A stretch of 64,000 nucleotides of DNA from Sporomusa sphaeroides DSM 2875 (GTDB lineage Bacteria > Bacillota > Negativicutes > Sporomusales > Sporomusaceae): assembly GCF_001941975.2 (NCBI RefSeq), contig NZ_CP146991.1, positions 2,404,524 to 2,468,523 on the forward strand, read 5' to 3'. This document shows, piece after piece, positions 1-64,000 of this stretch. Position numbers and translations under genes: made by a program. Position 1 is the first letter of the stretch; each line of letters starts with the position of its first letter. A model generated the notes under the pieces. The model ran no database searches. It was not told the origin of the DNA and was given only the letters and a program-made list of their open reading frames with translations.

Positions 1-670
1 TTGCAAATTCTTTTTCGCCAAACATCCCCCTGCTCTCGGCGGTAAGCGGTGTCAGCACAACAATAAAATCAGCTTCGGCCAACAGTTCATCAAACAGGCG
101 ATATTCAGCCTTAAGTGCGTCTTGGTCCGGACGTGGCTTGCGGTTACTGTAGATTACTTTCATCCCGCTGGCTTGAGCCCGTCTGGCAACAGCCGAGCCA
201 ATTGCCCCCATCCCCACAATGCCAAGTGTTTTTCCATATAAATCTACGCCAAAAGGCATAAGCACGCCAGGCTGCCACTTGCCGGCCCGTACCCAGTCCC
301 AGCCCTCGTGAATGCGCCGGGCGGCAGTTAGCAGCAGTCCAAATGCAAGTTCGGCCGTTGTCTCCACCAGAACACCGGGGGTATTGCCAAACGGAATTTT
401 ACGGTTAGTGCAAGCTGGAATGTCCACACTATCGTAGCCTACTGCCGGTTGGGCAATTACCTTTAACCGGGGCGCAACTGCCAGTAATTCCTCATTGACA
501 GGAATATTTGTCGAAACAAACAGCCCCTCGGCCTCACGCAGCCATTCGCTTAAATCCGCTACTCGCGGTCTTGCGGTCTGCTCCCATTGATAGATCTCGC
601 AATGCTCCTTCAACATCGCCAAACCTGCCGGCATAATTCGTCCGGTAACTACAACTTTATATTTGCCCAT
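1..670 (-). CDS. D-2-hydroxyacid dehydrogenase, partial (C-terminus beyond left edge)
   Basis: NAD(P)-dependent dehydrogenase of the D-isomer-specific 2-hydroxyacid family (glyoxylate/hydroxypyruvate reductase or phosphoglycerate dehydrogenase type), interconverting a 2-oxoacid and a D-2-hydroxyacid in the cytoplasm. I translated it by hand: it begins MGKYKVVVTGRIMPAG and about 223 residues are visible before the window edge. The Rossmann glycine motif GIVGMGAIGSAVA sits near residue 150, preceded by the usual linker with a WxxGxW-like stretch. The catalytic Arg/Glu/His segment would mostly lie outside the window, so substrate cannot be judged. It is transcribed leftward, away from the rest of the window, and has a strong inverted repeat just upstream. 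The family is clear; the exact substrate is unknown. Confidence 0.85.
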   Translation of the reverse strand, partial: MGKYKVVVTGRIMPAGLAMLKEHCEIYQWEQTARPRVADLSEWLREAEGLFVSTNIPVNEELLAVAPRLKVIAQPAVGYDSVDIPACTNRKIPFGNTPGVLVETTAELAFGLLLTAARRIHEGWDWVRAGKWQPGVLMPFGVDLYGKTLGIVGMGAIGSAVARRAQASGMKVIYSNRKPRPDQDALKAEYRLFDELLAEADFIVVLTPLTAESRGMFGEKEFA

Positions 671-693
671 ATAATTCACCACCATAAGTAATC

Positions 694-747
694 TCTGGCA
701 GTCTGCCAGGTCTAAAGCCATAAGGTGGATTTGGGCTTGGCAGACTA
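694..747 (-). promoter_or_regulatory. Inverted repeat in the leader of the hydroxyacid dehydrogenase
   Basis: AGTCTGCCA at 700-708 is mirrored by TGGCAGACT at 738-746, and the left arm is itself inside a smaller palindrome CTGGCA-GTC-TGCCAG (695-709). It lies 25-75 bases upstream of the dehydrogenase start. This could be an operator or a leader hairpin; the sequence does not tell which. Confidence 0.35.
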
Positions 748-812
748 CTAATATGTATATTCCGCCTGCTCCCGGTAAAATCCTGCCGTTTCTTATTATC
801 TTAGCCGTGTAT

Positions 813-905
813 AAAGAAAACACGGCTTGTGCCGAGCCTGTGGCGAAAGCGGAAGCCGCTGTTGCCCTCAGCCTGCTCTTAAGAAAGTTATACTTTCTGT
901 TGGTA
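813..905 (+). repeat. Structured repeat element, copy A (candidate RNA element)
   Basis: About 90 bases that recur at 12622-12712 with long identical blocks: ATAAAGAAAACACGGCTTG, then CCGAGCCT, then AAGCCG-n-TGTTGCC, then GAAAGTTATACTTTCT. The first and third blocks can pair (AACA-CGGCTT with AAGCCG-n-TGTT), and the last block is a self-complementary hairpin AGAAAGT-TAT-ACTTTCT. Both copies are directly followed on the + strand by a strong terminator hairpin. No convincing ORF covers it. I do not recognise it as a known riboswitch. It may be a small RNA, a 3' UTR element or a mobile palindromic repeat. Confidence 0.5.
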
Positions 906-909
906 GAAC

Positions 910-941
910 AAAGGCCCCTTCACACCGGCGAAGGGGCCTTT
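910..941. terminator. Bidirectional Rho-independent terminator
   Basis: AAAGGCCCCTTC (910-921) pairs perfectly with GAAGGGGCCTTT (930-941). It lies just past the stop of the UPF0180 gene and directly after repeat copy A, so it can end transcripts from both sides. Confidence 0.75.
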
Positions 942-950
942 GTTGACAAC

Positions 951-1184
951 TTACTGAAGTGATTCTATACGGGCAACTACTTGCTCTGGCGTCATGCCGT
1001 CAGCATTAATAACCGGAGCTTTGGTAACCGTATGCTGAATATCCATTAGATTACTATCCATACCTGTTACTATACAAGCCATTACATTTTCCTTGCTTTC
1101 AGGGCTTACTACGGTAAAGCCCCTTTGTGTCAACACTTGTTTAATTGCTGACAGGTTATCCTCCACCGCAACTTTTCTTGTCAT
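951..1184 (-). CDS. UPF0180 family protein (YkuS-like)
   Basis: Small protein of 77 residues beginning MTRKVAVEDNLSAIKQ, matching the YkuS/UPF0180 family of Firmicutes by its N-terminal KVAVE-L segment and the central GMDSNLMDIQ/INADGMTPEQV stretch. The biochemical function of this family is not established. I chose the ATG at 1184 because AGGAGG stands 8 bases ahead; an in-frame upstream start would add 16 unlikely residues. The start codon and its ribosome binding site lie inside a perfect 11-bp inverted repeat, described separately. The gene stands alone between pheA and a terminator, on the same strand as pheA. Confidence 0.8.
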   Translation of the reverse strand: MTRKVAVEDNLSAIKQVLTQRGFTVVSPESKENVMACIVTGMDSNLMDIQHTVTKAPVINADGMTPEQVVARIESLQ

Positions 1185-1213
1185 AATAACACCTCCTTCG
1201 GAGTTATTATGAC
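1180..1213 (-). promoter_or_regulatory. Hairpin occluding RBS and start codon of the UPF0180 gene
   Basis: On the minus strand GTCATAATAAC (1213-1203) and GTTATTATGAC (1190-1180) are perfect 11-base complements. The right arm contains the ATG. The 12-base loop contains AGGAGG, and within it CTCC can pair with GGAG, so both the Shine-Dalgarno sequence and the start codon are buried in one stem. This suggests control at translation initiation (thermosensor-like, or opened by a protein or RNA). As DNA it could equally be a dyad operator. Confidence 0.6.
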
Positions 1214-1301
1214 CTGCAAAGCACATAAGCATTACTTAACAGCATACTTTTAACAGCAGCTTTTATTGTGAAAGATCTTTTATAGGAGTCCATAGATATT
1301 G

Positions 1302-2141
1302 CTATTTGCCGGTATGATAGACCGGGTAAGAGCCCAGATTCTTATACCACAAACATTTTTCTTCAATGGCCTTAACAGCGCCGGCAATATTACTTTCCGC
1401 CGTACTGCCTTCCATGTCAAGAAAAAATATATACAATCCCAGTCCGGTACGAGCAGGGCGAGATTCTATCCTGGTTAAATTGACTTCTCTTGCTGCAAAT
1501 TCTTGCAATATATTGTACAAGCTGCCTGGACGCAGCCCATTGATCTGACATACCAGTGAGGTTTTGCAGTTGCCCTGTACCTGGCGTACCGGTTGCCTTT
1601 CCAGACTAATAAACCGGGTTGAATTAGCGATATTATCCTGAATATCGCCTGCCAATATTTTCAATCCATATATTTCGGCTGCCTTTGCACTGCCGACAGC
1701 CGCATACCGGCCATCACCGGCAGCAACAATTCTGGCCGCCTCGGCTGTGCTATCAACCGGTTGGAGTTTAGCCTGCGGATACAGCTTCCCTAAGGTTTTA
1801 CGGCATTGAGCCAACGCTTGCGGATGAGAAACAATTACAGCAATGTTTTTGTTGCCGTCTTTTTTGGTCAGCAAGCTATGTCTGACAGGCAAGACCACTT
1901 CTTTGGTAATATATAAATCAACATCATGGGCAAGGGTATCCAGGGTAATATTGACCGACCCCTCCAGGGAATTTTCCACCGGTACAATACTCTCATCCAC
2001 TTCACCGGCCGCAACCGCTCTAATTGCGGCATCAATGGCACTAAACGGTTCCAGCCGGGCTTCGTTTTCATGATAAAGGCTTAAGGCAATTTCCTCAGAA
2101 TATGTTCCTGACGGTCCTAAAAATCCAACTTTTCTAAGCAT
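1302..2141 (-). CDS. pheA: Prephenate dehydratase
   Basis: Converts prephenate to phenylpyruvate, the committed step to phenylalanine. 279 residues: a dehydratase domain (about 1-180, beginning MLRKVGFLGPSGTYSEEIA) with the catalytic NSTRF motif near residue 170, then a C-terminal ACT regulatory domain with the ESRP motif that senses Phe in this family. No chorismate mutase domain is fused. Start chosen at 2141, where GGAGGG lies 6-7 bases upstream; a longer open frame to 2363 only reads through the T-box leader. Transcription should depend on the Phe-specific T-box directly upstream, giving double control by uncharged tRNA and by allosteric Phe. Confidence 0.95.
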   Translation of the reverse strand: MLRKVGFLGPSGTYSEEIALSLYHENEARLEPFSAIDAAIRAVAAGEVDESIVPVENSLEGSVNITLDTLAHDVDLYITKEVVLPVRHSLLTKKDGNKNIAVIVSHPQALAQCRKTLGKLYPQAKLQPVDSTAEAARIVAAGDGRYAAVGSAKAAEIYGLKILAGDIQDNIANSTRFISLERQPVRQVQGNCKTSLVCQINGLRPGSLYNILQEFAAREVNLTRIESRPARTGLGLYIFFLDMEGSTAESNIAGAVKAIEEKCLWYKNLGSYPVYHTGK

Positions 2142-2159
2142 AGTATCCCTCCATAAAAT

Positions 2160-2454
2160 TAAAAACTCCCGTCCCCTAAAAGGACGAGAGTTAATCTCGC
2201 TGTACCACCTTTGTTGTCCGCCTGCCGGCAAAACATCGTAATAAAGTACAGGCCTAACGCCGATACTCTCCTTCGCTGCTAACGGTGAAGGTCTCCGGCT
2301 CCGCCTACCATCCGGACAAAGGTACCGGATTTCAGCAAGCAACTCCAAGGTGAACTTCAGCATACCAACCCGTACCGGTTCTCAGCATTTTCCGGTTCTC
2401 TGTAGCGGCAATAGATATACTTACTTTTCCTCTTCATAGTCTTTAATTGCTATT
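2160..2454 (-). promoter_or_regulatory. T-box leader, phenylalanine specifier
   Basis: T-box riboswitch in the 5' leader of pheA. Read on the minus strand it has stem I elements, a specifier-loop context GAAG-TTC-ACC with the Phe codon TTC at 2354-2352, the T-box core GGTGGTACAGCG (about 2210-2199), and a terminator (2192-2160: ACTCTCGTCC/GGACGGGAGT followed by TTTTT). Uncharged tRNA-Phe is expected to pair with TTC and with UGGU of the T-box to prevent termination. Confidence 0.9.
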
Positions 2455-2460
2455 TTTACT

Positions 2461-2489
2461 ACTATACCATGCGGTTGTTTTTTATTCAA
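2461..2489 (-). promoter_or_regulatory. Sigma-A-type promoter of the pheA T-box transcript
   Basis: TTGAAT (2489-2484) and TATAGT (2466-2461) separated by exactly 17 bases on the minus strand, placing the start near 2454, just ahead of the T-box leader. Confidence 0.7.
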
Positions 2490-2504
2490 GCACCAACCAC
2501 ACAG

Positions 2505-3626
2505 TTACAGGGCTTTTTCTGAGATATTGTCTGTCATAGAGGGTTCAACATAAACACTGGTACTTGGCAAGGCAACAAACACACCCTCTTTCTCCAAAAC
2601 CTCCATAATTCTGAGGTTAATATCCTGCTTAATATTGAGGTATTTTTCCCAAACAATGGTTTTAGCAAAAAAGTATAAAAATATTTCCAGACCATTTTTT
2701 CCAAAGGAATCGAATTTGACAAATATCATTTTTTGATCAATTTCCGGATGTGTCCGGAGAATGTTTTCAATCCCGGCAATGCATGCTTCTAACTTATAAC
2801 TGGGGGTATCGTAACGCACGTTTAATTGGAAAGTTATCCGGCGTAAATTACGTTTGGTAAAATTTATAATAGAAGTATTTACCAGATTTGAGTTAGGAAC
2901 AGTAACCAGTGCCGCGTCAAAAGCCCTAATTTTAGTGCTTCTGAAATTAATGTCTTCAACCGTTCCTTCAACATCACTTGCTTTTATCCAGTCGCCAATA
3001 CTAAACGGTTTGTCTGTGATAATAATAATTCCGGAGAAAATATTGGCAATAAGGTCTTTGGCTGCCAGGGCAAAAGCCAGGCCGCCAAGCCCCAGACCGG
3101 CTATAAAACCATTGACATCATAGCCCCAGGTACTGGCGATGGCAACAAAGGCTAACGCCAGCACAACAAACCGCATTACTTTTGAAAAAAACGGAATTAA
3201 AATTTTGTCTATTTCGTGATTAAAAATCTGGTGGATTCTATCTTGGTTTTCAGAGTAATAACCAATCAATGCATTTATAGCACTTGAAAATAAAACAATA
3301 CTGCCTGTTCTCAATATATTATTTAGTACAGAGTTGAAGGTGTCAGGCAAGAAGTTTTGCAAGGCAAGGTAAATACCGACAAGTACAATTAAATTCCTGA
3401 TAGGTACACGGACAGTATTAAGAAAAGAATGCTCCTGAGTGTCATTGTTTCGGTGAATAAGCCTGAGAATAAAAGCAAAGATATAATTAGTAAAGAGATT
3501 TTGAAATCCCCAAAATACAAAAAAAATGAAAACAGATACTGCCAGTTTGGATAGGTATGAGTAGTCTGTAATAAATGCCACTACGGCATGTAATGGCTCC
3601 GGTATGTAGATACCGCCCACTTCCAT
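2505..3626 (-). CDS. MscS family mechanosensitive ion channel
   Basis: Small-conductance mechanosensitive channel of the cytoplasmic membrane that releases solutes on osmotic downshock. 373 residues: several hydrophobic helices in the first 190, the pore-lining TM3 region with the Gly/Ala-rich stretch GLGLGGLAFALAAKDLIAN near residue 180, then the cytoplasmic beta domain (IGDWIKASDVEGTVEDI) and a C-terminal alpha/beta domain ending in VYVEP. The start at 3626 has GGAGGGGGA upstream. It is slightly longer than minimal MscS, with extra N-terminal helices as in YbdG/YkuT-like members. It has its own promoter and seems unrelated to the aromatic genes on either side. Confidence 0.9.
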   Translation of the reverse strand: MEVGGIYIPEPLHAVVAFITDYSYLSKLAVSVFIFFVFWGFQNLFTNYIFAFILRLIHRNNDTQEHSFLNTVRVPIRNLIVLVGIYLALQNFLPDTFNSVLNNILRTGSIVLFSSAINALIGYYSENQDRIHQIFNHEIDKILIPFFSKVMRFVVLALAFVAIASTWGYDVNGFIAGLGLGGLAFALAAKDLIANIFSGIIIITDKPFSIGDWIKASDVEGTVEDINFRSTKIRAFDAALVTVPNSNLVNTSIINFTKRNLRRITFQLNVRYDTPSYKLEACIAGIENILRTHPEIDQKMIFVKFDSFGKNGLEIFLYFFAKTIVWEKYLNIKQDINLRIMEVLEKEGVFVALPSTSVYVEPSMTDNISEKAL

Positions 3627-3742
3627 CTTTCTTCCCCCTCCTTGTAGTGCTCAAATATAATGGCCGGAATCCTTAGCAAAAAAGCCAAGTATTACAGCCA
3701 TTGTCCTCCAAAAGAGTTGTTCCCAACAACCAACCTGATTAT

Positions 3743-3771
3743 ATTATAGAAGTTTTAACTTTATTTTTCAA
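3743..3771 (-). promoter_or_regulatory. Promoter upstream of the MscS gene
   Basis: TTGAAA (3771-3766) and TATAAT (3748-3743) with a 17-base spacer on the minus strand, about 115 bases upstream of the MscS start. The rest of the 3627-3854 gap shows no clear terminator for the trp operon. Confidence 0.65.
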
Positions 3772-3854
3772 GCTTTTCATCGGTATACTTCTCTGCAAGA
3801 AAGCGGAAATCTTCTTCAAAATATATTTATTACTTTATGAGAAGTGTATGAAAC

Positions 3855-4424
3855 TTATCTTACCTTAACAAGAAAATTCTCCAGTATTTTATTTCCTTGG
3901 GGCGTCAGAATAGACTCAGGATGGAACTGCACTCCTTCTACATCATACTTGCGGTGTCTAAGGCCCATAATTAAATCATCCTGCGAACTGGCCGTAATTT
4001 CCAGGCAGTCAGGCAGTCCTGCTTTATCAACAATCAGTGAGTGATATCTGCCGGCAGTAAACGGCTTGGGTAAATCACGGTAAATGCCCTGCCCCCGGTG
4101 AATAATGTACTCGGCTTTGCCATGCACAGGCTGCGGTGCACGAACCACCTGCCCGCCAAATACTTCACCGATAGCCTGGTGGCCAAGACAAATTCCCAAT
4201 ATGGGAACTTGTCCGGCAAACCGTTCGATAACCGCTTTACTAATACCCGCATTTGCCGGAGTTCCAGGTCCGGGTGAAATAATGATCCCGCGATATCCCG
4301 CTCCGGCAATTTGTTCTATGGTAGTCATGTCATTGCGAATGACTGTTGCCGGATAGCCCAGACCAGCCACATACTGATACACGTTATAGGTGAACGAGTC
4401 ATAATTATCGAGCAGTAAAATCAT
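3855..4424 (-). CDS. trpG: Anthranilate synthase glutamine amidotransferase subunit
   Basis: Class I glutamine amidotransferase that supplies ammonia to TrpE for anthranilate synthesis. 189 residues, starting MILLLDNYDSFTYNVYQYV, with the nucleophile in GICLGHQ near residue 79 and the catalytic HPES near residue 168. It overlaps trpE by four bases (ATGA) and is the last gene of the trp operon. I saw no separate pabA in this window, so it may also serve folate synthesis (inference). Confidence 0.93.
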   Translation of the reverse strand: MILLLDNYDSFTYNVYQYVAGLGYPATVIRNDMTTIEQIAGAGYRGIIISPGPGTPANAGISKAVIERFAGQVPILGICLGHQAIGEVFGGQVVRAPQPVHGKAEYIIHRGQGIYRDLPKPFTAGRYHSLIVDKAGLPDCLEITASSQDDLIMGLRHRKYDVEGVQFHPESILTPQGNKILENFLVKVR

Positions 4425-5905
4425 GTTATCGGAGCCTCCTCCAGCAATTGCATTAATACCCGGGCTTTATTCATAATTTCCCGGTATTCCATTTCAGGTA
4501 TGGAATCGGCGACAATACCCGCCCCGGTCCGAACCGTCACCTGCTGTTTGTCAATCATCAGCGTACGGATGGTAATACACGTATCCATATTACCGCTGAA
4601 ATCAAAGTATCCAACCGCGCCGGCATAAGGACCGCGAATATCCCCCTCCAGTTCGTGAATGATTTCCATGGCCCGCACTTTAGGTGCACCACTCACCGTA
4701 CCTGCCGGAAAGCAGGCGGTGAGCACATCCACAGCCGAAAACTCAGGCGCCAGCTGCCCGGACACCTCTGACACAATATGCATGACATGGGAGTATTTTT
4801 CCACTTCCATCAGCCTGTCAATATGCACCGTTCCCGGCAGGCTAATCCGTCCTAAATCATTGCGGCCAAGGTCGACAAGCATGGCATGTTCGGCCCTCTC
4901 TTTGATATCGGCCAGCAGTTCCCCGGCCAGCCGATCATCTTCTGCCGCGCTCTCACCCCGGCGGCGCGTTCCGGCAATCGGACAAGTCAATACTTTGTTG
5001 TCTTCCAGCTTGACCAGCCGTTCCGGCGAAGCCCCGACAAGCTGCCGTTCGCCAAAGTTAATATAAAACATGTACGGCGAGGGATTGGCTTGCCGCAGCC
5101 GCCGGTATAGCGAAAACGGCGGACTGGCTAACCGGTAGTAAAAAGGGCGTGACAGCACGACCTGAAATAATTCTCCTGCCGCAATGTATTCTTTGGCCTG
5201 TTCTACCATCGCCAGATATTGTTCTTTACCCGGTACCGCCTCCCCGACTCTGTCGGCTGCCACCGGCCGGCCTGTCTGCTCTGACTCATCCTCAGGCAAA
5301 GAAACAGGCTGTTTAAGCTTAGCCGCTAATTCCGTCAGTTCCCGTACTGCCAGGTCATAGGCGCCAGCGGCCTGAGCAGTTGACGCGACATGCACCAAAT
5401 TTATCAGTCTGGTAGAATGAGTCAGATGATCCATAACCAGGATGTATTGGCAAACCATTTGCTCGATAAGCGGCAATTCATCCGGAATATCCAGGCCACG
5501 TACCCGTTCCCAGGACACTACCGCTTCATAGGCGGCATATCCCACCGCGCCACCGGCAAAAGGCGGCAGTTCCGGCAGCTTGGGCATAGAAAACTTCTTT
5601 AAAAAATCTTTGAACACCAGATGCGGTTTGCCGTTCTCCTGTGTTGAACATTCGCCAACTGTTATGTCAGCCCGGTTTTTGCAGGCGGTAAAAACAGCCA
5701 GCGGCTTTGTACCGATAAAAGAATACCGTCCAAAGGTCTTGCCTGTCTGCGCACTTTCCAAAATAAATCCCGGACTTTCTCCCACCAGTTTGTAATACAG
5801 GGAAACCGGAGTTTCCAAATCGGTAGACAATTCCATGGTAACAGGCAATAACGTATATTGATCAGCTAACTGGCAAAATTCCTCCTTGCCCGGATATATT
5901 CGCAT
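4421..5905 (-). CDS. trpE: Anthranilate synthase component I
   Basis: Chorismate-using subunit that makes anthranilate with TrpG. About 494 residues. The N-terminal half carries the tryptophan-binding ILES motif (residues near 45) linked to feedback inhibition; the C-terminal half is the chorismate-binding domain with CPIAGTRRRGE and the GTVSGAPKVRAMEII signature. I start it at the ATG at 5905, which overlaps the trpA stop as TGATG; a GTG at 5917 would add four residues. Translation is probably coupled to trpA. Its position near the end of the operon, after trpA, is unusual. Confidence 0.93.
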   Translation of the reverse strand: MRIYPGKEEFCQLADQYTLLPVTMELSTDLETPVSLYYKLVGESPGFILESAQTGKTFGRYSFIGTKPLAVFTACKNRADITVGECSTQENGKPHLVFKDFLKKFSMPKLPELPPFAGGAVGYAAYEAVVSWERVRGLDIPDELPLIEQMVCQYILVMDHLTHSTRLINLVHVASTAQAAGAYDLAVRELTELAAKLKQPVSLPEDESEQTGRPVAADRVGEAVPGKEQYLAMVEQAKEYIAAGELFQVVLSRPFYYRLASPPFSLYRRLRQANPSPYMFYINFGERQLVGASPERLVKLEDNKVLTCPIAGTRRRGESAAEDDRLAGELLADIKERAEHAMLVDLGRNDLGRISLPGTVHIDRLMEVEKYSHVMHIVSEVSGQLAPEFSAVDVLTACFPAGTVSGAPKVRAMEIIHELEGDIRGPYAGAVGYFDFSGNMDTCITIRTLMIDKQQVTVRTGAGIVADSIPEMEYREIMNKARVLMQLLEEAPIT

Positions 5906-6699
5906 CAGCAGCCACACTCCCTGTCCAGCGCCTGTCTGAGCGAATGGGTAAACTCCGCTGCCGCCTCAACCCCGTCCTGCATCAGCCGCTCCATAACAGC
6001 GCTGCCGACGATGACTGCGTCAGCGTGCTGAGCCGCTTGACAGGCGGCAGCCGGGCTGCCGATGCCAAAGCCGATAGCCAGGGGTAAATCTGTTTCCCGG
6101 CGGACAGCCGCTAACAGCGGCGCTAACTGCTGGTAGTCAATCTGTCGCACACCAGTGACTCCGGTACTTGAAATACAATACAAGAAGCCGGAAGCCTGCC
6201 GGTAAATGTCTTTTAATCTGGCAGGAGTGGTGGTAGGAGCAAGAAACCGGATGAGGTCAAGACCGGTCTTAAGGCAGGCAGGTTCTACGGCACTTGCCTC
6301 TTCCAGCGGCACATCAGGAATAATTAATCCGCTAACACCGGCCTGGGCAAAGTCAGCGGCAAACCTTTCCGCCCCATATTGCAGTACCGGATTGTAATAG
6401 GTCATAACTGCCAGCGGTATGGAGGCTTCCCGCCTGATATGCGCTGTCAATTCCAGTAACTTGCCGGTGGTTGCGCCTGCCGCCAGCGCCTGGGTTGCTG
6501 CCTGCTGGATGATAGGACCATCGGCCATGGGATCGGAAAACGGCAGTCCGAGTTCGATTATGTCGGCGCCGGCGGTTGCCAGTGCCTTCACGGTCTCAAA
6601 CGTAACATGGTAATCGGGATAACCGGCTGTCAGATAAATAATTAAGCCTTTGCGCCCCGCCGCTTTCAAATCGCATAATTTTTCCGTTATCTTGCTCAT
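5905..6699 (-). CDS. trpA: Tryptophan synthase alpha chain
   Basis: Cleaves indole-3-glycerol phosphate to indole and glyceraldehyde-3-phosphate; indole passes to TrpB. 264 residues, TIM barrel, with the catalytic Glu in [14 protein letters not shown] near residue 48 and the Asp region near 60, and the phosphate-binding GFGIGSP loop near residue 210. It overlaps trpB by ATGA at its start and trpE by TGATG at its end, so the three are translationally coupled. Confidence 0.95.
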
Positions 6700-7877
6700 A
6701 TCCGTCCCTCCAATACATCGGCCACCATCTGCACATCTTTGTCGCCCCGCCCTGACAGGCAGACAACAATCGCATCCGTTTCCTTGGTCTGCGGCATTAA
6801 TTCTTCCAGGTACGCCAAAGCGTGTGAACTTTCCAGGGCCGGGATGATTCCCTCCAGCCGCGCCAGCTGTTGAAAAGCAGCCAGTGCCTGCTTATCGGTA
6901 ACCGACGTGTAGGTTACCTGTCCGCTATCTTTGAAGCAGGCATGTTCCGGCCCAACTCCCGGGTAGTCAAGACCGGCTGATATAGAGTAAGCCGGAATAA
7001 CCTGACCTTCACCATCCTGCCGGAGATAGCTTAGAGCTCCGTGCAGTACACCCGGCCTGCCGTGGGTCAATGAGGCCGCATGTTCACCGGTGTTAAGCCC
7101 TTTGCCGGCAGCCTCGACGCCAATCTTACGAACTGCCGCGTTATCTCGGAATGGATAAAAAATTCCCATGGCATTGCTGCCGCCGCCAACACAAGCAACC
7201 ATATATTTTAGCTCAGCCCCAATTTCTTCAACCTGCCGGGCGACTTCCCGGCCGATAACTGCCTGAAAGTCTCTTACAATCATCGGATACGGATGCGGGC
7301 CGACTACTGAGCCAATAATATAGTGGGTATCCTGAATATGGGTTACCCAGTACCTGATGGCTTCACTGGTAGCATCTTTAAGCGTACCGCTGCCGCTGGT
7401 GACCGGTATGACTTGTGTACCTAACAGGCGCATGCGGAAAACATTCAGCGCCTGTCGCTCCATATCTTCCTGGCCCATAAAAACGCAGCACTCCATGCCA
7501 AACAACGCCGCCACCGTGGCGCAGGCTACCCCATGCTGACCGGCGCCGGTTTCGGCGACAATACGTTTCTTCCCCATTCTCCTGGCTAAAAGTGCTTGAC
7601 CAATGGCGTTGTTAATCTTGTGGGCGCCGGTATGGAGCAAATCTTCCCGTTTCAGATAAATTTGTCCCCGTCCATAATGCTGTGTCAGCTTGGCGGCATG
7701 ATACAACCGGGTGGGACGCCCGGCATATTCATTAAAGTAAAACTCCACTTCAGCTTGAAAGCCGGCATCCGCTTGTAAGGCACGATAGCTTTCCTCCAGT
7801 TCAATCAGGGCCGGCATAACCGTCTCAGGCACAAACCGGCCGCCGTAGCTGCCAAATCTTCCATTCTTATCAGGCAT
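6696..7877 (-). CDS. trpB: Tryptophan synthase beta chain
   Basis: PLP enzyme condensing indole with serine to give tryptophan. 393 residues starting [18 protein letters not shown]. The PLP lysine lies in [10 protein letters not shown] near residue 87, and the glycine-rich phosphate loop GGGSNAMG near residue 230. Start chosen at 7877 on an AAGGGAGA ribosome binding site; it overlaps the end of trpC by 8 bases. It is a canonical TrpB1 type and pairs with the adjacent trpA. Confidence 0.95.
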
Positions 7878-8667
7878 TATTGTCTCTCCCTTCCTCTTTA
7901 GCACTTAGCAAAGCAAGCTCGCGGGTTTTAGCGGCAATATCCCCGGCCGTTACCAGTCCTTCGCCTACCAATATGCCGTTTACTCCAGCCTGTTTCAGTC
8001 TTAGCGCGTCTTGACTGGTCGTAATGCCGCTTTCGCTGATAAGCAAACGCCCTCCCGGTTCATAATAGGGCAGCAAGGCAAAGGTTTGCTCGATACTGGT
8101 GGCAAAGGTCTCCAGATTGCGGTTATTGACGCCTATCAGTTTAGCCGTTGTCTGCTGTACCTGCTGTAGTTCCGGCAGGGTGTGCACTTCCACCAAGGCG
8201 TCCATCCCCAGATCGGCGGCAACCCCGATAAAGCGGCCAAGCTCGTCTGCGGTCAATATGGCAGCAATAAGCAGTACAGCATCGGCTCCTGCTGCCCGGG
8301 CTGCATAGAGCTGGTATTCGTCAAGGATAAATTCCTTACATAACACCGGCAAATCAACCATTTGCTTTACCCTGGCAATATCGTCAATACTGCCGCGAAA
8401 AGCGGCATTGGTATGCACCGATAACGCGGCGGCGCCATGGGCGGCAAACATTCGGGCAAGCTCCGGTACCGAATAGCCGCCACACAGCGTTCCTTTAGCC
8501 GGCGATGCCAGCTTGCACTCGGCAATCAGTGTCCAGTCACGCTGCTTAACAGCCTCACTAAAAGCATAATTTCCGGTTACTATATCCTGCTCGATAACCG
8601 CAAGCGGTTTGTTTTGTTTAGCCAAGGCTACCGCCTGTCTGGTCTGATCGACAATACTATTTAGCAT
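7870..8667 (-). CDS. trpC: Indole-3-glycerol phosphate synthase
   Basis: Closes the indole ring from CdRP. 265 residues with the TIM-barrel motifs [13 protein letters not shown] near residue 50, [13 protein letters not shown] near residue 110, [11 protein letters not shown] near 180 and LLISESGI near 210, which carry the catalytic Lys and Glu residues. Not fused to TrpF. Starts at 8667, overlapping the trpF end by 11 bases. Confidence 0.95.
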
Positions 8668-9280
8668 TTTGGCCTATCCCCCCTTTGGCTGCCGTGATGA
8701 AGCGTTTAATTTTTTCAATATCCTTTATCCCGTTGGTTTCCACACCGCCGGATACGTCAACGCCGTCAGGCCCGAGAACGGCAATTGCCTGCGTCACATT
8801 TTCCGGGGTGAGACCTCCTGCCGCCAGCAGCGGTCTTGGTGCCTGCTTAACCAGCGTTTGTGCTGCCTGCCAGTCAAAGACCCTGCCTGTTCCCCCTTGC
8901 ACCCCGGCAGTAAAGCTGTCAAACAAAGTCCATGATGTCCGATACCCGTTGAAAGCAGTTGCACTAAAACCCGAACCAATTCTAAAGGCCTTAATCACCG
9001 GATAACCAACCAGGCGGCAATACTCAGGCGGTTCATCACCATGCAACTGCACATAATCCAGCTTGCATGCTGAGGCTGCCTCCCGCACTTCAGTCAGCGG
9101 CGCATTAACAAATACGCCGACCTTACCAATTTGCGAAATCCGGCAGGAAATTTTTCTGGCCTCTGCCAGTGTAATACGCCGTTTACTTGGTGCAAACACA
9201 AAACCAATCCAATCTGCGCCAAAATCATAGGCTGCCAGCGCTGCCTCCAGGGTAGTGATACCACAAATTTTTACGATAAT
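8657..9280 (-). CDS. trpF: Phosphoribosylanthranilate isomerase, apparent ATT start
   Basis: Isomerises phosphoribosylanthranilate to CdRP. The downstream open frame from a GTG at 9199 lacks the catalytic N-terminus. Reading upstream in the same frame gives (I)IVKICGITTLEAALAA then YDFGADWIGFVFAPSKRR, including the KICGIT segment with the catalytic Cys that the family requires. No ATG, GTG or TTG exists in frame between this segment and the preceding GGGAGGAGGG ribosome binding site. The codon 7 bases after AGGAGG is ATT at 9280-9278, giving 207 residues, the family length. It overlaps the trpD stop by 10 bases. Motifs DYVQLHGDE, GGTGRVFDW and LAAGGLTPENV are intact. Confidence 0.85.
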   Translation of the reverse strand: MIVKICGITTLEAALAAYDFGADWIGFVFAPSKRRITLAEARKISCRISQIGKVGVFVNAPLTEVREAASACKLDYVQLHGDEPPEYCRLVGYPVIKAFRIGSGFSATAFNGYRTSWTLFDSFTAGVQGGTGRVFDWQAAQTLVKQAPRPLLAAGGLTPENVTQAIAVLGPDGVDVSGGVETNGIKDIEKIKRFITAAKGGIGQNAK

Positions 9281-10308
9281 GCCAATCCCTCCTCCCGATA
9301 CCTTTGCGTAAACGTCCTTAATGCCGCCAACTTGCCCAAGGCAGCGCCGGTATCAATGCTTTGCGTCGCTAACTGCAGCCCTTCCCTGATATCTGCCGCC
9401 GCCTCGGCAACAACCAAAGCTGCGGCGGCATTTAGCAGAACGATATCGCGTTTAAAGCCTTGCTCGCCGTTTAGTAAGGCAAGAATAATCCGGGCATTGT
9501 CTGCCACGGTGCCGCCCCGGTAATCAGCCTGGGTACAGGCGTTAAACCCATAGGCTGCAGGGTCAATTACATAGGAGCGTATTTCCCCTTTGCATACTTC
9601 GGCAACCTTTGTCGGCATGGCTGTTGATATTTCATCAAGCCCATCCAGGCTGTGCACAACCATCGCCCGGGTTACTCCCAGTTCGGCAAGTGCCTGCGCG
9701 GTTTTGTCTGTCAGGGCCGGATCATACACCCCGATTAGCTGGCAATGAGCGCCTGCCGGATTGGTCAGCGGGCCCAGCAAATTGAACACGGTTCGAAACC
9801 CTAGCTCCTGCCGCGGCTTGACAGCATATTTCATGGCCTGGTGAAAGCGGGGGGCAAAGATAAAGCCGACGCCAATGGTATCAATAGCCTCTGCCACTCC
9901 CTGCGGCGGCAGCTCCAGTTCTACTCCCAGAGCCTTTAGCACATCGGCACTGCCGCACGAACTGGACACACCACGATTGCCGTGTTTGGCCACATTCAGC
10001 CCGGCTCCTGCCAATACAAAGGCAACTGCTGTCGATATATTAAAAGTTCCGCGTTGATCGCCCCCGGTGCCGCAGGTATCAATTAACCTGGGGGCTTTGC
10101 ATTCGATCCTGAGGGCCTGACTGCGCATGGTCTCGGCAAAGCCGGCCACCTCCAAGCTTGTTTCGCCCTTCATGCGCATAGCAGTCAAAAAGGCGGCAAT
10201 CTGGGCTTCACTGCTCTGTCCTGACATGATTACCTGCATGGCGTTTCTGGCTTCCTCACGGGAAAAATGCCGACCGGCTACTGCCTGAGAAAGATAATCC
10301 TTTAACAT
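9271..10308 (-). CDS. trpD: Anthranilate phosphoribosyltransferase
   Basis: Transfers phosphoribose from PRPP to anthranilate. 345 residues, with the PRPP-binding DTCGTGGD motif near residue 80, NISTA near 92, and KHGNRGVSSSCGSADVLKALG near 107-127 (anthranilate and Mg sites). Start at 10308 (MLKDYLSQ) has GGAGG nine bases upstream; an ATG at 10329 would lie against the terminator. It is the first gene of the trp operon, immediately after the Trp T-box. This differs from the common order that begins with trpE. Confidence 0.93.
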   Translation of the reverse strand: MLKDYLSQAVAGRHFSREEARNAMQVIMSGQSSEAQIAAFLTAMRMKGETSLEVAGFAETMRSQALRIECKAPRLIDTCGTGGDQRGTFNISTAVAFVLAGAGLNVAKHGNRGVSSSCGSADVLKALGVELELPPQGVAEAIDTIGVGFIFAPRFHQAMKYAVKPRQELGFRTVFNLLGPLTNPAGAHCQLIGVYDPALTDKTAQALAELGVTRAMVVHSLDGLDEISTAMPTKVAEVCKGEIRSYVIDPAAYGFNACTQADYRGGTVADNARIILALLNGEQGFKRDIVLLNAAAALVVAEAAADIREGLQLATQSIDTGAALGKLAALRTFTQRYREEGLALS

Positions 10309-10330
10309 AATGTCCAGCCTCCTTTGCATA

Positions 10331-10701
10331 AAAAAAAACAGACCACTTCACCGAAAGGGGCGAAATGGTCCGCGGTACCACCCTATTTTGAAAAATACAG
10401 TCAATTGGGTAAATAAAAAGACCACTTCACCCCAGGGGCGAAATGGTCGCGATACCACCCTATTTGAAAAGTCTGCACTTTTCCTTATTCAGGTACGGGA
10501 CAAAAATCCGATACCCTAGCCTGCTAACGGCGGCAGCCGGCCCAGCCTACTTGCAGTTGCTTTCGGTGGACAGCTCACAGGTCCATTCCATATGCTCTCC
10601 AGGCCGGTCATCACACCTCCGGAAATCCGGTCACCGGCTCGCTGAACTGAAGTGTACAAATGTACTCGTCCTGCTCACAGCTTTTTACACAAATTAACTT
10701 T
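10331..10701 (-). promoter_or_regulatory. Trp T-box leader with one specifier stem and two tandem T-box/terminator units
   Basis: On the minus strand there is one stem I with specifier context GGAA-TGG-ACC (Trp codon TGG at 10585-10583), then unit 1: AATAGGGTGGTATCGCG (about 10466-10449) and terminator GACCATTTCGCCCC/GGGGTGAAGTGGTC plus T-run (10448-10413). About 78 bases later comes unit 2: AATAGGGTGGTACCGCG (10388-10371) and a near-identical terminator with a nine-T run (10370-10331). No second stem I lies between them. Both cores read UGGU; bacterial tRNA-Trp usually carries G73, so a G-U pair may be used. Confidence 0.9.
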
Positions 10702-10707
10702 AGCGTT

Positions 10708-10736
10708 ATTCTATCCCATGTTTTTTGTTTTGTCAA
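10708..10736 (-). promoter_or_regulatory. trp operon promoter
   Basis: TTGACA (10736-10731), 17-base spacer, TAGAAT (10713-10708) on the minus strand. Near-consensus housekeeping promoter, with a start expected near 10701 at the beginning of the T-box leader. Confidence 0.8.
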
Positions 10737-10742
10737 GATTAT

Positions 10743-10776
10743 TTTTTCCGGCAATAACACAAGTTATACCGGAAAA
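10743..10776 (-). terminator. Terminator after the HAD hydrolase gene
   Basis: TTTTCCGG and CCGGAAAA with inner complementary AATAAC/GTTAT arms form a hairpin; on the minus strand it is followed by AATAATC. It separates the HAD gene from the trp promoter. Confidence 0.5.
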
Positions 10777-10802
10777 TTCGGCGTAAACTACCGCCAGGTA
10801 CA

Positions 10803-11534
10803 TTAGCTGACGCCACCATTCTCTGCTTTGATGATGCCTGCAATACTGTCAGCCAATTCCTGTAATGTTCCTTGATAATCGGTTGTAAAATCCAGTTTTT
10901 TAGAATTTAACAGGCAATCTGTTACCAAATAAGTCTTCATGCCAATTTTAGCTGCCACTAAATCTTCTTCAACATCATTCCCCACCATCAGGCACTCTTG
11001 TGGCTGCCGGCCAATCTGGTCGACGATTTCCCGATAATAATCGGGATTGGGTTTGCAAAAATGGCAGTGTTCATAACTGGTAACATGTTTAAAGTTTATA
11101 TCCCCTAATCCAGCCCAGTCAATACGCTGCCTGACAGCATGTAGCGGGAATATCGGGTTAGTAGCCACAACTACCTCCAAGCCAAGTTCAAGTACCGCCA
11201 TAACGGCCTGGCGGGCAGCCTTACTGGCTCTGGTTGTTGGCTTTACCAGGACAAAATCCGTCTCATAGAAATTATCCATAACCGGCACAAGCACATCCTC
11301 GGTGATACCAATATTAGCCAAAAAATCCTCCCAAAAGACCTGCTGATTGGTTTTGGTTTTATCCTTGCTGTTAATCATAGTCCCGGTCGAGGCTAACAGC
11401 TGGTTAATGAACTGTTTGGGTTCGGCGATGCTGGCTGCCCGCCGCCCCATATGCTTTAAGTATTCATGGAAAAACGCATCCTGATCAAGGGGCAATAAGG
11501 TTCCATCAAGGTCAAAAAGTACACTCTTTATCAT
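10803..11534 (-). CDS. HAD family hydrolase
   Basis: Haloacid dehalogenase-type phosphatase, 243 residues. Motif I is DLDGTLLPLD at residues 7-16 with the nucleophile Asp, motif II is near VVVATNP, and motif III/IV is KPNPDYYREI followed by VGNDVEEDL. A cap domain lies between motif I and II (C1-type). The natural substrate cannot be read from sequence; phosphoglycolate phosphatase-like enzymes are the nearest general class. Start at 11534 has AAGGGAG upstream; the longer frame adds 12 residues. It is monocistronic. Confidence 0.85.
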   Translation of the reverse strand: MIKSVLFDLDGTLLPLDQDAFFHEYLKHMGRRAASIAEPKQFINQLLASTGTMINSKDKTKTNQQVFWEDFLANIGITEDVLVPVMDNFYETDFVLVKPTTRASKAARQAVMAVLELGLEVVVATNPIFPLHAVRQRIDWAGLGDINFKHVTSYEHCHFCKPNPDYYREIVDQIGRQPQECLMVGNDVEEDLVAAKIGMKTYLVTDCLLNSKKLDFTTDYQGTLQELADSIAGIIKAENGGVS

Positions 11535-11712
11535 ATAGGCAAAAACTCCCTTTATGTAATCTGGTTGCAATCTGCTATACCATAAGTTTACTAAAAAAAC
11601 TCTTTACAGCCAAGCACGGAATTAAATCTTCGTTTTTTGCATGTGCAGCAAGCAGGAATCCAGCGATTTCCATGGTATATGTATAGGATACATTTACTTA
11701 GAGGTGTTTACA

Positions 11713-12615
11713 ATGCAGGTACATCTCGTCTTGGCGCTTGTCGCCTTACTCTGGGGCTTGAACCCGCCGGTAATGAAAATCGGCCTGCTCCATATACCGC
11801 CTATGCCTTATAACGCAGTCCGCCTATTCGCGGCACTAGCCGTTGCCTGGCTGATTTTACGCCGTTTATGTATCTGGATACCTTTACGGCAGGAAGATAA
11901 AAAATCTGTCCTTATTTCCAGCCTGGGGTTTTTCTTTTTTCAGCTTTTTTTCACTTTCGGCCTGCAGCTCACCACTGCCGGCAACTCATCGCTAATTCTG
12001 GGCTGTCTGCCTGTCAGTGTAGCTTTGATCAGTCACTTTCACCGGTTGGAAGCTATTAATCCGGATATCATCAAAGGCATTGCCATCTCCCTGTTTGGCG
12101 TAGTTTTGATGGTAGCAGGAACAGGCAAAGAAGTCAGTCTTGCCGGCAATCATATCCAGGGAGCGCTGTTGCTTTTGGCCGCACAAATGTGCTATGGCTA
12201 TTATACCGTTTTTTCCCGCCCATTGTCGGCAACCTATTCGGTTTATCAGATTACAACCTATATCCTGCTCATTTCCAGCGGCCTCTTCGCCCTGGTATCC
12301 CTGCCCTCCATACTTGTTGTTGATTGGCAGGCAGTTCCGTGGCCGGGCTGGGCCAGCTTGTTATATTCCGGCATATTCCCGCTCTGCTTGGCCAATTGTC
12401 TCTGGATTTGGGGAACAGCCAAGGCAGGCAGTGCCACCGCATCACTGTATAATAATGTGGCTCCGGTTTTTGCGGTTGGCGCCGGGTATCTGTTTCTGGG
12501 GGAAACCTTCGGCTGGCTGCAATTCTTTGGTGCTATGATAATTTTAACCGGTTTGTATGTTGCCAAAAGACAGAGCGCAAAATCGACACCGGCGAGTGGC
12601 ACTGATTCTGCGTAA
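11713..12615 (+). CDS. DMT (EamA) family transporter
   Basis: Integral membrane exporter/importer of the drug/metabolite superfamily, 300 residues, about ten hydrophobic helices arranged as two EamA repeats (roughly 1-140 and 150-290). The opening VALLWGLNPPVMKIG and the second-repeat segment SLYNNVAPVFAVGAGYLFLGE are typical. Substrate unknown. Start at 11713 has AGGTG 7 bases upstream. The 3' UTR contains copy B of the structured repeat and then a strong terminator. Confidence 0.88.
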   Translation: MQVHLVLALVALLWGLNPPVMKIGLLHIPPMPYNAVRLFAALAVAWLILRRLCIWIPLRQEDKKSVLISSLGFFFFQLFFTFGLQLTTAGNSSLILGCLPVSVALISHFHRLEAINPDIIKGIAISLFGVVLMVAGTGKEVSLAGNHIQGALLLLAAQMCYGYYTVFSRPLSATYSVYQITTYILLISSGLFALVSLPSILVVDWQAVPWPGWASLLYSGIFPLCLANCLWIWGTAKAGSATASLYNNVAPVFAVGAGYLFLGETFGWLQFFGAMIILTGLYVAKRQSAKSTPASGTDSA

Positions 12616-12621
12616 GTAAAA

Positions 12622-12712
12622 ATAAAGAAAACACGGCTTGCCCCGAGCCTCAGCGAAGGTGCAAGCCGATGTTGCCTTATCCAGGCGAAAGTTATACTTT
12701 CTATCAGGATAA
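12622..12712 (+). repeat. Structured repeat element, copy B (candidate RNA element)
   Basis: Second copy of the element at 813-905. It shares the blocks ATAAAGAAAACACGGCTTG, CCGAGCCT, AAGCCGATGTTGCC and GAAAGTTATACTTTCT, with different lengths of the linkers. The stem CGGCTTG/CAAGCCG is seven base pairs here, and an outer TTATCC/GGATAA pair encloses the GAAAG hairpin. It begins a few bases after the transporter stop codon and ends against a terminator, so on the + strand it would be part of the transporter mRNA's tail. Confidence 0.5.
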
Positions 12713-12715
12713 ATT

Positions 12716-12750
12716 AAGTCCCGCATTCCCTAGTCTGGAGTGCGGGACTT
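12716..12750. terminator. Bidirectional terminator between transporter and etfA
   Basis: AAGTCCCGCATTCC (12716-12729) pairs with GGAGTGCGGGACTT (12737-12750) with one G-T pair. It serves the convergent transporter and etfBA transcripts. Confidence 0.75.
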
Positions 12751-12764
12751 ATTATGTATACTAA

Positions 12765-13964
12765 TCAGCAGGCCTGCTTAAGTTTTTTAATCTCCTCAAT
12801 CAGCACAGGCAACACGTCCAAAGCATCACCCACAATGCCAAAGTCGGCAAATTTAAAGATAGGCGCATCGGCATCTTTGTTAATAGCGATAATGATGTCC
12901 GAGGTCGACATACCGGCTAAATGCTGGATGGCACCACTGATGCCGCAGGCAATATAGACTTTGGGAGCTACGGTTTTGCCGGTTTGTCCGACTTGATGGA
13001 TAGCCGGCTTCCAGCCGGCGTCAACAGCCGCGCGGGAGGCACCGACAGCGCCGCCGAGTACATTGGCCAATTCTTCAATAAGCGCAAAATTTTCGGGTTT
13101 ACCCATCCCCCTGCCGCCGGAGACAATGAACTGAGCTTCGTCAAGGTTACAGGAGGCAGTTTCGCTGAGTGTCAGTAATTCAATAAATTTTGTCCTGATA
13201 TCTTCGGCCTTGACTTTGCTTGCTACCCGCACCAGTTCGCCGCTGCGAGAGGTATCAGGCACAGGACGTTTGAATACATTGGGCCTGACAGTTCCCATCT
13301 GCGGCCGATGATTAGGACACAGAATGGTAGCCATAATATTGCCGCCAAAGGCCGGACGCGTCCAGGCAACAAGCCCGGTTTCCTCATCAATGCCTAAACT
13401 GGTGCAATCAGCCGTCAGACCTGTACCTACCCGGCAGGCCACCCGCGGGCCAAGATCGCGCCCGTCATTGGTCGCCCCCATCAGAATAACGGAAGGTTTA
13501 TAGGCAGTGATTAAATCGGTTAAAGCAATGGTATAAGCATCGGTGCTGTAATGCTTATATTCTGCGCCTTCCAGCAAATACACTTTGTCAGCACCGCTGG
13601 CAAACAGTTCCCGGGCTAAGGGTTCCACACCTTCACCGATAACTACGGCAGCCAGTTCCTGTCCCATCGCACCGGCAAGTTTACGCCCTTCCCCCAGCAG
13701 TTCCAGTCCGACATTACGAACCTTGCCCTGAAATTGTTCTATATATACCCATACACCCTGATAATCACCGGTATCTGCCGCCGGTTCTGCCGCAGCCGGA
13801 CGAGTGATGGCCGTTACGGGGCATACATCAATACATGCGCCACATACTGTGCAAGCATCGGTAATTACTGCTTTATCGTCTTCCATAACAATCGCCCCGA
13901 ACGGACAGGCACCGACACAGGCACTGCAGCCTATGCACTGTTCTTTATCTACAATTACAGCCAT
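12765..13964 (-). CDS. etfA: Electron transfer flavoprotein alpha subunit with N-terminal 2[4Fe-4S] ferredoxin domain
   Basis: FAD-binding EtfA, 399 residues. Residues 1-60 form a complete bacterial ferredoxin: [12 protein letters not shown] and [12 protein letters not shown], all eight cysteines. Then comes the Etf alpha N-domain and the C-terminal FAD domain with [10 protein letters not shown]-like ([13 protein letters not shown]), [11 protein letters not shown] and [13 protein letters not shown] motifs. This fused architecture is known from bifurcating Etf complexes such as caffeyl-CoA reductase/Etf of Acetobacterium. The partner dehydrogenase is not adjacent. It forms an operon with etfB, 17 bases upstream. 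Likely role: electron flow between NADH, ferredoxin and an acyl-CoA or related dehydrogenase (inference). Confidence 0.93.
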
Positions 13965-13981
13965 TTATAATTCCCCCTGCA

Positions 13982-14767
13982 TCAGATAATTTTAGCCTGA
14001 TTAAGTTTAGTCAGTAACCGGGTTACAGCGGCACGGGCAGTATCTTCCTGAATAATCTCACCCTGTACCCGCTGCTGGGGGGTAAAGATGCGGCGAACCT
14101 GGGTAGGTGAACCCTTAAGGCCAATCTCGTCCAAATTTACATCAACATCGGCAGCCGTCCAGACAGGCACCTCTTTGCGATTGGCTTTCATTCTGCCTTT
14201 AATACTGGCGTAACGCGGTTCATTAATGGATTTTACCACACTAATTAACACAGGCAATGTGGTTTCAATAACTTCATAACCTTCTTCATGCTCACGTTCC
14301 ACTCTGACTACCCCATCGGTAATGTCAAGTTTGGAAACATAGGTAAGCTGACTGATTGCCAAATGCTCCGCAAGCTCCGGTCCTACCTGGGCGGTATCCC
14401 CATCAATGGCTTGCTTGCCGCAAAGAATAACATCAAAATTACCAAGTTTCTTAATACCTGCAGCCAGGGTCCGGCTGGTAGCCAGTGTATCGGCACCGCC
14501 AAAGGCGCGGTCACTCAGTAAAACAGCTTCATCGGCCCCCATGGCAATACACTCTTTCAGCGCTTCGGCAGCCTGAGGTGGTCCCATAGAAATTACCGTT
14601 ACCTGTCCTCCATGCTTTTCTTTGAGTTTCAGCGCTTCTTCCAAAGCATTTTTATCAAAAGGATTTACAATACTTGGCACACCCTGACGAATCAGCGTAT
14701 TGGTCTGCGGGTCAATTTTAACCTCAGTAGTGTCAGGCACCTGCTTGACACAAACAATGATTTCCAT
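13982..14767 (-). CDS. etfB: Electron transfer flavoprotein beta subunit
   Basis: Partner of the EtfA just downstream. 261 residues beginning MEIIVCVKQVPDTTEVKID, with the GADEAVLLSDRAFGGADTLATS nucleotide-binding region near residues 90-115 and the CGKQAIDGDTAQVGPELAE segment near 123-142. Start at 14767 has AGGAGG upstream. It closely resembles the second EtfB at 23052-23840, so the two pairs are paralogues. Confidence 0.93.
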   Translation of the reverse strand: MEIIVCVKQVPDTTEVKIDPQTNTLIRQGVPSIVNPFDKNALEEALKLKEKHGGQVTVISMGPPQAAEALKECIAMGADEAVLLSDRAFGGADTLATSRTLAAGIKKLGNFDVILCGKQAIDGDTAQVGPELAEHLAISQLTYVSKLDITDGVVRVEREHEEGYEVIETTLPVLISVVKSINEPRYASIKGRMKANRKEVPVWTAADVDVNLDEIGLKGSPTQVRRIFTPQQRVQGEIIQEDTARAAVTRLLTKLNQAKII

Positions 14768-14887
14768 GCGATAGCCTCCTGTTGTACAATATTCGATTAA
14801 TAGCAACAAATGTAATATCTCTTATTCTAATATTATTTACGGGACAACTGCAACATTTTTCGCAAATCAATTAAAATTTCGTTGCGA

Positions 14888-17800
14888 TTAAGCAGTAGTT
14901 ACAGTCCCTTTGCCCAAAAGCCCTTCAATGGCGGCAACAGCTGCCGGTGTCGGCTCAATCCAATATTTTTTCTCCGTCTTTATCACCCGTGTCCGGCTGC
15001 TGCCGGTCAGATGCAAATAAACGGCTGCCTGACCATTGTATTTGGTGAGCACTTCCTGCAGCTTGGCTAAAATGACCGGGGTTTCCTGCTCCTGGCGCAA
15101 AGTAATTCTAACCTCGGCGCCGGCGTTTTCCAGCAAACTGATATTGTCAGCCATAACCTTGGCGCCTTCTTCGTGAATATTCAGCCGTCCGGAAACCAGG
15201 ACAGGTAAATCAGGCGCCAACAGGCGGCCTGTTTTTTCAAAAACCTTGGGAAATACGATGACTTCCACTTGTCCGGAAAAATCCTCAAGGCTGATAAAAC
15301 ACATCATACTGCCATTTTTGGTATTAATGCGCTTAGCACTGGCAATGAGCCCGCCTACCCGGATGGGCTGCCCGTCGGTATATTGACCTTCGGCCAAAGT
15401 GCCCAGTGCCGGCAGCGTCTCCAATTTAGCACGATATTTATCCAACGGATGACCGGTTACATAAAATCCGGTTATTTCTTTTTCCAAGGCTAAGATCTGT
15501 TCCTGCGGCATTTCGGGTATATCCGGCAGGCTGACATCATTTACGCACTCCAGCGTATCGTCCCCAAACAGCCCCAATTGTCCGCTGGCCGCGTCCTTCT
15601 GGCGGCAGGCAGCCACTTCGACAGCTTGCTCCAGTACGTGCAGCAGCTGGGAACGGCGGGCATTAAGCGAATCAAAAGCCCCGCATTTAATCAAACTTTC
15701 AATAACCCGTTTATTCACCAGCCGCATGTCAACACGGGAGCAAAAATCAACAAGTGACGTAAATTTACCGCCCTTTTGCCGGGCCTTAATTATGCTTTCC
15801 AAAGCATTGCCGCCTGCATTTTTTACACCGGCCAAGCCAAAGCGAATGGCTTCGCCGTCAACCGAAAACGAACTGCCGCTGGCATTAATATCCGGCGGTA
15901 AAACGGCAATACCCCGGCGGCGGCATTCTTCGATATAGTAACCCACCTTATCATTGGTTCCCATGACACTGGTAAGCAGTGCTGCGTAAAACTCCTGCGG
16001 ATAGTGGGCTTTTAAGTACGCTGTCTGATAGGCTACCAGGGCATAGGCGGCACTGTGGGATTTGTTAAAACCGTAGTCGGCGAAATGGGTCATAAGTTCG
16101 AACACATCATGAGCCAGTTTCGCATCTATCCCCCGTTCGGCGGCCCCTTGGAGAAAGTTTTCCCGCTGCGCATCCAGCACTTCATGTTTCTTTTTCCCCA
16201 TAGCCCGGCGCAACAGGTCGGCTTGTCCCAGGGTAAACCCGGCCAGTGTGGACGCAATCTGCATAACCTGCTCCTGGTACAGGATAACACCAAAGGTATC
16301 TTCGAGGATGGGCTCTAAGAGCGGATGCAGATAGGTAACTACCTTCTTACCGTGGCGGCCATCAATAAAATCAGATACCATGCCGCTTCCCAAAGGACCC
16401 GGGCGGTAGAGCGCCACCAGGGGAATGAGGTCGTCAAACCGTTCCGGCCTCAAGTCTTTCACCAGATTGGTCATGCCGCTTGATTCCATTTGAAACACGC
16501 CGGAGGTATCACCGACAGCCAGCATGGCGCAGGTTTTGGCATCTTCCAGCGGAATGGTTTCAATATCCAGTTCCTGTCCCCGGTTTTCCCGGATAAGGGC
16601 GATGGCATCACCAATAACCGTCAGGGTTCTCAGCCCCAGTAAATCCATCTTCAGCAGACCGATTTCTTCAATCCGGTCTTTGTCAAACTGAGTGGTAAGA
16701 AAACCTTCACTGGAAAGCTGCAGCGGGGCAAAATGTGTCAGCGGCTCTTTCGCAATAACCAGGCCGGCGGCATGGGTGGAAGCATGGCGCGGCAAGCCTT
16801 CCACCGCCATGGCAAGATCAACCAGTTTCTTTACTGTTTCTTCGCTGTCATAGAGGTCTTTTAACTCCCGGTTGGCTGTTAACGCTTTTTTCAAAGTGAT
16901 ACCCAGTTCGGCAGGTACTAATTTGGCAATACGGTCAACCTCGCCATAGGGCAGATTTAACGCCCGTCCCACATCGCGGATCGCCGCCCGCGCCGCCATA
17001 GTTCCAAAAGTGATAATTTGCGCTACACGGTCACTGCCATAGCGTGCTACAACATATTCGATGATTTTACTGCGGCGTTCATAACAAAAATCTATATCAA
17101 TATCAGGCATAGATACCCGTTCCGGATTTAAAAACCGTTCAAACAGCAGGCCGTATTTAAGCGGGTCAATATTAGTAATGCCTAACAAATAGGCAACAAT
17201 ACTGCCAGCCGCCGAACCCCTTCCCGGCCCTACAGGAATGGACTGGCTACGGGAATAGTTGACAAAGTCCCAGACAATGAGGAAGTAGCTGGAATAACCC
17301 ATTTTTTTTATGACACCCAGTTCATAAACAAGCCTTTCCTCCACTGCCGGCGTTGCCTGCGGATACCGCCGGCAAACCGCCTCCCGGCATAGCTGGGCAA
17401 GATAGTCATCGTCATTGATGCCATCCGGTGTAGGAAAATCAGGCAGGTAGAGCCGGTCAAAATCAAAGGTGACATTGCAGCGTTCAGCAATCTTCAGGGT
17501 ATTGCTCAAAGCTTCCGGATACCCGGCAAACAGCTCAGCCATTTCCGCCGGACTTTTCAAGTAAAAATCGTCACTGGGAAACCGCATCCGGCCGGGTTCG
17601 TCCACAGTCTTGCCTGTTTGAATACAAAGCAGAACATCATGGCATTCGGCGTCCTCTTTGTTAATATAATGAGCGTCATTGGTGGCAACAAGACCAAGTT
17701 CCAGCTTTGCCGCCAGTTTGACCAAATGCTGGTTTGCCTGTTTTTCTTCAGGCATGCCGTGATCCTGCAGTTCGATAAAGAAATTGTCCTGTCCGAAAAT

Positions 17801-18319
17801 CTCCTTATACTCAGCAGCCAAAGCCTCGGCTCCGGCCAGATCTCCCCGCAAAATCGCCGCAGGTATCTCACCGGCAATGCAGGCACTCAAGCCAATCAGG
17901 CCTTCACTATAGCTGCGCAGTATTTCCCGGTCAATCCGGGGTTTGTAATAAAAACCTTCACTGTAGCCGCGCGATACCAATTCGATAAGATTGCGATACC
18001 CCTGCTCGCTGGCGGCCAGCAGCACGAGATGATAATATGACTCCCCTTCCACAGCTGCTTTATCGAACCGCGAGCGTGGCGCAACATATACTTCACAGCC
18101 GATAATTGCTTTAATGCCATGCTTCTTGGCTTGTTTATAAAAATCGATTGTGCCGTACATCGTACCATGGTCAGTCATGGCTACTGCCGGCATTCCCAAT
18201 TCCTTGGCCCGGCGCACCATATCTTCAATTCGGGCAGCGCCGTCTAACAGGCTATATTCGGTGTGATTATGCAAATGGACAAAAGATACGCCTGTATTAT
18301 AAGTTTTATCTGTATTCAT
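14888..18319 (-). CDS. dnaE: DNA polymerase III alpha subunit (DnaE)
   Basis: Replicative polymerase subunit, about 1143 residues. An N-terminal PHP domain (FVHLHNHTEYSLLDGA at about residue 12, AMTDHG near 50) precedes the C-family polymerase core with GRGSAAGS and the catalytic MPDIDIDFCYERR motif. A tandem helix-hairpin-helix and an OB fold (RVGGLIASAKRIN) follow. The start is uncertain: ATG at 18319 or ATGs up to 18349, none with a strong ribosome binding site. It is the DnaE1/DnaE3-type without an exonuclease insert, so not PolC. Monocistronic; no obvious terminator before etfB. Confidence 0.93.
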   Translation of the reverse strand: MNTDKTYNTGVSFVHLHNHTEYSLLDGAARIEDMVRRAKELGMPAVAMTDHGTMYGTIDFYKQAKKHGIKAIIGCEVYVAPRSRFDKAAVEGESYYHLVLLAASEQGYRNLIELVSRGYSEGFYYKPRIDREILRSYSEGLIGLSACIAGEIPAAILRGDLAGAEALAAEYKEIFGQDNFFIELQDHGMPEEKQANQHLVKLAAKLELGLVATNDAHYINKEDAECHDVLLCIQTGKTVDEPGRMRFPSDDFYLKSPAEMAELFAGYPEALSNTLKIAERCNVTFDFDRLYLPDFPTPDGINDDDYLAQLCREAVCRRYPQATPAVEERLVYELGVIKKMGYSSYFLIVWDFVNYSRSQSIPVGPGRGSAAGSIVAYLLGITNIDPLKYGLLFERFLNPERVSMPDIDIDFCYERRSKIIEYVVARYGSDRVAQIITFGTMAARAAIRDVGRALNLPYGEVDRIAKLVPAELGITLKKALTANRELKDLYDSEETVKKLVDLAMAVEGLPRHASTHAAGLVIAKEPLTHFAPLQLSSEGFLTTQFDKDRIEEIGLLKMDLLGLRTLTVIGDAIALIRENRGQELDIETIPLEDAKTCAMLAVGDTSGVFQMESSGMTNLVKDLRPERFDDLIPLVALYRPGPLGSGMVSDFIDGRHGKKVVTYLHPLLEPILEDTFGVILYQEQVMQIASTLAGFTLGQADLLRRAMGKKKHEVLDAQRENFLQGAAERGIDAKLAHDVFELMTHFADYGFNKSHSAAYALVAYQTAYLKAHYPQEFYAALLTSVMGTNDKVGYYIEECRRRGIAVLPPDINASGSSFSVDGEAIRFGLAGVKNAGGNALESIIKARQKGGKFTSLVDFCSRVDMRLVNKRVIESLIKCGAFDSLNARRSQLLHVLEQAVEVAACRQKDAASGQLGLFGDDTLECVNDVSLPDIPEMPQEQILALEKEITGFYVTGHPLDKYRAKLETLPALGTLAEGQYTDGQPIRVGGLIASAKRINTKNGSMMCFISLEDFSGQVEVIVFPKVFEKTGRLLAPDLPVLVSGRLNIHEEGAKVMADNISLLENAGAEVRITLRQEQETPVILAKLQEVLTKYNGQAAVYLHLTGSSRTRVIKTEKKYWIEPTPAAVAAIEGLLGKGTVTTA

Positions 18320-18456
18320 AAGGTTTCTCATCATCCCTGTAATCATCATTCAGCAATCTTTGCTGTAGCATGAAACATATATCTTTCTTTGTGTATTATA
18401 TCATATTCTTGCGAAACAACGTGGTTTAATTTTTGTCCGTTGTTTTGTCAAGTCTA

Positions 18457-18619
18457 TAGTACCTTGTGCCACCTAATTATTTGGATTATATAGCAGTCTT
18501 TTTCCGTCCTGCGTTGTTGTCGTCGCCTTACATATGTCCGATATGCGCGGCTCCTCCGCCTAGCAGGGCGAAAAAATCCTTGCTATTTAATCTCAAATTT
18601 TAAGTGCCACAAGGTACTA
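18457..18619. repeat. MITE-like palindromic element
   Basis: About 163 bases with terminal inverted repeats TAGTACCTTGTG (from 18457) and CACAAGGTACTA (ending 18619). The arms stay complementary inward with mismatches: GGATTATATAGCA on the left against TGCTATTTAATCT on the right, and TTTTTCCGTCCTGC against GCAGGGCGAAAAAA. It has no ORF. It fills most of the 18320-18682 gap between divergent dnaE and the substrate-binding protein gene. A weak promoter (TTGTCA at 18628, 17 bases, TACAAA at 18651) follows it. Confidence 0.65.
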
Positions 18620-18682
18620 GCAGGTATTTGTCAATTTCATGTGGAAATTGTACAAAAAAGAAAGGCGAGAGGTGTTATTTAC

Positions 18683-19552
18683 TTGCATAATATAGGGATT
18701 TTACAGTTAACGCAGAATCTGGATGATGCCGTACATGGCTTTAAATCCGGGCTGACCGGACAAGATTTGGCTGTTGAGTTTCATTATGTAAATGCCGATG
18801 GCGCTTTGCATGATTTACCGCAGCTTGCCGGCAAACTGGCTAAACAAAAGGTTGACCTCATTTTTGCCTGTTCTACCCCGGCTGCGCAGGCGGCTGTTGC
18901 TTTAGCAGGCAATATCCCGGTAGTTTTCACACCGGTCTTTGACCCGGTAGGTGCGGGACTGGTTAAAACCATGGACAAGCCGGGGGGCAAAGCCACGGGC
19001 ATGGCAGGTATGGTTCCGGCTGCCGCCAAAGCGGCGTTTATCCGTGAGCTTTTGCCGTCAGCTAACAACATCGGCATTTTATATCACAGCGGCGACAGCA
19101 ATGCCCTGCTGGAGATAAGTAATTTTAAACAAGCGGCAGCCGGCCTGTTTAGTCTTGTTGAACTGCCTGCAGACAAAGCTGAGGATTTGTCGGTATTGGC
19201 AGATCGACTGCCGCCAAACCTGGATGCTCTGTTTCTCCCCATTGGGCGGGTCATCGAAGAAAATTTCGCCAGTGTAGCCTACTATGCCGAAGCGGCAAAC
19301 CTGCCAATCATTACTTCCCATGCCCCCAATGTGCCAGCAGGAGCATTAGGAGCGCTTGTGGCCAACCACTTCGAACTGGGACGCGCTTGTGGTGCCCAGG
19401 CAGCACAAATTCTTGCCGGGGCTGAACCTGGCAATATTCCTGTCGGTATTGTTGAACATCCCGAAATTCAACTGAATACCTTCGTGGCAGCCAATCTGGG
19501 AATTGAACTGTCTCCGTCACTGCTGGTCAAAGCGAAAGAAGTGTTTGAGTAA
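18683..19552 (+). CDS. ABC transporter substrate-binding protein-like, no signal peptide
   Basis: 289 residues of the ABC_sub_bind (TrpX/YtxA-like, Pfam PF04392) fold: VDLIFACSTPAAQAAVALAGNIPVVFTPVFDPVGAGLV is the hallmark region (about residues 70-107), followed by NNIGILYHSGDSNA and the DALFLPIGRVIEENFASV segment. Members are normally lipoproteins bound outside the membrane. Here the best start, TTG at 18683 behind GAGAGGTG, gives MHNIGILQLTQNLDD with no hydrophobic signal and no lipobox, and no permease or ATPase gene is adjacent. It may be a cytoplasmic ligand sensor (inference). It is followed 22 bases later by the U32 peptidase gene. Confidence 0.75.
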   Translation: MHNIGILQLTQNLDDAVHGFKSGLTGQDLAVEFHYVNADGALHDLPQLAGKLAKQKVDLIFACSTPAAQAAVALAGNIPVVFTPVFDPVGAGLVKTMDKPGGKATGMAGMVPAAAKAAFIRELLPSANNIGILYHSGDSNALLEISNFKQAAAGLFSLVELPADKAEDLSVLADRLPPNLDALFLPIGRVIEENFASVAYYAEAANLPIITSHAPNVPAGALGALVANHFELGRACGAQAAQILAGAEPGNIPVGIVEHPEIQLNTFVAANLGIELSPSLLVKAKEVFE

Positions 19553-19574
19553 TTCTTAATTTGGAGTGAACTAC

Positions 19575-21530
19575 ATGCTATTAACCCGGCAATCTGTTGA
19601 ACTTTTAGCGCCTGTCGGCACTTGGGAAGTATTAGAAGCGGCAATTACAGCCGGCGCCGATGCCGTATATCTTGGCGGCAAACGCTTTAACATGCGCCTG
19701 CACCGGACTGATACCAATTTTGATGATAAAAAACTGACCCAGGCTATTACCTACGCTCACGCCCGTAACGTCCGTCTATATGTTACTGTCAATAACCTTA
19801 TCAGTGAACGGGAAATCCCCGGTGTGCGCGATTATCTCAAATTTTTAAATGAAATCCAGCCAGATGCACTGATTGTCCAAGATCTGGCCATCCTGGAACT
19901 GGCGCGGGAAATCAACCTTACTGTTCCCCTGCACGCTTCAGTTATGATGAATACTCATAATGAACATACCATAAAAGCGCTTATGGACTATGGCATTACC
20001 CGGGTGGTAACCAACCGTGAATTGACATTGTCCCAGCTCTCGCTGCTCAGGGAGCGTACCGGCGTTGAACTGGAATATTTCATTCATGGCGACATGTGCG
20101 CAGCTCACAGCGGTCAGTGCTTCCACTCCGGTGTAGTATTCGGCCAAAGCTCCAACCGCGGCCGCTGCCTGAAACCCTGCCGCTGGCCCTACCAGCTTGT
20201 CGATACCCTTACCGGTCAGGCTGTGGCCGCAAAAGACCCCGGACCGTATAAATTAGCACTTAAGGATATGTGCATGTACACGGCTTTACCGCAGCTGATT
20301 CAATCTGGTGTCTGCTCCTTCAAAATTGAAGGCCGCATGCGTACGGCCGATTTTGTCAGCCGGATTGTAAGGCTATACCGCAAAGCCCTTGACCGCTATA
20401 TTGCCGACCCCAATGGCTACACCTTTGATGCCACAGACTGGCAAGAACTTTATGAATACCGTTCCCGTGACTTTTCAACCTGTTATGCGCTTGGCAATCC
20501 AGGTGCCAGCTCTATTGGCTATACCGGTGAACGCGAGCCCCGCTTTTTCAGTCAGGCAGTCAAAGAAGCCGGCGTCACCGGCAGTGCGGCAGTCCTGGTA
20601 CCAAATACCGGGTCGGACAATCCTTCCCTGCGGCTGCGTCCTGCTCTTGCCGTGCGGGTGGCTGACCTTGCTTCACTAACCAGCGCCTTTGCCAATGGTG
20701 CCGATATTGCCTATATTGGCGGTGAGGCTTTTGCTCCCGGTAAGCCCTGGAGTCTGGAGGATATAAAAGCTGCCGTCAAACTGGCGGATGACCGGCAAGT
20801 GCAGGTTATTGTCACTACGCCGCGCATTACCATGGAACGGGAAGCCGGCGAGCTTGAACAATTATTTGCCGGTTTGGAAACCCTAAAGCCACATGGTCTG
20901 ATGGTTTCCAATAGCGGCATGCTGCGCCTGGCAAAACAGACCTCCAGCCTGTCAATCCAGACTGACTTTTCATTTAATCTCTTCAATCACCTTACCGCCG
21001 CCTGGCTCAAAGACAACGGCGCCAGCAAAGCAACGATCTCCCTGGAAGCTACTTATGAACAAATTACCGAACTGGCCAAGCACAGCCCCTTGCCGCTGGA
21101 AATGATTATTCATGGCGCCATTGAGGCTATGGTACTGGATCACTGTATACCGTCAGCCATTATGGCCGGCACTGCCACCCATCCCTGCCATGACCTGTGT
21201 TCCAACCGGCACTACTCCCTCTTAGACAGTGCCGGTGAACGGCATGACATTAAGATTGATCAATACTGCCGCAACCATATTCTCTTTGCCAAAGATCTGT
21301 GCCTGCTTCCCCACCTGGCTGCACTTATGCAGGCAGGCATCGTTAATTACCGGATTGAAGGCCAGCATTACAGCTCCGAACTAGTCGGCATAATTACAGC
21401 TGCCTATCGCGCAGAACTTGACAAACTGGCTGCTGGTGATACCTATGTGTTTGACAAAACAATTATTGACAGAATTGCCGGCCCGCGGCAGTTGGGTATC
21501 GGGGCTTTTCGCTATCGCGTATCACGCTAG
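19575..21530 (+). CDS. U32 family peptidase (large, two-domain)
   Basis: 651 residues. The N-terminal peptidase U32 domain begins ELLAPVGTWEVLEAAITAGADAVYLGG and contains the cysteine-rich signature FIHGDMCAAHSGQCFHSG followed by RGRCLKPCRWPY. A second, diverged U32-like half occupies about residues 340-650, with HGAIEAMVLDHCIP and HPCHDLCSNRHY, and ends with VNYRIEGQHY. Known members of the family include collagenase-like proteases and enzymes that hydroxylate RNA bases (RlhA, TrhP), so an RNA-modifying role is as likely as proteolysis. Start at 19575 has TTGGAG 8 bases upstream. Confidence 0.88.
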   Translation: MLLTRQSVELLAPVGTWEVLEAAITAGADAVYLGGKRFNMRLHRTDTNFDDKKLTQAITYAHARNVRLYVTVNNLISEREIPGVRDYLKFLNEIQPDALIVQDLAILELAREINLTVPLHASVMMNTHNEHTIKALMDYGITRVVTNRELTLSQLSLLRERTGVELEYFIHGDMCAAHSGQCFHSGVVFGQSSNRGRCLKPCRWPYQLVDTLTGQAVAAKDPGPYKLALKDMCMYTALPQLIQSGVCSFKIEGRMRTADFVSRIVRLYRKALDRYIADPNGYTFDATDWQELYEYRSRDFSTCYALGNPGASSIGYTGEREPRFFSQAVKEAGVTGSAAVLVPNTGSDNPSLRLRPALAVRVADLASLTSAFANGADIAYIGGEAFAPGKPWSLEDIKAAVKLADDRQVQVIVTTPRITMEREAGELEQLFAGLETLKPHGLMVSNSGMLRLAKQTSSLSIQTDFSFNLFNHLTAAWLKDNGASKATISLEATYEQITELAKHSPLPLEMIIHGAIEAMVLDHCIPSAIMAGTATHPCHDLCSNRHYSLLDSAGERHDIKIDQYCRNHILFAKDLCLLPHLAALMQAGIVNYRIEGQHYSSELVGIITAAYRAELDKLAAGDTYVFDKTIIDRIAGPRQLGIGAFRYRVSR

Positions 21531-21573
21531 ACTGTTGGCTAGAATTTGCTGCTGAGGCTGAAAGGATGAAAAT

Positions 21574-22878
21574 ATGACTACGACAAACCAGGAGCAATAC
21601 TTAGGACCTGATGAAATACTTCGAAAAAAGAAGGAGTATATGATCCCTTGCGTTTACCATTTTTATACTGAACCGATGCAGTTAGTCAAGGGGGAAATGC
21701 AATACCTGTATGACCATACCGGCAAACAATATCTTGACTGCTTTGCCGGAGTATCTGTGGTTAACTGCGGCCATTGCCACCCGGAGATTACCAAAGCCGT
21801 CTGTGATCAGGTGATGACCCTGCAGCATACCTGCACCATTTATCTTACCGAAAATATTGTTAATTTGGCGCAGCGCCTGTCCCAAATTACCCCCGGGCGC
21901 CTCCAGAAAACCTTTTTCTGTTCCAGCGGCACCGAGGCCAATGAAGGCGCTGCCCTGCTAGCATCAATCTATACCGGTAAACAGGAATTCATCAGCCTGC
22001 GTCAAGGCCTGCACGGCCGTACCAAACTGACCATGAGCCTGACCGGTTTGTCGATGTGGCGTACCGATACCAGCCCGGTTGGCGGCATCAGCTTTGCGCC
22101 CAATGCCTACTGCTTCCGCTGCCCTTATGGCAAACGCCATCCTGAATGTGACCTGGCTTGCGCCAATGAACTTGAAACAATAATTAAGACCACCACCGCC
22201 GGCCAGGTTGCCGCCTTTATCGCCGAACCCATTCAGGGCAATGGCGGCATCATTACTCCGCCACCCGGTTATTTTAAACGGATCAAAGAGATTCTGGACA
22301 AATACAACATTCTCCTAATCATTGATGAAATCCAGACCGGCTTTGGCCGTACCGGCAAGATGTTTGGGATTGAACATTACGGTGTGGAACCGGACATTAT
22401 GACTATGGCCAAGGCCTTAGGCAATGGCACGCCTGTCGGCGCCTTTACTGCCCGTCCTGAAATAGCCGACACCTATACCCGCCCCGGCGCTTCAACCCTT
22501 GGCGGCAACCCGGTCACTTCGGCCGCTGCTCTGGCAACCCTGGAGGTGCTTACCAAGAACAACCTGACCGCACAGGCGGCCCTGCTTGGCGAATATCTCA
22601 AACAAGGTCTGACTGAATTACAAAAAAAGCATCCCCTTATAGGTGATATTCGCGGCCATGGCCTCATGCTCGGAGCGGAAATAGTCAAACCGGACAAATC
22701 GCCGGCAACCGAACAGCTTGACCGCATGTTAGAAGAGATGAAAAACCGCGGTTTCCTTATTGGCAAAAACGGCCCTGACCGCAATGTAATGGCCTTCCAG
22801 CCGCCACTGGTTATTAGCCGTGATGATCTGGATAATTTATTGAATAATTTGGCTGATGTACTAGCCACAATGGGTTAA
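21574..22878 (+). CDS. Class III PLP-dependent aminotransferase
   Basis: 434 residues, fold type I, class III (ornithine/GABA/alanine-glyoxylate type). Motifs: FCSSGTEANEGAALLA near residue 115, LLIIDEIQTGFGRTGKMFG near 250 and the PLP lysine in TMAKALGNGTPVGAF near 282. An insert with four cysteines (YCFRCPYGKRHPECDLACA, about 180-200) resembles the alanine-glyoxylate/4-aminobutyrate transaminase branch. The substrate cannot be fixed. It follows the U32 peptidase on the same strand and ends at a terminator. Confidence 0.9.
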   Translation: MTTTNQEQYLGPDEILRKKKEYMIPCVYHFYTEPMQLVKGEMQYLYDHTGKQYLDCFAGVSVVNCGHCHPEITKAVCDQVMTLQHTCTIYLTENIVNLAQRLSQITPGRLQKTFFCSSGTEANEGAALLASIYTGKQEFISLRQGLHGRTKLTMSLTGLSMWRTDTSPVGGISFAPNAYCFRCPYGKRHPECDLACANELETIIKTTTAGQVAAFIAEPIQGNGGIITPPPGYFKRIKEILDKYNILLIIDEIQTGFGRTGKMFGIEHYGVEPDIMTMAKALGNGTPVGAFTARPEIADTYTRPGASTLGGNPVTSAAALATLEVLTKNNLTAQAALLGEYLKQGLTELQKKHPLIGDIRGHGLMLGAEIVKPDKSPATEQLDRMLEEMKNRGFLIGKNGPDRNVMAFQPPLVISRDDLDNLLNNLADVLATMG

Positions 22879-22908
22879 TCCTATTAAAACTAAGGTTATT
22901 TTCCACAT

Positions 22909-22950
22909 TGCCCGCACTTCGGAAAGCTTTCCGGGTGCGGGCTCTTTTTA
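22909..22950 (+). terminator. Terminator after the aminotransferase gene
   Basis: CCCGCAC (22911-22917) pairs with GTGCGGG, with an inner GGAAAG/CTTTCC arm, followed by CTCTTTTT. A very similar hairpin (shared TTTCCGGGTGCGGGC) lies at 26478-26512 after lctD. Confidence 0.8.
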
Positions 22951-23051
22951 TAGCAAAAACTGTGTTCCTGAGGTAAATAAGTATAAGCTAAGCAATATCT
23001 ATTCATGCTATAGCTAACAAAATTGTCTTATAAACAGGGAGGGTTCTGTAT

Positions 23052-23840
23052 TTGAATATCGTTGTTTGTATCAAGCAAGTTCCCGGCACCACCGAGGTGG
23101 AGGTAGACCAAGAAACAGGTGTCCTGAAACGTGAAGGGGTAGATTCCAAGATGAACCCTTACGATTTATATGCTGTCGAAACAGCCCTGCGGCTTAAAGA
23201 GCAGTATAACGCCGTAATTAAAGCAGTAAGCATGGGCCCCCCTCAGGCGTCTGTAATTATTCAGGAAGCCTTTATGATGGGCGTTGATGATGGAATTTTA
23301 CTGACAGACAGAAAATTTGGCGGTGCCGATGTGTTGGCAACATCGTACACCTTAGCACAGGGTCTTAGAAAAATGGGTGATTTTGACCTCATCATTTGCG
23401 GCAAACAAACCACCGATGGGGATACCGCCCAGGTCGGTCCGGAACTGGCTGAATTTTTGGATATTCCCCATGTGGCTTATGTACGACGGATCGTAGAAGT
23501 CACACAACACTCTATTATCGTAGAAATGGATATGACAAATACCGTGGAAACTGTTGAAGTATTATTTCCCTGCCTGATAACCGTTGAAAAAGAAATTTTT
23601 CAACCCCGCCTCCCCTCTTTTAAATTAAAGCTGCAAACTAAAGATAAGGAGATAGCCTTCTACGGGCTGAAAGATTTTACCGACCAGGACGAATTAAAAT
23701 ACGGCCTCAATGGCTCACCGACAAGGGTGCTGCGGATTTTTACACCTGAGTCAAACATTGACAGAGAAATCTGGCGCGGCAACGCTGATGAACTGGCAGG
23801 CAAAATGGCAGCAAAATTGCAAGCATGTAAGCTGGTGTAA
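23052..23840 (+). CDS. lctB: Electron transfer flavoprotein beta subunit of a lactate dehydrogenase complex (LctB-like)
   Basis: EtfB paralogue, 262 residues, TTG start behind GGGAGGG. It opens with NIVVCIKQVPGTTEVEVDQE and keeps GVDDGILLTDRKFGGADVLATS and CGKQTTDGDTAQVGPELAE. The order etfB-etfA-FAD-linked dehydrogenase is that of lctBCD of Acetobacterium woodii, an electron-confurcating lactate dehydrogenase that uses NAD and reduced ferredoxin to oxidise lactate. The assignment to that complex rests on gene order and family, not on activity data. Confidence 0.85.
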   Translation: MNIVVCIKQVPGTTEVEVDQETGVLKREGVDSKMNPYDLYAVETALRLKEQYNAVIKAVSMGPPQASVIIQEAFMMGVDDGILLTDRKFGGADVLATSYTLAQGLRKMGDFDLIICGKQTTDGDTAQVGPELAEFLDIPHVAYVRRIVEVTQHSIIVEMDMTNTVETVEVLFPCLITVEKEIFQPRLPSFKLKLQTKDKEIAFYGLKDFTDQDELKYGLNGSPTRVLRIFTPESNIDREIWRGNADELAGKMAAKLQACKLV

Positions 23841-23851
23841 GGAGGACGGCT

Positions 23852-25042
23852 ATGTCCAAAATTATAATTAGACAAGACTTAGTAACCAATCCCGATGATT
23901 TAATTAAAATCTGTCCATTTGGCGCAATTGAGTATGACAACAACTATCTGTCCATTAATGCGGCTTGTAAGATGTGTAATATTTGTGTCAAAACAGGTCC
24001 TCAGGGGGTATTTTCCTGCTTTGAGGAAAAAGTTGAGGAAATTGACAAAAGTCTCTGGCGCGGTATTTCCGTCTACGTTGATCATCATCACGGCCACATT
24101 CATCCGGTCACCTATGAATTGATTGGCAAAGCCAAAGAACTGGCTGCCAAAATCAAGCACCCGGTGTATTGTTTATTTATTGGCCGCGATATTAGCCAGA
24201 CTGCTCACAGCTTGCTAGCCTATGGTGTTGATGATGTTTTTGTTTACGATAACCCGGAATTAGAGGATTTCAGAATTGAACCCTATACTGCTGTCTTCGA
24301 GGATTTCATCAACAGGCAGAAACCCAGCATTATCTTAGTTGGCAGTACTAATCTCGGCCGGTCCCTGGCTCCCAGGGTGGCAGCCCGTTTTGGTACAGGC
24401 TTAACAGCCGATTGCACCATCCTGGATGTGGATGAGGATACGAATTTAGCCCAAATACGTCCGGCCTTCGGCGGTAATATTATGGCCCACATTTATACCC
24501 CTAACCATCGCCCGCAATTTGCGACAGTGCGTTATAAGGTTTTTTCCGCACCGCAAAAAATCTCTCAGCCAACCGGCAAAGTTACGTTCTGCGACATAGC
24601 AAACCAGGCACTGCAATCACGCATCCGGGTTCTGAGCACAAAAGATAAAGAAAAAGTCCGCAGTGTGGAAGATGCCGAAATTATTGTTGTTGCCGGCAGA
24701 GCCGTAAAAAACCAGAAAGACCTGGATATTATTAACAAGCTGGCAGAACAATTAGGGGGAATGGTTGCCGTAACCAGACCACTTATTGAGGCTGGGCTGG
24801 CTGATGCCAGACTACAAATCGGGTTAAGCGGCAGAACTGTAAAGCCCAAGCTGCTTATCGCCTGCGGCGTATCCGGTGCTATCCAGTTTGTTGCCGGAAT
24901 GGACAAGGCGGATGTGATTTTTGCCATAAATAATGATGATAATGCTCCGATTTTTAACATTGCCCACTACGGGATTGTAGGTGATGTTTTTGAAATCGTA
25001 CCAAGATTAATGGAATTGCTTGACCAATCCCGCCAAATGTAA
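23852..25042 (+). CDS. lctC: EtfA of lactate dehydrogenase complex with reduced single-cluster ferredoxin domain (LctC-like)
   Basis: 396 residues. The first 55 are a degenerate ferredoxin: of the eight cysteines in a 2[4Fe-4S] domain only four remain, one in KICPFGAI and three in CKMCNICVKTGPQG. In ferredoxin topology the last Cys of motif one plus the first three of motif two bind a single cluster, so this is a coherent loss of the other cluster. The C-terminal FAD domain is intact (VVAGRAVKNQKDL, CGVSGAIQFVAGM). Starts 11 bases after lctB with GGAGGAC ahead. Confidence 0.87.
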   Translation: MSKIIIRQDLVTNPDDLIKICPFGAIEYDNNYLSINAACKMCNICVKTGPQGVFSCFEEKVEEIDKSLWRGISVYVDHHHGHIHPVTYELIGKAKELAAKIKHPVYCLFIGRDISQTAHSLLAYGVDDVFVYDNPELEDFRIEPYTAVFEDFINRQKPSIILVGSTNLGRSLAPRVAARFGTGLTADCTILDVDEDTNLAQIRPAFGGNIMAHIYTPNHRPQFATVRYKVFSAPQKISQPTGKVTFCDIANQALQSRIRVLSTKDKEKVRSVEDAEIIVVAGRAVKNQKDLDIINKLAEQLGGMVAVTRPLIEAGLADARLQIGLSGRTVKPKLLIACGVSGAIQFVAGMDKADVIFAINNDDNAPIFNIAHYGIVGDVFEIVPRLMELLDQSRQM

Positions 25043-25067
25043 AATCTCATAATTAGGAGCTGGTGGT

Positions 25068-26459
25068 GTGTCCTACAAAAAAATTGACCAACAAGACATT
25101 GACTTTTTGGTATCACTGTGCGGCACGCGCGTGCTTGCCGGACAAGATGTGCCGGAAACCTACAGCCGCGACGAATTAAGTATGATAAGAAACTATCCTG
25201 AAGTAGTTGTCGAAGTATTAACTACTGAGGAAGTAGCAAAAATAATGAAATATGCTTACGACAATACGATTCCTGTTACTCCCCGCGGCCAGGGAACCGG
25301 CCTTGTCGGCGGCTCGGTTGCCTTACATGGGGGAATCATGATCAGCACCGTGCGAATGAATAAAATTCTCGAGCTTGATGATGAAAACCTGACAATAACA
25401 GTACAACCGGGTGTTCTGCTCATGGAACTGGCAGCCTATGTCGAAAAACACGATTTCTTTTATCCGCCTGATCCTGGTGAAAAAAGCGCAACCATCGGCG
25501 GCAATATCAGCACCAATGCCGGCGGTATGCGCGCTGTCAAATACGGTGTCACCAGGGATTATGTGCGTGGACTGGAGGTTGTACTGCCCCATGGCGAAGT
25601 CATTAATCTCGGTGGCAAGAATGTAAAAAACAGTTCCGGTTATAGCCTGAAAGATCTTATTGTTGGTTCTGAGGGAACGCTGGGCTTTGTAACTAAAGCT
25701 ATTTTACGTCTGCTGCCGCTGCCCAAAAAAGCCTTGAGTCTGTTAATCCCTTTCCCTGATCTTGGTCAAGCTATCGAAACCGTGCCGAAAATAATTAAGG
25801 CAAAATCTATCCCAACCGCTGTCGAATTCATGGAACGCGAGGTCATTCTCGCAGCAGAAGAATTTTTGGGCAAAAAATTTCCTGATACTTCAGCTGACGC
25901 TTATTTACTCCTTACCTTTGACGGCAATAGTACCGAAGAACTGGAAAAGGCGTATGAGCGGATTGCTCATATTTGTTTGGATTCAGGCGCCTTTGATGTC
26001 TTGATTTCCAATACACCTGAAAGACAGCAATCTATCTGGTCGGCCAGAGGCGCTTTCCTCGAAGCCATCAAGGCCTCTACCACCGAAATGGATGAATGTG
26101 ACGTAGTTGTACCCCGCAACAAAATTGCAGAGTTCGTAAAATTCGCCCGCAGTCTGCAAGACAAGCTGGGAGTCCGGATTCAAAGCTTTGGTCATGCCGG
26201 TGACGGCAACCTGCATATCTATGTACTGCGGGACAAGCTGGCGCAAGCAACCTGGGAAACTAAACTGGAGGAAAGCATGCAGGCAATGTATGCCAAAGCA
26301 ACAGAGCTAGGCGGGCAAGTATCGGGTGAACATGGCATCGGCCATGCGAAACAACCCTACTTAGCCTGCTCGTTAGAGGCTGAACACGTTGGCTTGTTTC
26401 GGAGTATAAAACAAACCTTTGATCCTAAAAACATATTAAATCCGGGTAAAGTTTGCTAA
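25068..26459 (+). CDS. lctD: FAD-linked lactate dehydrogenase subunit (LctD/GlcD-like)
   Basis: 463 residues of the VAO/GlcD flavoprotein family. The FAD-binding PCMH domain has [20 protein letters not shown] near residue 70, [21 protein letters not shown] near 135, and [18 protein letters not shown] near 195. The C-terminal FAD-oxidase domain carries the metal/substrate histidines in [14 protein letters not shown] and [13 protein letters not shown] start with AGGAGCTGG upstream. Likely oxidises D-lactate (or glycolate) and passes electrons to the adjacent EtfBA. Lactate racemase and permease genes are not next to it. Confidence 0.87.
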
Positions 26460-26466
26460 TGCTGTA

Positions 26467-26757
26467 TTAGCCGCGCATAACCCGCAGCTTGCCGACACTT
26501 TTCCGGGTGCGGGCATCTTTCGGCCCTGCTGCCGGCGGCATTACCGTTATATGACGCCGCCGTTCACCGGTTAAACGCAAAACATGTGCCGTACACATAG
26601 TAAGGGCAAACAACGCCCAGAAACCGGCAAAAAATTGTCCGGCAGCGGATTCCATAAATACCGGCAGTTGAGTGGCAAACAGCATTAGCATGGCACTAAG
26701 AGCAATCAGGCATAATGATGAGCCGAATTTGCCGGTTTTAGCCTTTAATCTTTTCAT
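26467..26757 (-). CDS. Hypothetical small membrane protein
   Basis: 96 residues, start at 26757 behind GGGAGGAGTC. Two probable membrane helices (SSLCLIALSAMLMLFA and QFFAGFWALFALTMC), with basic ends, KRLKAKTGK before and GERRRH after. The last residues are encoded within a hairpin that looks like the terminator of the convergent lctBCD operon, which stops only 7 bases away. I do not recognise a family. It is expected in the cytoplasmic membrane; no function is proposed. Confidence 0.55.
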   Translation of the reverse strand: MKRLKAKTGKFGSSLCLIALSAMLMLFATQLPVFMESAAGQFFAGFWALFALTMCTAHVLRLTGERRRHITVMPPAAGPKDARTRKSVGKLRVMRG

Positions 26758-26835
26758 ACCGCTGACTCCTCCCATCAGATTGACTACAAAATGAATGTCA
26801 GTATACTATTGAAATATATGAAAGTGATTGAGTGA

Positions 26836-26902
26836 GTATGTGCAATAATAAAACAGCCGGCTTGACTTCACCAGTCTGCCGGCTGTTTATTATTGCACAT
26901 AC
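26836..26902. terminator. Very long perfect hairpin terminator after sepF
   Basis: GTATGTGCAATAATAA then ACAGCCGGC (26836-26861) pairs with GCCGGCTGT then TTATTATTGCACATAC (26878-26902) with a single bulged A: about 25 base pairs. It abuts the sepF stop codon and precedes the start region of the small membrane protein gene on the same strand. Confidence 0.7.
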
Positions 26903-26903
26903 T

Positions 26904-27347
26904 TTATTCGTTTTTCACCCGTACATAGGTAGGTACTGAATAGGCGAAAATCTTTTTATCCACTTCAATATTGGCGTAAGCATAAAGTATTACTCTGTCT
27001 GAAACCCGCTGTACACAGCCGCCCAGAACATAGCATACTCCATTTAAAAAATCGCTCATACGCTGTTGGGTAGCGGCATCTACCTGCTGGTAGTTGACCA
27101 CAACAGCAATATTCGTTTTGAGATAATCGGCATATGCCTGCACATCGTCAAAGCTTGTTGGCAAATCCACATATAATTTCAGTTGTCCCGGTTGTTGAGT
27201 ATGTACTTTAAGCTTGGGACGACGTTCGGTTTCCTGTACCGCCATTTCTTTTGCCCCGGCAGACACTTCTGATTTTCCCGGTGCTGCTGTTTCTTCTTCC
27301 AGCGGTATCAAAAAGTTAGTCAATTTATCAATTAATCCAAGCGCCAC
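26904..27347 (-). CDS. sepF: Cell division protein SepF
   Basis: 147 residues. A short N-terminal amphipathic segment (ALGLIDKLTNFLIPLEEE) expected to bind membrane, a charged linker, and the SepF core YVDLPTSFDDVQAYADYLKTNIAVVVNYQQVD near residues 58-90 with FLNGVCYVLGGCVQRVSDRVILYA after it. SepF anchors FtsZ at the septum in Gram-positive bacteria and relatives. GTG start with GGGAGGCG upstream. It is not in a division cluster here. Confidence 0.9.
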   Translation of the reverse strand: MALGLIDKLTNFLIPLEEETAAPGKSEVSAGAKEMAVQETERRPKLKVHTQQPGQLKLYVDLPTSFDDVQAYADYLKTNIAVVVNYQQVDAATQQRMSDFLNGVCYVLGGCVQRVSDRVILYAYANIEVDKKIFAYSVPTYVRVKNE

Positions 27348-27582
27348 CGTTCAACGCCTCCCTAGATACTTATCTCAAATCTTCAAGATTTTCTAGGAAA
27401 GTATTCGACATACTTTATGCTAATTCCTGCCAGACTGCGGCGAAATTTTGTGTTACAGGTAAAATAGGGTGAAATCTCCCAATATGGTAGGACTGTGGCA
27501 CTAAAGCAAAGACAAAGTTCCCGATAATAACCTAAAAAACTGTTACGCTTTCTAGTATTGCCATGCTTTTAAATAGGTATAT

Positions 27583-29301
27583 CTAGAATATTTGCCGACA
27601 TTCTTCGCACCCGACACCATGGCTGAGCACTTGCTCATCCCGGCTGGCATCCCGGTATACTGTCACGCCTTTACACCCCTGATCATAGGCTGCAAAAAAT
27701 ACCCTGGCAACGTCTTCACAGGTAGCGTCCTTGGGCAGATTTACCGTTTTGGAAACACCATTATCGGTGTATGCCTGAGCTGCAGCCAATTGGGCTACAT
27801 GCCATGCAGGCTCAATTTCATGGGCGGTAGCCAGCACACGCTTCACTCTGTCAGGCAGTGCCAGGCCGGCCACACTTCCCGCCAGGGCTATTTGCTCATT
27901 AACTGCTTGTGTCAGCAGCCCCTGCTGCCTGAGGTAATTAACAGCCACCGGATTTACACTGGTAATCAACCTGCCGTCAAGAACTCTCCGGGTCAAGGCC
28001 AGGGCAAACAGTGGTTCTATACCGCTTGAACAGCCTGCAATTATACTGATGGTTCCTGTCGGCGCGATGGTGGTTACTGTAGCATTACGCATATGCTCAT
28101 AACCCTGCCGGGGGTAAATACTATCAGCAAAAGCGGGAAAACTGCCTCGCTCCCGTCCCAGTTCGGCTGACATGGCTCTCGCCTCAGTTGTAACTGCCTG
28201 CATAATATCCTTGGTTAATTGGACTGCTTCCTGACTGGCATAGGGCAAATCAAGCAAAATAAACAGTTCGGCCAATCCCATAATTCCTAACCCAATTTTC
28301 CGGGTTTTCCTGGTGGCTTCCGTCACTTCCGGCAGCGGATAACTGTTGATATCGATGACATTATTCAAAAACCGGACTGCCAGTCTAACAGTCCGGGTCA
28401 GTTTATGTTTATCAAGGCTAACTCTCTGCCCCTTATTTGCTGTTAGCAGCCGGGTAAGGTTGATTGAACCTAACACACACGATTCATATGGCAGCAGCGG
28501 CTGCTCGGAGCAGGGATTAGGAGACTCAAATAAGCCCAAAGCAGGCGTAGGGTTAGCTTTATTGACAATATCTAAAAAAAACAGTCCGGGCTCGCCGTTC
28601 TCCCAGGCCATCTGTACCAGCAAGTCAAATATTTCCCGGGCAGGCACAGTCCGGACCGGAGTATGATTTTGGGGATTTATCAACTCGAAATCAGCCTGCT
28701 GTTTAACAGCTTCCATGAAAGCGTCGGTTATACCTACCGACAGGTTAAAGTTATTGAGTACATCATGCCGGCGTTTAGCAGTAATAAAAGTAAAAATATC
28801 AGGGTGGTCCACCCGCAATACCGCCATATTGGCACCACGCCTGGCAGCCCCCTGTTTAACAACCTGTGTAGCCAAATCATAGATATGCATAAAAGATACC
28901 GGGCCGCTTGCGGCTCCACCGGTTGCTCCTACCCGGGCGCCTTCCGGGCGCAGGCGGGAAAAGGAAAAACCGGTGCCGCCACCGCTCTGATGAATGAGGG
29001 CAGTATGTTTCAGAGTATCAAAAATACCGGCTAAGGAATCTTCTATTGGTAAAACAAAACAAGCAGCTAACTGGGCCTTGGGCTTTCCCGCATTGATAAG
29101 TGCAGGAGAATTGGGGAGAAACGTCCCGGAAGCCAGCAGCTCATAATATGCCTGGGCTGCCTGGGCGGCATTTTGCCCATAGCCGGCTTCAGCACCGGCT
29201 ATGTAATCAGCCACCCGGCGAAATAAGAGTTCGGGGGTTTCATCTTCGCGCAGGTATCTGGCGCGAAGTACTGTTTCAGCCTCAGGTGATAACAATATCA
29301 T
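27583..29301 (-). CDS. nrdJ: Adenosylcobalamin-dependent (class II) ribonucleotide reductase
   Basis: Makes deoxyribonucleotides using a B12-generated thiyl radical. 572 residues without an N-terminal ATP-cone. Motifs: FLPNSPALINAG near residue 61, HQSGGGTGFSFSRLRP near 105, the active-site NPCSEQPLLPYESC near 262, and MRNATVTTIAPTGTISIIAGCSSGIEP near 410. The C-terminal VGCEECRQIF carries the redox CxxC pair that is re-reduced by thioredoxin. No cobalamin riboswitch is visible upstream; the gap to typA is only 46 bases, with GGGAGGGG as ribosome binding site. Confidence 0.92.
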   Translation of the reverse strand: MILLSPEAETVLRARYLREDETPELLFRRVADYIAGAEAGYGQNAAQAAQAYYELLASGTFLPNSPALINAGKPKAQLAACFVLPIEDSLAGIFDTLKHTALIHQSGGGTGFSFSRLRPEGARVGATGGAASGPVSFMHIYDLATQVVKQGAARRGANMAVLRVDHPDIFTFITAKRRHDVLNNFNLSVGITDAFMEAVKQQADFELINPQNHTPVRTVPAREIFDLLVQMAWENGEPGLFFLDIVNKANPTPALGLFESPNPCSEQPLLPYESCVLGSINLTRLLTANKGQRVSLDKHKLTRTVRLAVRFLNNVIDINSYPLPEVTEATRKTRKIGLGIMGLAELFILLDLPYASQEAVQLTKDIMQAVTTEARAMSAELGRERGSFPAFADSIYPRQGYEHMRNATVTTIAPTGTISIIAGCSSGIEPLFALALTRRVLDGRLITSVNPVAVNYLRQQGLLTQAVNEQIALAGSVAGLALPDRVKRVLATAHEIEPAWHVAQLAAAQAYTDNGVSKTVNLPKDATCEDVARVFFAAYDQGCKGVTVYRDASRDEQVLSHGVGCEECRQIF

Positions 29302-29347
29302 GGTTACCCCTCCCGCTTGTCATTGTGAATAGTAAAGTGTACCTTGC

Positions 29348-31159
29348 TTAAGCCTCTTTTTTCCGCTCGCGTCCGCGGGCATGTCTGTCCAGGGTTGCTT
29401 TGCGCAGCCGGATGCTTTGTGGAGTGACTTCCACAAGTTCATCATCATTAATATATTCAAGCGCCTGCTCCAGGCTGAAAATGCGCGCCGGAGCCAGCCG
29501 GACAGCATCATCAGAGCCACTGGCCCGCATGTTGGTAACATGTTTTTTCTTGCAGGGATTAACATCCATATCCATTTCCCGGGCATTTTCGCCAACGATC
29601 ATGCCCTGATATACGGCTTGCCCCGGAATAACAAACATAATGCCTCTGTCCTGAATGCTATTGATGCCATAACCACTGGTTTCACCAGCCTCAAACGCCA
29701 CTAGAGCCCCACGGGTACGGCCGGGAATATCGCCTTTATAGGGTACATAGCCATGAAACACATGGTGCATAATGCCATTGCCCTTAGTATTGGTCAAAAA
29801 CTCTGACCTAAAACCAATCAGCCCGCGCGCCGGAACAATAAATTCCATCCGCAGGTAACCGGCCAGTTCCACCATATTGACAAGTTCTGCCCGGCGAGTT
29901 CCCAGAGATTCCATAACTGCGCCCATAAATTCCTGCGGTACGTCAATTGTCAAAAATTCCATTGGCTCGCAGCGCTGTCCGTTAATCTGCTTATAAATTA
30001 CCTGGGGTTTGCCGATTTGCAGTTCATAGCCTTCACGGCGCATGGTTTCGATAAGAATGGATAAATGCAATTCGCCCCGGCCGGCAACTTCAAAAGCGTC
30101 CGGGCTGTCAGTTTCGATAACCCTCAGGCTAACATTGGTTTGCGCCTCGCGGAACAGACGGTCCCTAATATGGCGGGAGGTAACATACTGACCTTCCCTC
30201 CCGGCAAACGGGCTGGTATTAACCGCAAACAGCATCGCCAAAGTCGGTTCATCAATCCTGATGGTCGGTAAGGCTTCCGGATTTTCGGTATCGGCCACAG
30301 TATCACCAATATTGACCGTTTCCAAGCCAATCATGGCAATGATATCACCCAAGGCCGCTTCCTTAACCTCGGTACGCTTTAAGCCCTCATATATATATAG
30401 TTTACCGATTTTGGCCTTTTCCTGAGTCTCACCGGTCAGAACAGTAACATTTTGTCCGGACACAATACGCCCCCGCACAACCCGGCCAATGGCAATCCGC
30501 CCGACATAATCGTCATAATCGAGGGTGGTTATCATGACCTGCAGCGGACCGTCAATTTCGCCCTGCGGTGCAGGTATGGTTCTCTCAATACATTCAAACA
30601 AAGGCAGCAGGTTGTCGCTTTCGTCGGCCATTTCCATTTTTGCAATACCTGACCTGGCAGTAGCGTAGACAACCGGGAAATCAAGCTGCTCATCATCGGC
30701 CTCAAGCTCAATAAACAGTTCTAAAACCTCATCAACAACATCCTCCACCCTTTGATCCGGGCGGTCGATTTTATTTATAACCACAATGGGTTTCAATTTT
30801 TGTTCCAATGCTTTTCTCAACACATATTTAGTCTGAGGCATAGGTCCTTCAAAGGCGTCAACCAAGAGCAGCACACCATCAACCATGTTGAGAACCCGCT
30901 CCACTTCGCCGCCAAAATCGGCGTGACCCGGAGTGTCAACAATATTAATTTTGGTATTGTTATACATTACCGCCGTGTTTTTAGACAGGATAGTAATGCC
31001 GCGTTCCCGCTCAATGTCGTTAGAGTCCATAACGCGTTCGGCTACATGTTCATTGGCGCGGAAAACGCCGCTTTGTTTAAGCATAGCATCGACCAAAGTG
31101 GTTTTACCATGGTCAACATGGGCAATAATTGCAATATTACGTAAGTCGTTTCGTTCCAT
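29348..31159 (-). CDS. typA: Ribosome-associated GTPase TypA/BipA
   Basis: 603 residues, translational GTPase. G1 AHVDHGKTT at residue 12, G3 [15 protein letters not shown] near 75, G4 NKIDRPDQR near 129. EF-G-like domains II, III and V follow, then the BipA-specific C-terminal domain with [21 protein letters not shown]. It helps 50S assembly and stress adaptation in known bacteria. Start at 31159 has AGGGAGGAC upstream. Probably co-transcribed with nrdJ downstream. Confidence 0.95.
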
Positions 31160-31182
31160 ATATAATGCTTGTCCTCCCTAAA

Positions 31183-31220
31183 TAAACAGAAGGATGCATT
31201 TAGCTGCACCCTTCTGTAGT
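31183..31220 (-). terminator. Terminator after the beta-CASP nuclease gene
   Basis: On the minus strand ACAGAAGG and CCTTCTGT pair around GTGCAGCTAAATGCAT (which adds a TGCA arm), followed by TTTATTT. It separates the nuclease gene from typA. Confidence 0.65.
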
Positions 31221-31278
31221 GTAATGCACAATTCACTATATTATACCAACCAGCAAATGTCAAATAAAAATTATCATA

Positions 31279-32892
31279 TCACGACCATAAATCACTGAGT
31301 GTCTTTTTAACAAATGTCCGGATTTTCTCAACACGCTTAAGCACTGCCTGAAGATTGGCGGAATTGGCAGCCACCAGGTCTTCGAGCCTGCGCCGGAAGT
31401 CGGCGTATTCTTTTTCCATTTCCTCGAGCTGATCTCTAAGCTGCTGAACGGCTGGCTCAACCGTCGTAATCGCCGAAGGCTCAATGTTCCAGGTCCGTCC
31501 GTCAATCTGGGCAGCATCACCATATTTCGGAATATATGTCGCTATGCCAAACTCTTCATTAATCATTTTGCCAAAAGGTTCTGACCGGTCCTCTTCACCA
31601 TGCACAATAAAAATATTAGCCGGTTTTGTTGTAAAATTTTTCAGCCAGGAAGTCAGTTGGCTCTGATCGGCGTGAGCCGAAAAACCTTCCATATTATGAA
31701 TTTCCGCTCTAACACTGATTTCCTCACCCATAATCTTAACTTTTCTGGCACCGTCCAGTATCCGGCGTCCCAAACTGCCCTGCGACTGATAGCCGACAAA
31801 CAATATAGTGCTTTCCGGCCGCCATAGGTTGTGTTTTAAGTGATGAAGAATACGCCCGGCATCGGCCATACCGCTGGCCGATATAATGATGGCCGGTTTA
31901 TCCAGACTATTAATGGCCTTGGACTCCTCAGCCGTTTTGGTGTAAACCAGCTGCGGCAGGCGCAGCGGCTGCTCCTGATCGCCATACATCAGATCATAGG
32001 CTTCTTTATCATACTCTTGTGAGTTTTTCAAAAATACATTGGTTGCCGCTATCGCCAGCGGACTGTCCACAAAGATGGGAATTTCCGGTATCGAACCTGC
32101 TTTAAACAACTTATACAAATGATACAGCAGGGTTTGGGTGCGGCCAACAGCAAAGGACGGAATAACCAGATTGCCGCCTTTGGCTGCGGTATCATTAACA
32201 TACTTGGCTAACAGCTCAATGGGGTCGCCAGGCTCATGCTGCCGGCCGCCGTAAGTAGATTCAAGAACAATATAATCGGCTGATTCAATGATGGCCGGGT
32301 CTTTAATAATCGGCTGATCAGGCTGCCCCATATCACCGGAAAACAAAATTTTGGCGGTTTGACCATTTTCCGTTCCCCATACCTCAATCATGGAAGAACC
32401 TAAGATATGGCCGGCATCCCTGAATTGAATGGTAACCTCCTCAGACAGTGTCAGCTTAGTATCATAGGCTGCGGGTGAAAACTGATTGAGGCAAGCATAA
32501 GCATCTGCTACCGTATACAAGGGTTCTACCGGTTTGCGTCCGGCACGCTGCCCTTTTCTATTGGCAATTTCCGCATCAAATTCCTGAATATGAGCACTAT
32601 CAGGCAACATAATGCTGCATAGTTCGGCAGTTGCTTTCGTAGCGTAAATAGGCCCTTTAAAGCCTGAGTTGCACAATTTGGGCAAAAGCCCGCTGTGATC
32701 AATGTGCGCATGAGTTAAAAACACAGCGTCAATCTCGGCCGGGTTATATAAAAAATCCCGTCTATTTAGTGCCATAATGGCTTTTGACCCCTGAAACAGG
32801 CCGCAGTCAATCAAAAACTTTTTCTGACCGATTTCCAAAAGGTACGAGGAACCTGTTACCATTCCAGCGGCTCCCAAAAAAGTTAAACGCAT
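31279..32892 (-). CDS. Metallo-beta-lactamase/beta-CASP RNA-processing exonuclease-like protein
   Basis: 537 residues. N-terminal metallo-beta-lactamase fold with the zinc motif LTHAHIDHSGLLPKL near residue 60 and GHILGSSMIEV near 165, then a beta-CASP insertion (NLVIPSFAVGRTQTLLYHL near 245, SASGMADAGRILHHL near 345) and the closing motif EIHNMEGFSAHADQSQL with FIVHGEE. This is the architecture of RNA-processing enzymes of the CPSF73/YSH1 type. A C-terminal coiled coil of about 70 residues (QLRDQLEEMEKEYADFRRR) is an extension not present in minimal members. The substrate is unproven. Confidence 0.87.
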   Translation of the reverse strand: MRLTFLGAAGMVTGSSYLLEIGQKKFLIDCGLFQGSKAIMALNRRDFLYNPAEIDAVFLTHAHIDHSGLLPKLCNSGFKGPIYATKATAELCSIMLPDSAHIQEFDAEIANRKGQRAGRKPVEPLYTVADAYACLNQFSPAAYDTKLTLSEEVTIQFRDAGHILGSSMIEVWGTENGQTAKILFSGDMGQPDQPIIKDPAIIESADYIVLESTYGGRQHEPGDPIELLAKYVNDTAAKGGNLVIPSFAVGRTQTLLYHLYKLFKAGSIPEIPIFVDSPLAIAATNVFLKNSQEYDKEAYDLMYGDQEQPLRLPQLVYTKTAEESKAINSLDKPAIIISASGMADAGRILHHLKHNLWRPESTILFVGYQSQGSLGRRILDGARKVKIMGEEISVRAEIHNMEGFSAHADQSQLTSWLKNFTTKPANIFIVHGEEDRSEPFGKMINEEFGIATYIPKYGDAAQIDGRTWNIEPSAITTVEPAVQQLRDQLEEMEKEYADFRRRLEDLVAANSANLQAVLKRVEKIRTFVKKTLSDLWS

Positions 32893-33027
32893 AGCTTTGT
32901 CTCCTTTTCAGCATTTTGTTACTGTGTATAATATTCTAAATTCAATACCCTTGCCTGCTTTCCCTGCAAAAATAATAAAAACCGGGGCATTTTGCTCCCG
33001 GTTAAAAACTTCTGCTATACCCTTGTC

Positions 33028-33948
33028 TTAGCCTTCCCCTAATACCCGTACCTCCGGATGCAGGGAAATACCAAACTGTTGATAGACACGATCCTGAACT
33101 TTACTGATAAGTGACAGCACATCCCGGGCTGTCGCACCACCGGCGTTAATAATAAACCCCGCATGTTTGGTTGAAACCTGTGCGCCACCGACACGGGCAC
33201 CTTTGAGGCCGGCCTGCTCAATCAGGGTACCGGCAAAATACCCCGGCGGCCGCTTAAAGGTGCTGCCGGCACTGGGCATATCAATCGGTTGTTTGCTGTG
33301 CCGTTTGTTTGTATAATCCTCAATACGAACCTGAATAGAGCTATCCTCACCGGCAGACAAAGCCAGTTCAACCTCGCAGACAAGGCAGCCGTTTTCCTGA
33401 AAAACACTGTGCCGGTAACCAAAAAGCAGTTCTTCCCGGACAAACCGTTGCCGTTTGCCATTGGCGCATACCGCAGTGACAGCCTGCACCACCTGACTCA
33501 TATCGCCTTCATAGGCTCCGGCATTCATGAATACCGCACCGCCAATACTGCCGGGAATACCAATGGCAAACTCAAAGCCTGTGAGTTTGGATTTGGCGGC
33601 ATATTGCGATACCTCTGAGAGCAACGCACCGGCTCCGGCAAACACAGTCGTGCCGTTATGCCGGATATACCCCATTTCAGCGCCAAATTTAATAACCAGA
33701 CCGCGAATGCCCCGGTCCAGCACCAATACATTAGAACCATTCCCCAACACAGTGACAGGTACAGTACAAGCTTCAGCAAGTGCAAGCACCTCCGCCACTT
33801 CCACCGGTGAAGCCGGCAGCACTAAAAAATCAGCCGGACCGCCAATTTGAAACGTGGTGTGTTTGGACAACGGTTCATTAACCAGCAGCCTTTCCGGGGG
33901 AATAGCTTTTTTTAATTCGGCAGCAAAGTCTACCGGCATGGTAACCAT
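33028..33948 (-). CDS. murB: UDP-N-acetylenolpyruvoylglucosamine reductase
   Basis: Reduces UDP-GlcNAc-enolpyruvate to UDP-MurNAc for peptidoglycan. About 306 residues: FAD-binding TVLGNGSNVLVLDRGIRGLVI near residue 65, GFEFAIGIPGSIGGAVFMNAGAYEG near 120, the proton-donating Ser in PSAGSTFKRPPG near 225 and the terminal HPEVRVLG. Type IIa, lacking the extra loop of E. coli MurB. I start it at 33948, just after the ylbF stop; the open frame to 33999 would overlap that gene. MurB is placed apart from a mur cluster. Confidence 0.92.
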   Translation of the reverse strand: MVTMPVDFAAELKKAIPPERLLVNEPLSKHTTFQIGGPADFLVLPASPVEVAEVLALAEACTVPVTVLGNGSNVLVLDRGIRGLVIKFGAEMGYIRHNGTTVFAGAGALLSEVSQYAAKSKLTGFEFAIGIPGSIGGAVFMNAGAYEGDMSQVVQAVTAVCANGKRQRFVREELLFGYRHSVFQENGCLVCEVELALSAGEDSSIQVRIEDYTNKRHSKQPIDMPSAGSTFKRPPGYFAGTLIEQAGLKGARVGGAQVSTKHAGFIINAGGATARDVLSLISKVQDRVYQQFGISLHPEVRVLGEG

Positions 33949-33952
33949 GTTC

Positions 33953-34303
33953 TCATTCTTTGCCAAATATATCCATTCCTTCGGCGACCGCATCGCCAAT
34001 TATTTTGTATATGTCAGCCGCAATCTGCTGAAAACGCATGTGAGAATGAATGAAGTCTCTGGCTTTGGGATTAAGGACAATCATTTCATACATTTTCTGC
34101 AGTTCCTGAGACTTCTCTTTATCTTCAGGATGACCGGCCATTAAGTCATATTCGGCAGCCAGCTTTTTCTTGAAAAAATCCTGTACCATGGTTTTGCTTG
34201 CTGCGTCATTGTCAAGATTTTGCTTGGCAAGTAAAAACGCCTTGTACTCGTCAGAGTTTCTCAACGCCCGCCCCAAATCATGGGCTTTGTCATGCACACT
34301 CAT
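33953..34303 (-). CDS. YlbF/YmcA family regulator
   Basis: 116 residues, all-helical and highly charged, starting MSVHDKAHDLGRALRNSDEYKAF, with a helical hairpin (LDNDAASKTMVQDF-KK and NPKARDFIHSHMRFQQI). This matches the YlbF/YmcA (com_ylbF) family, whose Bacillus subtilis members form the Y-complex that helps RNase Y mature mRNAs and affects sporulation, competence and biofilm. Start behind GGAGGTATTTTC. It is the first gene before murB, 4 bases apart. Confidence 0.85.
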   Translation of the reverse strand: MSVHDKAHDLGRALRNSDEYKAFLLAKQNLDNDAASKTMVQDFFKKKLAAEYDLMAGHPEDKEKSQELQKMYEMIVLNPKARDFIHSHMRFQQIAADIYKIIGDAVAEGMDIFGKE

Positions 34304-34350
34304 GAAAATACCTCCAGTACACCATCTATTTTATGCATTATTTGTACTCT

Positions 34351-35220
34351 TTATACACTGAAATCTTTTTTCAATAATTTTTGGTAAAACACCTGCATCG
34401 TTTTGGCATCTTTAGCCTGAGTGCCGGCAGACTCGCAGATAATCCGAGGTGTATACCCTCTGTCAGCAATGACTGCCAGGAGTGGCTCATGCGGCGGACC
34501 GAAAGGATCACCAAAACTCCAGTGACGTTTCTCACCGCCTTTGGTGAATTCAATCGGGCTGAAATGAATATGCAGTTGTTTGGCCGCTTCTTCTCCCAGT
34601 ACTTCGCCGATTTTATCAAATACAGCGGCAAACTCCTGGCTGGTGGTATACTGACCGCCGGTCACGGCATGTAAATGGCCAAAATCGACAGCAGGACGCA
34701 CCCATTCGGCCATTTTGCATAACTCAAGCACTTCGTCAAGTGAGCCCAGCTGATTTTGTTTGCCCATCGTCTCCGGCAAGAGGTTCGGGCCTGCCAAGCC
34801 TGCCTGCTCAGCCTGCTCCAAAACCTTGGCAAATGAGCGTTTGGCGCGTTCTAATGCCTGGCGCCGGTCAATACCTTTGCCGGAGCCACCGATATGAAAA
34901 ACAATCCTGTCTGCGCCCATCCATTTTGCAACCTCAAGCGAACGGAGAAAATGGCGTTCCGTATTGCTGGCAGTGGCTTCATCCTCGGTAGCTAAACTTA
35001 TATAGTAAGGCGCATGGATGCTAAGTTTAACCCCATAACGGGCAGCCTCCTGCCCTACCAGTTCGGCAGTCGACTGCTTAATGTTAACACCGCGGCTGCA
35101 TTGATATTCATAAGCGTTAAGCGTAAGACCTGCCAGCCATTTAGGCATGTCGGCCGATGACTTGAAGCCGGCTTCATAAAATGCGTCCGGATTACCTGCC
35201 GGTCCAAATTGTGCAAACAT
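34351..35220 (-). CDS. TIM-barrel endonuclease IV-like protein
   Basis: 289 residues of the AP endonuclease 2/xylose isomerase-like TIM barrel superfamily. Metal-ligand motifs of the Nfo family are visible: KLSIHAPYYISLA near residue 85, RIVFHIGGSGKG near 128, NLLPETMGKQNQLGSLDEV near 165, AVDFGHLHA near 195, LHIHFSPIEF near 235, and IICESAGT near the end. Likely an AP endonuclease (DNA repair) but more diverged than typical Nfo, so substrate remains open. Confidence 0.82.
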   Translation of the reverse strand: MFAQFGPAGNPDAFYEAGFKSSADMPKWLAGLTLNAYEYQCSRGVNIKQSTAELVGQEAARYGVKLSIHAPYYISLATEDEATASNTERHFLRSLEVAKWMGADRIVFHIGGSGKGIDRRQALERAKRSFAKVLEQAEQAGLAGPNLLPETMGKQNQLGSLDEVLELCKMAEWVRPAVDFGHLHAVTGGQYTTSQEFAAVFDKIGEVLGEEAAKQLHIHFSPIEFTKGGEKRHWSFGDPFGPPHEPLLAVIADRGYTPRIICESAGTQAKDAKTMQVFYQKLLKKDFSV

Positions 35221-35258
35221 GGAATCACCGTCCTAGATCTGAAATTTTTGCTGCATGA

Positions 35259-35717
35259 TCATCTGAGCCCGGCAAAATTTTGCTGCCTGAACGCCTCATA
35301 TACGACAATTGCTACCGCATTCGACAAGTTAAGTGACCTGGCATCATCAACCATAGGGATGCGGACACAGTTATCCGGGTAAGAATGCAGCAGTTCCTGA
35401 GGCAGTCCGGCAGTTTCTTTGCCGAAAACCAGCAGGTCTTCGGGCTGGTACGCAATATCGCTATGATGTTTATCGGCTTTTGTGGTATTAAAATAAAAAT
35501 TATGGCCTTGGTACAATGCGGCTATTTCATTAAAGGTTTCGTGAACATGTACTTTAACCAAATTCCAATAATCAAGCCCTGCCCGCTTTAAATACTTATC
35601 CTCAATAGAAAACCCCAGCGGTTTAACCAAATGCAGTTCACAGCCGGTAGCTGCGCACAATCTGGCAATGTTGCCGGTATTGCCGGGAATTTCCGGCTCT
35701 ACCAGTACAATATGCAT
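35259..35717 (-). CDS. trmL: tRNA (cytidine(34)-2'-O)-methyltransferase
   Basis: SPOUT-class methyltransferase modifying the wobble base of tRNA-Leu. 152 residues beginning MHIVLVEPEIPGNTGNIARLCA, with the knot motifs LLVFGKETAGLPQELL near residue 100 and VRIPMVDDARSLNLSNAVAIVVYEA near 120-145. Start at 35717 is 8 bases after GGAG; the longer frame adds three residues. It sits between the DMT transporter and the endonuclease IV-like gene on the same strand. Confidence 0.92.
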   Translation of the reverse strand: MHIVLVEPEIPGNTGNIARLCAATGCELHLVKPLGFSIEDKYLKRAGLDYWNLVKVHVHETFNEIAALYQGHNFYFNTTKADKHHSDIAYQPEDLLVFGKETAGLPQELLHSYPDNCVRIPMVDDARSLNLSNAVAIVVYEAFRQQNFAGLR

Positions 35718-35731
35718 CAAAATCACTCCAG

Positions 35732-36643
35732 TTATACAATATCAGCTTGTTTGTCCTTAGTTGGGGCAGCTTGCGGTTCACTGCTTGTCTGCAGCAAAAT
35801 AACGGCGCCAATTACCAGCAGCCCGCCGCAGGACTGCAGCCAGCCCATAACCTCACCCAGCGTCAGGTAAGCGACACCAGCGGCAATAACAGGTTCGAGG
35901 CAGGCAGTAACTCCCACATTGGTCGGCGATAAAAACCGCATACCGGTAAAATACAGTAAAAAAGGAACTACGGTGGCGAATACGGCAATATACATAAACA
36001 GCCACCAATTGCCGGCATGAATGACTCCTGCTGTCCACGCATCAGGCGACACCAGCCACCAAAACAATGCGGCAAAGAAAAATGAGTAGGTGACCACTGT
36101 CAGCGGATGGTACTGGCGTACCCCCCGTCTCCCGTATATGGTATTAAACGCCATAACCACCGCAGCCATCAGGCCGCTGGCAAGCCCCAGCAGGCTGATG
36201 TTGGTACTGCCTGCGTTAAGCATAATCATGAGTCCGCCCAAAGTGGCCAACCCAACTGCGCTGCCGCGCTGCCAACCCAGTTTTTCCTTTTCAAAAAGCA
36301 CTGCATATACAGCCATCAGTACCGGTGCCAGATATTGCAAGAAAACGGCGGTGGCAACATTCGTAAGGCTGATGGTGTAAAAATAGAAAAATTGTAACAG
36401 CGCCATTCCGGCCGTACCCAGTACGGCAAAATACGCTATTTCCCGGCGCGGAATCACCAGCAGTTGGCGGTTGTAACAGAAAAGCCCGGCTACCATTAAT
36501 AAAAATGCCAGTGTCAGACGAATTTTCACTAACAGGAACGGCGTAATATCCTGATTCATCAGCGCTTTGGCTGCCGAACCGCCAATTCCCCACATACTGG
36601 CAGCTGCAATAACAGCAAGATATCCATATATTTCTTTGCGCAT
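35732..36643 (-). CDS. DMT (EamA) family transporter
   Basis: 303 residues, about ten membrane helices in two EamA repeats. Opening YGYLAVIAAASMWGIGGSAAKAL, repeat-two segment RFLSPTNVGVTACLEPVIAAGVAYLTLGE. Distinct from the DMT protein at 11713. Substrate unknown. AGGGAGAA precedes the start. Confidence 0.88.
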   Translation of the reverse strand: MRKEIYGYLAVIAAASMWGIGGSAAKALMNQDITPFLLVKIRLTLAFLLMVAGLFCYNRQLLVIPRREIAYFAVLGTAGMALLQFFYFYTISLTNVATAVFLQYLAPVLMAVYAVLFEKEKLGWQRGSAVGLATLGGLMIMLNAGSTNISLLGLASGLMAAVVMAFNTIYGRRGVRQYHPLTVVTYSFFFAALFWWLVSPDAWTAGVIHAGNWWLFMYIAVFATVVPFLLYFTGMRFLSPTNVGVTACLEPVIAAGVAYLTLGEVMGWLQSCGGLLVIGAVILLQTSSEPQAAPTKDKQADIV

Positions 36644-36823
36644 AGCATTCTCCCTGGATAAAAGTCCAAAGTAATTATTATTCTACACAAAAAGTAAAAA
36701 TCCTACCCATTATCCCCAGGATATGTCAATGAATATAGGATTTTTTGATCTACTCATGCCGCCTGAGTCATATACATTATAGAAAAACGGTAATGGCAAA
36801 CTGCCACAAAAGGGAGGATAACA

Positions 36824-37918
36824 ATGGCTGAAGGCAAAATCAAGCATGTGTTTCCCGGCGGCAACACCCCCCAAGGCTTTTTCTCTTATTATGACTATGT
36901 AATTCCAATTGACGCTACCAGGATTTTCCTGTTGAAGGGCGGACCCGGAGTCGGCAAATCCACGTTTATGAAAAAAATTGGGCAGGCGATGGTGGACCAG
37001 GGTTTTGACGTCGAACATCACCATTGCTCAAGTGACCCGCATTCCCTGGACGGGCTGGTCATACCGTCGCTCAATACAGCATTAATTGACGGTACTTCTC
37101 CTCATATTGTTGATCCCAAGCATCCCGGTTGTGTTGACGAAATCCTCAATCTCGGCGAATTTTGGGACGAAAGCAAGCTGATCAACAATAAAGCTGAAAT
37201 CGTAAGCTGCACCCGGGAGATCGGCAAACGCTTCCAACGCGCCTACCGCATGCTCAGAGCGGCCAAAGCGGTATATGATGACTGGGAGGCGGCCAACGGC
37301 GAAGCAATGGATTACAAAATAGCCAACCAGAAAACAACTGCCATTATTGAGAAAATATTTGGCGGTGTCACCAGCGTAGGCCAGGGGAAAAACAGGAAGC
37401 TTTTCGCCTCTGCGATCACGCCAATTGGTCCGGTAAATTATATTGATTCTATTAGTGCCGATATCAAGCACCGCTATATTATTACCGGCTTTCCCGGCAC
37501 AGGCAAAGCTACCCTGCTGGCTAAAGCCGCCGATACGGCTATCACTAAGGGGCTTGATATCGAAACCTATTACTGTCCGCTTGACCCGCTAAAAATAGAA
37601 CACATCATCATCCCGGCTCTTGACACGGCTGTGCTGACTTCCACACCGCCGCATAATCTGTCCCTTGATAATACAACACCGGTTATTGACATGAATGAAT
37701 GCCTCAATCCGGTGATTACCAGACAGCTAGACGCGGTCACCGCTTATGACCGGACCGCTTTCTGGGAGTTTTTCGATAAAGCCGGAGCCTATATCAAGGA
37801 AGCAAAGAAACTGCATGATGAGCTTGAGACCTATTATGTGCCTAACATTGCTTTCAGCAGCGTAGATGCCCTTAGGAAAATAACTCTGGCAAGGATAGCA
37901 GGGTTTGCGACAAAATGA
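36824..37918 (+). CDS. Tandem P-loop ATPase-like protein (PRK06851-type)
   Basis: 364 residues with two P-loops: KGGPGVGKSTFMKKIG near residue 40 and GFPGTGKATLLAKAA near 220, the second with Ala in place of Ser/Thr-rich ending. Each is followed by a parallel segment, HHHCSSDPHSLDGLVIPSL and YYCPLDPLKIEHIIIPAL, and then a conserved AL(I/V)D/TAV stretch, so the protein is an internal duplication. It matches a Firmicute family of unknown function known as PRK06851. Expected to be cytoplasmic. It stands alone between the DMT transporter and a strong terminator. Confidence 0.78.
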   Translation: MAEGKIKHVFPGGNTPQGFFSYYDYVIPIDATRIFLLKGGPGVGKSTFMKKIGQAMVDQGFDVEHHHCSSDPHSLDGLVIPSLNTALIDGTSPHIVDPKHPGCVDEILNLGEFWDESKLINNKAEIVSCTREIGKRFQRAYRMLRAAKAVYDDWEAANGEAMDYKIANQKTTAIIEKIFGGVTSVGQGKNRKLFASAITPIGPVNYIDSISADIKHRYIITGFPGTGKATLLAKAADTAITKGLDIETYYCPLDPLKIEHIIIPALDTAVLTSTPPHNLSLDNTTPVIDMNECLNPVITRQLDAVTAYDRTAFWEFFDKAGAYIKEAKKLHDELETYYVPNIAFSSVDALRKITLARIAGFATK

Positions 37919-37944
37919 TTTTTCGCCCGGTATTGTAAAGTTTA

Positions 37945-38008
37945 GACAATAATAAAGAAGCTTGGTGGATGGGCTGATTAGCATCCACTAAGCTTCTTTA
38001 TTATTGTC
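37945..38008. terminator. Long perfect hairpin terminator
   Basis: GACAATAATAAAGAAGCTT-g-GTGGATG (from 37945) pairs with CATCCAC-t-AAGCTTCTTTATTATTGTC (to 38008): 26 paired positions with one mismatch. It ends the tandem P-loop gene. Confidence 0.75.
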
Positions 38009-38086
38009 AGTGTAGTTTTTGTCAATACTATAAGCATGATAAGCATATAACAGTCGTTCCTACCATACATCCGGCAGGTGCAAACA

Positions 38087-39487
38087 TTGAAGATACTGAT
38101 TATATTGGCAATATTGCTGGCACTAATGCTATATTTGCCGGAAATACCAAAAAATGCAGATCCGATTCCGCTCAAACCGAAGCCGGCGGAAATTAAGCCC
38201 CTGGACCCATCTGCCAATTCCATCAGGCTAACCGATAACATCGGCCAAATACCTGAAAGCGCCGATAATGTCAAACCTGCGCCTACTTCTTTTTATCCTG
38301 ACAGCGCCCCGTCCTCTGTCCAGCCGATGCTTACCTGGACAGTAGTTCCAGGCGCAGTTTACTATGAACTGGAATTCCTCGCAGAGCTGCCGAAAAATCC
38401 CAATACTGTTTTTCCAGCGAAGAACCAGCTTCGTTTAGTACGGAAAATTTTTACCAATGGGTATAATGCTGATTTATCCTGGTATAAAGGCAACTGTATT
38501 TACTGGCGCGTTCGCGCTCTTGATCTGCAAGGCAACCCGCTGGGAGTGTTTTCTGACGCGGCCGAAGTCTGGCTTGACCGCAGCCTTGTCCCGGTTACCC
38601 GTCCCCTGACTAATAACCGGATGCCGGCAACACAGCCGGCACCACTTTATCCTGCCTATGCCTGGATTCCGGTGGCAGGTGGTGTAAGTTATGAAGTCGA
38701 GCTTACCAGCCGGCCGCCGGAAAACCCTAATGGCGTTGAACCATCCCGCCATCGCATCTGGAGCAAAATTGTTACCGGCGTTAATGATTGCTATGATGAC
38801 CAGCCCCGCAGAAACTCAGGTAGGTATTACTGGCGGGTTCGCGGGATGGATGCGGCCGGAAATCCGGTGGGCGGCTACTCGGACACAGCCGATTTTACCG
38901 TTGCTGCAACCCGGAGACAATATGCGGCAACCTTTGGTGACAGTATCACGCATGGTGGTGGCGCTATCTCCTATTCTCCGGCCGATTCCGACTATAGCTA
39001 CCAGACATACCTTTATTTTCCCACCGTTAATCTGGGTAAAAGCGGTGATACTGCGGCAACCATGCTGGCGCGGTTTGAGCAGGATGTCCTGCCCTTTAAG
39101 CCAAACTATTTAATTATTCTCGGTGGAACTAACAGTCTGCGCGGCGGTATTCCCGCGACACAGGTAATTTCCGAACTTGCCGCTATTCGCGACAAATGCC
39201 TGCTGCATGGTATCAGGCCGATATTTCTGACTTTGCCGCCCATTAATCCGGAAACCATTGCCCTCATCTTCCAGGAGGAAACAGTACCCGGCTGGCGGGA
39301 AGAGTTTGATGCCGTCAATAGTTTCATCCGTCAACAGCAATACTGTATTGACATTGAACCCTATTTTACCGACAGCAGCCGTAAACTTCCCGAGCATTTG
39401 TCCATCGACGGTCTTCATCCTGATATTGACGGCAAACAGCTAATGGCTCAAATTATCAATGCCCATTGGTCAAGGGTTGTCCGTTAG
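38087..39487 (+). CDS. Membrane-anchored SGNH/GDSL hydrolase with two beta-sandwich repeats
   Basis: 466 residues from TTG at 38087, which has AGGTG six bases ahead; GTG at 38078 would add three residues. An N-terminal hydrophobic helix (LIILAILLALMLYL) is an uncleaved anchor or signal. Two related modules follow (about 65-165 and 180-285), each with an aromatic-rich core and the ending YWRVRALDLQGNPLGVFSD / YWRVRGMDAAGNPVGGYSD, like fibronectin III domains. The C-terminal catalytic domain has FGDSITHGGG (nucleophile Ser), GGTNSLRGG (Asn block) and DGLHPD (Asp-His). Likely an extracytoplasmic esterase acting on cell-surface glycan (inference). Its end overlaps tyrA convergently by 32 bases. 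Confidence 0.85.
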   Translation: MKILIILAILLALMLYLPEIPKNADPIPLKPKPAEIKPLDPSANSIRLTDNIGQIPESADNVKPAPTSFYPDSAPSSVQPMLTWTVVPGAVYYELEFLAELPKNPNTVFPAKNQLRLVRKIFTNGYNADLSWYKGNCIYWRVRALDLQGNPLGVFSDAAEVWLDRSLVPVTRPLTNNRMPATQPAPLYPAYAWIPVAGGVSYEVELTSRPPENPNGVEPSRHRIWSKIVTGVNDCYDDQPRRNSGRYYWRVRGMDAAGNPVGGYSDTADFTVAATRRQYAATFGDSITHGGGAISYSPADSDYSYQTYLYFPTVNLGKSGDTAATMLARFEQDVLPFKPNYLIILGGTNSLRGGIPATQVISELAAIRDKCLLHGIRPIFLTLPPINPETIALIFQEETVPGWREEFDAVNSFIRQQQYCIDIEPYFTDSSRKLPEHLSIDGLHPDIDGKQLMAQIINAHWSRVVR

Positions 39488-40364
39488 CGGCCTCTTCCAA
39501 ACGCAATAGTTCATCACGGCGTTTTTTGGCAGTGGCAAAGAAGGTATGGATGCTTGTCCGGTCTCCCTGGCGGACAGCCGCTGCCACCTGGGTTAATAGC
39601 TGGCCGAATTTGTCCAGGCTGTCGGCAATCGGCCCGGAATTAGTTATGCAGATATCGGCCCACATATCGGCGTTGGAAGAAGCAATCCGTGTGGTATCCC
39701 GAAAACCGCCGCCAGCCAGTTTAATGCTGCTGTCCTGATCGTGAGCATGTTCCAGCAGATTGACCAGAGCCGCCGCCCCAATGTGCGGCACATGACTGAT
39801 AAGTGCGGTACACCAGTCATGCTGGCAAGCCTCCATCACGGTAATTTTGGCTCCTGTCCAGCCAATAACCCGGCGAACTGTGTCAATGGCCTGCGCATCA
39901 CTTGCCGCATCAGGGGTAAGGATATACCACTTATCACAAAACAGCGTTTCGTCGGCAGCCTCTATACCGCTTTTCTCACGCCCGGCCATTGGGTGTCCCG
40001 GCACATAATGCACGCCTTCAGGCAATACTGCCGTTATTTGCTCGATTAAATAGCCTTTCGTACTGCCGGTATCTGTCAGGATAGCGCCTTTTTTTATATA
40101 AGGTGCTATTTCATTTACCAGTGAAGCCACTTGCAGCACCGGTGTACATAAAAAGATTATGTCGGCGTTTATCACACCTGCCTTAAAATCGGTAGTAACT
40201 ATATCGGCAGCACCACTCTGCCGCGCTTTGACAAGTGACAGTTCATTGGTATCCATACCAGTAATCTCTATTTTGCCGCCTCTGGCAGCCTTTAAGGCCA
40301 AACCGAGCGAACCACCGATCAGTCCCATGCCGATAATTGCAATCCGCTCAGCAGGCGAAGTCAT
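39456..40364 (-). CDS. tyrA: Prephenate dehydrogenase
   Basis: Oxidative decarboxylation of prephenate to 4-hydroxyphenylpyruvate for tyrosine. 302 residues: NAD-binding [17 protein letters not shown] at residue 8, [11 protein letters not shown] near 125, the catalytic-region [11 protein letters not shown] near 188 and [14 protein letters not shown] near 220. There is no C-terminal ACT domain, so feedback control by tyrosine would rely on other means, here the Tyr T-box upstream of aroF. Starts by ATGA overlap with aroF. Confidence 0.94.
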
Positions 40365-41377
40365 GCCATTCTCCTGTCTACTGCTCTGGCAACGGCTGCC
40401 ACTTCACTCATTAAGGCCTGGTAATTGGCAGGAGTCAGTGACTGATTGCCGTCAGATAACGCTTCGGCCGGGTTGGGATGAACTTCAATCATCAGTCCGT
40501 CTGCTCCGCCGGCGACGGCCGCTTTAGCCATGGGACGCACTAATTTCCACAAACCGGTTCCATGACTGGGATCAACAATAACCGGCAAATGACTCAAGTT
40601 CTTGAGCGCGGCCACAGCACTTAAATCCAGTGTATTACGGGTATATTCTTCGAAGGTCCTGATACCACGCTCACAGAACATAACGTTGAAATTGCCTTCA
40701 CTCATAATATATTCGGCGGCGTGCAGCCATTCATTGATGGTAGCCGCTATCCCGCGTTTTAACAGTACAGGCATGCCGCTTTTGCCTACCGCCTTTAAGA
40801 GTTGGAAGTTTTGCATATTGCGCGCACCGATTTGCAACACATCGGCATAGGCGCCGACTACCGGTACGGATTCAATATCAACAACCTCGGTAACAATTTT
40901 CAGCCCGTGCAAGCTTCTGGCCTCAGCCAGCATCTCCAGTCCCTTTTCTTCAAGTCCCTGGAAAGAGTAAGGCGAAGTCCGCGGCTTGTAAGCGCCGCCC
41001 CGCAGAAATTGGGCGCCCGCTTCTTTGACAATCCTTGCCGATTCCAGTAATTGTTCCCGGCTTTCAACAGCACAAGGTCCGGCCATGACAACAATATGGG
41101 GACCACCCACCAGCACGCCGCCAACATCAATAACTGTGTCTTCATTTTTAAACTCCCGGCTGACCAGTTTGTAGCCGGCGGTAACCGATATTGCCTTTTC
41201 CACCCCGGCCATAGCCTCGAGCGGCAACTGAACCATGAGTTTTTTCTCGCCAATTAAACCAATAATGGTACGAAGTTTACCTTCCGACAAATGGACTTTT
41301 AAGCCGGCTGCGGTTACCCGGGCAATCACATTGTCAATTTCTGTCTGGGTAGCTGTAGGATTCATTACAATAATCAT
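40361..41377 (-). CDS. aroF: 3-deoxy-7-phosphoheptulonate synthase (Tyr T-box controlled)
   Basis: First enzyme of the shikimate pathway. 338 residues: an N-terminal ferredoxin-like regulatory domain (about 1-70, [18 protein letters not shown]) as in Thermotoga DAHP synthase, then the type I-beta barrel with [15 protein letters not shown] near 97, [16 protein letters not shown] near 125, [19 protein letters not shown] near 205 and [11 protein letters not shown] near 265. No chorismate mutase fusion. Start at 41377 behind GGAGGCGA. It forms an operon with tyrA under a tyrosine T-box. A paralogue is at 52805. Confidence 0.94.
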
Positions 41378-41399
41378 GTCTATCGCCTCCATAAAAATA

Positions 41400-41676
41400 T
41401 AAAAAGTCCCATCCCCTATACAGGGACGAGACTTTACTCGCGGTACCACCCTGCTTGCTTAAATAAATAGCAAGCCACTCTTTCAGGTACAGGAATTCCG
41501 ATACCCTAGCCTATGATAACGGTGGCCTCCGGCGCAGTCTACTTGTATTCCGTTCGACCTGCTGCTCACGGGTGTATTTCAATATGCACGCCTACCGGGT
41601 CACACCACCCCCCGGCTCTCTGATAATAGCGCAGCTAATTTACTTATCCCGTTCATTGCATTTGAATATGCTGTTG
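41400..41676 (-). promoter_or_regulatory. T-box leader, tyrosine specifier
   Basis: Minus-strand leader with stem I (AGAGAGCCGGGGGGTGG region), specifier context TGAAA-TAC-ACC with the Tyr codon TAC at 41576-41574, T-box core AGGGTGGTACCGCG (about 41452-41440), and terminator AGTCTCGTCCC/GGGGATGGGACT plus TTTTT (41434-41400). Uncharged tRNA-Tyr should allow read-through into aroF-tyrA. Confidence 0.9.
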
Positions 41677-41682
41677 CTGATG

Positions 41683-41711
41683 AATATAGCAGATAAATTA
41701 CGTGTTGTCAA
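41683..41711 (-). promoter_or_regulatory. Promoter of the aroF-tyrA T-box transcript
   Basis: TTGACA (41711-41706), 17-base spacer, TATATT (41688-41683) on the minus strand; the start is expected near 41676. Confidence 0.75.
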
Positions 41712-41726
41712 TAGGATACTGTTAAG

Positions 41727-42041
41727 TTATTTTTTACGGAATGTTAGATTGTACCATTCTGTTCCCTGCTCAGGCTGCTGTTTCCAGCCTGCCTGCTGCA
41801 GTTCCTGCACCAGGTCTTCAAGTGCTTTTCTATGACGTTTGTTTTTTTCATCAGGCGTAAAAGAAGTTGATATTATTTCAAAATTCGCCGATCTCTTAAT
41901 AATAGTATTGGTATTGCTGTTATTTATTATCCGTTCATCACTAACAAGCCGTGCTTGAAATTCACCAATATCTCGTGGAAATATCCCCCAGCGCTCACCG
42001 GTGGTTTGGTAGATAATCTCACAAACAAGCACTCGCTTCAC
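41727..42041 (-). CDS. Hypothetical protein
   Basis: 104 residues from a GTG behind GGAGAGTAG. Soluble and charged; the first 75 residues look like a small alpha/beta fold (RVLVCEIIYQTTGERWGIF, FEIISTSFTPDEKN) and the last 30 form a helix ending in a strand (ALEDLVQELQQAGWKQQ, WYNLTF). The helix-strand ending with a Trp-rich comparison segment resembles DUF-type proteins with a tail for per-protein homodimer contacts, but I do not recognise a family. Its start lies 79 bases after the TSCPD gene. Confidence 0.6.
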   Translation of the reverse strand: MKRVLVCEIIYQTTGERWGIFPRDIGEFQARLVSDERIINNSNTNTIIKRSANFEIISTSFTPDEKNKRHRKALEDLVQELQQAGWKQQPEQGTEWYNLTFRKK

Positions 42042-42120
42042 CTGCTACTCTCCTAGTTTTATCCGATGACTTAGCTTCAGATGAGCTTAAAACCCCACCT
42101 GAAGCTAAGTCTACTTTATT

Positions 42121-42366
42121 TTACTTGCCATTCAGCGCTTCCAAGGCCTTGGCAAACTGATCCGGGCAGGAGGTTTGCTTGTCGCCGCAAGTTATTCCTT
42201 TGAGCTTACCGATTACCTCCTCGGCCTTCATCCCCACAGCCAGCCGGCTGACTCCGGCCAGATTTCCCGGACAGCCTGACTGAAATTCCACTTTTTTTAT
42301 AATGCCATCTTCGACCACAAATTCAATCTTTTTTGCACATACACCACTTGTCGTATAAGTAGTCAT
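42121..42366 (-). CDS. TSCPD domain protein (TIGR03905 type)
   Basis: 81 residues: TTYTTSGVCAKKIEFVVEDGIIKKVEFQSGCPGNL then CGDKQTSCPDQFAKAL. The TSCPD motif near the C-terminus and conserved cysteines at SGVCAK, SGCPGN and TCGDK mark this family. A related domain occurs at the end of some B12-dependent ribonucleotide reductases; the stand-alone form has no assigned function. Start at 42366 has AAGGGATTGG upstream. It lies 24 bases downstream of the pyrophosphatase gene. Confidence 0.85.
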   Translation of the reverse strand: MTTYTTSGVCAKKIEFVVEDGIIKKVEFQSGCPGNLAGVSRLAVGMKAEEVIGKLKGITCGDKQTSCPDQFAKALEALNGK

Positions 42367-42389
42367 GTATCCCAATCCCTTCTGCTTAT

Positions 42390-44030
42390 CTAGTTATACA
42401 TATCCCGGCGGACGGCATCAATCAGCGGCGGTACTACCTGTTTTTTGCGTGACATAACACCAGGCAGAAACCAGGTGCCGTCAGAGCGTCCTTCGCCAAA
42501 TGCAGCTGCTATGAGACCTGACGGCTGACCATAATGCAAGAGATACGTAGCCTCGCTCAATATACCGGTAACCAATAATATGGCCATACTATACTGCCCT
42601 TTTTCGCAGATTTCCTGCAGCGCGGCATTCAGTTGCTTTTGCTGCTTTAACACTGCTTCGGGGTCCATGACAGATATTTGACTAATCACAACATGATATT
42701 CACCAATCTGAAATTCTTTCAGATCGGTAGTTACAATATCGCTCGGACTTAGCTTATCTATAACCGAACCGGCTTGCAGCATGCCCATCCCAAATTCCTG
42801 AATGTCAAGACCGGTAATCTGTGCAAGTTTTTGGGCCGTATCGCGGTCTTTTGCCGTTGTAGTCGGCGATTTAAACAATACGGTATCTGAGATGATGGCT
42901 GCCAGCAGCAGCCCTGCGCTTTGCCGGGATATATCGATATTTCTATGCCAGTGCATATTGGCTACAATGGTAGCGGTAGAGCCTACCGGCTCATGTCTGA
43001 TAAAAATAGGTTCACTGGTTTCCAGTCCACCCAGCCTGTGATGATCCACAATCTCAACAATTTTAGCTTCTTCAATTCCATCAACGGCTTGCGAACGCTC
43101 GTTATGGTCCACCAGAATCACCTGGTCACGCTCAGGCACTATCAGCCGGTCACGGTCAATAAGTCCTACCACTTTACCGTTTTGAACTACCGGATAGTTG
43201 CGGTAGCCGGTACGAATAATGACATTTTTCAGGTCGGCTACCATATCGTCCGGTTTAAAGGACGTAACCTTGGTTTTCATAACTTTTCCCACCGGAATGC
43301 TCTGGTTGATCAGCCGGGCACAGGTATAGGTATCATAAGGGGTACGGAAGATATATGTCCCGGCTTTTATGGCAGCAGCTTCCACCTCAGGCTCTATTTC
43401 ATAATCGCCGGTTATGATCAGACAAGCTACTCCCACTTCAATACAGCTTAGCTGAGCATTGGTACGATTGCCGACAATAACAATATCACCCGGTTTAATC
43501 ACTTTAGCCATAGTTTGAGTATGGGAAGCGGCAATTTTTACATGGCCCTGAATGGACTTGGACAAATCACCGCCACATAATAAAGTACCATTGAGACATC
43601 CAAGGATTCCGGCATAGTCGACCCCGGTTTCCCGCAAATCCTGCATCCCGAGCTCACTAACATAGCGTTCAGCTAAATCTCCGACAGTGACAATGCCCAC
43701 CAAACTACCGTCATCTTCCACAACCGGAATTGATTTTACATTATACTGCGTAATAAGCTGCCCCAGCTTTCGCAGCGTATTCCTGGGATGAATGGTAACC
43801 AGCTTTTCATGCATTACATCTTTGGCCCGGGGATACAGATCAAGCAGGAGCTGCGGTGGCTGTATGCCAAAAAAATCTAAAACATATTTGGTTTCGGCAT
43901 TGATTTTTCCGGCACGTACAGGAACTGCCTGCTCGCCCAATGCATTCTTAAGCTGTGCATAAGCAATGGCCGAGCAAATGGAATCAGTGTCCGGATTACG
44001 GTGGCCTATTACATATATTGGCTTTGACAA
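42390..44030 (-). CDS. Manganese-dependent inorganic pyrophosphatase with CBS and DRTGG domains
   Basis: Family II pyrophosphatase regulated by nucleotides. 546 residues from a TTG at 44030, seven bases after AGGAG. The DHH catalytic domain opens GHRNPDTDSICSAIAYA, is interrupted by a CBS pair (RNTLRKLGQLITQYNVKSIPVVEDDGSLVGIVTVGDLAE) with an inserted DRTGG domain, and resumes with VDHNERSQAVDG, EIVDHHRLGG. DHHA2 follows. Members with this insert bind AMP/ADP and adenosine polyphosphates. It follows phoU directly, suggesting a phosphate-metabolism pair. Confidence 0.9.
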   Translation of the reverse strand: MSKPIYVIGHRNPDTDSICSAIAYAQLKNALGEQAVPVRAGKINAETKYVLDFFGIQPPQLLLDLYPRAKDVMHEKLVTIHPRNTLRKLGQLITQYNVKSIPVVEDDGSLVGIVTVGDLAERYVSELGMQDLRETGVDYAGILGCLNGTLLCGGDLSKSIQGHVKIAASHTQTMAKVIKPGDIVIVGNRTNAQLSCIEVGVACLIITGDYEIEPEVEAAAIKAGTYIFRTPYDTYTCARLINQSIPVGKVMKTKVTSFKPDDMVADLKNVIIRTGYRNYPVVQNGKVVGLIDRDRLIVPERDQVILVDHNERSQAVDGIEEAKIVEIVDHHRLGGLETSEPIFIRHEPVGSTATIVANMHWHRNIDISRQSAGLLLAAIISDTVLFKSPTTTAKDRDTAQKLAQITGLDIQEFGMGMLQAGSVIDKLSPSDIVTTDLKEFQIGEYHVVISQISVMDPEAVLKQQKQLNAALQEICEKGQYSMAILLVTGILSEATYLLHYGQPSGLIAAAFGEGRSDGTWFLPGVMSRKKQVVPPLIDAVRRDMYN

Positions 44031-44041
44031 ACCATTCACTC

Positions 44042-44713
44042 CTATGACTTTTTATCTTTCACGTTAAAGCCGGTAGCAATGTAAAATACCCCTTCGGCAA
44101 TATTTGTCGCCCGGTCGGCCACCCTTTCAATATAGCGAATGGCTACATTATACTCAAGTACGGCTTCCTGATTTTGCGGATTAGTCATCGCAATGGCTAA
44201 AATATCTTTAATCAACGCCTTATTTAGCTTATTTACTTCAGCATCCCGCTCTCTTACCTGGGTAGCTAACTCGGCATCATTCAATGCATAGGCCCTGATG
44301 GCGTCAGCAAGCATGGCTGCTGCCAGCTCACCAAGTTTGGTAACTCCGTCTGTTACCGGAGCAAGCGAGGCCAAATCCAGTTTGGGAAATTTTTTTTGGA
44401 CTATTTTTGCAATATTGTTTGCATAATCGGCTACCCGTTCAACCTCATTGGCAATTTTTATCGTTGATACCAGAAAACGCAAATCGGCAGCAGCCGGTTG
44501 CTGGGTGGCAATTGTGGTAATGCATTTGTCATCAATGGCTTTATACATAGCATCAACTTCTTTTTCATACTGCCGTGAAAGTTGCGCTTGCTCAACATTA
44601 TTCAAGGCAAAGGAGCTGACTGCCGTCATTACCGATAAGACGGTTTTTTCGCCCATCTTCGTTATATCCTCACGAATATCGGCAAGCACTTGTAAATAAT
44701 TAGCTCTTAACAA
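44042..44713 (-). CDS. phoU: Phosphate signalling protein PhoU
   Basis: 223 residues, all alpha, two PhoU three-helix repeats. Metal-binding-type motifs: KEVDAMYKAIDDKCITTIATQQPAA and LRFLVSTIKIANEVERVADYANNIAKI near residue 75-100, then VREREAEVNKLNKA-like (RERDAEVNKLNKALIKDI) and YIERVADRATNIAEGVFYI near 195. TTG start behind AAAGGAG. PhoU usually accompanies pst genes; here it precedes a pyrophosphatase instead, and no pst genes are in the window. Confidence 0.9.
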   Translation of the reverse strand: MLRANYLQVLADIREDITKMGEKTVLSVMTAVSSFALNNVEQAQLSRQYEKEVDAMYKAIDDKCITTIATQQPAAADLRFLVSTIKIANEVERVADYANNIAKIVQKKFPKLDLASLAPVTDGVTKLGELAAAMLADAIRAYALNDAELATQVRERDAEVNKLNKALIKDILAIAMTNPQNQEAVLEYNVAIRYIERVADRATNIAEGVFYIATGFNVKDKKS

Positions 44714-44763
44714 ACAATCATCTCCTTTGGTATTTTCTGAGCGGGTTGGCTGTTAGGCAGGCA

Positions 44764-45252
44764 TTAGGGTCTGGCACATTCGCCTGCTTCCCCTTTCATG
44801 ATTGAGAGCCCATGCTCCAGAGCCGGCAGTACGGCTTCCAAACATTCCCGCACGCCTTTGGGGCTACCGGGCAAATTAATAATCAGTGTCCGCCCGCGCA
44901 AGCCGGACACAGCTCGTGAGAGCATAGCCCGTGAGGTTTTTTCCAGCGATTTGGCTCGCATAACTTCCGGAATACCCGGTACCTGCCTGTCAATTACAGC
45001 TAAGGTGGCCTCCGGTGTCACATCACGCGGACCAAGGCCGGTGCCGCCGGTGGTAAGGATCAGGTCCAGCTTACGGTCGTCAGCCATTTGAATCATCGCC
45101 TCACTGAGGGCTGACTGCTCATCAGGAACAATTAGATAATGTTTAACCTCACCGAGCTCAGCCAGCACCTCGGCAATCGCCTTGCCGCTCAGATCCTCCC
45201 GTTCACCACGCGCGCCTTTGTCACTGGCGGTAATAATGCCAATACTAAACAT
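44764..45252 (-). CDS. Molybdopterin adenylyltransferase (MogA/MoaB family)
   Basis: 162 residues, opening FSIGIITASDKGARGEREDLSG, with LILTTGGTGLGPRDVTPEA near residue 70 and INLPGSPKGVRECLEAVLP near 125. Adenylylates molybdopterin before metal insertion. Start at 45252 sits 7 bases after GAGGTG and overlaps the MOSC gene's stop by 8 bases. Last gene of a moaC-MOSC-mog operon. Confidence 0.9.
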   Translation of the reverse strand: MFSIGIITASDKGARGEREDLSGKAIAEVLAELGEVKHYLIVPDEQSALSEAMIQMADDRKLDLILTTGGTGLGPRDVTPEATLAVIDRQVPGIPEVMRAKSLEKTSRAMLSRAVSGLRGRTLIINLPGSPKGVRECLEAVLPALEHGLSIMKGEAGECARP

Positions 45253-45685
45253 TTTCAATCACCTCAATACTATCACCACTCGCAATCTTACCGCCTGCCA
45301 CAACAATGGCAAAGATGCCTTCCTTCGGCATAACACAATCACCGGCCTGGTAATAGATATTGCAGCGAGTGTGACATTCCTTGCCAATTTGACTGACTTC
45401 GAGCAAAGTATCGCCGATCTTAAGCTTGGTGCCGATCGGCAAAACCGGCAGGTTTAATCCCTGGGTCGTTATATTTTCGGCAAAATCTCCAGGATGAACA
45501 TCAAGCCCCATTTGCCGCATCTTTTCAATGCTTTCTAATGCCAGCAAACTTACCTGACGGTGCTTAAACCCGGCATGAGCGTCTCCTTCAAGTCCCAGAC
45601 CGACAAGCAAATTCGCCTGTCTGACATCTTTTTTACGTTCCCCTTTGTTTTTGCTGGTACAAACAGCTACAATTTTACCCTGCAT
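45245..45685 (-). CDS. MOSC domain protein
   Basis: 146 residues from the ATG at 45685 with GAGGATAA ahead. MOSC fold: DVRQANLLVGLGLEGDAHAGFKHRQVSLLA near residue 25-55, GDFAENITTQGLNL near 80, and the cysteine in GKECHTRCNIYY near 115. Such small MOSC proteins are linked to sulfur carriage or Moco handling. Position between moaC and mog supports a Moco role. Confidence 0.88.
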   Translation of the reverse strand: MQGKIVAVCTSKNKGERKKDVRQANLLVGLGLEGDAHAGFKHRQVSLLALESIEKMRQMGLDVHPGDFAENITTQGLNLPVLPIGTKLKIGDTLLEVSQIGKECHTRCNIYYQAGDCVMPKEGIFAIVVAGGKIASGDSIEVIENV

Positions 45686-45686
45686 T

Positions 45687-46166
45687 TTATTTATCCTCCC
45701 TGACATAGTCGCCGCTTTTGCCGCCTGATTTAGCCGCCAGGCGGACATATTCAATTGTCATGCCTTTATCAACGGCTTTACACATATCATAAATGGTTAA
45801 GGCAGCCACTGAAACCGCTGTAAGTGCCTCCATCTCCACTCCGGTTTTGCCGGTGGTCTTGACAATGGCTTTAATATCAATCACACTTGCCGTATCATCA
45901 ATAACAAATTCAAGATTAACTCCTGTCAATAGCAGCGGGTGACACATCGGAATTAAATCCCAGGTCCGTTTGGCACCCATGACTCCGGCTACCTGGGCCA
46001 CTCCTAAGACATCACCTTTACCCATTGCCCCTTGTTTTATCAGTGCAAGCGTGGCAGGCTCCATGCTAATCCGGCCTTCTGCTACGGCCTCCCGCTTTGT
46101 TTCCTCTTTCACGGTGACATCAACCATGCGGGCTTTACCGCAATTGTTGAAATGTGTAAGCCCCAC
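45687..46166 (-). CDS. moaC: Cyclic pyranopterin monophosphate synthase
   Basis: 159 residues. Converts the MoaA product to cPMP. Motifs: [20 protein letters not shown] near residue 14, [21 protein letters not shown] near 72, [23 protein letters not shown] near 113 and KSGGKSGDY near the end. GTG start behind AAGGGGATA. First gene of the operon with MOSC and mog; moaA and mobB lie 2.5 kb away on the same strand. Confidence 0.94.
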
Positions 46167-46339
46167 TTCTATATCCCCTTCCTCAGCTGCTGCTTGAATT
46201 GCTCCTGGTCTGCCCAGTACTGTTTTTCATACTTATAAAATTTGCCATTTGTTTAACAATTCCTGCAATATTTTAGTATCATTTTTATGTCACATTTCTA
46301 TTACTATTTTATAAATAAGAAAAACCGCTAATGCACTGC

Positions 46340-46419
46340 TTACAACCGTCAACATTTTTGAGGTGCGGGCGGCCGTTATGCATAGGCGGAGGTTAAGCGC
46401 CGGCGGCGCAGCGTTGTAA
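46340..46419. repeat. GC-rich palindromic element
   Basis: TTACAACC at 46340 and GTTGTAA at 46413-46419 bound a GC-rich stretch with internal complementary segments (GGTGCGGGCGGCCG, GGCGGAGG, GCGCCGGCGGCGC). It is far richer in GC than the AT-rich sequence to its left. No second copy is in this window. The 46167-46480 gap otherwise holds only the moaC upstream region and the terminator below. Confidence 0.35.
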
Positions 46420-46423
46420 AGTC

Positions 46424-46455
46424 AAGGAGCCCTGGCAAAATCTGCCGGGCTCCCA
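46424..46455 (-). terminator. Terminator after the alcohol dehydrogenase gene
   Basis: GGAGCCCtGGCA and TGCCGGGCTCC form the stem (about 46426-46454); on the minus strand it is followed by TTGACTTT. It is 26 bases past the alcohol dehydrogenase stop. Confidence 0.65.
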
Positions 46456-46480
46456 TATGTCTTATACGGCTTTCGTTTAT

Positions 46481-47641
46481 TTAAATGGCAGCTCTGTAGA
46501 TAGCCTCAATTTCTTCTTGCGTGGCTTGTTTCGGATTACTTAGACCACAGACATCTTTAAGCGCATTAGCGGCAAGAGTCGGAATATCGCTTTCCTTAAA
46601 CCCCTTGAGGTCTTTCAAGCCTGCTGGAATACCGATGTCGGCAGAAAGTTCCCGAATGGCGGTAAGTGCGGCTGCGGCAGCATCTGCCGAAGATAATCCT
46701 GTAACATCCTTACCCATTGCCTTGGCGATATCAACAAATCTTTCAGGAACAACTTTCGCATTATAGTCTTCCACGGCCGGAAGCAAAATAGCATTGCAGA
46801 CACCATGAGGCAGATCATAGAATCCACCAAGCTGATGGGCCATGGCGTGTACATATCCCAGGCTGGCGTTATTGAAAGCGATGCCGGCAAGATATTCGGC
46901 ATATGTCATCATTTCTCTGGCTTCCATATCATTGCCGTTAGCAACTGCTCTTCTTAAATAGCCGGAAATCAATTCTATTGCCTTGAGGGCGGCACAATCG
47001 GTGACCGGGGTAGCAATTGTGGATACATAAGCTTCTACTGCGTGGGTCAGTGCATCCATACCGGTGGCAGCAGTAAGAGCCGGCGGCATAGCAACCATTA
47101 ATTCCGCATCATCAACAGCGATAACTGCCGTTGTATGCCAGTCAACAATGGCCATTTTTACATGCCGGCTTTCATCGGTAATGATACAGAAGCGGGTCAT
47201 CTGGCTGGCGGTACCAGAGGTTGTGTTAACCGCAATCAGCGGCATTTGAGGTTTGGCTGATTTATTAAGACCTTCGTAGTCTTCAATCTTGCCGCCGTTA
47301 GCAGCAACAATGGCAATACCTTTTGCACAGTCATGAGGCGAACCACCGCCAAAAGATATAACGAAATCACATTTATTGTCCTGAAGTAATTTCAAGCCAT
47401 CATTAACATTAGTAACGGTTGGGTTAGGCTGAGCACCGTCAAAAATAACATAGGCTACGCCAATTTTGTCAAGCACATCGGTAAGTTTTTTGGTAAGTTG
47501 AATTTGGACAAGAACTTTATCGCTAACAATTAACGCCTTCTTAAAGCCCATCGGCTTAATATAATCAGCGATATCCTCAAGGCAGCCAACCCCCATCAGG
47601 GATACCGGAGGCATAAAATAACCATAAGATTTTTTCGTCAT
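46481..47641 (-). CDS. Iron-containing alcohol dehydrogenase
   Basis: 386 residues, group III metal-dependent dehydrogenase. NAD-binding [14 protein letters not shown] near residue 97, metal ligands in [14 protein letters not shown] near 195 and [22 protein letters not shown] near 265. Interconverts alcohols and aldehydes (ethanol, butanol or 1,3-propanediol type); substrate not determinable. Start behind GAGAGGAG. The upstream region holds a sigma54-type promoter and a large dyad, so expression probably needs an enhancer-binding activator. Terminator follows directly. Confidence 0.93.
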
Positions 47642-47858
47642 TATTCAAACTCCTCTCGTTATTTAAGTTTTTTTCACCAAATAGCTTAACCAAAGCAACT
47701 CACCGAACCGGGACATCTTGCAAAATATTGAACTACGCTAACTAATTCACCTCCTGGTGGCAAAATTTCGGAGTCCATATCCCGAACTTTAGTTGGATGT
47801 TGGACTAAGGGAGGACGAAGCCACTTTTCCCGGTATCGTAAATCACACTCATATATAT

Positions 47859-47874
47859 CGCAACTTTCATGCCA
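47859..47874 (-). promoter_or_regulatory. Sigma54-type promoter of the alcohol dehydrogenase gene
   Basis: On the minus strand TGGCATGAAAGTTGCG matches the -24/-12 consensus: GG (47873-47872) and GC (47861-47860) are exactly 10 bases apart. Transcription would start near 47848 and leave a leader of about 200 bases before the ATG, in which I see no ORF or terminator. The rest of the 47642-48204 gap is AT-rich. Confidence 0.65.
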
Positions 47875-47967
47875 ATGTATGTATTATTGTAAATATATAG
47901 TAATTAAAGCTTTTTTTACCATGGTAATAAGTTTATTTTTTCACGATTGTTAAGAAGGTGTGACATT

Positions 47968-48010
47968 TGTGTCTTGCTGTGTTACATGTATATCACACTT
48001 AGATGACACA
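47968..48010. promoter_or_regulatory. Nested dyad, probable enhancer-binding site
   Basis: TGTGTC-n4-TGTGT-n11-CACAC-n5-GACACA forms two nested inverted repeats around TTACATGTATAT. It lies about 95-135 bases upstream of the -24 element, the usual distance for a sigma54 activator site. Confidence 0.5.
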
Positions 48011-48204
48011 ATACCATTACTAAAAGCCACAATCATAAAATGTGTACCCTCAACAGGTTACTTGATAAAAAACATGCCCCTAATGAAACAAAAAATCAGC
48101 AGCCTAATGACAGTAACAATCCCAGCAGGATAAATTCGGTACAACCGGTTTACCCATTTGCTGGCTGCCCTGCCTTAGGCTGCCTGTATAAAGCATATGA
48201 AACT

Positions 48205-48570
48205 TTATTTATTATGCAACATCACCAGTTTACGGGTCGCTATAATCCATCTGTCAGCAGCCTGTTTGGCTTTAGCATAATTGGAATACCAGATATTAAT
48301 CTTAATTTCCTCACGTTCACCATCTGGAATTACAGCAAAGCCGGAAATGTGATATCCTGTCTGACCGGCCGTAATCTCAACCATCATGGCATCTAAGGTA
48401 TCAGGATACACAAGATTGGCATATGGCTCATAATAAATGGCACATTCAAAGCCTTCCCGCATATTTTTATTTGCCTGCTCTACCCAGAGTGCATGATGGG
48501 AAAAAGCAACATTACGAATCGAGGGTTCAATGGTATATAACGTAGAAATACCGTGAAAAGGTCTTGTCAA
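48205..48570 (-). CDS. Hypothetical protein
   Basis: 121 residues starting at a TTG that follows AAGAAGGTG by six bases; the longer frame to 48600 has no ribosome binding site. Soluble, no membrane helix or cysteine cluster. It opens TRPFHGISTLYTIEPSIRNVAFS; the middle (YEPYANLVYPDTLDAMMVEITAGQ) and end (IWYSNYAKAKQAADRWIIA) are recognisable blocks but I cannot name the family. It lies between the divergently spaced Moco blocks, on the same strand as moaA. Confidence 0.6.
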   Translation of the reverse strand: MTRPFHGISTLYTIEPSIRNVAFSHHALWVEQANKNMREGFECAIYYEPYANLVYPDTLDAMMVEITAGQTGYHISGFAVIPDGEREEIKINIWYSNYAKAKQAADRWIIATRKLVMLHNK

Positions 48571-48699
48571 AATCCGCACCTTCTTTGTTAATTGCTGCAA
48601 CTTTTACTCTAATCGCTTTACATTAGGCCCCGGCTGCCATAAGTTTTTTAAAAAAGAATAATTTTTCGACCTTAACAGTATAAGAGTCCTGTACCTGAA

Positions 48700-49680
48700 T
48701 TATCCGCCTATCTGTGACATTTTTCGAAAAAAATTCGTCGGGTTGCCCGAATTTGACAAAGTATGACCTTCCGGTTTGCTCGTAATGATGGCATAAAATA
48801 ATTTTGCAATTTCATCATCACCAGCCCCACTGCGAAGAGCCTCCTTAATATCTACTTCTTGATTTGACAACAGACAGGGCTTAATCTTTCCGTCTGCTGT
48901 CAGGCGAATCCTGTTGCAGGCACCGCAAAAGTGTTCCGATATGGGGGTTATAAAGCCGAAGGAGCCTTTGGCCTGTGGCAGGCAAAAATATTTTGCAGGA
49001 CCGTTGCCATGAATATCCAAAGTTGGCTTCAAAGTTCCACGACCTGAGGAATTAATCATTTTTTTGATTTCGGCAATACTGGGGCCCGGGCCAACCCGCG
49101 CATCCCCAATCGGCATATATTCAATAAACCGGATAGATACCGGCTCGCGATGTATCAGATCGACAAAATACGCTACATCGTATTTCGAGATTATGTTAGT
49201 CAACACAACATTAAGCTTTACCGGCATCAAGCCTACCGCTAAGGCGGTTTGTATTCCTTTGATGACTGCAGCAACATCGCCACCGCCGGTAATGCATCTG
49301 AACCGTTCCGGATCAATGGTGTCAAGACTGATATTCACCCGTTTTAAACCAGCGGCTTTTAGCTCACCAGCCATTCCGGCAAGCAGGCTGCCATTGGTGG
49401 TCAAAGATATATCGGTTATCGTATTCAGGTCGGCAATGCTGCGGATAAACCCGGTAATTCCCCGCCGCACCAGCGGCTCACCGCCTGTTAAGCGAATTTT
49501 GCTAATACCATGCTGACTGAGAACCCGGATTACCCGGAACATTTCTTCATAACTGAGAATATCATCATGGCTAAGCATGGGAACGCCTTGTTCTGGCATA
49601 CAATAAGCACAGCGAAAATTACAGCGGTCGGTTACCGAAACCCGTAAATAATTGATTTGGCGATTATGTCCGTCATGCAC
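48700..49680 (-). CDS. moaA: GTP 3',8-cyclase (radical SAM)
   Basis: First step of molybdenum cofactor synthesis. 326 residues: radical SAM motif CNFRCAYC near residue 20 (RVSVTDRCNFRCAYCMPE), GGEPLVRRG near 68, and the C-terminal second cluster CGACNRIRLTADGKIKPCL near 252-270. The usual C-terminal double-glycine tail is present as QIGG. GTG start 9 bases after AAAGGA. It follows mobB by 16 bases. Confidence 0.95.
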   Translation of the reverse strand: MHDGHNRQINYLRVSVTDRCNFRCAYCMPEQGVPMLSHDDILSYEEMFRVIRVLSQHGISKIRLTGGEPLVRRGITGFIRSIADLNTITDISLTTNGSLLAGMAGELKAAGLKRVNISLDTIDPERFRCITGGGDVAAVIKGIQTALAVGLMPVKLNVVLTNIISKYDVAYFVDLIHREPVSIRFIEYMPIGDARVGPGPSIAEIKKMINSSGRGTLKPTLDIHGNGPAKYFCLPQAKGSFGFITPISEHFCGACNRIRLTADGKIKPCLLSNQEVDIKEALRSGAGDDEIAKLFYAIITSKPEGHTLSNSGNPTNFFRKMSQIGG

Positions 49681-49696
49681 AGCAATCAGTCCTTTG

Positions 49697-50191
49697 CTAT
49701 TTCATTTTCAACACATTTTTTTCTAGGAAGTCAGCCATAGCTGACGGATCATCAAGGGCAAAATGCGACACATCCTGATAAAGAACGGTATCGCTCACTA
49801 CAGCAAGCAGCTCCGGCTTATTGCCAAGCGGAAGATGGCCTGCTGCCTGACGATACACTTCAATCTTTGACTTAGCCTCTTGTTTATAGCCTTCGGTAAA
49901 GATTATATCCACATTATCAATGTAACTAATCACCCGGTCAAGTGACAGTTCCTGGTCACTTTTTCGCATCATGGCAAATTTATTCGGCGAAGCCAGACAA
50001 ACGATATCTGCCCCTGCCTGAGCGTGCCGCCAAGTGTCTTTTCCGGGATGATCCAGTTCAACATTATCGGTATGGTGATGCTTAATAACCGCCAGCCGGT
50101 ATCCCCGGCGTTTAAGCTCTGCAATTAGTTTTTCCAAATAGGTTGTCTTACCACTATTTGACCGCCCTACCACAGAAATTACCGGAATCAT
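49697..50191 (-). CDS. mobB: Molybdopterin-guanine dinucleotide biosynthesis protein B
   Basis: P-loop GTP-binding protein aiding MGD cofactor synthesis. 164 residues: VVGRSNSGKTTYLEKLI near residue 6 (Walker A), VIKHHHTDNVELDHPGKDTWRHAQAGAD near 36, and IIFTEGYKQEAKSKIEV near 98. Start behind GGAGCGC. It makes an operon with moaA, suggesting the organism uses an MGD-type molybdo- or tungstoenzyme such as formate dehydrogenase (inference). Confidence 0.93.
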   Translation of the reverse strand: MIPVISVVGRSNSGKTTYLEKLIAELKRRGYRLAVIKHHHTDNVELDHPGKDTWRHAQAGADIVCLASPNKFAMMRKSDQELSLDRVISYIDNVDIIFTEGYKQEAKSKIEVYRQAAGHLPLGNKPELLAVVSDTVLYQDVSHFALDDPSAMADFLEKNVLKMK

Positions 50192-50382
50192 TTGTTAGCG
50201 CTCCTTTATTACCCACTATTATTATAGTTTAAAAATTCTTCATTTTATCCAATTAACCTTCTTTTGCAAACCATATTTTGGAATCTTATTGCCTGGATTG
50301 CATAAACTACCTGCGCATAGCAGGAATTTATCAGGCCATGGTGTAAAAATACTATAGCGAGTATCCTTGTGGAGGTGTATTT

Positions 50383-51048
50383 ATGATTACCCTAAAATTT
50401 TATGGACATGCTTGTTTTACCGTAACTCACAAAAATACAACCCTGCTGTTTGATCCTTTTTTTACCGGTAATCCTGCCAATCCTGCCAGCCCGGATGAGA
50501 TTAATTGCAATTACATTCTGGTCAGTCACGGTCATGGCGACCATCTTGGCGATACTATCGCCATTGCCAAGCGCACAGGCGCCACCGTTATTGGTACGGC
50601 TGAACTGGCCGCTCTGGCAGAACAACAAAACTGTGCCAATATCAGCATGCATCTGGGCGGCAAACGCTCCTTTGATTTTGGCTATGTCCGGATAACGCCT
50701 GCCTTCCATGGTGCGGGCATCCCTGGTGGACATGCTGCCGGGTTTATTGTCAGTTTCTTTGGCAAAACCCTCTATTTCGCCGGTGACACGGCACTTTTCG
50801 GCGACATGGCACTCCTGGGTCGCCTGGAGAAAATCGACTACGCCCTGCTGCCGATTGGCGATAATTATACCATGGGGCCTGATGACGCTGTGGAAGCCGT
50901 CAAACTGCTCCAGCCACAGGCAGTAATTCCCATGCACTATAATACCTGGCCGGTTATTGCCCAATCGCCGGAAGCTTTTAAGGAGAAAATTACGGCGATG
51001 AACATTCCTGTACATATTATGAACCCAGGTGAAAGTATGGATTTATAG
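50383..51048 (+). CDS. UPF0173-type metal-dependent hydrolase
   Basis: 221 residues, metallo-beta-lactamase fold. Starts MITLKFYGHACFTVTHKN, zinc motif ILVSHGHGDHLGDTIA near residue 45, TPAFHGAGIPGGHAAGF near 105, YFAGDTALFGDM near 128, and PMHYNTWPVI near 185. Function of the family is unproven. GGAGGTG lies 8 bases ahead. Monocistronic, ending at a strong terminator. Confidence 0.9.
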   Translation: MITLKFYGHACFTVTHKNTTLLFDPFFTGNPANPASPDEINCNYILVSHGHGDHLGDTIAIAKRTGATVIGTAELAALAEQQNCANISMHLGGKRSFDFGYVRITPAFHGAGIPGGHAAGFIVSFFGKTLYFAGDTALFGDMALLGRLEKIDYALLPIGDNYTMGPDDAVEAVKLLQPQAVIPMHYNTWPVIAQSPEAFKEKITAMNIPVHIMNPGESMDL

Positions 51049-51060
51049 CCCGGAAAAAGC

Positions 51061-51101
51061 AAACAAGCCTGCTGTCAAAAGCAACTGACAGCAGGCTTGT
51101 T
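51061..51101. terminator. Bidirectional terminator
   Basis: AAACAAGCCTGCTGTC (51061-51076) pairs with GACAGCAGGCTTGTTT (51087-51102), followed by GTTTTATT. It lies between the convergent hydrolase and acetyltransferase genes. Confidence 0.8.
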
Positions 51102-51144
51102 TGTTTTATTCCAATAGAAAGGCTCAGCACAAGCTGAGTTTTCT

Positions 51145-51597
51145 TTATAATTCTTTAACCATGGCAATCTCATCACAGTTGGGAAATTTAGGACAGTTGA
51201 TACATTCTTTCCACATTTTTTGCGGTACACTGTCTTTCTCCACTTCTTTAAAGCCCAGCTTTCGGAAAAATCCCGGCTGATAGGTTAAGGCAAATAAGGT
51301 TTTAACGCCAAGTTCTTTCGCTTCTTCGGTAAGTTTCTCCACAATCGTGCGCCCAATACCAGTCTTTATCTTGCTGGGATGGACAGCCAGCGCCCGGATC
51401 TCGGCTAACTCGTCCCATACCAAATGCAAAGCCGCAACTCCGACAACCTTTCCGTCCTCTTCGGCCAGGACAAATTCCCGCAATCCTTCATACAGGGTAT
51501 TACGCGAGCGTGCCAGCATAAGCCCCTGCTGAGCATACTCATTAATCAATTTCAGGATGCTTTCCACATCACTAAATGTCGCTTTACGAAAAATCAT
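51145..51597 (-). CDS. GNAT N-acetyltransferase (ArgA-like)
   Basis: 150 residues, GNAT fold: IFRKATFSDVESILKLINEYAQQGLMLARS at the start, AEIRALAVHPSKIKTGIGRTIVEKL (acetyl-CoA loop) near residue 70-95 and LTYQPGFFRKLGFKEVEKD near 108-126. This resembles the short stand-alone N-acetylglutamate synthases. The end CINCPKFPNCDE has three cysteines, seen in this ArgA-like branch. No arginine genes are adjacent, so the substrate is tentative. Confidence 0.85.
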   Translation of the reverse strand: MIFRKATFSDVESILKLINEYAQQGLMLARSRNTLYEGLREFVLAEEDGKVVGVAALHLVWDELAEIRALAVHPSKIKTGIGRTIVEKLTEEAKELGVKTLFALTYQPGFFRKLGFKEVEKDSVPQKMWKECINCPKFPNCDEIAMVKEL

Positions 51598-51656
51598 AGC
51601 CCATCCCCCTAACCATTTGTATTATTATACATCATATTTAATTTTTATACAACATC

Positions 51657-52292
51657 CTACTTAGCATTACTGCTTGGACACAAATGCTGCAAAAAGCAAT
51701 CCCTACACAACGGTTTTGCTGCCTTGCAGACTTTGCGTCCATGCCAGATGAGCCAGTGGTGGGCATCTCCCCATTTTTCTTTGGGAATAGCGCGCATAAG
51801 CCCTTGCTCAACAGCCAGCGGCGTATCACCCATTGCCAGCTTAAGCCGGTTAGCCACCCGGAATACATGGGTATCCACTGCAATGGCAGGCACACCAAAT
51901 AATTGGCTTATCACAACATTGGCGGTTTTCCGCCCCACTCCGGGCAGTTTGAGTAAATCCTCAAATTTTTCCGGCACTTGTCCGCCATATTCCCGGCACA
52001 ATATCTCACAGGTTGCAAGAATATTTTTCGCTTTACTGCGAAATAAGCCACAATCCCTGATTGCTGCTTCAAGCCCGTCCTGCCCCAACTCAAGAATTTT
52101 TTCCGGTGTATTATAACGGGGAAACATCCGCGCCGTGATAATATTCACCCTGGTATCTGTACACTGAGCTGATAACACTACGGCAATCAAAAGTTCAAAC
52201 GCCGTAGTGTAATTCAGCGCAGTAGTAGTATCGCTATAATATTGCTCCAATAATGCAAGCATCTCTTGTTTAATTGCTTTAGTTATGCGCAC
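51657..52292 (-). CDS. nth: Endonuclease III
   Basis: DNA glycosylase/AP lyase removing oxidised pyrimidines. 211 residues: AQCTDTRVNIITARMF near residue 43, helix-hairpin-helix LPGVGRKTANVVISQLFG near 112 with the catalytic Lys, AVDTHVFRVANRL near 132 with the catalytic Asp, and the [4Fe-4S] loop CKAAKPLCRDCFLQHLC near 190-206. GTG start at 52292 lies 8 bases after GGAGG; a TTG at 52307 is too close. Confidence 0.94.
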   Translation of the reverse strand: MRITKAIKQEMLALLEQYYSDTTTALNYTTAFELLIAVVLSAQCTDTRVNIITARMFPRYNTPEKILELGQDGLEAAIRDCGLFRSKAKNILATCEILCREYGGQVPEKFEDLLKLPGVGRKTANVVISQLFGVPAIAVDTHVFRVANRLKLAMGDTPLAVEQGLMRAIPKEKWGDAHHWLIWHGRKVCKAAKPLCRDCFLQHLCPSSNAK

Positions 52293-52506
52293 AGTCTGTG
52301 CCTCCAATCCGGAAGAAATCTTATTTGATGGGATTTATTATAAAGTATATAAGCAACAATTGTCAGTGTCAATTTATTTCCGCTAATGCCCGCGTCTTTC
52401 CCAGAGGCAGTCTGGATTAGTTTAAGATTTTTTGTGTACATTTGTATTAATTTCATACTACATCAATTACACGAAAATTAAATTTATCCTATTTTCCATT
52501 CTTGTG

Positions 52507-52534
52507 TTGACAGTGCCAATTTCTCTGGTATAAT
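52507..52534 (+). promoter_or_regulatory. Promoter of the aromatic leader peptide and second DAHP synthase
   Basis: TTGACA (52507-52512), 16-base spacer, TATAAT (52529-52534). Both hexamers match consensus exactly. Transcription would begin near 52541, about 33 bases before the leader peptide ATG. The sequence from 52293 to here is AT-rich and featureless. Confidence 0.85.
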
Positions 52535-52573
52535 GAATACATGATTTAAAATTAGCCATGACAGGTGATCAAC

Positions 52574-52699
52574 ATGAAACTAAGTGCTATTAATTTATAT
52601 GCAAATCAATACTTTTTCTTTTTTGCTTGGGCCAGCTTTTTTGGCGCAGGCTTTTTTGCATACGATAAATTAATACATGTTTCACCGTTGAGTCCTTAA
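52574..52699 (+). CDS. Aromatic-rich leader peptide (attenuator)
   Basis: An ORF of 41 codons, from ATG at 52574 (AGGTG nearby at 52563) to TAA at 52697. The sequence contains NQYFFFFAWASFF then GAGFFAY: within 18 codons (13-30) eight Phe, two Tyr and one Trp. It lies between a consensus promoter and an intrinsic terminator that precedes a DAHP synthase gene. This is the layout of ribosome-mediated attenuation, where stalling at scarce aromatic codons prevents termination. A small membrane protein is the alternative, because the same stretch is hydrophobic. The codon clustering, the terminator and the enzyme downstream favour a leader peptide. Confidence 0.75.
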   Translation: MKLSAINLYANQYFFFFAWASFFGAGFFAYDKLIHVSPLSP

Positions 52700-52713
52700 T
52701 AATAAACATAACC

Positions 52714-52768
52714 GGTTGCTATGATAGCAAACCTAAGGCTCAATGAGCCTTAGGTTTTTTATTTTTAA
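52714..52768 (+). promoter_or_regulatory. Attenuator: alternative hairpins and terminator
   Basis: Terminator: AACCTAAGGCTC (52730-52741) and GAGCCTTAGGTT (52745-52756), 12 perfect pairs with a three-base loop, then TTTTATTTTT. Just upstream GGTTGC (52714-52719) can pair with GCAAACC (52727-52733), which uses the first bases of the terminator arm, so the two hairpins compete. The overlap is only four bases, so the antitermination strength is uncertain. Confidence 0.7.
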
Positions 52769-52804
52769 TTATAATAAATATTAAAATTTCAGGAGGCGTT
52801 ATCT

Positions 52805-53818
52805 ATGGTTATTGTGTTAAATTCTTTGGCATCCACTGAACAAATTGAAAAATTGAAACAGGAACTGGAAAACTATGGCTGCAGCGTTTGGCCTACCTAT
52901 GGTAAGTTTCAAACCATTTTAGGCATTGTCGGCGACACCGGCAAGCTGGACCGCGACTACCTGCTCAGTAAACACTATGTGGAAAAGGTACTCTCCGTAC
53001 AAGAACCTTACAAAAAGGCCAACCGTACCTTCCATCCGGAAAACACCGTGATTCGCGCCGGTTCAGAAACCATCGGCGGCAATCAACTGGCCATCATCGC
53101 CGGACCTTGTTCGGTGGAAAGCCAGGAACAAATTGTCGGTATCGCCCAGGAAGTTAAGGCCGCTGGCGCCGGTTTTCTGCGGGGCGGTGCTTTCAAACCC
53201 CGTTCATCACCGTACAGTTTCCAAGGCATGCAACAAGAAGGCCTTGAGCTTTTGAAGCTGGCGCGTGAAGCCACCGGTCTGCCGATCGTCACAGAAATCA
53301 TGTCAGTTAAGCAACTGGAAGACCATCACGAAGATATTGACGTTATTCAAATCGGCGCCCGCAATATGCAAAATTTTGACCTGTTAAAAGCCGCAGGCCA
53401 AATTGAAAAACCCATTCTGCTGAAAAGAGGGCTCAGCGCGACAATCGAAGAACTCCTGATGTCTGCAGAATATATTATGGCAGGCGGTAATGAAAACGTC
53501 GTTTTATGCGAACGCGGTATCCGGACATTCGAAACCTACACCCGCAATACCCTTGATCTCAGCGCCGTACTGGCAATCAAGCGCCTCAGCCATTTGCCGG
53601 TTATCGTCGATCCCAGTCATGCTGCCGGGTTATGGTGGATGGTGGAATCACTCTCAAAAGCTGCCGTTGCGGTAGGAGCCGACGGAGTCATCATCGAAGT
53701 TCACCAAGACCCCAGCAATGCCAAATGTGACGGACAGCAATCCATCAAACCCGAACGTTTCACTGCTTTGATGCAATCCCTGCGCGCAATCGCACATATC
53801 GAAAACCGCACACTGTAA
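52805..53818 (+). CDS. aroF: 3-deoxy-7-phosphoheptulonate synthase, second copy
   Basis: Paralogue of the enzyme at 40361-41377 with the same layout. 337 residues: N-terminal ferredoxin-like domain (MVIVLNSLASTEQIEKL, about 1-70), then IAGPCSVESQEQIVGI near 100, GGAFKPRSSPYSFQGM near 125, [26 protein letters not shown] near 205 and [12 protein letters not shown] near 265. AGGAGGCG precedes the ATG. Unlike its paralogue it has no T-box; the aromatic leader peptide and attenuator upstream probably control it. The two copies would let the cell set shikimate entry by separate aromatic signals (inference). Confidence 0.94.
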   Translation: MVIVLNSLASTEQIEKLKQELENYGCSVWPTYGKFQTILGIVGDTGKLDRDYLLSKHYVEKVLSVQEPYKKANRTFHPENTVIRAGSETIGGNQLAIIAGPCSVESQEQIVGIAQEVKAAGAGFLRGGAFKPRSSPYSFQGMQQEGLELLKLAREATGLPIVTEIMSVKQLEDHHEDIDVIQIGARNMQNFDLLKAAGQIEKPILLKRGLSATIEELLMSAEYIMAGGNENVVLCERGIRTFETYTRNTLDLSAVLAIKRLSHLPVIVDPSHAAGLWWMVESLSKAAVAVGADGVIIEVHQDPSNAKCDGQQSIKPERFTALMQSLRAIAHIENRTL

Positions 53819-53820
53819 AG

Positions 53821-53859
53821 AAATGAGCTAAGCCTGTCACCTAGGCTTAGCTCATTTTT
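53821..53859. terminator. Bidirectional terminator
   Basis: AAATGAGCTAAGCCT (53821-53835) pairs with AGGCTTAGCTCATTT (53843-53857), with T runs on either strand's exit. Shared by the convergent DAHP synthase and ywbE genes. Confidence 0.85.
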
Positions 53860-54057
53860 CTAACCGATAACTTCCTGTACCCTGCCGACAGTTCCGTCTG
53901 TCAGCCGGACTTTGATCCCGCGATGATGCACAGGGCTGCTTGTAAGAATATCTTTTACTATCCCTTCAGTCAACTGCCCTGTGCGCTGATGCGGCTTTTG
54001 CACGATTTTTACTTTTGCACCGGGGATTATATGTTTCCGCTGTGTTCCGTCCATCAA
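53860..54057 (-). CDS. ywbE: YwbE family protein
   Basis: 65 residues: GTQRKHIIPGAKVKIVQKPHQRTGQLTEGIVKDILTSS then HHRGIKVRLTDGTVGRVQEV. This matches the YwbE family (a small beta-barrel, KOW-like fold) of unknown function. AAAGGAGCA precedes the start. It is followed on its upstream side by the GIY-YIG gene, 17 bases away. Confidence 0.9.
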   Translation of the reverse strand: MMDGTQRKHIIPGAKVKIVQKPHQRTGQLTEGIVKDILTSSPVHHRGIKVRLTDGTVGRVQEVIG

Positions 54058-54074
54058 ATGCTCCTTTATTCCTT

Positions 54075-54323
54075 TTAATTCGTAAAACCGGCAATTAGCT
54101 GTTCTTTGTCTTTACGGTCAAGCTGCTTTATCGCATATTCACGCTTTCTCGCCTGACTCTCATCAGGCTGGAGCTCATAATAGACCAGCGTGACAGGCAG
54201 ACGACTACGGGTATAACGCGCACCCCTGCCGCTATTGTGTGCTGTCACTCTGGTTTCAAGATTGGTTGTCCAGCCGGTATACAAGCTACCATCGGCACAC
54301 TTAACAATATACGTATATGGCAT
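54075..54323 (-). CDS. GIY-YIG nuclease family protein
   Basis: 82 residues, minimal UPF0213-type GIY-YIG domain: YTYIVKCADGSLYTGWT at the start (the second Tyr-Gly pair), RVTAHNSGRGARYTRSRLPVTLVYYE with the catalytic Arg, and SQARKREYAIKQLDRKDKEQLI with the metal-binding Glu. Stand-alone members may act in DNA repair; no specific role is known. Start at 54323 preferred over 54332 on spacing from AAGGGATG. Confidence 0.9.
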   Translation of the reverse strand: MPYTYIVKCADGSLYTGWTTNLETRVTAHNSGRGARYTRSRLPVTLVYYELQPDESQARKREYAIKQLDRKDKEQLIAGFTN

Positions 54324-54344
54324 CAACAACATCCCTTACAGCGG

Positions 54345-54887
54345 TTACGGCTGCCGCAAAAATTCAACCAGTGTTTTATCACCAATATACAGTTCTTCAA
54401 TAACACCATAACCGTCTTTAATCCGGACGGCGGCAACCCCTGATTTGCCGGCACTCTCCCGGTAGGCGGCTTCGGCTGCCGGCGCCAGGTATTCATTCAT
54501 ATAGTAGCGTGTAAACGGCAAAACCACATAAGCCATGCCCTCCCCGCTGCGATAAATCTTAGCGGTTACATAAGCGCCCTGCTCCGGACGTTTGGCAGTA
54601 ACGGCGCTGATAAATGCCTGGCCTGCGGCATTTTCTTCAATAATGGCATATGCCTTTTTACCGGATATCACTTCCTCGTCCACAACAGGGGCTGTGGTTT
54701 CCTCAAAGCGCAGCGCCACATACCGTCCCTTAAAGGCATCATATGGGTCAACAGGTGCTGTTTGCCAATAAAACCTTTGGCCTGTCGCCAGAATATTTTC
54801 CCACCGCCAGGCCATATACAGCGGCATAGCGGCTTGCAGTACGGCGACGACGATAAATACACCAAACAGCAGTTTCTTATTTTTCAT
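54345..54887 (-). CDS. GDYXXLXY domain membrane-associated protein
   Basis: 180 residues. One N-terminal hydrophobic helix (LLFGVFIVVAVLQAAMPLYMA) and an extracytoplasmic beta-rich domain containing DPYDAFKGRYVALRFEE, the variant of the GDYxxLxY motif that defines this family. C-terminal DGYGVIEELYIGDKTLVEF. The family is usually encoded next to DUF2157/DUF4401 membrane proteins, and here it overlaps such a gene by 11 bases. Function unknown. Confidence 0.85.
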   Translation of the reverse strand: MKNKKLLFGVFIVVAVLQAAMPLYMAWRWENILATGQRFYWQTAPVDPYDAFKGRYVALRFEETTAPVVDEEVISGKKAYAIIEENAAGQAFISAVTAKRPEQGAYVTAKIYRSGEGMAYVVLPFTRYYMNEYLAPAAEAAYRESAGKSGVAAVRIKDGYGVIEELYIGDKTLVEFLRQP

Positions 54888-56163
54888 GTTGCCCCCCTGC
54901 CTTACGACGTACTATAACCACATTGGCCACAAGAAAACCGATGCCTGCCAGAACAAACAGCACGCCGCGAACAATAAAGCTTACATCCATATCAAAGAAG
55001 CGGGCAATAATTAACGCCGCCATCATGAACATACCCAGATTGAGCTTAGCAAGATTATACACTCTCACCCCGGCAGCAATCACACTAATACTCAGGCCCA
55101 GCATATACGCATTCAAAATAAAGGTTGCACCAATACCGCTGCCGTCAAAATACTGAACAAGATAGCCCGCGCCAATGACACAGGGTATCAGGGCAAATTG
55201 CCGGACTCCCGGATTATTTCGCACCCGCAGCATACCGCCAATGACCAGTGCCAACAGCACCGCTGCAAACAGATACAGAACTCCGGAACCAGCGTTCCAG
55301 CTTACCTGCAAATGACTCCAGATATCATGAAAAGTCAGTAAAAAGGTTAGAAAAATACTCCCTGCCAAACCTACCGGCCGGAACGGCATCCACCCCTCCC
55401 GGCCGCTGAACCATAGCACACCACAAAGATAGGTTAAGGCAAATAAACAACTGTAGATGAGCATGCCCAAATTAGCCAAGTTCTGAGAGAAGACCGCTGC
55501 AAAACAAAAATAAAAACAGATAGTCAACACCCAGGACAAAATAACGGTGGCATTGGCATAACGGTTGTTTTGGAGCAAATTCCGGTAATAGGGCAGCACT
55601 AACCCGAATAACACCCAAATCCATTGGTTGCTTATGTCAGCATAACCACCGGCAGCCCAGACTGTCACCCCGATGGTATATAGTACTGCTACACTCACAG
55701 AATTCATGAGATACATAAGCGGCAACGATAAAAGCATCCAGGTACGCAAAAAAGCATCGACATTTTCTGCCAGATGATAGGTCTGGCCCACCAAAGCCAT
55801 CGCCGCGCCCACCATGAGCATAAGTAAAGTGGCCGTAGTCTCCCGCCATACCGGGCTGTCTGCCTTAAACCACAACACACTTCCGGCTGCGGTTTGAGCG
55901 ACTACCAGCAGGCCAACGGAAATCATCAGCCGGTTTAGTTTAGTGAGCTGCTCCCAGTTATGGGCCAAAATTAAAATAATGCCCAGGCCAACCAACAGTG
56001 TGCCAATAACACCAAATACCAGCAGAAAGGTTCTTGTGCCGGTAGTAGCCGCCACAGATCCGTAATGCTTTTTTAGCCGTTCCGCGCTTTCCGCCGAAAT
56101 AATCCCTTTGTCCACAAGTTCCGGCAATTGGCCATACAGCCAGGCTATTGCTTTTTTATCCAT
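54877..56163 (-). CDS. DUF2157 domain polytopic membrane protein
   Basis: 428 residues. The cytoplasmic N-terminus (WLYGQLPELVDKGIISAESAERLKKHYG) is the DUF2157 helix pair; about twelve membrane helices follow, starting FLLVFGVIGTLLVGLGIILILAHNWEQL. The last helix is followed by VIVRRKAGGQ. Start at 56163 has GGAGAACTG ahead; the longer frame overlaps recQ. Function unknown; it forms a two-gene unit with the GDYXXLXY protein. Confidence 0.86.
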   Translation of the reverse strand: MDKKAIAWLYGQLPELVDKGIISAESAERLKKHYGSVAATTGTRTFLLVFGVIGTLLVGLGIILILAHNWEQLTKLNRLMISVGLLVVAQTAAGSVLWFKADSPVWRETTATLLMLMVGAAMALVGQTYHLAENVDAFLRTWMLLSLPLMYLMNSVSVAVLYTIGVTVWAAGGYADISNQWIWVLFGLVLPYYRNLLQNNRYANATVILSWVLTICFYFCFAAVFSQNLANLGMLIYSCLFALTYLCGVLWFSGREGWMPFRPVGLAGSIFLTFLLTFHDIWSHLQVSWNAGSGVLYLFAAVLLALVIGGMLRVRNNPGVRQFALIPCVIGAGYLVQYFDGSGIGATFILNAYMLGLSISVIAAGVRVYNLAKLNLGMFMMAALIIARFFDMDVSFIVRGVLFVLAGIGFLVANVVIVRRKAGGQHEK

Positions 56164-56210
56164 GCGCAGTTCTCCATTACATTTCATATATATTAAATTT
56201 GCCGCTTTGA

Positions 56211-58370
56211 TTAATGGTCTGCTGTACCAAAGTGCTTGCACAAAACAGCCTTAATAGCCGCATAGCTCACAGCATCAGGCAAAGCGTCCTTCAGTGGTTT
56301 TAACTGTTTGCCGCCGATTTCTTTTATCCTGGCAATAATTAATTCTTCATACTGCCCGGGAATAAGCCGGTCCCAGTCAACAGCATGACCTTCCTGAGCA
56401 CAGCGCACCAAATGGTTTTGCACGGTGTTCATTGTCAACTCTCTGGCTTTGGCAATAGCGTCCAAGTCATTACCCTCCCGGTACATTGCCAGAGTTATTA
56501 CATGACTGGGCTCGGTATCGGCTTTGCTGTTCTTTTTACTTGCTGCCGGTTTTACTGCTTCGGCAGCGGCAACCGCCTCGGTATTGCTTGCGGCAATTGC
56601 GTTTTCCGCCATATATTGAGTGATAACCTGCAAGAATTCCCTGCCATATTTGTGCAGCTTCAGTTCGCCAACACCTTTTATCTGGCGCATGGCAGCAAGG
56701 TCTGCCGGACGATGCTGACTCATCTCCCGTAGGGTAGTGTCGGCAAACACGACAAATGGCGGCACACCTTCCTGTTCGGAAATGCTTTTACGGCATTTGC
56801 GCAACAGTTCAAACAAAGCATCATCAGCCACAGGCTGACGCTCGGTAAATACCTTTTGCCAAACCTGGGCCTGATTTTTCAGCACCGGCACGGCACTGGG
56901 CTCAAGCTTTACTACCGGATACTCACTTTCGGTCAAACGCAAATAGCCTGTGGCAACCAGACGCTGAACCAGTGTTTTAATATCCGGGATTGTGCGCTGC
57001 GCCATTAGCCCATAGGTTGGCAGACGGTCCAAACTCAGCTGTTGGACTTTTTTATTTTTAGAGCCTTTCAGCACATCGGCAATAACGGCAATGCCAAAGC
57101 GTTCCTTCAGTCGATAGACACAAGAAAACACTTTCTGCGCATCAACGGTAATATCCACCTGCTCGCCGTCCGCCATACAATTGCCGCAATGGCCACAGCC
57201 CGGCCCTGCCGCAAACTCACCAAAGTAGTTTAAGATATATTGCCGCAGACAATCAGGCGTATGGCAATAATCCACCATTTCCTGCAGCTTTTTCAGCTCA
57301 TGCTGCTTGCGTTCCGGCTGCTCGACAGACTTATCAATCAAAAACCGCTGCAATAGCGGGTCCTGCGGCCCAAACAGCAGGATGCATTCACCAGGCTCGC
57401 CATCCCGTCCGCTGCGTCCGGCTTCCTGATAATAGGATTCCATATTTTTCGGCATATTGTAGTGGATGACATAGCGCACATTGGATTTGTCAATTCCCAT
57501 ACCAAAGGCGTTAGTGGCCACCATCACCCGGATATCGTCGTAAAGAAACTGTTCCTGCTGCGACATGCGTTCTTCATCAGTTAACCCGGCATGGTAGTGT
57601 CCGGAAGCATGCCCTTTTTTCCTAAGCAATTCATAGAGGCCGTCAACTTCTTTCCGGGTGGCAGCATAAATAATGCCTGCCTGATTGGCATTAGCCTTAA
57701 GATATTGCAAAATAAACTGCTGCTTGTTTTCACCGCGCAGGACGGAGAAAGACAGGTTCGGCCGGTCAAAACCGGTTATATACACTTGCGGCCACTTGAG
57801 GGCCAACAGGTTCTCAATATCTTTTTTTACCTCAGGTGTTGCGGTGGCGGTAAATGCGCCAATCACCGGCCGGTTACTCAAACCGGCAATAAAAGAGCTG
57901 ACAGCCCGGTAGCTTGGCCGGAAATCATGCCCCCATTGTGAAACACAGTGGGCCTCGTCCACTGCCAGCATGCTGATATTGAGTTCGCCAACCACCGCCT
58001 GGAACCAGTCAGCAGTCAACCGTTCCGGCGCCACATATACCAGCTTATACCGCCCGGCACGCATATTCTGCAGCCTCCTGCCAGCCTCGGAGCCTGTCAG
58101 CGAACTATTAATAAAAGTAGCCGGTATGCCCTGTGCGGTTAATGCGTCCACCTGATCTTTCATTAATGAGATCAGCGGTGAAACTACGACTGTAACCCCA
58201 GGCAAGAGCATCGCCGGAACTTGAAAGCATAACGATTTTCCCGCACCGGTCGGCATAATAGCTACCGTATCTTTGCCACCAAGCAAACTGGCAATGATTT
58301 TTTCTTGTCCTGGCCGGAATTCATCATAGCCGTAGTATTTTTTTAATATTTCCCGAGCTTTTGTCAGCAT
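56211..58370 (-). CDS. recQ: ATP-dependent DNA helicase RecQ
   Basis: 719 residues, 3'-5' helicase. Walker [12 protein letters not shown] near residue 40, DEAH in [20 protein letters not shown] near 138, motif [16 protein letters not shown] near 318, zinc-binding [12 protein letters not shown] and CGHCGNCM near 365-395, RQC winged helix, HRDC domain ([18 protein letters not shown] near 540), and a C-terminal helix-turn-helix extension ([24 protein letters not shown]) as in Bacteroides/Firmicute RecQ. GGAGAT precedes the start. It ends within 48 bases of the DUF2157 gene start. Confidence 0.95.
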
Positions 58371-58393
58371 TATTTTTATCTCCAGTTTTAAAA

Positions 58394-58882
58394 TTAATCA
58401 AAGTCACACATAATAACAGCATTTCCATGAGCCTGTATCAGTTTTTTAATATCCTCAAAAGCAATAAAAATTGTCGCCGTATTTTCCATGGGATGGATGC
58501 CTATTCGCTGATTATCCAGGCTTTTATCAAATACTACGATAACATTTCTCTGAGCATTATTCAAAACCCCCAGCGGAGTTACATGTCCTCTTTCCTGCAG
58601 CAGCAATTCTTTAAGCGATTGCTCGCTGGCCAAACACAGCTTGCGGCTTGATATCCTTTCGCTCAGGCTTTTTAGATTGACGGTCTTAGATCCGGGCACG
58701 GTAACTAAATAATAGTTTTTCTTCTTATCATCGCACATAAAAAGGTTTTTTACAATCTGCTCTTTATGCGGAATAGTTAGAGCATCCAGTTCCTCAATAG
58801 TATAAACAGCAGGATGCTCGTAGGCTTCATATGTAAACTGATATTTATCTAAAAGAGCATATATGCTTTTTTTGTCTAACAT
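58394..58882 (-). CDS. YbaK/ProX-type aminoacyl-tRNA deacylase
   Basis: 162 residues: [55 protein letters not shown] with the catalytic Lys region, [24 protein letters not shown] and [24 protein letters not shown]. This fits the ProX/PrdX (stand-alone Ala-tRNA-Pro deacylase) group that clears mischarged tRNA. AGGATGGGG lies ahead. The gap from here to the ThDP gene (58883-59132) is a divergent promoter region without other features I can name. Confidence 0.9.
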
Positions 58883-59132
58883 TTGGACCCCATCCTCGTA
58901 TGCGGTTTAACTGTATTCCCTTTTACTTTTAATTATACAGAATTCCTGCCCAAATGCAAAATTCAGGCAGGAATCCCTCTTATTAAAGATACCTTTTTAT
59001 ATACTCTTTTTGGGTGTTCTGCCTATGTTTCGGAGGATTCAAGGAACAAATAGAGAATTGATACTGAATAAATAGCAAGATATGTAATCTTCATATGAGC
59101 AAGTATAGAAAACAACGGTTAAGGAGACTTGT

Positions 59133-60746
59133 ATGCCAACATTGGCTGAACAATTAATCAAATCATTTCATGCACTGGGAGTAAGGTATGTGTTTGGCAT
59201 TCCCGGCGGCCCATCAATACCTTACCTGGATGCAATGAGAAACAATGGTATCGAATTTATTTTAGTGGCAAATGAACAGAGTGCTGCCATTATGGCGGAC
59301 GTTTTTGGACGTTTGACAGGTATACCCGGCGTTTGCCATGCTACTTTTGGACCAGGCGCCACAAATTTGTCGACCGGCATCGGCGGCGCCCTGTTAGACC
59401 GTTCACCCGTCATTGCCCTCACTACCGAGGTAAAAGATGCTGAGGTGGGTAGAAGAGTTCAAATGAATATTGATCATCAAGCGCTTTACCAACCTATAAC
59501 AAAGCGGACTTTTAGGATGACAAAAGGCAACTTTACAGCCACTGCCACCGACGCCTTTAGGATAGCAACTTCGGGAGTTCCTGGGCCTGTTCATATTGGA
59601 TTGCCTGCCGATATAGACGGAGAAATGCTAGATTCCGGTACCTTGATTCATAACTACGAGAAAGTGCCTTTCTCCATGCCGGACCCTTCCTTATTCAGAC
59701 AGGTGGCCACCCTGCTAATGGAGGCAAAAAAGCCTGTATTAGCAGTAGGGCTGACAGCCGTACGCTTGGGGCTTCACAAATTAATACAGGAATTTGTGGA
59801 TAACAATAATATCCCCGTAGTTTTAACACCGATGGCAAAAGGGGTTATCCCAGAGGACCATCCCTGCTATGCCGGAGTTCTTTTCCATGCCAAGAGCGAT
59901 ATGGTCGCATCAATATACAGAAAGGCCGATTTAGTCATTGGCATTGGGTATGACTCAATAGAATTTAACTACGAGTCCTGGATGCCAAATGTACCCTTAG
60001 TCCATATTGACGTAGATCCAGTCGATATTACGCCTGACTACCATAGTATCTATGAAATAACCGGCAATGTTTCAGATACTTTGTCTTTTTTAAATTCACT
60101 AAAACTACCAGAATACCATTGGGATTTTGGTCAAATTCAAGAAAATAAAGCCCAGTTGTTCCAGGCACTAGTTCCTGTCTGCAGTAATTTTAGTCCATCA
60201 GATCTTATAACAACGCTCCGTGAAATAGTGCCTCAGGATACAATCTTAACGAGTGACGTGGGCGCACATCTTCATCTATTAGGGCAATTATGGAAGACTG
60301 GCGAACCAAACCGTTTCCTTATAACAAATGGATGGTCGGCTATGGGATTCGGGATACCCGCCGCCATTGGTGCTAAATTATGCCAGCCATCAAGTACCGT
60401 TATCTGTGTAACCGGCGATGGTGGGTTTCTTATGAATTGCGGAGAACTCCTGACCGCACGCAGACTTGGATTACATATTGTAGTGGTTGTCCTTTGCGAT
60501 AGAAGCTTGGGTCTGATTGACGTTAAGCAGCAGCGGCAGAACCTGCCTCAATATGGTACAGATTTATACGTGGGTGAGTATTTTGGTTCAGATAGCTTCC
60601 TCGGAGTTCCTGTTCTAAAAGCTCGAGATCAGGAGGAAATGCGAGCCTCCTTGCAAAAAGGATTATCCATGTCAGGGCCAGTAATTATTGAGGCTCTCAT
60701 TGACGGGTCAGTGTATGAGCAGTTAATTGCGAAGGATTATAAATAA
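59133..60746 (+). CDS. Thiamine diphosphate-dependent enzyme (acetolactate synthase-like)
   Basis: 537 residues with the three-domain layout of pyruvate decarboxylase/acetolactate synthase enzymes. The activating Glu is in VANEQSAAIMADVFGR near residue 50; the substrate-side phenylalanine-type segment is LYQPITKRTF near 117; the ThDP/Mg motif is GDGGFLMNCGEL near 430, with CDRSLGLI 27 residues on. At the Mg ligand an Asp stands where many family members have Asn; catabolic AlsS also uses Asp. No small regulatory subunit is adjacent. Product could be acetolactate, an aldehyde or another decarboxylation product. TAAGGAGAC precedes the ATG. Confidence 0.82.
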   Translation: MPTLAEQLIKSFHALGVRYVFGIPGGPSIPYLDAMRNNGIEFILVANEQSAAIMADVFGRLTGIPGVCHATFGPGATNLSTGIGGALLDRSPVIALTTEVKDAEVGRRVQMNIDHQALYQPITKRTFRMTKGNFTATATDAFRIATSGVPGPVHIGLPADIDGEMLDSGTLIHNYEKVPFSMPDPSLFRQVATLLMEAKKPVLAVGLTAVRLGLHKLIQEFVDNNNIPVVLTPMAKGVIPEDHPCYAGVLFHAKSDMVASIYRKADLVIGIGYDSIEFNYESWMPNVPLVHIDVDPVDITPDYHSIYEITGNVSDTLSFLNSLKLPEYHWDFGQIQENKAQLFQALVPVCSNFSPSDLITTLREIVPQDTILTSDVGAHLHLLGQLWKTGEPNRFLITNGWSAMGFGIPAAIGAKLCQPSSTVICVTGDGGFLMNCGELLTARRLGLHIVVVVLCDRSLGLIDVKQQRQNLPQYGTDLYVGEYFGSDSFLGVPVLKARDQEEMRASLQKGLSMSGPVIIEALIDGSVYEQLIAKDYK

Positions 60747-60760
60747 AAAACTCTAAATAT

Positions 60761-60802
60761 AAAAGCCTTAACCCTGACTTCTCAGGGTTAAGGCTTTTTT
60801 TC
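60761..60802 (+). terminator. Terminator after the ThDP enzyme gene
   Basis: AAAAGCCTTAACCCTGA (60761-60777) pairs with TCAGGGTTAAGGCTTTT (60782-60798), four-base loop, T-run after it. Confidence 0.9.
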
Positions 60803-60862
60803 GCCGTTACTAATGATATGGTTCTCCGTATAGGGCTAAACGGCTACTTAGATAAGCATGAT

Positions 60863-61480
60863 TTAAACCAATAAATTACTACTATAAGCCATATATATAG
60901 CTGATAGCCACATGAAAACTGCCGAAACTTTATTTATGACTCCAAATATTTGTGTAAATCCGTTTTGCTTTCCTACTCTCCATCCCAGAACTGCTAAAAG
61001 TAAGAACCAACACCAAGATATCAGAATACAAGCCATTGTAAACAATACTTTTTCATTTCCACTATAATTAATAGAACTTGTCCCAATCACACCAATGGTA
61101 TCCAAGACAGCATGAGGATTAAACAGGGAAACGGTGACTGCAAAAAGGATTTGTTGTTTGACGGTAAAAATTTTTTCCTCTTTATCACAACTATTTACTA
61201 ACGTATTATTCCAGGTAAGCCACCCCATATAGGATAAAAAAACAACTCCTACTCCAAGGAAAAATACCTTAACCCAAGCAAAACTAGCTATAAATAAGGA
61301 AACGCCTTGAACTGCCATTAAAATCAAAATAGTGTCACACATCGCTGCCGTAATAACAACAGGCAACGCTCTCAAAAATGTTGGCTGAGTCACCCCTTGG
61401 GTAAAAACAAATATGTTTTGTACTCCCAATGGCAGTATCAACCCCATAGCTAGAACTATTCCATGAACAAATGCTTGCAT
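60863..61480 (-). CDS. LysE family amino acid exporter
   Basis: 205 residues, six predicted membrane helices. Family motifs: GIVLAMGLILPLGVQNIFVFTQG at the start (the LysE GPxxxLVxxxG-type segment as LPLGVQN), YMGWLTWNN near 85, and VTVSLFNPHAVLDTIGVIG near 115 (the conserved NP). It is close to the ArgO/LysE branch. GGGAGAGAA ahead. It is divergent from a MocR-type regulator, with a shared 130-base region that carries an inverted repeat, so the regulator probably controls it. Confidence 0.88.
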   Translation of the reverse strand: MQAFVHGIVLAMGLILPLGVQNIFVFTQGVTQPTFLRALPVVITAAMCDTILILMAVQGVSLFIASFAWVKVFFLGVGVVFLSYMGWLTWNNTLVNSCDKEEKIFTVKQQILFAVTVSLFNPHAVLDTIGVIGTSSINYSGNEKVLFTMACILISWCWFLLLAVLGWRVGKQNGFTQIFGVINKVSAVFMWLSAIYMAYSSNLLV

Positions 61481-61543
61481 CAGATTCTCTCCCTGTCATT
61501 GTTTTCTACAGTATAATAAAACATCCCTGGAATGTCTTCAGCC

Positions 61544-61580
61544 AATTGGATTGTTATCATACCATCCAATTTGTTATAAT
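61544..61580 (+). promoter_or_regulatory. Operator-like inverted repeat and promoter between lysE and mocR
   Basis: AATTGGAT (61544-61551) and ATCCAATT (61564-61571) form a perfect 8-base inverted repeat with a 12-base spacer, ending four bases before TATAAT (61575-61580). A TTGTTA at 61551 sits within the repeat. A bound regulator would block the MocR gene's promoter and could act on the divergent exporter gene. Confidence 0.6.
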
Positions 61581-61610
61581 GAGAAAAACATTCAAGAAAG
61601 GGAGAATCAA

Positions 61611-63068
61611 GTGTTATTAATTGATTGGGCACCTAATCCTAAAGACTCTCTGCCCCTCTATCAACAAATTTCAGAATATGTGAAAAATAAAATAGCCACT
61701 GGTGAGTGGCCTATTAATAGTAAATTGCCTCCGCAACGTACTCTTGCCCGTATTTTCCAGGTAAATAGAAGTACATTAACAATTGCCTTAGATGAATTAA
61801 TAGCAGACGGATTACTCGAAAGCAAGCTGGGAAGCGGTACCTGGGTGGCCAATAATACTTGGTCCCTGCTCTCATCAACCCCACCCAACAATTGGACTTC
61901 TTATCTTGACAGAGGAATACATCTCCCCAACCTTCATACCATCCAGGAAATCAACCATTTAGAATTCAATCCCAAGGTCATTTGCCTAAGTACAGGAGAA
62001 CTTTCGCCAGAAATTTTCCCGAAAACTATGATGGATTCAATCCTAAGGAAATTACCTGATCGTATTCACGCCCTAGGCTACGAAGAACCAAGAGGATTAT
62101 TGTTTCTCCGTGAGCAGATCAGTATGTATTTATCCTCCTTCGGTATCAATGCCTCTCCAGCATCGATTATGATTGTATCTGGCGCACTGCAAGCTCTGCA
62201 ATTGATTTGCTCCAGCCTATTACCAAAAGAATCTACAATCTTACTTGAGAAACCATCCTATCTTTTTTCCCTCAAATTATTTCAATCCATGAATATGGAT
62301 CTTTGCGGAATTCCCCTTGACGAAGAGGGTATGAACATGGAGCCTATCTCTTTTCATAAAAAACATAAAAATGTAAATTTACTATATACTATCCCCTGTT
62401 TTCACAATCCAACAGGAATCACAATGACAAAAGAACGTCGTAAAAGCATTATTAATATATGTCAAAAAGAGCAATTACCTATTATTGAAGATGATGTCTA
62501 TAGAGAACTCTGGCTCGATACACCACCTCCCATACCACTAAAGGCTCTTGAAAAAGAAGGGCTTGTACTCTACCTGGGCAGTCTATCAAAATCATTAAGT
62601 CCTGGCTTACGCATTGGCTGGATCGTAGGACCAGAACCAGTCATAGAAAGACTAGCGGACATTAAAATGCAAACTGACTACGGTTCTAGCTCCTTATCCC
62701 AATGGGCTGCCGCAGAATGGTTGACCAGCGGTCTCTACCAAACACATCTAGAAGAAGTCCGAACACAGCTACGAATTCGCCGCAAAGTAGCTTGCAATGC
62801 CTTAGAAGCCCATTTTTCCGATATTGCCACTTGGCAAATTCCTAAAGGCGGCTTTTACATTTGGCTCATATTAAATCAGGCCGTCTCTATGCAAAAACTA
62901 TTTAAAGAGGCTTTAAATAATGGTCTTTTGATTCATCCTGGCAACATATACGATACGCTATCAAACCGACATCTCCGCCTATCTTATTCTTATGCCTCAT
63001 TACCTGAAATGGAGAACGGGTTATTCCGCCTTTCTGAGCTCATCAAAACCCTAATAAGGCAATCATAG
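61611..63068 (+). CDS. MocR-type transcriptional regulator (GntR HTH + aminotransferase fold)
   Basis: 485 residues. N-terminal GntR winged helix (PLYQQISEYVKNKIATGEWPINSKLPPQRTLARIFQVNRSTLTIALDELIADGLLES, about 15-80), then a fold-type I PLP domain with IPCFHNPTGITMTKERR near 263, IIEDDVYREL near 290 and the PLP lysine in YLGSLSKSLSPGLRIGW near 325. MocR proteins sense amino acids or vitamin B6 through PLP. GTG start at 61611 has AAGGGAGA ahead; an upstream frame adds 20 residues. Its divergent neighbour is the LysE exporter, which suggests it detects the exported amino acid. Confidence 0.9.
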   Translation: MLLIDWAPNPKDSLPLYQQISEYVKNKIATGEWPINSKLPPQRTLARIFQVNRSTLTIALDELIADGLLESKLGSGTWVANNTWSLLSSTPPNNWTSYLDRGIHLPNLHTIQEINHLEFNPKVICLSTGELSPEIFPKTMMDSILRKLPDRIHALGYEEPRGLLFLREQISMYLSSFGINASPASIMIVSGALQALQLICSSLLPKESTILLEKPSYLFSLKLFQSMNMDLCGIPLDEEGMNMEPISFHKKHKNVNLLYTIPCFHNPTGITMTKERRKSIINICQKEQLPIIEDDVYRELWLDTPPPIPLKALEKEGLVLYLGSLSKSLSPGLRIGWIVGPEPVIERLADIKMQTDYGSSSLSQWAAAEWLTSGLYQTHLEEVRTQLRIRRKVACNALEAHFSDIATWQIPKGGFYIWLILNQAVSMQKLFKEALNNGLLIHPGNIYDTLSNRHLRLSYSYASLPEMENGLFRLSELIKTLIRQS

Positions 63069-63145
63069 GTGTTAATGTTTTTATATCTTCTTTGGGCATA
63101 AATAAAACTCCAAGCAAAGTACAATTATAGTTAGGCAAACTTAGA

Positions 63146-63238
63146 AGAAGCAAAGGGACGGAAAATTCGCTTCGCAAAAATGCTTGTTTGTGTAGGCTCT
63201 GATACAAATAGAATCAAAATATACGTCCCTTTGCTTCT
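63146..63238. repeat. Short inverted-repeat element (MITE/REP-like)
   Basis: AGAAGCAAAGGGACG (63146-63160) and CGTCCCTTTGCTTCT (63224-63238) are perfect 15-base inverted repeats around a 63-base AT-rich interior. The right end overlaps the stop codon of the DUF1697 gene. No transposase is present. The arms resemble the GGGACG-containing ends common around REP-associated transposases in Firmicutes (recall, not verified). Confidence 0.55.
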
Positions 63239-63776
63239 ATAGTTCTTTCATAATAGCATATATTTTTCGAGTAGTGTTGACGTTTCTCACTGTCGTCTTT
63301 TTGTATGGGGATGTACCCACAAATTTTAGCAAACCGCTCTTAGTGGCATTGCATTTATCCACAGCCCACAAAACAGCTCCAGGTGCATATATAACCGTAT
63401 CTATGTTAGGCTTAATTTCTAATTCTCTAAGCAATGTCTCCCCGTCAACTTCATCCCATAAGAACAGCACATCACATTTCATATCCCTATCATTTTTCCA
63501 ATAATTAGGCATAATTTCCATCATATGGTTAAAATCATTTATACTACGAACTAAAACCTTTATCTTCAACTGAAAGTCCTCAGAAATAGCTTTTTCTAGC
63601 AGTGTAGTTATTTCTACTTTAGAATGTTGTATGTCAGCGAAAACCACGTTGCCGGAGTTAATATATGTGACTACAGATCTCATACCTATTCGTACGAAAG
63701 TTTCCTTCAATAGCTTCATGTCGATTTTATTTTTCCCACCAACATTTACCCCTCGCAGTAAAGCGACATAAATCAT
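63237..63776 (-). CDS. DUF1697 domain protein
   Basis: 179 residues starting MIYVALLRGVNVGGKNKIDMKLLKE, the invariant opening of the DUF1697 family, followed by GMRSVVTYINSGNVVFAD near residue 33 and LLKFVGTSPYKKTTVRNVNTTRKIYAIM at the end. Function unknown. GAGGGAAGC ahead. Its final codons are covered by the right arm of the inverted-repeat element. The remaining 63777-64000 stretch is AT-rich and I see no feature in it. Confidence 0.9.
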   Translation of the reverse strand: MIYVALLRGVNVGGKNKIDMKLLKETFVRIGMRSVVTYINSGNVVFADIQHSKVEITTLLEKAISEDFQLKIKVLVRSINDFNHMMEIMPNYWKNDRDMKCDVLFLWDEVDGETLLRELEIKPNIDTVIYAPGAVLWAVDKCNATKSGLLKFVGTSPYKKTTVRNVNTTRKIYAIMKEL

Positions 63777-64000
63777 TCGCTTCCCTCCCTCTCATTCTTT
63801 GAAACACTGAAATTCATAAGGGCCCTATTCCCTTCCCAATAGCTTTCATTCTGCTTTAACAGTATTTGCTTCTTTGCTTCTATGTACCAGTATAGCTGAC
63901 TCAGTAAAATCCCTTACATAAGATGAAAAGTTTAATTTACTTTTTAAATCAACTTTTTTATCTACTCCCCTTATTTTCCTCCTATTGCTTAATAAAATAC

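What the first reader, a model, noticed from the sequence alone, without database searches (positions are those of the whole stretch)
10331..10701. Trp T-box with a single specifier stem and a duplicated antiterminator/terminator
Two nearly identical T-box/terminator modules, about 78 bases apart, follow one stem I. One bound tRNA must either bridge twice or the second module acts as a second filter, which would steepen the response to uncharged tRNA-Trp. The close identity suggests a recent tandem duplication. Partial tandem T-boxes have been described for some trp operons, so the class is not wholly new. The UGGU core with the usual G73 of tRNA-Trp is a further oddity.
Basis: seen in the sequence. 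Interest (0 to 1): 0.6.

Follow-up and report, generated by a model that had tools for sequence, protein, structure and literature searches.

The report
T-box switch with two successive terminators
A tryptophan-gene RNA switch in a Sporomusa-like bacterium reads its tRNA once but can stop transcription at two places in a row, and one RNA strand that can pair first with one stop module and then with the next suggests a simple, testable way for a single tRNA to be checked twice.

Summary
On the minus strand (10701-10331) a trp-operon leader holds one complete Trp T-box (RF00230, 109 bits, specifier UGG) and, 77 bases on, a second antiterminator/terminator without a stem I. It is no recent duplication: 9 of 9 sampled genomes of the genus have it before trpD, and two closely spaced T-box cores occur in 94 of 380 sampled genomes of the class (one false), before trp, serine and transporter genes, against 10 of 384 in the rest of the phylum sample.

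New here: the linker before module 2 is complementary to the 5' strand and loop of stem III. This pairing (III*) would replace stem III, loop out module 1 and put module 2 in its place. Own linkers pair better than swapped ones in trp, symporter and SBP leaders and in 14 leaders outside the class (p 0.0002 each). In one triple-module leader both later linkers target the same strand. Against: weak or no signal in serine leaders; RNAalifold does not predict III*; column covariation is slight. I propose a strand-exchange relay in which one bound tRNA is tested twice. 'Partially tandem' T-boxes are in print with mode of action unknown.

The parts
10708..10736 (-). sigma-70-type promoter, TTGACA (10736-10731) - 17 nt - TAGAAT (10713-10708)
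   Evidence: read by eye; not tested
10431..10687 (-). complete T-box leader: stem I, II, IIA/B, III, antiterminator 1
   Evidence: RF00230, 109 bits
10583..10585 (-). specifier codon UGG (Trp) in stem I (GAA-UGG-ACC)
   Evidence: sequence and Rfam alignment
10466..10483 (-). stem III of module 1 (local form); its 5' strand plus loop (10483-10473) is the shared strand
10434..10461 (-). antiterminator 1 with T-box core UGGUAUC
10411..10448 (-). terminator 1: hairpin 10448-10420, U run 10419-10411
10390..10400 (-). III* 3' strand (CUGUAUUUUUC), 11 bp with 10483-10473, pair probability 0.82 in the whole leader against 0.17 for local stem III
10356..10384 (-). antiterminator 2 with T-box core UGGUACC
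   Evidence: RF00230 positions 183-216, 26.8 bits
10331..10372 (-). terminator 2: hairpin 10372-10339, U run 10338-10331
9271..10308 (-). trpD, first gene of the operon (likely start ATG at 10308 behind AGGAGG 10323-10318; longest ORF starts at 10329)
   Evidence: TIGR01245, 408.6 bits
3855..9199 (-). trpF, trpC, trpB, trpA, trpE, trpG

Best explanation
A transcription-attenuating Trp T-box in which one anticodon-reading half serves two successive aminoacylation sensors (discriminators) by stem III strand exchange. Step 1: uncharged tRNA-Trp on stem I (UGG) inserts its GCCA end into antiterminator 1 beside stem III; terminator 1 is blocked and polymerase goes on (inferred from known T-boxes). 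Step 2: about 80 nt later a second 3' strand emerges, complementary to stem III's 5' strand and loop; the longer helix III* displaces local stem III and leaves module 1 as a looped-out domain (pairing supported here by comparison and folding; the exchange in real time is inferred). Step 3: antiterminator 2 now stands behind III* at the distance antiterminator 1 stood behind stem III, so the same stem-I-bound tRNA, or its replacement, is tested again; if charged, terminator 2 stops transcription (inferred). The likely benefit is lower basal read-through and a stricter test before a costly operon is expressed.
For: One full T-box per leader, second module without stem I: 20 of 20 chosen loci; 12 of 13 near full length, one of them, L191, only 43.9 bits. 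Window leader: III* 0.82, local stem III 0.17; energies -8.7 against -4.3 kcal/mol, and in prefix folds stem III holds at 0.96 or more up to nt 96, III* is 0.98 from nt 102, with mixed values at some later lengths. Ten Sporomusaceae trp leaders: 95.3% of III* cells paired; slid controls 28.7-49.6%. Own against swapped linkers: trpD p 0.0002 (n=20), 0.0002 (n=7 below 80% similarity), 0.043 (n=4); SSS symporter 0.0002 (31), 0.0002 (18), 0.027 (6); SBP 0.0002 (14), 0.013 (8), 0.11 (5) (0.0002 is the floor). Outside the class, 14 leaders of 10 genomes: -12.3 against -8.6, p 0.0002. The linker pairs with the stem III loop, which a mere copy of the hairpin would not: trpD p 0.006/0.022, SSS 0.0002/0.0002, serC 0.007/0.017. 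Triple leader L196: stem III 5' part against linker 2 z -3.5 (2/300 shuffles), against linker 3 z -7.4 (0/300). III* ends 6-8 nt before core 2 in 20 of 20 trp leaders (7 in 15); an AA follows it (20/20 trp, 28/31 SSS, 14/14 SBP, 38/39 serC, 18/18 serA). Published structures as reviewed in PMC7583486: without stem III the antiterminator does not bind tRNA appreciably, and 'RRRxG-stem III-AA' is conserved (passages).
Against: RNAalifold on three alignments (10, 20 and 31 leaders) did not predict III*; it pairs the two T-box cores with each other, as does the window's minimum-energy fold, where local stem III also forms; only the centroid shows III*. Column covariation is slight: 95.3% paired against 93.0% shuffled (2/500), covariation score 12/500, pairs changed on both sides 1 (152/500). 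serA: p 0.017 with all 18, 0.075 and 0.33 for reduced sets, loop test 0.43; serC fails the main test (0.28). SBP fails the loop test (0.14). The linker beats all six windows downstream of module 2 in 16/20 trp but only 9/31 SSS, 7/14 SBP, 6/39 serC, 9/18 serA. In the other triple leader (L163) linker 2 shows nothing (z -0.05). No experiment; tRNA hand-over is not shown.
Confidence: 0.6

Rival explanations
1. Fail-safe terminator: module 2 is a plain second terminator that catches leaking polymerase; its antiterminator is a relic without tRNA contact.
For: T2 is a strong hairpin with a U run; stronger than T1 in 12 of 19 trp leaders where both were called.
Against: The T-box core of module 2 is intact, and in trp and serC more canonical than core 1 (middle C of ACC in 20 of 20 and 39 of 39), though the search pattern itself requires a core of GGTGGNAHCRYG; AA before it and the complement to stem III are kept. 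A terminator that tRNA cannot relieve would silence the operon.
Confidence: 0.13
2. Independent re-binding: module 2 captures the 3' end of the stem-I-bound tRNA by itself over a flexible linker; the III* complementarity is a by-product of duplication or composition.
For: No III* signal in serA and only partial signal in serC leaders, where module 2 is nevertheless kept; in L208 the linker carries a complete hairpin of its own (read by eye).
Against: Loop complementarity cannot come from copying the hairpin; swapped and dinucleotide-shuffled linkers pair less well; triple leader L196; stem III is needed for tRNA binding (PMC7583486 passages).
Confidence: 0.2
3. Core-core pairing: the near-palindromic T-box cores pair with each other after module 1 is passed and hide both, so the second module resets or locks the leader off.
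For: Predicted by RNAalifold and by the minimum-energy fold of the window.
Against: It follows from GGUACC being self-complementary, so it is expected for any two identical cores; the core columns are nearly invariant and give no covariation; the window centroid prefers III*.
Confidence: 0.07

Closest known systems
T-box riboswitch, transcriptional class (RF00230)
   Same: Stem I with specifier, stem III, antiterminator with T-box bulge, competing terminator before an amino-acid gene.
   Different: A second antiterminator/terminator follows on the same stem I, and the linker can form an alternative stem III.
'Partially tandem' T-boxes (one sentence in PMC7583486, passage; Gutierrez-Preciado 2009 and Vitreschak 2008 recalled, not held)
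   Same: Part of a T-box leader repeated on one transcript.
   Different: The passage says modes of action are unknown and gives no anatomy; whether the older surveys list this exact arrangement or these taxa I could not check.
Fully tandem T-boxes (PMC12452182, abstract and passages; PMC9413887, passage)
   Same: Two regulatory units in series, enriched at trp genes; a sharper response has been proposed.
   Different: There each unit has its own aptamer; here only one stem I. Full tandems also occur in a relative: two Trp stem I's 331 bases apart (G080, loci L202/L222).
Tandem riboswitches with several expression platforms (PMC9481103, passages)
   Same: Serial decisions that steepen or tighten a response.
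   Different: Those combine two or more aptamers; here one ligand-reading half drives two platforms.

Membership tests
T-box leader (RF00230) | Match to the covariance model over its full length above the gathering score | tested here: met
   109 bits against 93, model 1-219
T-box leader (RF00230) | Specifier codon that fits the regulated pathway | tested here: met
   UGG before trpDFCBAEG
T-box leader (RF00230) | T-box bulge able to pair with the NCCA end of the cognate tRNA | tested here: met
   UGGU with GCCA, last pair U.G wobble; two tRNA-Trp genes found, both G73; found by pattern, not by a full tRNA scan of the genome
T-box leader (RF00230) | Antitermination by uncharged tRNA | not testable with these tools
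   needs in vitro transcription
Fully tandem T-box | A second stem I between the modules | tested here: not met
   about 32 nt of linker; Rfam gives model 183-216 only for module 2
Partially tandem T-box | One stem I followed by more than one antiterminator/terminator | tested here: met
   the definition is taken from the term in PMC7583486, which does not spell it out
Partially tandem T-box | Both modules respond to the tRNA | not testable with these tools
   inferred from conservation only

The most novel reading that the evidence does not exclude
Partially tandem T-boxes are strand-exchange relays: stem III's 5' strand is handed from one discriminator's 3' strand to the next as RNA emerges, so one stem-I-bound tRNA is interrogated two or even three times (III, III*, III**), a co-transcriptional proofreading of the charging state.
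Probability: 0.45. Interest if true: 0.82.

Novelty: new variant of a known kind. Interest (0 to 1): 0.66.

Why it matters
[quoted passage not shown] The shared stem III strand turns that into a direct test: break one linker strand and ask whether terminator 2 loses its tRNA response, then restore pairing from the other side. If true, one ligand-reading half of an RNA switch can drive several outputs in order by strand exchange, a design useful beyond T-boxes. The survey also shows the arrangement to be common in one bacterial class (94 of 380 sampled genomes, one false) rather than a curiosity.

Tried and rejected
Rejected: recent duplication; a hidden second stem I. Module 1 as the specially degenerate copy: its AUC/AAC bulge also occurs in single-module trp leaders (of 8 single-module trpD leaders, 5 AUC, 2 with GGTGGTACAGCG, 1 ACC), so only 'module 2 keeps ACC in trp and serC' stands. 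Modules reading different tRNAs: both tRNA-Trp genes found have G73, and U and C both fit. A separate stem III in each linker as a general rule: local hairpins near core 2 are no commoner than in shuffled linkers for trp, SSS, SBP and serC, slightly commoner for serA (10 of 18 against 6.5 expected).

Led nowhere: two tRNA patterns with wrong spacing; RNAalifold for III*. Rows dropped: of 126 double-core rows L129 was dropped as a coding repeat; L138 (no ORF found), L155 and L157 (wrong frame picked) were assigned to gene groups by hand from sister genomes, L183 and some serA rows by reading the protein. In one search, 1 SSS and 2 SBP rows fell out because no hairpin was found, and for a few trp rows (for example L065, L074) RNAfold chose a hairpin other than stem III. 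In one search L189 (class member) and repeated windows were left out, and L195, L196 and L201 have similar stem III sequences, so they are not independent. L163 and L196 are triple leaders counted as two rows each.

Literature: seven searches of an open-access library found no account of a mode of action for partial tandems; the two main surveys and one review are not held.

Full report
What is there. On the minus strand the leader of a trp operon (trpD-F-C-B-A-E-G) has one full T-box match (10687-10431, 109 bits) and one antiterminator-only match (10388-10356, 26.8 bits) to RF00230. The specifier is UGG. The two T-box cores start 77 bases apart and each is followed by a strong hairpin and a U run. 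Window, genome and relatives point to Sporomusa: named relatives from a trpD search are Sporomusa silvacetica, malonica, acidovorans and sp. KB1 plus metagenome bins, and Sporomusa is a member of Negativicutes.

How widespread. Six of six Sporomusa-like named loci with a readable leader (L025-L029, L031) have both modules; the next relative, L030, has one. A pattern of two cores 67-97 bases apart hits 11 of 12 family genomes, 94 of 380 class genomes with 0 of 380 for the backward pattern (one of the 94 is a coding repeat), and 12 of 398 phylum genomes, of which two belong to the class, that is 10 of 384 outside it, with 1 of 398 for the backward pattern. All nine genomes of the genus have it before trpD. 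I fetched 126 double-core rows on 122 loci; 125 remained: trpD 20, serA 18, serC 39, a serine-type aminotransferase 3, sodium:solute symporter (SSS) 31, ABC-type binding protein (SBP) 14 (Pfam for examples). In the window's genome 3 of 24 T-boxes have a second core: trp, serC and serA. At least two leaders have three modules, L163 in the class and L196 outside it. Two trp leaders with spacing 107 (L208, L210) lie outside the pattern, so the counts are lower bounds. Single-module trp leaders also exist in the class (8 found), so the state has been gained or lost repeatedly.

One stem I. In 20 chosen loci Rfam gives one full T-box each. In 13 loci outside the class it gives one near full-length match in 12, of which 8 pass the gathering score and L191 has only 43.9 bits; L192 gives partial matches only.

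The shared strand. In the window GAAAAGUGCAG (10483-10473, stem III 5' strand plus loop) is complementary over 11 bases to CUGUAUUUUUC (10400-10390), 7 bases before core 2. In the whole-leader ensemble this helix, III*, has probability 0.82 and local stem III 0.17. Its energy is -8.7 against -4.3 kcal/mol; in folds of growing prefixes stem III is at 0.96 or more up to nt 96 of the stretch and III* at 0.98 at nt 102, with mixed values at some later lengths and 0.97 at the end. In ten Sporomusaceae trp leaders 95.3% of the cells of a 13-pair III* form standard pairs, against 28.7-49.6% when slid, but against 93.0% when letters are shuffled among sequences (2/500), with few two-sided changes.

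The stronger test swaps linkers between leaders of one gene group: trpD p 0.0002 (n=20), 0.0002 (n=7 below 80% similarity), 0.043 (n=4); SSS 0.0002, 0.0002, 0.027 (n=31, 18, 6); SBP 0.0002, 0.013, 0.11 (n=14, 8, 5); serC 0.28, 0.44, 0.20; serA 0.017, 0.075, 0.33. A decayed copy of a hairpin pairs with the original for trivial reasons, so I also asked for complementarity to the loop, which a copy would lack: trpD 56 of 90 loop bases against 40.7 expected (p 0.006; 0.022 for 8 leaders), SSS 78 of 142 against 43.8 (p 0.0002), serC 96 of 212 against 70.9 (p 0.007), SBP p 0.14, serA p 0.43. Fourteen double rows from ten genomes outside the class, not used to form the idea, gave own -12.3 against swapped -8.6 kcal/mol, p 0.0002. 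In the triple leader L196 the stem III 5' region pairs with linker 2 (-16.0, z -3.5) and still better with linker 3 (-25.7, z -7.4, 0 of 300 shuffles); in the triple L163 only linker 3 does so (z -2.5).

Reading. PMC7583486 (passages) reports that without stem III the antiterminator does not bind tRNA appreciably and that purines flanking stem III (RRRxG before, AA after) line the tRNA contact. Module 2 keeps the AA (20/20 trp, 28/31 SSS, 14/14 SBP, 38/39 serC, 18/18 serA) and the distance from III* to core 2 is 6-8 nt in 20 of 20 trp leaders, like the 6-7 nt from stem III to core 1 in 15 of 20, the others being 4, 5, 8, 12 and 12, where RNAfold chose another hairpin in some. The simplest account is that module 2 becomes a working discriminator by borrowing the 5' strand of stem III. 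The same stem-I-bound tRNA could then be tested twice.

Results against this reading. RNAalifold does not predict III*, the minimum-energy fold of the window pairs the two cores and keeps local stem III, the serine leaders show little, and against windows downstream of module 2 the linker wins in 16 of 20 trp but 9 of 31 SSS, 7 of 14 SBP, 6 of 39 serC and 9 of 18 serA leaders (1 in 7 expected). The relay may therefore hold for trp and some other leaders only. The 0.0002 values are the floor of 5000 permutations and several groups and cut-offs were tried.

Further patterns. The bulge trinucleotide ACC is altered in module 1 (AUC or AAC) in 18 of 20 trp and 30 of 39 serC leaders, while module 2 has ACC in 20 of 20 and 39 of 39; serA has AAC in module 1 in 18 of 18 and in module 2 in 10 of 18; SSS and SBP have ACC in module 1 in 31 of 31 and 13 of 14. 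Trp leaders use U or C as the variable base, fitting G73 of both tRNA-Trp genes found. Two single-module UGG T-boxes of the same genome (L016, L018) use UGGC; L016's protein matches the Trp transporter family TrpP only weakly (20.4 bits, below cut-off, 70 residues given). A transporter-first, biosynthesis-later hierarchy is possible but untested.

Known or new. Partially tandem T-boxes are named in print with unknown mode of action (PMC7583486). The 2025 survey of contiguous riboswitches defines tandems by two aptamers (PMC12452182, passages), so by that definition these leaders would not count. I found no account of the mode of action in seven searches of an open-access library; the two surveys most likely to list such leaders are not held. 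I rate this a new variant of a known kind.

Noticed in passing
2177-2446 (-): Another T-box (109 bits), specifier apparently UUC (Phe), core UGGUACA, before a prephenate-dehydratase-like gene; single module.
   Followed up: partly
41419-41665 (-): T-box (134.7 bits), specifier apparently UAC (Tyr), before a gene that looks like a DAHP synthase (identity recalled from its N-terminus).
   Followed up: no
L171, L168, L079 and other SSS symporter leaders: Terminator 1 uses the T-box core itself as its 5' strand: at least 6 core bases pair with the terminator 3' strand in 28 of 31, against 1 of 20 trp leaders. The two modules of these leaders are of different design, so not simple copies.
   Followed up: partly
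L202/L222 (G080 contig 22): Two complete Trp T-box leaders 331 bases apart: a full tandem in the same class.
   Followed up: no
trpD, serC, serA double leaders: Middle base of ACC in the T-box bulge altered in module 1 but kept in module 2 in trp and serC; single-module trp leaders often have AUC too. Unexplained.
   Followed up: partly
3855-10329 (-): Gene order trpD-F-C-B-A-E-G, with trpE and trpG at the far end from the promoter.
   Followed up: no
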